Shown here: one piece after another, positions 1-31,874 of the stretch | How the letters are laid out: each line of letters starts with the position of its first letter | Position numbering within the stretch: the stretch's first letter is position 1 | NCBI GenBank assembly: GCA_003478355.1 | Contig: QUFC01000046.1 | Location: forward strand, 1 to 31,874 | Direction: 5' to 3' | DNA: 31,874 nucleotides | Origin: Lachnospiraceae bacterium AM48-27BH | GTDB taxonomy: Bacteria; Bacillota; Clostridia; Lachnospirales; Lachnospiraceae | Program-made: the position numbers and the translations under genes | Notes under the pieces: generated by a model | Seen by the model: only the letters and a program-made list of their open reading frames with translations | Told to the model about the DNA's origin: nothing | The model's database searches: none

Positions 1-2
1 TA

Positions 3-92
3 CTGTATAGCATGGGAAGTTTAGTACCTGATACAGTTACAGATGAGCATGTCTTGTCTGTAAAGGGTGCTGTCAGCCACCCTATGATGTAA
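3..92 (+). CDS. Possible 3' end of a TnpB-like transposase gene (partial)
   Basis: A 29-codon open frame enters from the left edge and stops with TAA at 90-92. It lies directly before a structured stretch that looks like an IS200/IS605 right end, which is where a tnpB gene normally stops. The visible residues hold no diagnostic TnpB motif (RuvC acid residues or zinc ribbon), because the gene body is outside the window. The call therefore rests on position alone. Alternative: a chance open frame inside the element's non-coding end. Confidence 0.3.
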   Translation: MYSMGSLVPDTVTDEHVLSVKGAVSHPMM

Positions 93-200
93 CGCCACTT
101 TAGATAGCATTATCTATCGGGGATTAAAGGTCGGAGGTGCAAGCCGTTCGTACGACTGGGCAGTTACAAGCCCATTACCTTTAGGTGATGGGTAGTTGAC
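93..200 (+). ncRNA. IS200/IS605-type right end / omega-RNA-like region
   Basis: The stretch ends in an almost perfect hairpin at 171-192 (arms CCCATTACCT and AGGTGATGGG around TT) followed by GTAGTTGAC at 192-200. From known TnpB elements, the right end carries a subterminal hairpin followed by a short conserved tail of this kind (for example GTAGTTCAC), and the same DNA encodes the scaffold of the guide (omega) RNA. The minus-strand copy at 31670-31771 ends in GTAGTTCAC and supports the reading. Bases from about 201 on would then be flanking DNA. That the RNA is made is inferred. Confidence 0.5.
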
Positions 201-279
201 TGTTGTGTGTTTTCTTATATAAAAACTTTCACTGGCAGAACCTGCTGCCGACAACTTCTGTGACTGCATGGCAACTCAA

Positions 280-325
280 AAAGAACCAACCACATTCTCA
301 TCACTTAAGATATGGCTGGCTCTTT
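280..325 (-). terminator. Intrinsic terminator of the peptide transporter operon
   Basis: Arms at 280-295 and 310-325 pair over all 16 positions when read on the minus strand (some G-U pairs), and the 3' arm runs into a short T-rich tract. It sits 18 bp past the stop of the last operon gene (343). Confidence 0.75.
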
Positions 326-342
326 CTATTTAATATTTTTCA

Positions 343-1794
343 CTATTTGATCGCGCTGATCGGTCTCGGCTCGATCCCCTCTGGAATCGGAATATACTCC
401 TGATCCTTCATAACCTCATCATATTCCTTCCGTGCCTTTGCGATCCGTTCCGGCTCTTCCATCATCTTGATCGCTGCCAAAGCAATGGATTTACCTGCAT
501 ACAGCATTCCCTTATGGGCGATCTCGGATTTTCCCTGGGATACCACCTGCCAGGAATGGCCCGGGGTCTGTGGCGCCCAGGTAGCGGTGTTGATCTGGGC
601 GGTTGGACACATCCAGCTGGCATCGCCTACATCAGTCGAACCACCACCGCATTTTACCAGATGAATGGTCTCGTAAGGAACAATAAAATCATTGATCCTG
701 GAGTGCTTTTTCTCTCTTAAATATTCCACATTTTCCGGGATCAGATGATCATCGATCAGGTCATCGAACACCCGTCCAGAACCATCCGGTGTCGTAGCGG
801 TATATTTCTCTGCTCTTTCATAAGCATCTTCTGTATAGGAAGGAACACCTATCTCCTGCATCGCTTCGTAAAGCGCCTGCTCCAGAACCCGGTTGGAAAC
901 CAGATTCGCACAGGACTTGATCAGCTGCTTGGAATAGGTGGTTTCTGTCATGATAGCAGCACCTTCAGCGATCTTGTCCACCCGCTTGTAAAGCTCTGCT
1001 GCCTGCCCTACCTTTGGTGCGCGGATCAGATAGATGGCTTTCGCCTCGCTCTGAACCACATTCGGGGAATAGCCGCCAGTATCGGTGATGGCATAATGGA
1101 CTCTGGCTTTATCGATCATATGTTCTCTCAAAAAATTGGTTCCTACATTCATGATCTCTAACGCATCCAGGGCACTTCGTCCCATTTCCGGACAACCAGC
1201 CGCATGAGCGCTGATTCCCTTAAACTCATAAAGCACCTGGAAATTGGCAAGGGAACTATCTTTACAGACCTGGTTCACGGTAGCCGGATGCCAGGTCAGG
1301 GCAAAATCCAGATCCTTAAATGCCCCATTTCTGGCCATAAATGCCTTACCAGAACCGCCTTCTTCACCAGGACAGCCATAGTAAACCACCGTTCCCGCAT
1401 GACCATCTTCCAGATATTTCTTGATGGCCTGCGCTGCCGCTGCGGAACCGACACCCAACAGATTGTGACCACAGCCATGACCGCTGGCTCCTTCTGTGAC
1501 TGCTTTTTTCTCGATCAGATCAGATACCTGACTTAAACCGGATAATGCGTCGAATTCGCCTAAGACTCCGACTCTTGGGGTTCCGCTTCCATACTCCGCT
1601 GTAAATGCAGTTTCCACCCCATACGCATGAGGTGTGACCAGAAATCCCTCGCTCTCGAAAAATTTCTGCAGCGCTTCTACAGACTGGAATTCCGTGAACG
1701 CAGTCTCCGCATAGCCCCAGATTTCATCACTTAGCGAAGTCAATTTATCCTGTTTCTTATCAATTTCTTCTATATATTTCTTTGCATCTATCAT
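343..1794 (-). CDS. M20 family amidohydrolase, AbgB-like (p-aminobenzoyl-glutamate hydrolase type)
   Basis: Cytoplasmic zinc peptidase/amidohydrolase of the M20D/AbgB group, which cleaves amide bonds of acyl- or aminobenzoyl-amino acids. In the 483-residue form the metal-site motifs are visible: GHGCGHN at about 105-111, GEEGG at about 143-147 and WHP at about 168-170. The length fits AbgB (about 480). The frame also allows a GTG start at 1803, but that codon overlaps the GGAGG ribosome site; the ATG at 1794 lies 8 nt from GGAGG and is preferred. It is the last gene of the oligopeptide transporter operon, about 80 bp after the second ATPase, which suggests that it works on imported substrates. 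The natural substrate cannot be read from sequence; other N-acyl-amino-acid hydrolase activities are possible. Confidence 0.88.
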   Translation of the reverse strand: MIDAKKYIEEIDKKQDKLTSLSDEIWGYAETAFTEFQSVEALQKFFESEGFLVTPHAYGVETAFTAEYGSGTPRVGVLGEFDALSGLSQVSDLIEKKAVTEGASGHGCGHNLLGVGSAAAAQAIKKYLEDGHAGTVVYYGCPGEEGGSGKAFMARNGAFKDLDFALTWHPATVNQVCKDSSLANFQVLYEFKGISAHAAGCPEMGRSALDALEIMNVGTNFLREHMIDKARVHYAITDTGGYSPNVVQSEAKAIYLIRAPKVGQAAELYKRVDKIAEGAAIMTETTYSKQLIKSCANLVSNRVLEQALYEAMQEIGVPSYTEDAYERAEKYTATTPDGSGRVFDDLIDDHLIPENVEYLREKKHSRINDFIVPYETIHLVKCGGGSTDVGDASWMCPTAQINTATWAPQTPGHSWQVVSQGKSEIAHKGMLYAGKSIALAAIKMMEEPERIAKARKEYDEVMKDQEYIPIPEGIEPRPISAIK

Positions 1795-1877
1795 GGGATC
1801 CACCTCCGAATCTGTTTCATATACTCTCCGAATCTTTTATGTTGGATTTTCCAGAAGATTCCGAGAGTGCATTTCAT

Positions 1878-2870
1878 TTATAATGCTCCATCGCCTTCAT
1901 ATTTCAGACATGCCACCCGGTGTCCCGGCGAAACCTCATGCATGGATGGTACTTTCAGAGAACATTTCTCTGTGGCATATGGACATCTGGTATGGAAAAC
2001 ACAGCCCACTGGCGGATTCATCGGTGATGGAAGATCACCCTGTAGAACCACTCTCTCCTTTTTGACATGGGGATCCGGGTTCGGCACTGCCGATAATAAT
2101 GCCTGGGCATATGGATGCAGCGGATTGGCAAATAATTCTTCTGTCTCTGCCTCCTCCATCAGATGACCAAGATACATAACACCGATCCGGTCGGAAATGT
2201 ATTTGACTACGCTCATGTCGTGTGCAATAAACAAAAAGGAAATATTGTCTTTTTCCCTTAGATCCTGCAGAAGGTTAATGATCTGTGCCTGAATGGACAC
2301 ATCCAGAGCGGACACCGGCTCATCGCAGACGATCACCTTCGGATTTAAGATCAAAGCTCTGGCCAGGCCAACTCGTTGTCTCTGCCCACCGGAAAATTCG
2401 TGGGGATAACGGTAGAAATGCTCTGGCCGCAGACCAACCTTTCCCATGATCTCCATCGCGATATCCAGACGATCCTTTTTGTTGCCAATACCATGGATTT
2501 CCAGAGTTTCCATGAGGATATCTCCCACCTTCTGCTTGGGATCCAGGGAAGTATAAGGATCCTGGAACACCATCTGGATCTTCTGGCGCATATCCGTCAT
2601 CTGTTTATCATTCAATTTTGTTATATCTTTTCCTAATACGGAAATATTTCCATCGGTAGGATCGGTCAGGCGGATCAGAGTACGTCCAAGCGTACTTTTT
2701 CCACATCCAGTCTCGCCTACCAAACCATAAATCTCGCCCTCGTGGATGGTAATATCCACGCCGTCTACTGCCTTTACATATTTTTTCGGTTTTCCAAAGC
2801 CTGTATGCACTGGGAAATACTTCCGCACACCAGTTCCCTGCAACACGATCGGTCTTTCTGTCATTCCCAT
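1878..2870 (-). CDS. oppF: Oligopeptide ABC transporter ATP-binding protein, OppF/DppF-like
   Basis: Cytoplasmic ATPase that powers peptide import, normally paired with OppD. Visible motifs: Walker A GETGCGKS, signature FSGGQRQRV, Walker B VIVCDEPVSALD, switch histidine in FIAHD, and the C-terminal oligopeptide-transporter domain with CVFHTRCPYATEKC. The frame is open to 3017, but that extension lies inside the upstream gene. The ATG at 2870 has a GGAGGGG ribosome site 8 nt away and gives 330 residues, the usual family length. A second ATG at 2864 is possible. It follows the OppD-like gene after 22 bp in the same operon. Dpp or nickel-type substrates cannot be excluded. Confidence 0.92.
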   Translation of the reverse strand: MGMTERPIVLQGTGVRKYFPVHTGFGKPKKYVKAVDGVDITIHEGEIYGLVGETGCGKSTLGRTLIRLTDPTDGNISVLGKDITKLNDKQMTDMRQKIQMVFQDPYTSLDPKQKVGDILMETLEIHGIGNKKDRLDIAMEIMGKVGLRPEHFYRYPHEFSGGQRQRVGLARALILNPKVIVCDEPVSALDVSIQAQIINLLQDLREKDNISFLFIAHDMSVVKYISDRIGVMYLGHLMEEAETEELFANPLHPYAQALLSAVPNPDPHVKKERVVLQGDLPSPMNPPVGCVFHTRCPYATEKCSLKVPSMHEVSPGHRVACLKYEGDGAL

Positions 2871-2892
2871 CACGTCTTCCCCTCCCTGATCC

Positions 2893-3885
2893 TTAAAATT
2901 CTTCCGCTGTATGAGCCATTGCCCGGTGGCACCGCACCTTCTGAGTCGGACTGATCTGCACCAGCTCTGGCATTTTCTCATGACATTTGTCCGTTGCATA
3001 AGGACATCTTGGCGCAAAACGACAGCCTGTTGGGATCTGATTTAATAATGGAACGGTTCCCTTGATCTGATGAAGGCGCTCGCCCTTCTTGCTGTCCAGC
3101 TTTGGAATCGAATCCATCAGACCGGTAGTATAAGGATGAGCCGGATGATCGAAAATATCATTTACCAGACCCTCTTCTACGATCTGGCCTAAATACATAA
3201 CGATGACTCTCTTACAGGTCTCTGCTACTACTGCCAGATCGTGGGTGATCAACATAACGCCCATGTCAAACTTGTGGTTCATTTCCACGATCAAATCCAT
3301 GATCTGTGCCTGAATGGTTACATCAAGGGCAGTGGTCGGTTCATCGGCGATCAGCACCTTCGGGCTGCAGGCCAGTGCCACTGCGATCATAACCCTCTGT
3401 CTCATACCTCCGGATAACTCAAATGGATACTGGTAAAAACGTCTCTGTGGATCCGGGATTCCAACCAGTCCTAACATCTCGATGGCCCGGTTTTTCGCCT
3501 CCTGCTTGGAGATCTTCCGGTGGATCATTAAAGATTCCATGATCTGATTTCCTACGGTAAATACCGGGTTTAAGGAACTTAAAGCATCCTGGAATACCAT
3601 AGAGATCTTCTCACCACGGATGTCCTGCATCTCCTTTTCTGATAGATCAAATAAATTTTTTCCCTCAAAACGGACTTCTCCACTGTATACAGCCAGCCGT
3701 TTTTCGTCATATAACCGCAGGATCGACTGGGAGGTAACACTTTTGCCACAGCCGGACTCTCCTACGATTCCTAACATCTCGCCCCGGTACACATCGAAGG
3801 AGACGCCGTCTATTGCTTTTAATACGCCCCGTTCCGTTTTGAACCGGGTGCCAAGGTTTACCACCTCAAGAATTTTCTCTGCCAT
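2893..3885 (-). CDS. oppD: Oligopeptide ABC transporter ATP-binding protein, OppD/DppD-like
   Basis: 330-residue ATPase with Walker A GESGCGKS, signature LSGGMRQRV, Walker B VLIADEPTTALD and the C-terminal oligopeptide domain containing CRFAPRCPYATDKC. It forms the ATPase pair with the next gene and couples ATP hydrolysis to the two permeases. The ATG at 3885 is preceded by GGGAGG at 7 nt. The upstream permease stops 14 bp before this start, so the genes are transcribed together. The choice between Opp and Dpp names is arbitrary without substrate data. Confidence 0.93.
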   Translation of the reverse strand: MAEKILEVVNLGTRFKTERGVLKAIDGVSFDVYRGEMLGIVGESGCGKSVTSQSILRLYDEKRLAVYSGEVRFEGKNLFDLSEKEMQDIRGEKISMVFQDALSSLNPVFTVGNQIMESLMIHRKISKQEAKNRAIEMLGLVGIPDPQRRFYQYPFELSGGMRQRVMIAVALACSPKVLIADEPTTALDVTIQAQIMDLIVEMNHKFDMGVMLITHDLAVVAETCKRVIVMYLGQIVEEGLVNDIFDHPAHPYTTGLMDSIPKLDSKKGERLHQIKGTVPLLNQIPTGCRFAPRCPYATDKCHEKMPELVQISPTQKVRCHRAMAHTAEEF

Positions 3886-3899
3886 CTTATCGCCTCCCG

Positions 3900-4769
3900 C
3901 TAGTTACTCATTGGATCAATAAAATCACGGATGCCATCGCCCAACAGGTTCAGGCCAAGAACCGTAACCGCTGTGAAAATACCAGGAAAAACTACCATCC
4001 ACCATGCATTGTAGATCACGGATTTTCCTTCATTTAAAATATTTCCCCAGCTGGGTGCCGGAGCCGGAACACCAGCTCCCAGAAAGCTCAATGCTGCTTC
4101 CGTGATGATGGAAGAAGCAAATACAAATGTTACCTGGACAATGATCGGGGAAAGGATATTCGGCGCCATATGCTTCCACATAATGCGGGATTTCTTCGCA
4201 CCGAGACACCGCATTGCCTCGATATAAGTCTGTTCCTTTACCACCAGTGCCTGGCCTCTTGCCAGTCTTGCCATGTTTGGGATATTGACCACGATCAGGC
4301 TGATGATCACATTTTTAATATCTGCACCCAGTACTGTCATCAAGGTAATGGCAAGTAAGGTACTTGGAATGGCCTTCAGGCCATCACAGATCCGCATGAG
4401 AATATTATCTGCCACTTTATTGGTGCTTGCATAAAGTCCGATGATAATTCCTGCAATTCCCGCGGTAATTCCTACGGTAAAACCAACCGTAAGAGAAATC
4501 CTCGCTCCATATAATACACGGGCAAACACATCTCTTCCCATGGTGTCGGTTCCAAACCAGTGGTCTGCGCTGCATCCCTGGAGACGCCTCTTGACATCCA
4601 GCGCCAGCGGATCATACCTGCAGATCAGGGGAGCCAGCACTGCCAACAGAATCATCACCGTAACCACCACAAGACCAAACACAGACGCTTTATTTTTTGT
4701 AAACTTCCGGATCCGGATTTCGCGTTGTTCCTTTTCCAGTCGTTTTTTTAACTCTTCCATGTCACCCAT
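3900..4769 (-). CDS. oppC: Oligopeptide ABC transporter permease, OppC/DppC-like
   Basis: Inner-membrane permease subunit. A cytoplasmic charged N-terminus (KKRLEKEQREIRIRKF) precedes the first membrane helix. The family N-terminal segment (PLICRYDPLALD, HWFGTDTMGRDVFARVLYGARISL) and the EAA loop (EAMRCLGAKKSRIMWKHMAPN) are clear, with about six membrane segments. The frame has a GTG at 4778, but AGGTGA lies between it and the ATG at 4769, so 4769 is preferred (289 residues); ATG 4760 is also possible. It sits 20 bp after the OppB-like gene. Confidence 0.92.
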   Translation of the reverse strand: MGDMEELKKRLEKEQREIRIRKFTKNKASVFGLVVVTVMILLAVLAPLICRYDPLALDVKRRLQGCSADHWFGTDTMGRDVFARVLYGARISLTVGFTVGITAGIAGIIIGLYASTNKVADNILMRICDGLKAIPSTLLAITLMTVLGADIKNVIISLIVVNIPNMARLARGQALVVKEQTYIEAMRCLGAKKSRIMWKHMAPNILSPIIVQVTFVFASSIITEAALSFLGAGVPAPAPSWGNILNEGKSVIYNAWWMVVFPGIFTAVTVLGLNLLGDGIRDFIDPMSN

Positions 4770-4789
4770 GTTTCTCACCTGCCTTTTAT

Positions 4790-5734
4790 TTAACTGACTC
4801 TTACTCTCGGATCTACAAATCCATACAAAATATCAATGATCATATTGATGACAACGTTGATCACCGCGATCAGGAGGACGATAGCCTGGATCACGTAATA
4901 ATCACGGCGGCCGATGGAATTGACCATCAGCTGTCCAAGTCCCGGAACTGCAAATAAGCTTTCTACCACCGCTGCGCCGGATAAGGCCTGGACAATACTC
5001 TGCCCAAAGATGGTGATCAAGATTACCAGTGTATTTTTGAACGCATGCTTGGTAAGCAGGGAAAACTCTTTTACACCTTTTGCCTTTGCCATCTTAATAT
5101 AATCACTGCCAAGAACCTCTAACATGGAAGCTCTGGTCATACGCATCATCAATGCTGCATTCATAAATCCCAAAGCAATCGCCGGTAATGTCAGCGAGCG
5201 GATATGCTCCAGAAATCCTTCACTGATCTCTTTATAACCGGAAACCGGAAAAATACGAAATTTAACTGAAAATAGCAACATCAGGAAAAGTCCCAGCAGG
5301 AAGCTCGGGAGTGAAATTCCTGCAAGGGAGATGACGGATACCACATGATCGACCGCAGAGCCTTTTTTTCTGGAAGCGATCATTCCTAACGGAATTGCGA
5401 TCACTGCTGCGATTACCAGTGCGTAGATAGCCAGAGAAATGGTCGGACGGATGTGGCTGATGATCAGAGAGCCAACGGTCTCATTATTTACCACACTCAT
5501 TCCAAAATCACCATGGAAAATATTGCCGATCCAGATGAAATACTGTTCGATCAATGGTTTATCCAGGCCCATCCGTATCCGGAGGGCCGCGATATCTTCT
5601 TCAGTTGCCAGGTCGCCCAGCATTGCGGTTGCCGGGTCACCTGGAACCAGATGAATCAATGAAAAAATGACAATTGATACAATGATTAATACAGGTATGA
5701 CGGAAATGATTCGTTTTGCAATGAATCGCTTCAT
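4790..5734 (-). CDS. oppB: Oligopeptide ABC transporter permease, OppB/DppB-like
   Basis: 314-residue membrane permease. The N-terminal helix (RIISVIPVLIIVSIVIFSLI), the HLVPGDPA motif and the EAA loop (SDYIKMAKAKGVKEFSLLTKHAFKN) are typical of OppB/DppB. It pairs with the OppC-like protein to form the channel. AAGGAGG lies 7 nt before the ATG at 5734. The binding-protein gene ends 31 bp upstream, so the order is A-B-C-D-F, the classic opp arrangement. Confidence 0.93.
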   Translation of the reverse strand: MKRFIAKRIISVIPVLIIVSIVIFSLIHLVPGDPATAMLGDLATEEDIAALRIRMGLDKPLIEQYFIWIGNIFHGDFGMSVVNNETVGSLIISHIRPTISLAIYALVIAAVIAIPLGMIASRKKGSAVDHVVSVISLAGISLPSFLLGLFLMLLFSVKFRIFPVSGYKEISEGFLEHIRSLTLPAIALGFMNAALMMRMTRASMLEVLGSDYIKMAKAKGVKEFSLLTKHAFKNTLVILITIFGQSIVQALSGAAVVESLFAVPGLGQLMVNSIGRRDYYVIQAIVLLIAVINVVINMIIDILYGFVDPRVRVS

Positions 5735-5765
5735 AGACCATCCTCCTTGTTACCTACGAGTATTT

Positions 5766-7406
5766 TTATTCCTTAATTCCGGCGTTATAGAATTTTGGAC
5801 CGCCGCTGTACATATTCACACCCTCCAGATCTTTATCCATGGCAAACATTCCAAGATAATGACCTGGGCAGATGATTGGAAGATATTCCCAGGAATAGCC
5901 CTGTAACTCATCCCATTTGGCTTTTGCGTCATCCAGAGTTGTTGCAGATGTCATTTCGCTAAACAGAGTTGACAATTTTTCATCATCAGACCAGCCCGGA
6001 TAAGCGCTGCCATAATAAAGCTTTAAGGATGGAACCGGAACCTCTGCAAATGTGGTAATGTACATATCATACAAACTTGGATCTTTCCGGTAATCCGTTA
6101 AGGTTGCCCAGTCTACAATGGTCAATTCCACAGGAACACCAATTTCTTCCAGTTCAGATTTTAATACCACTGCCATACTGTCCATTTTATTTAAAGTAGC
6201 AGCCAGGATACGGAAAGTACTTCCGTCATAACCGCCCTCTGCCAGGATCTCTTTGGCCTTTTCCGGATCATGAAGGTTATAATTCTCACTTCCGGCTTCA
6301 CTTGCCCAGAATGGCTGACCTGCATCCATGTAGCAGGAACCTAATTCATATCCACTGCCAAAGCAGGAGGTTAATACTTCGTCACAATCAATTGCAGTGT
6401 TGACTGCAGTACGGAAATACTGTTCTGCGCCAAGGCCTTCTTTGTGGTTAAAGATAAATGCGATGGAACCCATCTGTGTTCTGGATGTAGTCAGCTCCGG
6501 ATTTGCTTCCAGTCTCGCATAATCATCATCCTTTACATTGAAAATGCAGTCATACTGTCCGGCCTCGATACCCGCTGTAGCGGTTGCCTGATCCGGAACA
6601 ATATCAAATTCCAGGGTCTTGGTCGGTGCTGCTTTATAACCTGCCCAGCCGTCCATCGGATCGCCCTCAGTTCCGTATGGAACATAATCATCAAAGCGAT
6701 CCAGTCTCACGTACTGATCCTGTTTCCACTCTGTAAATTTATATGGACCGGTTCCAATGTAATTCTTTAAGAATCCGTTGGAATCCTCATCTGCACAGGC
6801 TTCTGCTGTTGTGATGGCTGCTGGCTGTGCTGCACCGGCGATCATAGCCGGCAGCAGGATCAGAGGTGTTTCACCTACGATCTTAACGGTGTAATCATCA
6901 ACCTTTTCAAATCTTGCATCGCCTACCATATTGCCTGCGGAACTGAAGCCCTCCAGCCAGCGGTTCATGGATGCGACAACATCATCTGCGGTCATCTCGC
7001 TGCCGTCATGGAACTTCACACCTTTTCGAAGTACAAAGGTGATGGTCTTGCCATCTTCACTGACCTCGTAGCTTTCACACAATTCCGGAACCGCTTCTGC
7101 CTTTGCGTTCAAGGTAACTAATTTTTCAAACACGGTTCCATCGCACATCTGACGTGCGATCAGAGTACTGTTTTTGTGAAGATCCAGAGATGGAGCCTGC
7201 TGGGAAACTGCGATATGTAATGTCTCTTTGTAAGTAGCATTGGGATCTGCCACAGCTGCTGCAGTTGTGTCTGCCGCTGTAGTATCCGCTGCTCCAGCGG
7301 TGGTGCTTCCTGCTTCTGAAGATGTGCTGCTTCCGCCGCCACATGCAGTCAGTGACATCAATGCGGCCATTGCCAGTGCCATTGCGCGTAAATGTTTTTT
7401 CTTCAT
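5766..7406 (-). CDS. oppA: Peptide ABC transporter substrate-binding lipoprotein (SBP family 5)
   Basis: 546-residue extracytoplasmic binding protein. The N-terminus has a basic stretch, a hydrophobic core and the lipobox LTAC with Cys22 as the predicted lipidated residue. A Ser/Thr/Ala-rich linker follows to about residue 50. The body has SBP_bac_5 features such as VLRKGVKFHDGSEMTADDVV and GTGPYKFTEWK. It captures peptides outside the membrane for the OppBCDF-like transporter encoded after it. A GAGGAGG-type ribosome site precedes the ATG at 7406. Expression is probably set by the promoter at 7538-7566 and the leader hairpin between them. Substrate class (dipeptide, oligopeptide, other) is not deducible. 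Confidence 0.93.
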   Translation of the reverse strand: MKKKHLRAMALAMAALMSLTACGGGSSTSSEAGSTTAGAADTTAADTTAAAVADPNATYKETLHIAVSQQAPSLDLHKNSTLIARQMCDGTVFEKLVTLNAKAEAVPELCESYEVSEDGKTITFVLRKGVKFHDGSEMTADDVVASMNRWLEGFSSAGNMVGDARFEKVDDYTVKIVGETPLILLPAMIAGAAQPAAITTAEACADEDSNGFLKNYIGTGPYKFTEWKQDQYVRLDRFDDYVPYGTEGDPMDGWAGYKAAPTKTLEFDIVPDQATATAGIEAGQYDCIFNVKDDDYARLEANPELTTSRTQMGSIAFIFNHKEGLGAEQYFRTAVNTAIDCDEVLTSCFGSGYELGSCYMDAGQPFWASEAGSENYNLHDPEKAKEILAEGGYDGSTFRILAATLNKMDSMAVVLKSELEEIGVPVELTIVDWATLTDYRKDPSLYDMYITTFAEVPVPSLKLYYGSAYPGWSDDEKLSTLFSEMTSATTLDDAKAKWDELQGYSWEYLPIICPGHYLGMFAMDKDLEGVNMYSGGPKFYNAGIKE

Positions 7407-7453
7407 AATCCAGTCCTCCTCATATTAAAAACTTTAGACAAGATAAAACTAAT

Positions 7454-7517
7454 AAAAAAAAACCAGCGCACACAAAGAACGTTTGTATCATTACCGCTAC
7501 GTCTTTGTATGCGTTGG
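7454..7517 (-). terminator. Strong hairpin plus T9 in the leader of the transporter operon
   Basis: Arms at 7463-7481 and 7500-7517 form a stem of about 17 bp with one mismatch and one bulge. On the minus strand it is followed by a run of nine T (7454-7462). It lies downstream of the promoter at 7538-7566 and upstream of the binding-protein start at 7406, so it is inside the operon leader. It could end read-through from the aminopeptidase gene, act as an attenuator, or both. The plus strand also has a T-rich flank, so it may act in both directions. Confidence 0.8.
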
Positions 7518-7537
7518 CTTTATTTTTATTGGTGCCG

Positions 7538-7566
7538 AGTATAAAGCAGATTTTTCTGACTGTCAA
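7538..7566 (-). promoter_or_regulatory. Sigma-A promoter of the peptide transporter operon
   Basis: On the minus strand TTGACA (7561-7566), a 17-nt spacer and TATACT (7538-7543). The predicted start is near 7531, giving a leader of about 125 nt to the ATG at 7406. The leader contains the terminator hairpin. Confidence 0.75.
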
Positions 7567-7695
7567 GTTTATCTGGAACAATCTTTGCTTTCTTTTCTTA
7601 CAGCCTAATATTATGAAGTCAATGCAAAAAATATGAATGTTTTTTTGATAAATAATTTATAAAAATAAGTTTTTTTGGCTTTCTACAGTTCTTTA

Positions 7696-9747
7696 TTAAG
7701 TAATTCCGTTCCTGGAACCACAAAACGGCCATCCCGGATGATCGGTAATTTTTCTCCAGAGAGCTGATGCCATAAATCTCATCCAGTTCCCGATACGGAT
7801 GGTGATGTCCGTATGGCAGTTAAAGTATGCCTGGGACACATCCTCTTTTCTCAGAATGGATACCTCGTTGTCCCGCGCGATCACTTCTTTGCCGTCCGGG
7901 TTATACATCGGTGCGTCCTCTGCCCAGCTATAACAGGTATCACCTACTGCGAAATGCGGTCCCATCTTCTCCACGATCAGGATCGGCAGTTTATCGATGA
8001 TACCAAACTTCTGGGCCATAGCATAAGCCGTTGTGTTGGTACCGATGGCGCACTCACCCATGGGCAGGCTGTCATGGTTTTTCATGATCACCTGCTTGAT
8101 CAGCGCTTTGCCCTGTGCTGGATCGTCAAAGTTTTCACAGGAATACTCTGCTACACGTCCGTCTTTAAATTCCATATGCAGATTTTTAAACTGGATATCA
8201 CCGATATAAACACTGCTGACCTCCAACACACCATTGGTTCCTGTTAATACAGGAGAGGTAAATACCTCGCCCAATGGGATATTCACATCTGCCACGCAGT
8301 TCTCAAAATTGGTCTCCCTCTCCCGGTCCGCCAATGGATGCAGTTTTACGGTCAGATTGGTGTGATTCTCCCCTTTTCCGGTGATCACTACGTGGTCTGC
8401 CTCATCCAGGCGGTCAATGATGGCCTGCTGAATGGTTTTATACACCTCATAATCCAGAGTATTGATGCGGATCGTTTCCTGGAAAATGGCCTCAAAATCC
8501 GGACCGATGGAAGGCTTTGGAAATGCGATGATGGTAAAGCTGGTCTCTTCTCCCGGAATATACTGGTTCACCACCTGGGCGGCGTCATTGGAATACGTTA
8601 AAGATAACTTCTCCTGTTTCTCATTCAGTGCCAGACATTCCGGCTTGTTTACCGGATCAAAGCCAGGCTCTCCAAAGGTCTCGATCACTGCCGGGCCTGC
8701 ATACTGGGCCGCTAATTTTTTATATTCCTCATAAGCCACCTTTAACACTGCCAATTTCCGTTCTGTAAAGGCTTTCTTCATATAAAGGGCATTGTCATAG
8801 CGGTGGTCGTACTCATACTGTTTATTCGGAGAGGTTCCGTAGAATCCACGCTTCCGGTTCGGGTTCCGGTCGATACTCCAGACTGCCCGTCGGTAAAGAA
8901 TGGTCTCTAAGCCCATCTGACGGAAATTCTCGATAGCTTTCCGGATCATCCGCTCGTAACCCAGCTCATAATGGATGGCAACGGTCTTTTTCTTGGACAG
9001 ATCCCGCCCCATGACCTCAAAGCCCTTGCGATAACCTTCCGTATAAGTGTCCGCCATCTTGTCAATGGTCTCCTGAGGCAGGCGGTTCATAAATCCTGCA
9101 ATCTTTAACTCCTCATCGGAAATATATTCGCCAAAGGCATACAGATAACGCAAATCGTTCAAATCCCGTTCCAGAATGATATCCTTGGCAAAGCTTAAGG
9201 ATGGATCGAAATTCTCACGGATCCGGTAAGTAACTGTCAGATCAGCGTAATCGCTGGTAAACCAGTAAAGGGTCTCCTGGACACTGGATGCCTGTGGAAG
9301 CTGTCCCTCAAACAGATTATAGATCTCAATAAATAACTCGTCCAGAATCGTCATCTCTGTCAGACGGCTCTCCATGGCAAATGGAATCTGTCCACGGATC
9401 TCCTCGTATAAAAAGCTCAGTTTAGGGCCAAATTCCACGCCTAATTGACGAACTGCGTAAGATGGATTGGCATAACTGGTCTCGTAATGAGACGGAAGAA
9501 CATCCTCATACAGCCGCTCATTCCAAAGCTTTAACTCCTCTAAGCTCTGGCTATTCCATGCGTCTGCATCCACCAGACTTTTTACCTCTGAAATCATCTG
9601 GATAAATTCTGCAGTTTTTATAAAATAGCTGCGATACGGCTCTTCCACCGTACTTTCTCTTGTGATCTGGCTGATCCGATCCATAGCCAGATAATACCGT
9701 TCTTTGACGGCTTCATTTTCATCTTTCCATAACACACGGTAATCCAT
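7696..9747 (-). CDS. M29-type aminopeptidase with long N-terminal domain; C-terminus frameshifted
   Basis: Metal-dependent aminopeptidase of the AmpS/thermophilic M29 group. The catalytic third is C-terminal. Likely metal ligands are the Glu in GEVFTSP (about 494), Glu in MGECAIG (about 565), His and Tyr in PHFAVGDTCY (about 598-605), and His/Asp in CHTDI (about 645-647). Classic M29 enzymes have about 410 residues; this has 683, because of a helical N-terminal half of unknown role. After ASAL the frame changes: the other frame reads GEKLPIIRDGRFVVPGTELL and stops at 7683. A missing CT in the CT repeat at 7758-7763 explains this, so the last 20 or so residues as translated are probably wrong. 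A GGGGG site precedes the ATG, and the previous gene stops 3 bp before it, so translation is coupled. Confidence 0.8.
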   Translation of the reverse strand: MDYRVLWKDENEAVKERYYLAMDRISQITRESTVEEPYRSYFIKTAEFIQMISEVKSLVDADAWNSQSLEELKLWNERLYEDVLPSHYETSYANPSYAVRQLGVEFGPKLSFLYEEIRGQIPFAMESRLTEMTILDELFIEIYNLFEGQLPQASSVQETLYWFTSDYADLTVTYRIRENFDPSLSFAKDIILERDLNDLRYLYAFGEYISDEELKIAGFMNRLPQETIDKMADTYTEGYRKGFEVMGRDLSKKKTVAIHYELGYERMIRKAIENFRQMGLETILYRRAVWSIDRNPNRKRGFYGTSPNKQYEYDHRYDNALYMKKAFTERKLAVLKVAYEEYKKLAAQYAGPAVIETFGEPGFDPVNKPECLALNEKQEKLSLTYSNDAAQVVNQYIPGEETSFTIIAFPKPSIGPDFEAIFQETIRINTLDYEVYKTIQQAIIDRLDEADHVVITGKGENHTNLTVKLHPLADRERETNFENCVADVNIPLGEVFTSPVLTGTNGVLEVSSVYIGDIQFKNLHMEFKDGRVAEYSCENFDDPAQGKALIKQVIMKNHDSLPMGECAIGTNTTAYAMAQKFGIIDKLPILIVEKMGPHFAVGDTCYSWAEDAPMYNPDGKEVIARDNEVSILRKEDVSQAYFNCHTDITIRIGNWMRFMASALWRKITDHPGWPFCGSRNGIT

Positions 9748-9750
9748 GAT

Positions 9751-10338
9751 TTACCCCCTGATTCCCATAATGATTGTAATGATCCAGCCTGCAAGCATCA
9801 GTCCGCTTAAGATTACGGTGATCCTTGCAATCATATGATTTTTTTCTTCTTCCAGAAAAGAAATGATTCCATACCATAAAGAAGAAATATCAAACAGAAT
9901 ACTGCAAAATCCAAATGCTGCAGAACTCAGCGCTGCCTGACCATTGGTAGTTACACCTCCATAAATGCCGTAGACGCCAAGTGCGGCTGCAACCACAAGA
10001 AAACCGAGAGAATACAGACTTCTTCTGGAGATTGGTTTTCTTACATAGGATACCCGGTTTGCAGCAGCTTCTTTTTGTTCCCGGATATTCTGTTCTTTCC
10101 GCTTTCTGCGGGCCTCTAACGCTTTTCTGGTCTCTTCTCGTTCCTGCGCTGCAGCAGGATCAATGGTTGTATTTTTTCTGGTCTTTTTGACGGTACGTCC
10201 TTTCACGCCAAAATGCAGACCACCACGTTCATCAGCAGCTGTTCTTGATGAACGGCTTGATCTTGCCGATCCTGCGGACTTTCCTGTTGAGATCCGGTAT
10301 CTGCCCGGACGATTATTTGTCTGTCTTATTCCTGCCAT
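9751..10338 (-). CDS. Membrane protein of unknown function, three C-terminal helices
   Basis: 195 residues. The first half is basic and low in complexity (Arg, Ser, Thr) and passes into a charged helical stretch rich in Glu, Lys and Arg (about 65-100). The second half has three hydrophobic segments (about 107-127, 135-160 and 168-190), so the basic part is likely cytoplasmic. I recognise no enzyme motif. AAGGAGA lies 8 nt before the ATG at 10338. The start overlaps the end of the VanZ-like gene by 26 bp, and the stop is 3 bp before the aminopeptidase, so the three genes are translationally coupled. Confidence 0.8.
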   Translation of the reverse strand: MAGIRQTNNRPGRYRISTGKSAGSARSSRSSRTAADERGGLHFGVKGRTVKKTRKNTTIDPAAAQEREETRKALEARRKRKEQNIREQKEAAANRVSYVRKPISRRSLYSLGFLVVAAALGVYGIYGGVTTNGQAALSSAAFGFCSILFDISSLWYGIISFLEEEKNHMIARITVILSGLMLAGWIITIIMGIRG

Positions 10339-10798
10339 GTATCTTTCTCCTTACACGGATCTTTTGTACCTTCCAATATGCCAGATACCCAAGGATACTT
10401 CCGGTTGTATTTAATAAAATATCGTCCACATCAAAGCTGCCGATCTTAAAGATCAGCTGGGTCAGTTCAATACACAGGCTGAATCCAAATCCCATAAGAA
10501 CCGCATTTCTCCAGATCCGGCCTCTGCGGCTGACTACAGGAATGAAAAAGCCAAAGGGAACAAAGCCCAGTACATTACCTGCCAGGTTTAAAAGCACAGC
10601 TTGAAAACCAAGCAATCCCCGATATTTGATAAAACGACTGATCTCCCGGAACGGCATCAGATTATATGCATAATCTGTCTGTGCGCCTGGAACTCTGCCG
10701 AAAGATTCTGCAAAAAACAAAAAATATGTTAAGGCGATCAGGTACAGAATAAACAGTACCCAGCCGAATTTTTGAAGTTTGGTAGTGTTTCGAATCAT
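10313..10798 (-). CDS. VanZ-like family membrane protein
   Basis: 161 residues with about four membrane helices and the VanZ-family pattern: NLMPFREI near the N-terminus, LLNLAGNVLGFVPFGFF in the middle, and CIELTQLIFKIGSFDVDDILLNTTGSILGY at the C-terminal end. VanZ gives low-level teicoplanin resistance in enterococci, but the large family has no general known function, so resistance should not be inferred here. A GTG at 10819 is in frame; the ATG at 10798 is preferred because GAAGG lies about 10 nt before it. Confidence 0.85.
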   Translation of the reverse strand: MIRNTTKLQKFGWVLFILYLIALTYFLFFAESFGRVPGAQTDYAYNLMPFREISRFIKYRGLLGFQAVLLNLAGNVLGFVPFGFFIPVVSRRGRIWRNAVLMGFGFSLCIELTQLIFKIGSFDVDDILLNTTGSILGYLAYWKVQKIRVRRKIHGRNKTDK

Positions 10799-10817
10799 AA
10801 TAACGTAGCCTTCTTTC

Positions 10818-10925
10818 ACACGTGACAGACTCCACCACTTAGCCGACGCTTGCAGGATTCTTCATCTGCGGTGGGTCATGTAAGCGACATCATCCCCTTT
10901 CGCAGTACAATCCTGCCCTGGGGCT
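10818..10925 (-). ncRNA. Structured non-coding remnant resembling an IS200/IS605 right end
   Basis: Non-coding on both strands as far as I can see, but rich in pairing. 10832-10836 (CCACC) pairs with 10870-10874 (GGTGG). 10850-10869 is an interrupted inverted repeat of 10900-10916 (AATCCTGC / GCAGGATT and CGCAG / CTGCG). Read on the minus strand it ends GTGGTGGAG then TCTGTCAC. That is the layout of TnpB-element right ends (stem closing in G-rich bases, then a short GTCA-type tail). No transposase gene is attached. It could be a solo omega-RNA-like relic, a small MITE, or an intergenic structure of the pyrE-vanZ transcript. Confidence 0.4.
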
Positions 10926-10981
10926 TTGCTGTATGCTTTATACAGCAAACGCTGCAGAAAATGTACCGTATTCTGCAGCGT
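10925..10981 (-). terminator. Two adjacent perfect hairpins after the 49-residue gene
   Basis: Arms 10949-10959 and 10971-10981 (ACGCTGCAGAA / TTCTGCAGCGT) form an 11-bp stem. A second stem lies directly beside it at 10925-10949 (TTTGCTGTAT / ATACAGCAAA). On the minus strand the first stem is followed only by a short TTTG, so it is a weak terminator or a processing/stability structure. It begins 8 bp after the stop of the small gene. Confidence 0.5.
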
Positions 10982-10988
10982 CCTGTGT

Positions 10989-11138
10989 TTAAAACATGAT
11001 CTGTGACTTTTTCTTTAATAAATTCGCACCGGTTATAATGGATACAATCCCTGCGGAAACACCGACTGCGATGACAATGATCCCGATGGTGATATTAGCC
11101 GCACCGGTATTTCTCATTGCTTTATATACTTTTTCCAT
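10989..11138 (-). CDS. Small single-helix membrane protein (49 aa)
   Basis: ATG at 11136-11138, stop TAA at 10989-10991. It begins MEKVYKAMRNTGAANITIGI, continues with a hydrophobic segment rich in Ile, Val, Ala and Gly (about residues 14-42), and ends in a basic KKK tail. GGAGG lies 6 nt before the ATG, which is strong support for a gene this short. It starts 41 bp after pyrE on the same strand. No function is recognised; the layout (short amphipathic N-terminus, one helix, basic end) fits a small membrane protein. Confidence 0.72.
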   Translation of the reverse strand: MEKVYKAMRNTGAANITIGIIVIAVGVSAGIVSIITGANLLKKKSQIMF

Positions 11139-11179
11139 AACTGTCCTCCATCATATTCCAAATTCTAAGATGTCAGAAC

Positions 11180-11854
11180 TTATTTTGCACCATACTGCTC
11201 ATAATAAGCATCGATTGCTGCCTTGATCTTATCATCGATCACAACCTGACCCTGGCATTCTTTATTGTACAGATGCTCCACAACATCTGCCATGGTAACG
11301 ATCGCATTCGCTTTAAAACCGTATAACTCCTGAACCTCTTCCAGGGCGCTCTTCTCGCCTTTACCTCGCTCCATACGGTTCAAAGATACCATCAGACCGA
11401 CAACTTCTACATTCCCCTGTGCTTTGATGATCGGATAAGTTTCCTCGATGGATTTACCGGAAGTAGTAACATCCTCAATGATCACCACACGGTCGCCATC
11501 TTTCATCTGGCTTCCCAGTAAAATACCAGTATCGCCGTGGTCTTTTACCTCTTTTCTGTTGGAGCAATAACGGATGTCTTTGCCGTATAATTCACTATAT
11601 GCGATGGTTGTCGCAACACTTAACGGAATACCCTTGTATGCAGGTCCAAATAATACATCAAAATCATCACCGTAATGCTCATGAATAGCCTTTGCATAAT
11701 ACTGTCCCAGACGTCTTAACTGGCTTCCAGTCACATATGCGCCTGCATTCATAAAGAATGGGGATTTTCTTCCGCTCTTTAATGTAAACTCTCCAAATTT
11801 TAATACATGGCTCTCAACCATGAACTCAATAAACTCCTGCTTATACTGCTCCAT
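11180..11854 (-). CDS. pyrE: Orotate phosphoribosyltransferase
   Basis: 224-residue cytoplasmic enzyme of UMP synthesis; it joins orotate and PRPP to give orotidine 5'-phosphate. The PRPP-binding motif VVIIEDVTTSGKS is clear, with FTLKSGRKSPFFMN near the N-terminus and FGPAYKGIPL in the middle. GGAGG lies about 10 nt before the ATG. A short hairpin (GCGG / CCGC) lies in the leader at about 11877-11893 and a MITE-like element farther upstream, so the promoter may be altered by that insertion. No pyrimidine-operon neighbours are present. Confidence 0.95.
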   Translation of the reverse strand: MEQYKQEFIEFMVESHVLKFGEFTLKSGRKSPFFMNAGAYVTGSQLRRLGQYYAKAIHEHYGDDFDVLFGPAYKGIPLSVATTIAYSELYGKDIRYCSNRKEVKDHGDTGILLGSQMKDGDRVVIIEDVTTSGKSIEETYPIIKAQGNVEVVGLMVSLNRMERGKGEKSALEEVQELYGFKANAIVTMADVVEHLYNKECQGQVVIDDKIKAAIDAYYEQYGAK

Positions 11855-11916
11855 TTTACAAAAACCTCCTTATTTTATGCGGTTTTTAGCCGCTTGCTCA
11901 CTTTCTGATTTGCGAA

Positions 11917-12134
11917 ATTAATATGATACCAGGGTCAAAAGGTCAGAAGTTCGACGCAAGCTTGCTTGCAGGAGAATTTTTGACCTTGGGACCCGCCAAA
12001 AACATGAGTAAGCAGTCATTTTTCAAAGAAAAATGAACGAATTACGAATGTTTTTGAGGATTGCGGGAGCACGCAGTGCAGAGCAATCCGGTATCAGAGG
12101 GGTCAAAAGCTTTTGACCCCAACATCATTAATAT
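11917..12134. mobile_element. MITE-like element with 8-bp flanking direct repeats
   Basis: A 202-bp non-coding unit (11925-12126) flanked by the same 8 bp, ATTAATAT, at 11917-11924 and 12127-12134. Its ends are imperfect inverted repeats sharing GAT, four variable bases and GGGTCAAAAG. Inside are nested stems: TGATACC/GGTATCA (11924-11930, 12090-12096), GGGTC/GACCC and AGGTCA/TGACCT (11932-11994), CAAAAACAT/ATGTTTTTG (11997-12056) with an inner CATTTTTC/GAAAAATG, GGATTGC/GCAATCC (12058-12089), and a 22-bp palindrome at 12099-12120. It encodes no transposase, so a helper elsewhere would be needed. It fills most of the gap upstream of pyrE. Confidence 0.65.
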
Positions 12135-12288
12135 CACTTCATTTTAAACCCATAAGTTTTTCCCATTCTTCCTCCTTTATGTGGGAAAAGTGGGCGAATG
12201 ATACTTGGCATTCAATCCATTCTACCATGAAACTATTTTAAATTCAAGAATTCATATGTATAAATTATAAAGAATCTCTGTAAAATTT

Positions 12289-12322
12289 GGTAAGGAAATG
12301 GTCAAAGATGGATCACCTTACC
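12289..12322 (-). terminator. Hairpin just past the HAD phosphatase gene
   Basis: GGTAAGG (12289-12295) pairs with CCTTACC (12316-12322). It is 6 bp past the stop of the gene and is followed on the minus strand by AAATTTT, a weak T tract. The rest of 12135-12288 holds only an AT-rich spacer and another small hairpin (12158-12189). Confidence 0.45.
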
Positions 12323-12328
12323 GAATAT

Positions 12329-12970
12329 TCATCGCCAATACAATTTCTCTGAAGTGATAGCAGATAACAGGTCGGCAGGTCTTTCTAAAAAATAATCTGC
12401 TTTTATGTGCTTATTATGACTGCCCCATCCTGCCAAAGCAAAATCAATTCCCGCATTTTCCGCACATTTACTGTCATATTTGCTGTCTCCGATATAAAGT
12501 ACTTTACTACGGTCTGTTTTTGATAATTCCATATATTTCAAAATCGGCGCAGCATTGGGTTTATGTTCCTGTGTATCGTCTGCACATATAATTGTTTTGA
12601 AATAATGACTGATACCAAACGGACAAAAATCATGTGTAAATTCTTCCCTTGTCTTTGATGTGATAATCCCCATTTTATAATCCAGGCTTAGAAGATTTTT
12701 CAATAATTCAATGATTCCGTCAAATACTTTAATGGTATTTGTATAGTTACGCATATTTTTATCCCATAATTCTATCGCATAGGAAGTGTCTTTTATCGCA
12801 AGTTTTTTCAAAGCGTCTGTTCCTGTAATCCCTAACGCAAATCTTAGTTCAGAACATGGTATCTCTCTCCCGGACAATCCCTTTATAGTTTCCTGTAAAG
12901 AATGTAATACAGCATATTCCGTATCAATCAGAGTGCCGTCAATGTCAAAAACGATATGCTTATACTTCAT
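12329..12970 (-). CDS. HAD family phosphatase (phosphoglycolate phosphatase-like)
   Basis: 213-residue cytoplasmic HAD subfamily IA hydrolase. Motif I is FDIDGTLIDT (about 8-17) with the nucleophile Asp, motif II is ITSKT, the motif III Lys lies in EHKPNAAP, and motif IV is YIGDSKYD. A helical cap lies between motifs I and II. Gph/PgmB-type enzymes remove phosphate from small metabolites; the substrate is not predictable. The frame extends to 12997, but GGTGG lies just before the ATG at 12970. The start overlaps the end of the acetyltransferase frame by 11 bp, so translation is likely coupled. Confidence 0.85.
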   Translation of the reverse strand: MKYKHIVFDIDGTLIDTEYAVLHSLQETIKGLSGREIPCSELRFALGITGTDALKKLAIKDTSYAIELWDKNMRNYTNTIKVFDGIIELLKNLLSLDYKMGIITSKTREEFTHDFCPFGISHYFKTIICADDTQEHKPNAAPILKYMELSKTDRSKVLYIGDSKYDSKCAENAGIDFALAGWGSHNKHIKADYFLERPADLLSAITSEKLYWR

Positions 12971-13561
12971 GCTGCCACCTTTCCCTGTCTGTATCAAAAT
13001 AACGTATCACCCTGCATGGATTTCCTACTGCAACACAATTAGGCGGGATAGGGCGGGTAACTACACTTCCAGCCCCTATCACGCTGTTTTTTCCTATAGT
13101 GACTCCGGGAAGAAGAATACAGCCGCCGCCAATCCAGACGTTGTTTTCTATCTCTATCGGACGTGCATAGGTTCTGAAAAATGTTGTCTGACGTTCCATC
13201 CAATCCGGCACAAGCCTTTCCTGTGGCAAGACAGGATGTGAAGATGTATATATCTGCACATTTGACGCAATCAATACCCTGTCACCAATTCGGATAGTTT
13301 TGTTATCCACAAAGGTACAATTCATATTGATTATCACATCATTTCCCAAAAAATATTTTTTCCATAGTCGCAATGAAAAGGCGTGTCGATTGCCACATTT
13401 TCCCCTATTCCGCCCAACAGCTCCCGAAGAATGGAAGTGCGTTTTTCTGTATCTCTATAATCAGAAAAATAATATTTCCGTGTTAATTCCCTTGTGCGGG
13501 CAATCTGCTTTAACGTATCGCTGTCAGCTGTTTCCAAAAAATCACTGGATTCGTAATACAC
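12960..13561 (-). pseudogene. Maltose/galactoside O-acetyltransferase (LacA/Maa family), frameshifted
   Basis: Two frames together give one left-handed beta-helix acetyltransferase of about 200 residues. The first (GTG at 13561, with a G-rich ribosome site 5 nt away) reads RTRELTRKYYFSDYRD, LRELLGGIGENV and FHCDYGKNIF. The second continues FLGNDVIINMNCTFVDN, the catalytic-histidine segment YTSSHP and hexapeptide repeats ending VAVGNPCRVIRYF. The switch is at 13348-13353; one more base in that run of six restores the family sequence. The N-terminus is about 15 residues shorter than typical LacA. If intact it would move acetyl from acetyl-CoA to a sugar hydroxyl. It starts 11 bp after the HD-protein frame. 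Confidence 0.75.
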
Positions 13562-13572
13562 AATATCCCCCC

Positions 13573-14171
13573 TTAACGAAAACTGTTTTCCATAACGCCC
13601 GGAAGCAGGGCATAGATAGAACAGCCAATCTGATCCTCAAACCGTTCTTTAATCTCTAAAATCTTTTTCCATCTGTCTATTGTCGCTGGGTGAACGCCGT
13701 ATCGCATTGTCACGTCTACAAATCTCTTTTCCAAAAGACAGAACCCCGAGGCATAGCCAATGCGTCACATAACTGTACAAGACGGTCATAATCATCATAT
13801 ACCGCATTTGCAACAAATTCTTTCATAAACAGGTAATCCTCATCACTGACATCAAACTCTCCGATAGATGTGGCAATATCCTGTATCATAAATGCGTGGG
13901 ATATACATATTTGTGCGGCTTTTCCCCACCCACGCTCCATACAGTAACGATAGCCGTCTATCAGATGCCTTTCCGAACTCACTCCGGCATAACGTCCAAT
14001 ATCGTGTAACAGCCCGAAAATATACGCCTGTTCAGAAGATAAATCTTTACAGTGTGACGCAATGTTTTTACAGGCTTCGGCTACATACCGGGAATGTTCT
14101 GCCCATGCTCCCGGATTGGATTCTGCCGCTTCCCTTAATGCCAGTTCTGCGGTCTGAAGGTTCAACTCCAT
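13573..14171 (-). pseudogene. HD-domain hydrolase, frameshifted
   Basis: The first frame (14171 down to 13716, 151 residues) has the HD signature: an early His in EHSRYVAEACKNIA and the pair in LLHDIGRYAG (about 53-58), then ISHAFM. HD proteins are usually metal phosphohydrolases. The last residues after LCDALAMPRG do not fit. The other frame continues FCLLEKRFVDVTMRYG, then DRWKKILEIKERFEDQIG, and ends MENSFR with TAA at 13573-13575, a natural C-terminus. The switch maps to the run of four C at 13744-13747, where five would restore one frame of about 199 residues. AAAGGAG precedes the ATG. Substrate unknown. Confidence 0.7.
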
Positions 14172-14193
14172 TTTTAACTCCTTTCAAAAGGGC

Positions 14194-14221
14194 GGGGCTG
14201 GAAGATAAACTGTCCAGCCCC
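14194..14221 (-). terminator. GC-rich hairpin between the 79-aa gene and the HD gene
   Basis: GGGGCTGG (14194-14201) and CCAGCCCC (14214-14221) form an 8-bp perfect stem. Only a short TTTT follows on the minus strand, so it may be a partial terminator or a processing site within the cluster. Confidence 0.4.
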
Positions 14222-14247
14222 TTTATGATGAAATATTTACAGATAAA

Positions 14248-14487
14248 TCAGCAATCCCCGGCATAGTACGAAACAATGTTCATATAGTCCGTTGGATTCG
14301 GAACTTCTAAAACAAGCCGCACACAGTTTTTGTTTTGGGAGTATTGCCGCCACAAACTGCCCTGTATCTTTTCTTCCCCATTGATGTTTTGTTTTTTACC
14401 ATCCGGGCAGAGCATATTTACTTTGCCGGAACAGCTATTGACCGTATCTAAAAAATTTTTCATGTTCAGAATGTTCAGTTTTACCAC
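14248..14487 (-). CDS. Small conserved-looking protein of unknown function (79 aa)
   Basis: Reads VKLNILNMKNFLDTVNSC, then GKVNMLCPDGKKQNI, and ends NPTDYMNIVSYYAGDC. The frame is open to 14682, but a perfect AGGAGGTGA lies 7 nt before the GTG at 14487, so the upstream part is not expected to be translated. No signal peptide or membrane helix is seen. Size and alternating pattern recall HPr-like domains, but the phosphorylated His is not evident, so I do not assign a function. It follows the AraC-type gene and precedes the HD gene. A promoter-like -10 and a 5' hairpin lie just upstream. Confidence 0.65.
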   Translation of the reverse strand: MVKLNILNMKNFLDTVNSCSGKVNMLCPDGKKQNINGEEKIQGSLWRQYSQNKNCVRLVLEVPNPTDYMNIVSYYAGDC

Positions 14488-14500
14488 TTTGCACTCACCT

Positions 14501-14538
14501 CCTGTAAATGACGGATTTACTTTACAGGTATCATTATA
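14501..14538 (-). promoter_or_regulatory. -10 box and 5' hairpin touching the ribosome site
   Basis: On the minus strand TATAAT (14533-14538) has no good -35, as expected for an activator-dependent promoter. Directly after it CCTGTAAA (14521-14528) pairs with TTTACAGG (14501-14508), whose last G bases begin the AGGAGG ribosome site of the 79-residue gene. The predicted mRNA would begin almost at the stem. Confidence 0.45.
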
Positions 14539-14575
14539 ATGCAAAAGGAATAGAAAAAATATTTCTTTTCTGCCC

Positions 14576-15486
14576 TTATCTATCACTATTCTGCCATTTT
14601 CTCCGATATTCTGTGGGTGAACAATGTGTGTATTCTCGAAAAACCTTTCCAAAATAACTGCTACTCCCCAAACCGCACTCATGGCTGATAACGGTAACTG
14701 CTTCCTGCCCCTTTGCTAGCATCTGACAGGCAGCTTGCAGACGGTAAGCCTTTATATACTCTACGGGTGTCATGTGCAGACAGTCATGGAACACTCTATA
14801 ACACTCCCTTTCGCTTAGGTATGCTGCTGCCGCAAGTTCCGGGATAGAGATTTTCTCTCTGTAATGTTCGTGAATATATATCATCATCAGCTTTATTTTA
14901 TCATTGCTTTTGTTATGTTCCTTTTCTTTTCACGCATAGGACGGGATAGTTCAAAAAGCATGAGCCATATTTCTGTTAGGGTTTCCCGCAGTTTTATTTC
15001 ATATCCAAATTCATCACTGGATAAACGAAATGAAGCGGCAAGCAGTTTCAAAATCCTTTCTTCTTCTGCATTGCCTGGAAAAAGCGGAATTACCTCAATC
15101 TGTGGGGCTGTTATGATAGGCGCAATATATTTTTGTTCAATCCTGCTTCCCTGTTCCCCGGCAAGTAGGGAAACATCGAAAATATGAAGTAGCTGTATAT
15201 TCTTTTCTCTCTGCGATATTGCTTTTGTCATATGGAGTACATTGGGATTTATCATGCCGCCGCTTCCAGCCGGAAACAATATTTTTCCTCCTGGCGTATC
15301 ATATTCAATGCTGCCGCTTTCCATATAAAAAAGTTCCACTGTCCTGTGCCAGTGCCACGGTACATAACCCCCTATATACTTGTCAAGTTCTGCCCTCGAA
15401 GCGATATAGGGAAAATCTTTTTCAAAATCTGGAAGCAATTCTTCCTTGCTTCCGGTACAAAATTCAATGCTATGGATATTTTTCAT
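14576..15486 (-). pseudogene. AraC family transcriptional regulator, frameshifted
   Basis: The first frame (15486 to 14893) holds a cupin-type sensing domain: VPWHWHRTVELFYMESGSIEY, then FPAGSGGMINPNVLH. The second (14887 to 14576) holds two helix-turn-helix motifs: ISIPELAAAAYLSERECYRVF and CGLGSSSYFGKVFREYTHCS. Together they make one AraC regulator of about 300 residues. The frame changes near 14918; one added A there joins the two parts through a Lys/Asn-rich linker. AGGTGA precedes the ATG. It sits 6 bp after the NUDIX gene and upstream of the 79-aa/HD/acetyltransferase/HAD genes, which it may control (inference). Confidence 0.75.
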
Positions 15487-15492
15487 ATCTGT

Positions 15493-15999
15493 TCACCTGC
15501 GCATCTGGGACTTTGTATCTTCTTTATGGTATTTTTCACGATACAATTGAATCTTCTTCTCTACAAGTTTTTCCCCTTCATACCTCAACTTAATAGAGAA
15601 AAACCTCTCTTCTCCAGAAAGCAGAAGATCAAGAAACACCCGGTCTCCCTCCCAGGTGGGAAGCTGCGGCACCATAGCTTTATCAACCCAGCAGAGATTT
15701 CCCTCATTACATTCCATCAATTCACCGCTATATCCGTCCGCCGTATATACGAACATCAGTTCGGATTCGTATTGACTGTTTAAAAATGTTACCAGACCGC
15801 GAAGTTGATAAGACGTCAGTGTTAAACCAGTCTCCTCCTTCACTTCCCGAACCAGACACTCTTCCGGTGTTTCCTGCTCTTCTACATGACCGCCAACTCC
15901 GATCCATTTGCCTTCGTTCATATCATGGTGTTTTTTGACGCGGTGAAGCATCAAATACTGATTGTTGTGTTCGATGTAGCATAAAGTCGTTATTACCAT
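15493..15999 (-). CDS. NUDIX hydrolase (MutT-like)
   Basis: 168-residue cytoplasmic hydrolase of nucleoside diphosphates linked to another moiety. The Nudix box is present: GGHVEEQETPEECLVREVKEETG (shown here only as the family signature G..E.....A/C..RE..EE.G), at about residues 36-58. MVITTLCYIEHNNQYLMLHR is the usual N-terminal strand. The frame runs to 16035, but GAAGG lies 7 nt before the ATG at 15999. It resembles MutT/8-oxo-dGTP-type clostridial proteins; the exact substrate is unknown. Confidence 0.85.
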   Translation of the reverse strand: MVITTLCYIEHNNQYLMLHRVKKHHDMNEGKWIGVGGHVEEQETPEECLVREVKEETGLTLTSYQLRGLVTFLNSQYESELMFVYTADGYSGELMECNEGNLCWVDKAMVPQLPTWEGDRVFLDLLLSGEERFFSIKLRYEGEKLVEKKIQLYREKYHKEDTKSQMRR

Positions 16000-16058
16000 A
16001 CTTTTTCCTTCTATAATTTTTTCTATTTTATACAATCAATGGCTGTACTTTATCCCAT

Positions 16059-17087
16059 TTATATCTGTAAATTTTCGGCATATTGAAATGATATAATATC
16101 TCTAAGCGATGTTTGCAAGTATGCCTGTTCTTTATGCATAAAATCGACGATTTCATTTGTACTCATCGTTCCGATTTTTTCTATTACAATATCCAAAATT
16201 TTTATATCCTCATTTGAAAGTGACAAAAACTTTTGTTCACCGTTTAATAAAAAATGATATGCGTTGGTTTCACCCATATCAACCTCTTCGCAAGGAACAT
16301 CTTTTAAATCAATAATCGAATTATGCCCTACAGGAACAGCCCCCATTGGCAGTGCTTGATATACTAACCCAGTAATTGCAAAGCCTCTCTTTTTATAAGA
16401 TAAAGCATCTGCGTACCACATTAATTTCATAAGCTTTACTTTATATAAATTTGTAACCTTCAGTGAAGCTGCAAAATATCTAATTACATCTACCACTTTA
16501 TCAAGAGAAAGTTCCGTGTTACCTTGAAATAATGAATTTCCCTGATATTTTACATAATTAGCTGAGATTGCCTTTCTTAAATAACAGTCTTGATCTTTTT
16601 CAAATAGAACAGTTGCCGCTTTTAAATATTTTTGATAGGATTCTGGAGACAAATTTTCTTTTGCATCATTGAGCAATGACAAAAACCATTCTGGATCATT
16701 ACCAATTTTTTTTAAAATCGTATTATGGGCTTTATCCTGTACTTGATGGCTTTCATATCGGGTGATTGTTTTACCTCCCCAGCCAAGCAGCAAGCATAAA
16801 TCCCCCTGACTGATGCCATACTTTGCCCGAATGTCCCGGATCTGGCCAGATGTTAAGAGACCTTCTTTTTTTCTGTATGCATCTTTTAAACAGATATCGT
16901 TCTCTTTCATCTGCCGTTCATCCATATATAACTCATCTGTTGCATCACAATACCAGTATAATGCCTCATATTCAAGTTTGCTGTTTTTAAATGTGGCTTG
17001 TTCCTTCATAAGAATTGTCTTTACTTCGTGTTCTTCCATACAACATGGACACAATTTTTTTTCACTCTTTACCACTTTCATATCCAT
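16059..17087 (-). CDS. MqsA-like antitoxin with C-terminal Panacea (DUF4065) domain
   Basis: 342 residues in three parts. (1) Zinc-finger-like N-terminus with C13-x-x-C16 (LCPCC) and a single later Cys (WYCDATDELY, Cys47), so the second CxxC of E. coli MqsA is degenerate. (2) Helix-turn-helix at about 80-112 (IRDIRAKYGISQGDLCLLLG, then TRYE), matching the MqsA/Xre DNA-binding part. (3) C-terminal Panacea/SocA-like domain at about 190-340 (DVIRYFAASLKVTNLYKVKL, MKLMWYADAL, GLVYQALPMGAVP), known as an antitoxin module paired with many toxins. AGGAGG lies before the ATG. It follows the toxin-like gene by 11 bp, in the toxin-first order of mqsRA. Expected role: neutralise the toxin and repress the operon. 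Confidence 0.8.
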   Translation of the reverse strand: MDMKVVKSEKKLCPCCMEEHEVKTILMKEQATFKNSKLEYEALYWYCDATDELYMDERQMKENDICLKDAYRKKEGLLTSGQIRDIRAKYGISQGDLCLLLGWGGKTITRYESHQVQDKAHNTILKKIGNDPEWFLSLLNDAKENLSPESYQKYLKAATVLFEKDQDCYLRKAISANYVKYQGNSLFQGNTELSLDKVVDVIRYFAASLKVTNLYKVKLMKLMWYADALSYKKRGFAITGLVYQALPMGAVPVGHNSIIDLKDVPCEEVDMGETNAYHFLLNGEQKFLSLSNEDIKILDIVIEKIGTMSTNEIVDFMHKEQAYLQTSLRDIISFQYAENLQI

Positions 17088-17098
17088 GAAAACACCTC

Positions 17099-17539
17099 CT
17101 AATTCTTTCTATATGGGAACATTTCAGGTGTAAATGGTTTTTCAGCGAAATGAAATGACATCACAAATGTTGTTGTGTTCCCATACATTCCTAATAACTC
17201 TACTCTTATTTTAATATATACATCTTCCGTTCCATTATAAACCTTGCCAAATTCCCGCATTTCGCTTCTCTTTAGAAAACGTAGATCTTTTACTGTACGT
17301 ATATAATCATCAACAGATAACTTTAATAACTCACGTCTCAATGCATCTTCAGGATTTTCGTTTGGAAATAATGCATTGACTGTATACTGATTTGTATATC
17401 TTTCCTCACGTTTTTTATCAACAAGTCTTCTTACCTGAAAATTAATCCTTGCTCCATGATCAAGTGCAAATTTTAACTTTTGTATGTATGTTTTGACCTC
17501 TAACTCACTTTCAATTCGTGATTTTGTCTCATCTGCCAA
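17099..17539 (-). CDS. MqsR-like toxin (TTG start)
   Basis: 146 residues, soluble and basic. The C-terminal half has the MqsR-type pattern: LKLSVDDYIRTVKDLRF, a short linker, EDVYIKIRVELL and FVMSFHFAEKP. MqsR proteins are RelE-fold mRNA interferases. The open frame reaches 17617, but the ATG at 17579-17581 lies inside the -10 box of the promoter, so it cannot start translation from that promoter. The TTG at 17537-17539 has GGAGG 8 nt upstream and gives a leader of about 30 nt. E. coli MqsR has 98 residues, so this form has an N-terminal extension. The pairing with an MqsA-like antitoxin supports the call; activity is not shown. Confidence 0.68.
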   Translation of the reverse strand: MADETKSRIESELEVKTYIQKLKFALDHGARINFQVRRLVDKKREERYTNQYTVNALFPNENPEDALRRELLKLSVDDYIRTVKDLRFLKRSEMREFGKVYNGTEDVYIKIRVELLGMYGNTTTFVMSFHFAEKPFTPEMFPYRKN

Positions 17540-17558
17540 ATTTACACCCTCCAATATG

Positions 17559-17605
17559 GTATCATTTGATACTTTTATCATAGAACTTCTTTCTGTATTT
17601 GTCAA
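17559..17605 (-). promoter_or_regulatory. Consensus promoter and palindromic operator of the toxin-antitoxin operon
   Basis: On the minus strand TTGACA (17600-17605), 17 nt, TATGAT (17577-17582). Just downstream is the perfect palindrome GTATCATTTGATAC (17559-17572), which covers the predicted start site. A repressor bound there would block RNA polymerase, fitting autorepression by the HTH antitoxin. Confidence 0.75.
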
Positions 17606-17618
17606 ACAAAAAATCAAG

Positions 17619-17645
17619 AAGAGAGAACTTCTTTTATTCTCTCTT
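17619..17645 (-). terminator. Hairpin upstream of the toxin-antitoxin promoter
   Basis: AAGAGAGAA (17619-17627) and TTCTCTCTT (17637-17645), a 9-bp perfect stem. On the minus strand a T6 tract follows after about 4 nt. It may shield the operon from upstream transcription. Confidence 0.4.
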
Positions 17646-17720
17646 CCGGATCTGTTATCACCATGCTTCAGATTTGGATATTAACTAATTGCAGCGCCTT
17701 GGGTGAATGAAAATTCTCAT

Positions 17721-17766
17721 AAAAAAACTTGTCTACTTCTGAGCATAATACTCTAAGTAGACAAGT
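17721..17766 (-). terminator. Terminator of the MetE-like gene
   Basis: ACTTGTCTACTT (17727-17738) and AAGTAGACAAGT (17755-17766), a 12-bp perfect stem. On the minus strand it is followed by seven T. It lies 42 bp after the stop at 17808. Confidence 0.85.
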
Positions 17767-17807
17767 CTATAAATTTTTTGATATATTTTGTGATCTTAAT
17801 CTGGTTT

Positions 17808-18928
17808 TTATCTGCCCCAGACTTCTTCCGCTACTTCTTTCACCAGTCTCATCTTCGCCCACTGCTCCTCTTCTGTCAGCTTGTTGCCGATCTCGCAGGA
17901 GGCGAATCCGCACTGCGGACTTAAGTACAAACGATCCAGCGGAACGTATTTTGCCGCTTCATGGATCCGGCTAATGACCACCTGCTTGTCCTCCAGAACC
18001 GGGGATTTGGTGGTGATCAGACCCAGAACCACCTTTTTTCACCAGACACTTTAGCAAGCGGAGCAAAACCACCAGAACGTTCATCGTCATACTCTAAGAA
18101 GTAGGCATTGACATGTTCCTCTCCGAACAGGATATCCGCTACGGAGTCATAAGCGCCCTCGCTTGCGTAGGTCGAGTGGAAATTGCCGCGGCAGACATGG
18201 GTGTTGATGATCATATCCTTCGGCGCATTGGCGATCACACGGTTGTTGATGTCTTTATGGGATTTCTGGACTTCGATCAGACCTTCTCTGGTGGTTCCAT
18301 AAAGGATATGTCCGATCTTATCTGCGAACATTCCCCATGTGCAGTCATCTAACTGGATATTTCTGCAGCCTGCTGCATAAAGCTGATCGATCACCTTTCC
18401 ATATACCGCTACGATATCATCTGCCAGTTCTTCATCATTTGCGTAAACTTTCTCCGTGTGTTCCCGGTTAAATGGCATGGTGAACTGGGCAAGCATCTGG
18501 GCTGGTGCCGGCATGGTCTGTTTTGCCACCGTATTTTCATCTTCCAGGGCTTTGACGAAACGGAAATGATCGACAAACGGGTGCTCTTTTGACAGGTTGA
18601 TTTTTCCTATGATATAAGTGTCATCAACCATTGCTGCCTCTCCGTGAAATGGCAATCCTGTCTTGGTCGGCACATGACCAACACCATCAAATCCCCACAT
18701 GAAATCCAGATGCCAGGTGGCTCTGCGGAACTCGCCGTCCGTGATCACATGGTAACCAAGCTCTTTGATCTTCGCTGCCAGTTCCCGAATGCATTCATCC
18801 TCAACTACTTTTAATGCAGCATAGTCAATAGCTCCCTCATCGAACTGTCTTCTTGCTTTCTTTAATTTCTCCGGTCTTAAAAAGCTTCCTACAAAATCAT
18901 AACGGAATGGTGTCTGCAATTTGCTCAT
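17808..18928 (-). pseudogene. MetE-like cobalamin-independent methyltransferase (YxjG type), frameshifted
   Basis: Single-domain relative of the C-terminal half of MetE, which methylates homocysteine or a similar thiol. Zinc ligands are visible: His and Cys in NTHVCRGNF, Glu in FLEYDDERSGGF, and Cys in LSPQCGFAS. The substrate-binding start VGSFLRP is present. The first frame runs from the ATG at 18928 (GGAGG 8 nt away) to SGEK, then goes out of frame. The second frame continues VVLGLITTKSPVLEDKQVV to the stop at 17808. One missing base in the run of six T at 18034-18039 joins them into about 373 residues. A TATAAT -10 lies at 18983-18988. The LysR gene upstream may regulate it (inference). 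Confidence 0.78.
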
Positions 18929-19021
18929 ATTTATTTCCTCCATGTATCTTCATAATTTTTCTCTATCGGTGAATCTGTCGTTATTATATAGGAAGAAATG
19001 ATTTTTGAAAAATACAGAAAA

Positions 19022-19062
19022 AGAGCGGTTAGCCATAGTTTTAAGTTATGGCAAGCCACTCT
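19022..19062 (-). terminator. Terminator of the LysR gene
   Basis: A stem with GCCATA/TTATGGC at its core and AGAG/CTCT outside, followed on the minus strand by CTTTTTCT. It lies about 50 bp past the stop at 19111 and directly upstream of the MetE-like promoter. Confidence 0.7.
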
Positions 19063-19110
19063 ATAAATGTCAAAATGATTGTACTTATGAAGGTGCTGGA
19101 TCGTTACAAG

Positions 19111-20010
19111 CTATTGGAGATACTGGTTCAATGCCTCTAAATAAGAGTTTCCCACCCGGCTGATCATACCTTTCCTGTGGGAAATATAACCGATCCGCAT
19201 ATTACTTTCCTGGGCTAACGGCACTGCTATAATGTCTTTGCCATTTAATTTCTCATCAATCACACCACTGCACACCGTGTATCCGTTAAGACCGATCAGC
19301 AGGTTAAATAATGTCGCCCGGTCGCGGACCCGGATGTTCTTTTTCCGCTCAAATGGGGAAAATATCTCTTCGGAGAAATAAAAGGAATTGTGTTCTCCCT
19401 GTTCATAGGAAAGATACGGGTACTGTTCCAGTTCCTCGTTGGTAATGATCTCTCTTCCCGCCAGCGGATGATTTCTGCTGATAAACACATGAGGTTTTGC
19501 AATGAAGAGCAGATGGAATTCCAGGTCATGGGATTTTAAGATCTTGTCCATCACTACCTCATTGAAATCATTCAGAAACAGAATACCAATCTCACTACGC
19601 ATTCTGGCCACATCTTCAATGATCTCATATGTCTGGGTCTCTCGCAGACTGAAATCATACTCATCCTGTCCATACTGCTTGATCAGATCTACAAATGCAT
19701 TGACCGCAAAGGAATAATGCTGTGTGGACACACAGAATTTCTTTTTCCCACCATGACCTCCCTTGTATTTATCCTCCAGAATCGCCGCCTGATCCAAGAC
19801 CTGTCTGGCATAACCCAGGAACTCATCGCCCTCCCTGGATAAACTGATTCCCTTGTTTGTCCGGTTAAAGATCACGATGTTCATTTCTTTTTCCAGCTCA
19901 TGGATTGCTTTTGTAAGGCTCGGCTGAGACACGTAAAGTTTACCTGCTGCCTCGGTGATGGTTCCTGTTTCCGCTACCGTTATCACATATTTTAATTGTT
20001 GAAATGTCAT
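19111..20010 (-). CDS. LysR family transcriptional regulator
   Basis: 299 residues. The N-terminal winged HTH is typical: MTFQQLKYVITVAETGTITE, then AAGKLYVSQPSLTKAIHELE and FNRTNKGISLSREG. A periplasmic-binding-protein-like effector domain follows from about residue 90. GGTGG lies 5 nt before the ATG at 20010; a GTG at 20019 is in frame but overlaps that site. It is divergent from the flavodiiron gene and on the same strand as the MetE-like gene. Either could be its target. Confidence 0.92.
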   Translation of the reverse strand: MTFQQLKYVITVAETGTITEAAGKLYVSQPSLTKAIHELEKEMNIVIFNRTNKGISLSREGDEFLGYARQVLDQAAILEDKYKGGHGGKKKFCVSTQHYSFAVNAFVDLIKQYGQDEYDFSLRETQTYEIIEDVARMRSEIGILFLNDFNEVVMDKILKSHDLEFHLLFIAKPHVFISRNHPLAGREIITNEELEQYPYLSYEQGEHNSFYFSEEIFSPFERKKNIRVRDRATLFNLLIGLNGYTVCSGVIDEKLNGKDIIAVPLAQESNMRIGYISHRKGMISRVGNSYLEALNQYLQ

Positions 20011-20097
20011 AGTATCCACCTATATGTTTTTTCATTACTGCCAGTATAACGCTTTTCCCATGATGTGTCGATGATTTTTGCCGTTTGCAGTTTCTTA

Positions 20098-20126
20098 TTT
20101 ACACTGAACTATTTTCGTGCTATAAT
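20098..20126 (+). promoter_or_regulatory. Promoter of the flavodiiron gene
   Basis: TTTACA (20098-20103), 17 nt, TATAAT (20121-20126). The leader to the ATG at 20186 is about 53 nt. It lies in the 175-bp region divergent from the LysR gene. Confidence 0.75.
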
Positions 20127-20185
20127 AAAATTTAAAAGAAAATAGTAACTATTCCTATATTTTACCATTCAAGGAGGATTTTCCC

Positions 20186-21352
20186 ATGAGCAATGTTGTG
20201 ATTTCTGATTCTATTAAGTATATCGGTGCGGATGATACGACTCTGGATCTGTTTGAGAGCCAGTATCAGATTCCTCACGGCGTTTCCTATAATTCCTATG
20301 TAATCCTGGACGAGAAAATTGCGGTTATGGATACCATTGATGCCAGAAAGGGTGATGAATGGATGGCAAATCTGGAGACAGTTTTAGCTGGCCGTACTCC
20401 AGATTATTTGGTGATCTCCCACTTAGAGCCAGATCACGCAGCGAATATTAAGCGTCTGGCAGATCATTTTCCTCAGATGAAACTGGTGTTAAGCGCCAAG
20501 GCAAAAGCAATGCTTCCTCAATTTTTCGATATCGCCAATTTGAATGACCGCTGCATCACGGTAGCAGAAGGAAATGAACTGGAGCTGGGCTCCCATAAAC
20601 TGAAATTCTTCATGGCTCCTATGGTCCATTGGCCAGAGGTCATGGTCGAATACGAGGAGACCGAGAAAGTGCTGTTCTCTGCAGACGGTTTTGGTAAATT
20701 CGGCGCTCTCTGCTATGACGATGAATGGACCGACGAAGCAAGAAGATATTATATCAACATCGTTGGTAAATATGGTACTCCGGTGCAGACTCTTTTAAAG
20801 AAAGCTGCTACACTGGACATTCAGACCATCTGCCCGCTTCATGGTCCTGTTTTGAAAGAAAATCTTGGTTTTTACATTGACAAATACATGACCTGGAGCA
20901 GCTATACTCCTGAAGAAGATGGCGTGCTGGTTGCCTGCGCTTCCATCCACGGCAACACCAGGGCTGCTGCAGAAAAAATGGTGGAGATCTTAAAATCCAA
21001 AGGTGCTGATGTTGTATTTACCGACTTAACCCGCGATGACATGGCAGAGGCTGTTTCCAATGCATTCCGCTACAGCAAACTGGTGCTGGCTGCTGCTTCT
21101 TACGATGCAGGCGTATTCCCTCCAATGGAAGATTTCTTAAACCGTCTGTCCCACAAAGCATTCCAGAAACGTGCGGTTGCCCTGATTGAAAATGGTTCCT
21201 GGGCTCCATGTGCTGCAAAATCCATGAAAGCAATCCTGGATACCATGAAGAGCCTGGATATCTGTGAAAAAACCGTTTCCATCAAATCTACCATGAAAGA
21301 CGCGGATGTGTCTTCTATGGTAGCACTGGCTGATGAATTATTAGAAAAATAA
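20186..21352 (+). CDS. FprA family A-type flavoprotein (flavodiiron O2/NO reductase)
   Basis: 388-residue cytoplasmic two-domain enzyme that reduces oxygen (or NO) to protect anaerobes. The metallo-beta-lactamase-like domain (about 1-245) holds the diiron ligands: SHLEPDH (H-x-E-x-D-H), His in PMVHWPEV, Asp in FSADGFG and His in CPLHGPV. The flavodoxin domain (about 250-388) starts with the FMN loop VACASIHGNTRAAAEK and has LAAASYDAGVFPPME and ENGSWAP. There is no C-terminal rubredoxin, so an external electron donor is needed. AAGGAGG lies before the ATG. It is a single-gene unit with its own promoter. Confidence 0.94.
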   Translation: MSNVVISDSIKYIGADDTTLDLFESQYQIPHGVSYNSYVILDEKIAVMDTIDARKGDEWMANLETVLAGRTPDYLVISHLEPDHAANIKRLADHFPQMKLVLSAKAKAMLPQFFDIANLNDRCITVAEGNELELGSHKLKFFMAPMVHWPEVMVEYEETEKVLFSADGFGKFGALCYDDEWTDEARRYYINIVGKYGTPVQTLLKKAATLDIQTICPLHGPVLKENLGFYIDKYMTWSSYTPEEDGVLVACASIHGNTRAAAEKMVEILKSKGADVVFTDLTRDDMAEAVSNAFRYSKLVLAAASYDAGVFPPMEDFLNRLSHKAFQKRAVALIENGSWAPCAAKSMKAILDTMKSLDICEKTVSIKSTMKDADVSSMVALADELLEK

Positions 21353-21429
21353 TAACGGTTCCTTCGATCTGCTCACTTGCTTGACTGACCGCATGAAAAC
21401 TGGATTTGCAAGCGAAATTAAGTCTTATA

Positions 21430-22209
21430 TTAAGCTTTATATTTTGCCATAATCTTTCCACAGGCAGTTCCAACTTCATCATAGGCCCGCTGGAAATAAT
21501 GGTAGGAATCCCGCATCAATGTTAAATATGGTTCAAAGCTGGCGGCTAACGTGAAGAAGCCATTTTCCCGGCACAGTTCTTCCTGAGCCTGACGGATGAC
21601 TTCATAGCGTTTATCCCATGCTTTTCCTTTTTCACCATGAAGCAGATAGTTGAAATGCCCGATCTGAACAAGGAAAACATGGGAAGCACCAGCTTTTTTG
21701 AATTGTTCCATCAATTCCTGGGTATTTTTCTTATAAATTTCCTTCGTCACCTGATGATCTCCATCGGTCTCTCCCTGACACCACACTACATAGATGTCCC
21801 GTACCGCAATCTGATGGTCGGAAAGATAGCACTTGGCGCTCTCCAGGCGGCTGACTGCATCGGAAATATAGGATTTCTTCCACTGCTCTGTAGAAGTTCC
21901 ACCCTTGGAAGCTGACACTCCAATGACCACGTGGCCTGTCTGACGGTAATACTCATTGACCAGAGCCGTCACCATACTTCCGGAACGTTTCGTACCTCCA
22001 TCTTCTGTCCGGTCTGAAAGTCCATTTGCCCGGTCCTCATGGAGACCAAATGGCTCCTGAATCGGAATCAGATCTTCTGGTGCGCTGACCGCTTTATATT
22101 CATATCCGGCTCCCGGAAGACATTCCGGCGCATCCTCTGCGTCCCCCCGGCCTGCCATATTTGACTGACCTGCAAATACAATAAGATCCACTGCTGATGT
22201 AATTTCCAT
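21430..22209 (-). CDS. SGNH-type carbohydrate/sialate acetylesterase-like protein (SASA/DUF303)
   Basis: 259 residues, no signal peptide. The block I motif FAGQSNMAG carries the expected nucleophile Ser (about residue 16). VVWCQGETDG matches the WHQGE(S/T)D block, with Cys in place of His before Gln. The C-terminal region DSYHYFQRAYDEVG holds the likely catalytic Asp/His. These enzymes remove acetyl groups from sugars. The missing signal suggests work on imported substrates. GGAGG lies before the ATG; the promoter is at 22307-22335. Confidence 0.82.
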   Translation of the reverse strand: MEITSAVDLIVFAGQSNMAGRGDAEDAPECLPGAGYEYKAVSAPEDLIPIQEPFGLHEDRANGLSDRTEDGGTKRSGSMVTALVNEYYRQTGHVVIGVSASKGGTSTEQWKKSYISDAVSRLESAKCYLSDHQIAVRDIYVVWCQGETDGDHQVTKEIYKKNTQELMEQFKKAGASHVFLVQIGHFNYLLHGEKGKAWDKRYEVIRQAQEELCRENGFFTLAASFEPYLTLMRDSYHYFQRAYDEVGTACGKIMAKYKA

Positions 22210-22306
22210 GTATTTATTCCTCCGATTTATGGGATTTAATCCGTAGATTTTTTTACTGTTTCGTATATCCGCGCACTTACTGCACTGATCTTACTACCTG
22301 TTTATG

Positions 22307-22335
22307 ATTATAGATAGCAAAATCTGTTTTTTCAA
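22307..22335 (-). promoter_or_regulatory. Promoter of the acetylesterase-like gene
   Basis: On the minus strand TTGAAA (22330-22335), 17 nt, TATAAT (22307-22312), with a leader of about 90 nt. Confidence 0.72.
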
Positions 22336-22360
22336 GGCGAAATAGAGTCCACATATAGCA

Positions 22361-22399
22361 AAAGCAGACGTCACATTTTTCGACATGGACGTCTGCTTT
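22361..22399 (-). terminator. Terminator of the surface protein gene
   Basis: A 12-bp perfect stem, AAAGCAGACGTC (22361-22372) with GACGTCTGCTTT (22388-22399), about 25 bp past the stop at 22425. T-rich flanks occur on both strands, so it can serve either direction. Confidence 0.8.
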
Positions 22400-22424
22400 C
22401 GTTTTCTAAAATATCATCGTTTCC

Positions 22425-25400
22425 TTATTCCGCTGCCGCTTCTTCTGTTTCAGCAGAGACTTCACCATCTGTCTCCGTCTCTACTTCTTCCGCCTCTTCA
22501 ACCTGGTCTTCAGAAAAATCTTCTTTCTTAGTCTCCTCTGTTTCTGGAGTTTCGGTTATTTCTTCCTCTTCGCTTTTAGATTTCTCTGCTTCAGAAGATT
22601 CATCCGCATTTTCAGCCTCTTCTGTTTCATTTGCTTTGTCCTCTGTATCTTCGGTAACGTCTGTTGTGTCTTCTGTCACTTCTTCCGTTACTTCTGGAAG
22701 GATGATATCAAATTTTGGAAGTTCTGTGGCCTGAGCCGGAAGCAGGACATCCGTAACCGGAAGCTGGACTAAAGATGCTAAGAGTTTCTCTGCTGCCGCA
22801 CTGTCGGATAAAACAAATCCAGAACCCGTATAAACAATTGTAAATGTAGCATCTTCATATCCTTCAGAAGAAATCACAATCACTGTTGTAGCTCCTGTTT
22901 CCGTATTGTTAAAACCGCTGGCAGAAATCTTTAAGTGATCAAAATCAGAATTACTTTGAGAATCATCAACGGTATATAACATATAATAGCCATCTCCATA
23001 AAAGAAGCTGAAAGATGCAAACTCATAGAAATCATTTCCAACCTTCACATCTGTAATATTTTGCAGATACGTCTTTAAAACGGTTCTATTGGTTTCACTA
23101 AATCCAATCAAATAACCATTATCTGTATGGCTGAAACTGGTGATATCCATTGTTTTGACCTGATCTGGCCCTTTCTCTCCATCTGTTTCTGCCTGATATA
23201 CCAAATCATTATATCCGTCTGCTTTTAATGTAATTGTTACTTTTTCACCAACAAATCCATCCGTTGTTAGATCAATCACATCATAGTTGCTTCCCCATAA
23301 ACCAGAGCTATCTGTCAATTTCCATGTATACTGATCGCTGGAATAGAGACTGGAGTAACTGCTCTTTTTATAAGTTTTCGTTCCTACGGTTACTTCTGTC
23401 ACTTTTGATAAATAGTCTTTCAAAGTACCTGAAGCCGGTGTTCCAAAACTCATATGATAATATTCCAAAGAGCGATTATAGGAATCCGTCAGTTTCTCAA
23501 ATCCACTTACTTCTGGAGGTGTTAATTTCTCTACAACAGGCTCATCATTCAAATCTACGGTATAATTCAAATCAGCATAACCAGTTGCTTTGATGATTAC
23601 CTGATAGCCATCTGCAAAACCATCTGTTGTGAAATCTAATACATCGTAATCATAGTATCCAAATGCTGTATTAGAAACATATTTTTTGCATGTAAAAGTA
23701 TCATATGCTTTCATGGAACCACTAGAAACTGTATAATTTTCACCATTTACAGTCACTTCAGTAATTGCTGTCAGATAAGCTTTCTTTTCTTCTGCATTCA
23801 TTCCAGAAAAAGCCATACGGTAATATTCAACATTTCCGTCAAAGAAATTATCCTCCGATTTCTTTTCTACGCCCGCAACTGTTGGTGCATCCTTCGTTTC
23901 CTCTGCTGGAGTTTCTTCCTGAACTACCTTAAAGTCTGCAGTCAACTCAAATCCATTATAATACTTCGCCCGAATGGAAATCGTATGTTCACCCGGTTCT
24001 ACGTGATGAAGAACAAGCTGATTCTTTTCTTTATCCAGATCATAATATGGAGATGTACTTCCATAATAGGACTCATTATCCACAACATTCTTGGTTCCAT
24101 CTAAGGTTACGGTCAGATAACGGCTTAAGAAATCACCATTGGTTCCAGTTACCTCAAAGGTTGCATCAGTGTAATAATACTCTCTGCTTCCGTTTTCAAC
24201 TTTTGTTGCTGTGAATGCATTTTCACCGTCCTCGTACACCACCTTCAACGCCAGATCTTTTGCATCTTCCAGTTCCACACTATAAGTGAAAGTCACATAA
24301 TTGGTCTTATAACCTTCTGCGTCAATGGTCAGCTTGTACTCTTCGCCAGGTGTGAAGATGTCTGCATCAATGGTAATGGTGTTATTTTCTGTATCTTTGC
24401 TCCATTTAGAGGAGTCCAGAGCATGAGAATTGCCATTTACCGTTACTGCACTGACTTTTTCGATGTAAGCGGCTTCTTCGCATGCAAGTACAATTGCACC
24501 GCCTTCCGCATTCTGCTGAACGGTCAATTCTGGCGCTGTCAGACGGCTGAAGTTGCCATTCTGCTGGATTTCGCCGAGAAGGCCATCTTCCAGTACCTCT
24601 TTAGCTGTTGCTGGATTGTTCGGATTAATCTTTCCTTCACTCTTGTACTCTGCAAATGGAAGGATACGTCCTTCTTTGGCTTTTTGAGTTTCTACGGAAT
24701 TGATATAATCAACCCAGTCATAATACTCGTCACCCTCATCGTATACTGCATCATCGATGACACCGTACCACCAGTCAATGACCGCCTTGGATGCATCAAT
24801 TTCCATATACAGCTTCTCCAACAGTCTGGCATTTACCAGCAGGTCAGAGTCGAAGATCAGGTTTGCGGAAATTGCGGAACTTCCAGAGCCGCTGGAGCCG
24901 GAACCACTTCCACTGGAACCGCCGGTTGCCATGCTGATTCCGTCTACTGAGTTATAAGCTGCAGCAGAAACATGAACTTCTGTAGGAGATTCTCCGTCTG
25001 TAACGCTGAATACTTTAGAAAATGTCTGGAATCCATTTGCATAAATGGTGATCTCATAATTTCCTTCGTATTTCAGATGATTTACCAGGTCATTGTACAG
25101 AACAAAACAATCAGAGCTGATTAAATACTGATCATCAATGCTTGCCAGATCCTCAACTTCACCCTTTGGATTCTTTAAGGTCACACGCTCTACCGGATTT
25201 TCAATTCCATATACAAAGTTTTTGATGGAGAAATGAAGATTTTTACCGGAAATCGGTGTCTCCTGAAGCATTAGTTCTGGTTTTTCGTAATTTACTACGT
25301 GAATTGGAACCAGTGCTGTGCCCTGATTAGAAGTTTTCACTCTCACGTAATAACGGCCATTGCCGGTGAAATTACCCTGTCCATTTCCATCGCTTGCAGT

Positions 25401-26939
25401 TTTGATGATCAGTTCTCCCACTTTACCACTGCCATGGGATACATTTTTCTGTACAGTATAAACTAAATTACTATTAATCGTGTTCTGGTACTGGCCATAC
25501 TCAGCCAGTTCCAGCTTGCAGATGTCATCAAACCAGGCTTTTTCCTCATCAGTGTTGTAGTTGAACATAATCGTAACGGTTACATTACCATCCTTGTCAA
25601 ATACCGCATCTGGAGAATAAGCTGGATGCGGATTCTGCTTCGCTGTCAGATCATATGTGGTCTGTTTCGGGCTGATACGGACATTGCCATCTTCATCATA
25701 GTTGGTCAGATAATAATCCCATGTCGCCACTGGGCCATGTGTCAGAATCTTCTGTGGCAGATAACCTGAAGTTTCGCCATATACCGCATTGGCCTGTGGT
25801 TCATCCCCAAGTGTCACACTTTCGGACTTGGATGGATCTTCTTTGCTGCTGACAGTCACAGTTCCTGCCTCAGAAAGGAGCGCCAGTTTCGCGACATTTT
25901 TCTCTGTGCTGACTGGAGTTACCAGCTTTGTGACATCTTCGCCGTCTACGGTAACGATAGTATTGTCTGTTGTGTAACCGTCATCATATACGATTGGCAG
26001 CCACCAGCCAAGGGAATCAACCTCTGTTAATTTGGTTTTTGACTCATCAATCAGAGAAACCTGTGTGGTCTGGCCATTGTTATCGGAACCGTTGGAACCA
26101 GAGTTAGAGCCATTATTATTTCCGTTGTTGCCGCTGTTATCGGAACCATTAGAGCCGGAATTATTTCCGTTATTACCAGATCCATTAGAGCCAGAGTTAT
26201 TTCCGTTGCTTCCTGTGTTGGAACCATTAGAACTGGAACCATTGGAACCAGAGCTGCTTCCATTAGAGCCAGAACCGCTTCCGCTGGAACCAGTTCCACC
26301 AGAACTTCTATGGCTGGAATCTTTATCACTACCAGATTTTACCTGGTTTGCAACTGCTTTTACTGGATCACTGACATATCCCTGACCTGAACGATTATGT
26401 ACCTGGCCATTTTCAGAGATCCACTGGCCGTCTGCATTTACCAGATATCCGTCTGCAGTCTTGCCGCCTGCAAACATTTTTCCATGATTTGTGCCTTCTG
26501 CAGGATCGAAATAATAACATTTTCCATCAATCCACTGCCATCCTGTCACCACTGCGCCTTCTGTTGCGTCTGCAGCGGTGCTGAAGAAATACCAGGTTCC
26601 ATTCTGGTCCTTTAACCAGCCTGTGTGCATTCTGCCTTCTACCCCATCAGCAGATTTTTCGAAATAGTACTGTTTTCCATTGATGGTGGTCCATCCAGTA
26701 CACATAAGACCTGTTGCCGGATCTACATAATACCAGCCAGATGCTGTGTAGATCCATCCCGTTTTCATCACGCCGTCAGTTCCCCGGTATTTCCAGTTCT
26801 GTCCTTCCTGGATCCAGGTTCCCTGCTGCAAGAAAGCCCCACCAGCGTTGCCTGTTGCCGCAAATGCATTGCTCTGAGCCACAGTCATAACCGCAAGCCA
26901 AGCCGCAAATGCGCGTTTTCCCATGCCTTTCTTCTTCAT
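22425..26939 (-). CDS. Large secreted surface protein with choline-binding-like repeats and DUF1533-type modules
   Basis: 1504 residues. A signal peptide (about 1-27, AFA before the cut) is followed by choline-binding/glucan-binding-like repeats (about 38-175: GWIYTASGWYYVDPATG, GWTTINGKQYYF, GWQWIDGKCYYFDPAEG). A Ser/Gly/Asn linker follows (about 203-296). The long body carries repeated modules that end in GY-x-x-x-x-x-(V/Y/T) strands (AEGYKTNYVTFTY, ATGYADLNYTVDL, ADGYNDLVYQAE, SEGYEDATFTIVY). These look like DUF1533 (hemoglobin-interacting-type) modules, an assignment by pattern only. The last 100 or so residues are very acidic (Glu, Thr, Asp). No LPXTG signal or C-terminal helix is seen, so anchoring is probably by the N-terminal repeats. 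AGGAGA precedes the ATG. Single gene with its own promoter and terminator. Confidence 0.85.
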   Translation of the reverse strand: MKKKGMGKRAFAAWLAVMTVAQSNAFAATGNAGGAFLQQGTWIQEGQNWKYRGTDGVMKTGWIYTASGWYYVDPATGLMCTGWTTINGKQYYFEKSADGVEGRMHTGWLKDQNGTWYFFSTAADATEGAVVTGWQWIDGKCYYFDPAEGTNHGKMFAGGKTADGYLVNADGQWISENGQVHNRSGQGYVSDPVKAVANQVKSGSDKDSSHRSSGGTGSSGSGSGSNGSSSGSNGSSSNGSNTGSNGNNSGSNGSGNNGNNSGSNGSDNSGNNGNNNGSNSGSNGSDNNGQTTQVSLIDESKTKLTEVDSLGWWLPIVYDDGYTTDNTIVTVDGEDVTKLVTPVSTEKNVAKLALLSEAGTVTVSSKEDPSKSESVTLGDEPQANAVYGETSGYLPQKILTHGPVATWDYYLTNYDEDGNVRISPKQTTYDLTAKQNPHPAYSPDAVFDKDGNVTVTIMFNYNTDEEKAWFDDICKLELAEYGQYQNTINSNLVYTVQKNVSHGSGKVGELIIKTASDGNGQGNFTGNGRYYVRVKTSNQGTALVPIHVVNYEKPELMLQETPISGKNLHFSIKNFVYGIENPVERVTLKNPKGEVEDLASIDDQYLISSDCFVLYNDLVNHLKYEGNYEITIYANGFQTFSKVFSVTDGESPTEVHVSAAAYNSVDGISMATGGSSGSGSGSSGSGSSAISANLIFDSDLLVNARLLEKLYMEIDASKAVIDWWYGVIDDAVYDEGDEYYDWVDYINSVETQKAKEGRILPFAEYKSEGKINPNNPATAKEVLEDGLLGEIQQNGNFSRLTAPELTVQQNAEGGAIVLACEEAAYIEKVSAVTVNGNSHALDSSKWSKDTENNTITIDADIFTPGEEYKLTIDAEGYKTNYVTFTYSVELEDAKDLALKVVYEDGENAFTATKVENGSREYYYTDATFEVTGTNGDFLSRYLTVTLDGTKNVVDNESYYGSTSPYYDLDKEKNQLVLHHVEPGEHTISIRAKYYNGFELTADFKVVQEETPAEETKDAPTVAGVEKKSEDNFFDGNVEYYRMAFSGMNAEEKKAYLTAITEVTVNGENYTVSSGSMKAYDTFTCKKYVSNTAFGYYDYDVLDFTTDGFADGYQVIIKATGYADLNYTVDLNDEPVVEKLTPPEVSGFEKLTDSYNRSLEYYHMSFGTPASGTLKDYLSKVTEVTVGTKTYKKSSYSSLYSSDQYTWKLTDSSGLWGSNYDVIDLTTDGFVGEKVTITLKADGYNDLVYQAETDGEKGPDQVKTMDITSFSHTDNGYLIGFSETNRTVLKTYLQNITDVKVGNDFYEFASFSFFYGDGYYMLYTVDDSQSNSDFDHLKISASGFNNTETGATTVIVISSEGYEDATFTIVYTGSGFVLSDSAAAEKLLASLVQLPVTDVLLPAQATELPKFDIILPEVTEEVTEDTTDVTEDTEDKANETEEAENADESSEAEKSKSEEEEITETPETEETKKEDFSEDQVEEAEEVETETDGEVSAETEEAAAE
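26052..26333 (-). repeat. Short-period repeats coding the Ser/Gly/Asn linker
   Basis: Degenerate repeats of Gly-Ser-Asn-Gly and Gly-Asn-Asn units inside the surface protein gene. Nearly identical codon blocks recur, so length changes by slippage are likely. The alternative open frames over this stretch are artefacts of the repeat. Confidence 0.75.
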
Positions 26940-27012
26940 GTTAATCTCTCCTATGCCTTCCTATAAAATGATTTTCAATAAGATTAGCATTAACTAACTT
27001 TTGTCAGTGGCT

Positions 27013-27055
27013 ATTATAAAAAAGGTCTTTCATTCTGTCAATAAGGTCTTTCATT
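27013..27055 (-). promoter_or_regulatory. Consensus promoter with two operator-like direct repeats
   Basis: On the minus strand TTGACA (27036-27041), 17 nt, TATAAT (27013-27018). The 11-mer AATGAAAGACC occurs twice in the same orientation, at 27024-27034 inside the spacer and at 27045-27055 upstream of the -35, exactly 21 bp apart (two helical turns). This is a likely binding site for a dimeric regulator acting on the surface protein gene. Confidence 0.7.
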
Positions 27056-27084
27056 ATTGAAAAACGTTTTCAAAAAACGTTAAT

Positions 27085-27119
27085 CAAGAACGTCTTTCTT
27101 GCCGTTCTTGCATTTTTTT
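27085..27119 (+). terminator. Plus-strand terminator-like hairpin upstream of ttcA
   Basis: CAAGAACG (27085-27092) and CGTTCTTG (27103-27110), an 8-bp perfect stem followed by CA and seven T. No plus-strand gene lies before it. It may block stray transcription out of the surface-protein promoter region, or act as an attenuator if ttcA transcription starts farther upstream. Confidence 0.6.
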
Positions 27120-27220
27120 GATATACTTGAGATTGATTTTACAGATATAGCATATATCTTATATCCATTCATTTAGCGCAAATGCCATGCTATTGACGTT
27201 CGTTAGAAAGGTATACTCGC

Positions 27221-27949
27221 ATGAAATTACAACGTTTGCTCAGTCTAATCCGCCAGGCTGTTGACCAATATGAAATGATCGAAGAAGGCGATCACATTGC
27301 TATCGGGATCTCCGGCGGAAAGGACAGCCTTACCCTTCTGTGGGGACTAGCCCATTTACAGAAATTTTATCCAAAACATTTTTCACTGTCCGCAATCACT
27401 GTGGATATGGGAATCGATACCATGAATCTGGAACCAATCAAAGCTCTGTGCCAGGAAATTCAAGTTCCTTATGAGATCGTACCGACGGAAATCGGAAAAA
27501 TTCTCTTTGATATCCGGAAAGAAACCAATCCCTGTTCCCTCTGCGCCAAGCTTCGGAAGGGTGCATTGAACAATAAAGCACTGGAGATGGGCTGCAACAA
27601 GATCGCCTACGCCCATCATAAAGATGATCTGATCGAGACGGCTATGATGTCCCTGCTTTATGAAGGCCGTTTTTACGCTTTTTCTCCGGTCACCCATTTA
27701 GACCGGACTGATCTGACGGTGATCCGGCCACTGATGTTCGTCTCAGAAGCTGATGTCAAAGGATTTCGTAACAAATACCAGCTCCCGGTCTGTAAGAACC
27801 CGTGTCCCATGGATGGACATACCCGCCGGGAATATGTGAAAAATCTGATCCACACCTTAAATATGGAAAATCCGGGAGTCAAAGACCGTTTATTCCGTGC
27901 GGTAATCGAAGGACATATCGATGGATGGCCAGATATTGAGCATAGATAA
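27221..27949 (+). CDS. ttcA: tRNA 2-thiocytidine biosynthesis protein TtcA-like
   Basis: 242-residue cytoplasmic PP-loop ATPase that thiolates cytidine 32 in tRNA in the TtcA family. The PP-loop is ISGGKDSLTLLW (about 30-41). Cluster-binding cysteines are in NPCSLCAKLRKG (CxxC, about 106-109) and CKNPCPMDG near the C-terminus. YAHHKDDLIETAMMSLLYEG is the family motif after the first cysteines. Somewhat shorter than E. coli TtcA (311), as in many Clostridia. GAAAGG precedes the ATG. The recombinase gene follows after 49 bp. Confidence 0.88.
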   Translation: MKLQRLLSLIRQAVDQYEMIEEGDHIAIGISGGKDSLTLLWGLAHLQKFYPKHFSLSAITVDMGIDTMNLEPIKALCQEIQVPYEIVPTEIGKILFDIRKETNPCSLCAKLRKGALNNKALEMGCNKIAYAHHKDDLIETAMMSLLYEGRFYAFSPVTHLDRTDLTVIRPLMFVSEADVKGFRNKYQLPVCKNPCPMDGHTRREYVKNLIHTLNMENPGVKDRLFRAVIEGHIDGWPDIEHR

Positions 27950-27998
27950 TAATTAATTGTTTTTCTAATATTGTTATGGAAAGAAGGTGTTGTTAGTT

Positions 27999-29054
27999 AT
28001 GGCTAATTTACCATATTATGAACAGAAGGATATTGAGAACATTCAGAAATTAAGAACCATGTTGAAGGAATTACCGCCTTTCTGTACGGAATATTTTCGT
28101 GGAATCGAACCCCGGACTTCTACTCGCACCAGAATTGCTTATGCCTATGATCTGTCTGTATTTTTTGATTTTTTAAAAAAGGAAAACCCAGTCTTCTCCA
28201 AGATGGATCGTATGGATTTCCGATTAGAACATCTGGATCAACTGACTGTTACGGATCTGGAAGAATACATGGAATATTTAAAATACCGGTTCAATGAAAA
28301 TAATAAAGAAGTGATCAACAAAGAACGGGGAATCATGCGTAAAATATCCTCTCTAAAAAGCTTTTACAATTACTTTTTCCGTGTAGAAAAAATCAAGACC
28401 AATCCAGCTGCTCTGGTCCGGCTGCCGAAGCTTCACGATAAAGAAATCATCCGTCTGGATATCGATGAGGTAGCCATGCTTTTAGACGAGGTGGAACAGG
28501 GGGAGAGCCTGACCGACCGCCAGAAAGCATACCATGACCGGACCAAAGTCCGAGATCTGGCTCTTTTAACGCTTCTTCTTGGCACTGGTATTCGTGTTTC
28601 TGAATGTGTGGGGCTGGATATTCAAGATGTGGATTTCAAAAATGGCGGTATCCACATCCACCGAAAAGGCGGGAAAGAGGTTACCGTTTACTTCGGTGCT
28701 GAGGTGGAAGATGCCCTGAATGATTACCTGGCAGAACGTCAACGGATTGATCCGGAGCCCGGCAGTGAAAATGCTCTCTTCCTGTCTATGCAGCGAAAAC
28801 GCATGAATGTAAGAAGCGTAGAAAACCTGGTAAAAAAATACGCTAAAATCGTAACACCCTTAAAGAAAATCACCCCACACAAGCTCCGCAGTACCTATGG
28901 TACCAACCTCTACCGTGAAACCGGTGATATCTATCTGGTCGCTGATGTTTTAGGCCACTCCGACGTCAATACAACAAAGAAGCATTATGCTGCTTTGGAG
29001 GATGAAAGACGTAGAAGTGCCAGAAATGCCGTAAGGCTGAGGGAAAAGGAATAA
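27999..29054 (+). CDS. Tyrosine recombinase (XerC/XerD-like integrase)
   Basis: 351 residues. An N-terminal SAM-like core-binding domain (about 30-145) is followed by the catalytic domain with the tyrosine-recombinase residues: Arg in GTGIRVSECVGL, Lys in HRKGGKEV, His-x-x-Arg in TPHKLRSTYG, and His/Tyr in LGHSDVNTTKKHYA. The length is a little over XerC/D (about 300). A GTG at 27987 is in frame, but AGGTG lies before the ATG at 27999. It could be the chromosome dimer resolvase or a resident integrase; the single-copy context beside ttcA and a terminator favours a chromosomal Xer role. Confidence 0.88.
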   Translation: MANLPYYEQKDIENIQKLRTMLKELPPFCTEYFRGIEPRTSTRTRIAYAYDLSVFFDFLKKENPVFSKMDRMDFRLEHLDQLTVTDLEEYMEYLKYRFNENNKEVINKERGIMRKISSLKSFYNYFFRVEKIKTNPAALVRLPKLHDKEIIRLDIDEVAMLLDEVEQGESLTDRQKAYHDRTKVRDLALLTLLLGTGIRVSECVGLDIQDVDFKNGGIHIHRKGGKEVTVYFGAEVEDALNDYLAERQRIDPEPGSENALFLSMQRKRMNVRSVENLVKKYAKIVTPLKKITPHKLRSTYGTNLYRETGDIYLVADVLGHSDVNTTKKHYAALEDERRRSARNAVRLREKE

Positions 29055-29110
29055 ATGTCACCACCAGAGGTAACATTATCTCCAGAGATGGTATCAACGC
29101 CCATGCAGAT

Positions 29111-29154
29111 AAAACCGATGACCTCGACTGCTTATAGTCTATGCCATCGGTTTT
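29111..29154 (+). terminator. Terminator of the ttcA-recombinase pair
   Basis: AAAACCGATG (29111-29120) and CATCGGTTTT (29145-29154), a 10-bp perfect stem ending in T4, about 57 bp after the recombinase stop. Confidence 0.8.
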
Positions 29155-29160
29155 CCTAGT

Positions 29161-29474
29161 TCAAGCACTCTCACTCTGCTTCATCTGTGTCTCAATAACC
29201 TCATCTAAGTTGGCTGCTGTAATTTGTTCACTCATAGCCTTCTGCCTCTAATAATAAACACTGCAAAGGTTTAAAATATCCTGCAACAGATCATACTCCA
29301 TCTTTGCCTTATCATTCATTTGATAATTTATCAGAGCATTTTGTGAGTACATGGCATCTACGCTTTGCGTTTTCGTTGAAAATTCCATCAAAGTATCCGG
29401 GCCAATGCCCAAACTGGTAAAAATTTTATTCCTGTCAGTTTTCTCATTTCAAAAAGTTCATTAAAACGCACTCT
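29161..29474 (-). pseudogene. Degenerate coding remnant of unknown family
   Basis: A minus-strand reading rebuilds a continuous peptide if one base is restored near 29429 and one TAG (29248-29250) is read through. Parts read FNELFEMRKLTG, then FTSLGIGPDTLMEFSTKTQS, DAMYSQNALINYQMNDKAKM and EYDLLQDILNLCSVYY, then after the TAG RQKAMSEQITAANLDEVIET. The composition and flow are protein-like. I do not recognise the family. No start or ribosome site is found, so it is probably the 3' part of a gene lost by decay. Confidence 0.5.
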
Positions 29475-29529
29475 CTATCTCTCATTTCATATTAAATTTT
29501 TGAATTCTACAAACTTGAATTGACATAAT

Positions 29530-29715
29530 TCACTTAGATTGCTTATGCCAAGCATATAAGTAGATAGCAAGGAACACTCCCGCAAAGCAACTAATGATTA
29601 TGCCTGCAATCAAAGCAGGATAATAACTTGTAATCAAGCCTGTATCTGCTGTTACGATGAAGATAATACCAATAACAAATGCTATAACATAGATAATGGA
29701 CATAAACTTTTTCAT
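29530..29715 (-). CDS. Small two-helix membrane protein (61 aa)
   Basis: MKKFMSIIYVIAFVIGIIFI starts a first helix. A second hydrophobic segment (about 30-53, ALIAGIIISCFAGVFLAIYL) leads to a basic end (HKQSK). The frame is open to 29874 over the DUF2500 gene; GAGGATG lies before the ATG at 29715, so this start is preferred. It is the last gene of a small minus-strand group, 46 bp after the DUF2500 gene. Function unknown. Confidence 0.65.
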   Translation of the reverse strand: MKKFMSIIYVIAFVIGIIFIVTADTGLITSYYPALIAGIIISCFAGVFLAIYLYAWHKQSK

Positions 29716-29761
29716 AAAATCACATCCTCGTCTACTTTCTTTCACACTATCACCTCCAGAA

Positions 29762-30133
29762 TCACACGCGCTCAAATGACAGATATCTCGTTCCCTGAAA
29801 CGTAAGTTTCCCAATGTCGCCTTCCGCCAGCATTCCATATTCTCTGCCAGAAACCGGCAGTTCCATCCGGTCACCGCTCTCTACCTGAAACGTGACATAG
29901 TAGCTGGTACTTGAAGTCGAATGGTAGCCATGAGTTCCAGACAGGTCACCCGCATTTGCATGGCTATGATGTGTGATATTTTCACGCTTTGCGACGATGG
30001 TTGCACTCACCGACAAACGCGGTGACTGATTGTTTTTATGCCATGTTCCGATTCCTGTCACAAACTGAAAGATGATCATGCCAAAAACCATTACGAAGAT
30101 AATCGGAAACATAAACTCAAACAGCATAAACAT
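29762..30133 (-). CDS. DUF2500 domain membrane protein (123 aa)
   Basis: One N-terminal membrane helix (MFMLFEFMFPIIFVMVFGMI) is followed by an extracytoplasmic or cytoplasmic beta-rich domain with TGIGTWHKNNQSPRLSVSAT, SYYVTFQVESGDRMELPVSG and REYGMLAEGDIGKLTFQGTR. This is the DUF2500 pattern; no function is known. It also has a His-rich stretch (ITHHSHANAGD). The frame extends to 30241, but GAGGTG lies just before the ATG at 30133. The previous gene stops 5 bp upstream. Confidence 0.8.
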   Translation of the reverse strand: MFMLFEFMFPIIFVMVFGMIIFQFVTGIGTWHKNNQSPRLSVSATIVAKRENITHHSHANAGDLSGTHGYHSTSSTSYYVTFQVESGDRMELPVSGREYGMLAEGDIGKLTFQGTRYLSFERV

Positions 30134-30138
30134 ATAGC

Positions 30139-30273
30139 TCACCTCTTCTTCATCTTTCGTCCAATGATTACTCTGAGCACAAAACATACGACAATCACGA
30201 AAAGCGAGGCAGCGATATACAGTAATGCTTCTGTATACCACGGTGCAGAATACGATTCGTATAGTTTATTCAT
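30139..30273 (-). CDS. Small single-helix membrane protein (44 aa)
   Basis: MNKLYESYSAPWYTEALLYI starts a single hydrophobic segment to about residue 38, ending in a basic tail (GRKMKKR). The frame is open to 30405 within the next gene; GGAG lies 8 nt before the ATG at 30273. It is 5 bp before the DUF2500 gene, so likely co-transcribed. Function unknown. Confidence 0.6.
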   Translation of the reverse strand: MNKLYESYSAPWYTEALLYIAASLFVIVVCFVLRVIIGRKMKKR

Positions 30274-30352
30274 GCCATCGTCTCCGCGATATTCTGTTTT
30301 AACCTTTTTGCATCGACAAATTTGAAATTTATCGCAATATTTCATTCTTGGA

Positions 30353-30901
30353 TTATACTCGCTTATAGATAATTGGTTCATCATATCCAAAAGTTTTCTT
30401 TCCATTAACTTCCACGCTTTCAGATACCTCCAGACAACTATCAGAAAACTTTTCCCAAAGCTTAAATGTCATTACCGGTGAAAACTGGCTTGTACTGCCT
30501 CCTTCCCAGATTCCATCTTTCTCATGATAGAGCGCCGGAGTGAATTTTTCAGATTTTTTCAATTCAGTGTAGTCAGCATTTTTCATAGAATCATATGAAA
30601 ACGTACTTTTATCTTCTCCTTCTGGTATTTCATAAGAATACAACACAATTCCGTCTTCTTTCTCTGTAATAAGGAAAAGATGTGGGGAAGCATAGCGTTT
30701 TCCATTTGTCTCATAGTAGCTTTCTTCAACAACAAATTTACCATTAAAATCTTTAGGAAGGTTCAAAATTTTCTCATTACAGATTGTATTAATGTGTTCT
30801 GCATAAGGATATGTTTTCCCTTCTCTCTGCATATTATCAAACTGCTCTTTGTTATTAAAGTGTCCCGTCATCATATTAATAAAATTATCGAGCTTCATCA
30901 T
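30353..30901 (-). CDS. Conserved-looking soluble protein of unknown function (182 aa)
   Basis: Begins MMKLDNFINMMTGHFNNKEQ. It contains AEHINTICNEKILNLPKDFN, then GKFVVEESYYETNGKR, SPHLFLITEKEDGIVLYS, and ends YDEPIIYKRV. No signal peptide or membrane helix. The GHFNNKEQ and EESYY patterns loosely recall CpcT/CpeT-type beta-barrels, but this is a guess. GGAGG lies 8 nt before the ATG at 30901. It is the first gene of the group that continues with the three small membrane proteins, with an 80-bp gap. Confidence 0.65.
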   Translation of the reverse strand: MMKLDNFINMMTGHFNNKEQFDNMQREGKTYPYAEHINTICNEKILNLPKDFNGKFVVEESYYETNGKRYASPHLFLITEKEDGIVLYSYEIPEGEDKSTFSYDSMKNADYTELKKSEKFTPALYHEKDGIWEGGSTSQFSPVMTFKLWEKFSDSCLEVSESVEVNGKKTFGYDEPIIYKRV

Positions 30902-30974
30902 GCTTTTTACCTCCAAATTCCGACTTGTTACTCACATGATATCATATTTTTTCTTCAATTACATCCACCAAATT

Positions 30975-31150
30975 TTAGTACACTGCCATTCGGCTTGCTT
31001 CTGTAACCGGCATCCGTTTAATCTTCTCCTGCATTGTTTCCTTTGTATCTTCATTGAAATGATAACGGACATCATAGACTGTCTGCCAATTTTCTTTGTA
31101 AATGTGTTCCCCTCTGTTTTTGTATACACAATATGGATTTGTGAAAACAT
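30975..31150 (-). pseudogene. TnpW-like transposon-encoded small protein, frameshifted
   Basis: The first frame reads TEGNTFTKKIG and the second QTVYDVRYHFNEDTKETMQE then KIKRM. Together they match the pattern of TnpW-type proteins found in conjugative and transposon cargo (T-x-x-I-G ... YxVxVxFxExxKETxxxKIxRL). One base restored near 31085-31087 joins them. The C-terminus after KIKRM differs from the usual one. It marks a decayed mobile region. Confidence 0.5.
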
Positions 31151-31180
31151 TCGCTATGATTGTCCGTAGGAGGACGGATC

Positions 31181-31270
31181 ATGGTTGACTATACACCGCT
31201 TTGGAAAACGATACATGAACGGGAAATAACTCAATATGCGATGCTTCAGGATAAAGTCCTACTCCGATAG
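31181..31270 (+). pseudogene. Truncated Xre-type HTH regulator (N-terminal 29 residues)
   Basis: A perfect AGGAGG lies 7 nt before the ATG at 31181. The peptide MVDYTPLWKTIHEREITQYA then MLQDKV is the start of small Xre-type (YozG/Cro-like) regulators, which normally run to about 65-70 residues. After KV the sequence passes into an unrelated tail (LLR) and stops at 31268-31270, where the end of the AraC-type remnant overlaps from the other strand. The gene was cut there. Confidence 0.6.
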
Positions 31271-31669
31271 TCACTCGGCGATATTTTGTATCTTTCTTTA
31301 AATGTTCGGTTAAAAGTTCTTTGACTTTCAAATCCACTATCCAGACAAATATTTGTAATAGAATCCCTCGTATTTTCCAGACGATAACATGCGTAATTTA
31401 ACCTTGCATCATTAAGATATTGATTGAAATTTCTATGGAATATTTGAGAAAAAAGCCTAGATAAGACATATTTGCTTACCCCCAGATCTTTTGCCATCTC
31501 TTCCAGCGAAAACTTTTTTTGAAATTTGCTGATATATAGGAAACCGTCTGGTAAATCAGATCCCTGCTCCCCACATTACTCTTTTCTACCAAATTCAATT
31601 TTCCCATGCAACGTGCTAACACAATCTGAAGATATGCCTGTGCAACAGTTATATCTGACTGTTCTGTCT
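31246..31669 (-). pseudogene. AraC-type regulator C-terminus, cut by an IS end and frameshifted
   Basis: The 3' part reads SLEEMAKDLGVSKYVLSRLF and later NICLDSGFESQRTFNRTFKE with SPSDYR, the two AraC helix-turn-helix motifs. Upstream, another frame reads SDITVAQAYLQIVLARCMGK and LIYQTVSYISANFKK, the end of the sensor domain. One base added to the T7 run (31514-31520) joins them. At about 31669 the coding sequence stops at the end of the IS200/IS605-type element. The sensor N-terminus is lost or lies beyond the element. Confidence 0.65.
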
Positions 31670-31771
31670 GTGAACTACATCGGCAGTTGAATTACCGAGC
31701 ATCTGATTACAAAGCAAAGCTCCGTAGCTTCAGAGGTGCGTCCATGACACCCGTACTGCTACCCAGATGGG
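31670..31771 (-). ncRNA. IS200/IS605-type right end / omega-RNA-like region
   Basis: Lies directly after the stop of the partial TnpB-like frame. On the minus strand it has a hairpin AAGCT/AGCTT, an enclosing TCTGA/TCAGA, and a terminal TCGG/CCGA hairpin, and ends GTAGTTCAC at 31678-31670. The tail equals the left copy's GTAGTTGAC apart from one base. The same layout as known TnpB right ends suggests it encodes the guide-RNA scaffold. Confidence 0.5.
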
Positions 31772-31874
31772 TTACACAGCTACTTTTATTGTTTTTGTAC
31801 TGCTCAGCCCGGTTACGGGCATATCAATTTCTTTGCCAGATACGGCATGATACTTTCTCAAAATGTTATAAGCT
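31772..31874 (-). CDS. TnpB-like RNA-guided endonuclease, C-terminal end (partial)
   Basis: The frame runs in from the right edge and stops at 31772-31774. It reads AYNILRKYHAVSGKEIDMPV then TGLSSTKTIKVAV. The AxNILRK stretch is where TnpB proteins have the conserved N-A-x-N-I segment after the zinc ribbon and last RuvC acid. The rest of the gene is outside the window. The structured right end directly follows, as expected. Confidence 0.55.
   Translation of the reverse strand, partial: AYNILRKYHAVSGKEIDMPVTGLSSTKTIKVAV

Follow-up and report, generated by a model that had tools for sequence, protein, structure and literature searches.

Which part of a composite antitoxin silences its toxin, and what the other parts contribute, is the question raised by a two-gene operon on the minus strand of the window, as we call the whole analysed stretch of 31,874 bases (Table 1). 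The toxin-first order and the 11-bp gap between toxin stop and antitoxin ATG, both proposed in a sequence-only reading, were borne out, as was the TTGACA-17-TATGAT promoter. We also agree that the promoter imposes the TTG start on the toxin, since an upstream TTG (17617) and an ATG within the -10 box are unusable from it; a 172-aa reading of the toxin that began at TTG 17617 would run through promoter and operator. Predicted N-termini of the toxin's database relatives lie at many different residues, and the string KVSNDT in some of the longer predictions is the operator translated in that frame. For the 44 loci aligned from residue 1, the residue-1 codon is TTG in 41 and ATG in 3, and the antitoxin start, as picked by script, is ATG in 36 of 42 loci. 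We infer that the toxin is translated at a low level owing to its TTG start. In the surroundings, a minus-strand frame adjoining the antitoxin gene (15493-16035) presumably encodes a Nudix hydrolase, which it resembles in its motif. The overlapping minus-strand frames 18017-18943 and 17808-18032 we take to be roughly one methionine-synthase-like protein in two frames, the split within 17808-18943 being either a broken gene or a sequencing error.

Table 1. Features of the toxin–antitoxin operon, in window coordinates.
Feature	Position	Strand	Remarks
Operon, toxin gene first, then antitoxin gene		minus	
Sigma-70-type promoter TTGACA-17-TATGAT	17577..17605	-	sequence read; most relatives with identical 17-base spacing
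-35 box TTGACA	17605-17600	-	
-10 box TATGAT	17582-17577	-	
Likely operator GTATCA-AA-TGATAC (minus strand)	17559..17572	.	at most one mismatch in 76/77 related upstream regions
Likely ribosome-binding site GGAGGG	17547..17552	-	7 bases 5' of toxin TTG; from sequence
Toxin gene, 146 aa	17099..17539	-	TTG start 17539-17537; stop 17099-17101
Antitoxin gene, 342 aa	16059..17087	-	ATG start at 17087; finger, HTH, helical linker, Panacea
First knuckle C13-x2-C16-x3-H20, residues 13-20	17028..17051	-	invariant in 25 alignment rows, 74/74 loci and 120/120 proteins scored
Cys47, sole cysteine of second knuckle (residue 50 not Cys)	16947..16949	-	
Helix-turn-helix (HTH) domain, about residues 80-141, likely operator reader	16665..16850	-	TIGR03830; HTH_3 below cut-off
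Panacea (SocA-like, formerly DUF4065) domain, residues 219-323	16119..16433	-	PF13274, 1.1e-22

The upstream protein had been read as an MqsR-like toxin, and its predicted fold supports this, with model residues 6..130 aligning structurally with the E. coli MqsR chain over its entire 97 residues. The N-terminal extension also ascribed to it was not confirmed: because these residues match the full E. coli chain, the extra length of the toxin is internal and C-terminal. With PF15723 (MqsR toxin) we obtained no row at E <= 1 for the window toxin or any of the 34 rows of the toxin alignment (window included), and among the 120 database matches listed, each one with a printed name is a hypothetical protein. 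Y108-I-K and MSFH (His130) are conserved. Tyr108 is invariant in 34 of 34 rows and aligns with the invariant Tyr of toxin profile A4; it would be the active-site tyrosine equivalent to Y97 of Bacillus fungorum MqsR (PMC10440598). Judged from its predicted fold and conserved residues, the protein is probably a divergent MqsR-type toxin.

For the antitoxin, profile scores agree with both the MqsA-type finger/HTH and the Panacea C-terminus that had been proposed: TIGR03830 (NCBIfam, MqsA) reaches 98.5 bits over residues 13-137 (cut-off 61.8) and PF13274 81.5 bits (cut-off 25.7), while PF15731 (Pfam, MqsA; 21.5 bits, cut-off 30) and HTH_3 (16.2, cut-off 23) stay below threshold. The four zinc cysteines of two CxxC motifs are not all found in this protein, which has C13, C16 and C47, lacks the fourth and carries His20. 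The description of the second CxxC as degenerate thus stands in that the fourth cysteine is gone, but not in the sense of decay, since an invariant histidine accompanies the loss in every protein scored. C13, C16, H20 and C47 are invariant in 25 of 25 antitoxin alignment rows, and the histidine is present and the fourth cysteine absent in the antitoxins of the 74 scorable loci among 81 as well as in 120 of 120 database homologues. The 31 distinct further antitoxins that passed the filter, from 42 further loci, comprise 8 of the His form, at least 2 of which (L113, L123) copy antitoxins already counted, 23 of the four-cysteine form and none mixed. A tree of 61 rows and few columns, from which the finger columns had been left out, unites the His form in one clade with support 100/99, which is why we regard the switch as a single event, kept since. 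By this pattern of conservation the C3H finger is a fixed state of the clade and not decay, and zinc would be held by three cysteines and one histidine. We consider it unlikely that the finger has instead lost zinc binding, with His20 contacting the toxin and not the metal: one of the four cysteines that are perfectly conserved in the published MqsA set (PMC2791442) is indeed missing here, and with one change on the tree the pairing of lost cysteine and gained histidine rests on one event, but every protein scored retains all four potential ligands, and mixed states are absent from the 31 further proteins.

The comparison covers 81 related loci, namely 80 genome loci kept of 84 found and one viral contig. 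In 76 of them a finger-HTH gene adjoins the toxin gene; among the five exceptions, L023, L039 and L070 are cut off by a contig edge, L049 holds a toxin remnant, and L051 has a transposase-like gene. In L051, what we take to be this transposase-like gene (about 4390-5800) follows a shortened toxin frame, and a finger-HTH gene was looked for in the locus and not found. Going by this conservation across genomes, the two-gene unit is a real and well-kept toxin-antitoxin pair. Its C-terminal part is less constant: a Panacea match is present in 67 of the 76 loci, and of the nine without, L002 and L015 stop at the edge of their contigs, leaving L044, L045, L056, L057, L065, L074 and L077. A SecB gene follows in L065 and L074 (PF02556, 8.2e-8 and 9.8e-8), and in L077 a second HTH stands in place of Panacea, next to a toxin frame of only 105 codons that may be broken; the tails of L044, L056 and L057 gave no family match above cut-off. 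Two four-cysteine relatives also stand out. A SecB gene occurs in L090, while in L093 (231-2109, minus) the neighbour of the MqsR toxin is an MqsA-type finger-HTH that continues into a nucleotidyltransferase domain, with a HEPN gene next in line, apparently a merger of two toxin-antitoxin kinds. By parsimony, Panacea presence changes 10 times on the tree, or 9 times without L094, in which the contig ends inside the gene, and 6 of the changes fall inside the His clade (31 rows with Panacea, 6 without); some of these exchanges may be assembly errors. Separately, one frame of 529 codons (L110, ORF 892-2478, minus) unites MqsR-like, MqsA-like and Panacea parts (A4 toxin profile, PF15731, PF13274), possibly as a single-chain toxin-antitoxin or with a separate internal antitoxin start.

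These tails bear on the role of Panacea. That the tail is a drifting stability or dimerisation part and not a sensor seems doubtful to us. Such a role would suit the three loci without a recognisable tail (L044, L045, L057) and the predicted involvement of Panacea in homodimerisation of the Lactobacillus rossiae antitoxin (PMC10440598), but several of the replacements are other complete modules (a SecB gene by L065, L074 and L090, a nucleotidyltransferase together with a HEPN gene in L093, an HTH in L077), and the Panacea domain itself has many invariant columns. Still less probable is that Panacea contacts and silences the toxin, leaving the degenerate finger as a relic. Stand-alone Panacea domains do neutralise directly (PMC10440598), and the loss of the fourth zinc cysteine could be read in the same way. 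However, the remaining finger residues C13, C16, H20 and C47 do not vary in the antitoxin alignment, and 7 of the 76 loci pair an MqsA-type gene without Panacea with the same toxin family and operator (one, L077, with the short and possibly broken toxin). Published truncations of the same architecture also speak against it: as reported for the finger-HTH-Panacea antitoxin of B. fungorum MqsR:PanA, the isolated finger or finger-HTH neutralises MqsR, while Panacea alone or HTH-Panacea does not (PMC10440598). Which part binds the toxin, described as unclear in the sequence-only reading, has therefore been answered in print for B. fungorum in favour of the finger.

The palindrome over the start site is not perfect, as had been stated, but consists of 6-bp arms GTATCA/TGATAC around a non-self-complementary 2-base centre (TT/AA in the window copy). 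It begins 4 bases past the -10 box and spans the expected transcription start. The window holds one exact copy, and a search of its 31,874 bases at up to 2 mismatches found 2 sites against 1.39 expected, not above chance. Across relatives, the repeat lies upstream of the operon far beyond chance, which supports the autoregulatory-looking promoter proposed earlier: of the 77 of 81 loci with at least 95 bases upstream, 70 carry it exactly, 6 carry it with one mismatch and 1 (L049, the toxin remnant) lacks it, against no exact, 1 one-mismatch and 26 two-mismatch copies at 561,666 positions elsewhere in the loci. It sits directly 3' of the -10 box in 62 loci and directly 5' of the -35 box in 14, where L081 counts in both classes and the script left L010 and L049 unplaced; another placement puts L010 in the downstream class. 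The usual registers are +4 and -51, and a tree of 29 rows (19 with one place and 10 with the other, the window added manually) calls for a single switch between them. In five loci of the upstream class (L063, L064, L067, L068, L071) an ATG for the toxin is only a few bases away from the -10 box, and the toxin mRNA would be nearly leaderless if that ATG is used. Among 27 other MqsA-type loci, 14 have the core ATCA-NN-TGAT upstream, where dinucleotide shuffling predicts 0.21; six of the 27 are without a toxin found as anchor and none of these six has the core, and two (L101, L102) are of the His form. The operator therefore goes with the finger-HTH pairs of the group and not with Panacea. L090, one of the loci with the core, carries a pair of exact sites separated by 55 bases, the distance between the usual registers. 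Reading of the palindrome by a regulator other than the antitoxin is very improbable: the antitoxin's HTH match is weak (HTH_3 0.011) and its operator binding a prediction, but exact copies lie solely upstream of the operon in the loci searched, and the core recurs in those 14 MqsA-type loci, including three (L090, L106, L114) without a Panacea match.

We consider it likely that the locus encodes a probably RNA-cutting toxin of predicted MqsR fold and a probable finger-HTH-Panacea antitoxin in which the finger silences the toxin, the HTH represses the operon and Panacea serves as input module. By analogy with relatives, the toxin would be bound and silenced by the N-terminal finger, whose predicted zinc ligands are three cysteines and a histidine, and an HTH dimer would bind GTATCA-NN-TGATAC over the transcription start and thereby turn the operon off. 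Owing to its TTG start the toxin would be made in smaller amounts than the antitoxin, which begins with ATG, and the Panacea tail, likely dispensable for silencing and repression, would release the toxin on a signal. This model draws on homology, on the predicted fold, on the way finger residues, operator and start codon are conserved, and on the repeated exchange of tails among relatives; most likely, the window pair works as an MqsRA system with a Panacea input module. A wider reading, in which we place slightly less belief than doubt, is that the MqsR-finger-HTH-operator core forms a fixed chassis and the C-terminus a socket for Panacea, SecB-dependent tails, nucleotidyltransferase/HEPN, a second HTH or nothing. 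Panacea would then be the in-cis counterpart of chaperone addiction, and the clade with C3H finger, insert-bearing toxin and ATCA-NN-TGAT a new MqsRA branch. If so, natural swaps would make the sensor idea testable in this clade. Loci that differ in the tail or lack one, yet retain toxin family, finger, HTH and operator, already amount to such swaps.

The composite antitoxin, suspected to be undescribed, is already in print: MqsR_D2:PanA of B. fungorum and L. rossiae likewise joins an MqsR toxin to a Panacea antitoxin, and the architecture counts as known because B. fungorum PanA shares the domain order (PMC10440598). The likeness lies in that order; the insert-bearing toxin and the C3H finger are described here for the window pair and its relatives, and the word 'operator' does not occur in the main text of that paper. 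Panacea is proposed there as a sensor, and its role beside an already neutralising finger is posed as a question, to which the present loci are relevant. In the open-licence literature, a panacea domain antitoxin together with a sensor appears, from 2023 on, only in this paper, and MqsR, Panacea and SecB together only in the two PanA papers, SecB being confined in PMC10440598 to a reference title. PanAT systems also place a Panacea antitoxin next to a toxin gene, with Panacea as a general antitoxin domain; MqsR-like proteins make up 90 of 1,268 putative toxins beside such antitoxins, and Herbaspirillum MqsR is toxic and not rescued by its PanA (PMC8832971). The toxin-antitoxin-chaperone MqsRA of V. 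cholerae RC385 resembles the window pair in an MqsA-type antitoxin with a C-terminal add-on tied to another input, a SecB-like chaperone, which the system needs and whose dependence can be grafted (PMC5105189). The add-on of the window pair is instead Panacea in cis, and in two of its relatives, L065 and L074, a SecB gene accompanies a toxin of the same subfamily. E. coli MqsRA shares the toxin-first operon, MqsR fold, finger-HTH antitoxin and palindromic operator, but has a 97-residue toxin chain without insert, a four-cysteine finger and no Panacea, and its operator is AACCT(N)3AGGTT (PMC2791442, PMC4894380, PMC6918082) as opposed to GTATCA-NN-TGATAC in the window; MqsA of E. coli and P. putida reads ACCT(N)3AGGT-type palindromes (PMC4894380, PMC5422877). 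Judged by the open literature searched, four things are new compared with these systems: a divergent branch of toxins, the C3H finger, an operator that occupies either of two places, and a tally of how often tails were exchanged on a single core. Operator and C3H finger would aid the annotation of MqsRA pairs that Pfam misses.
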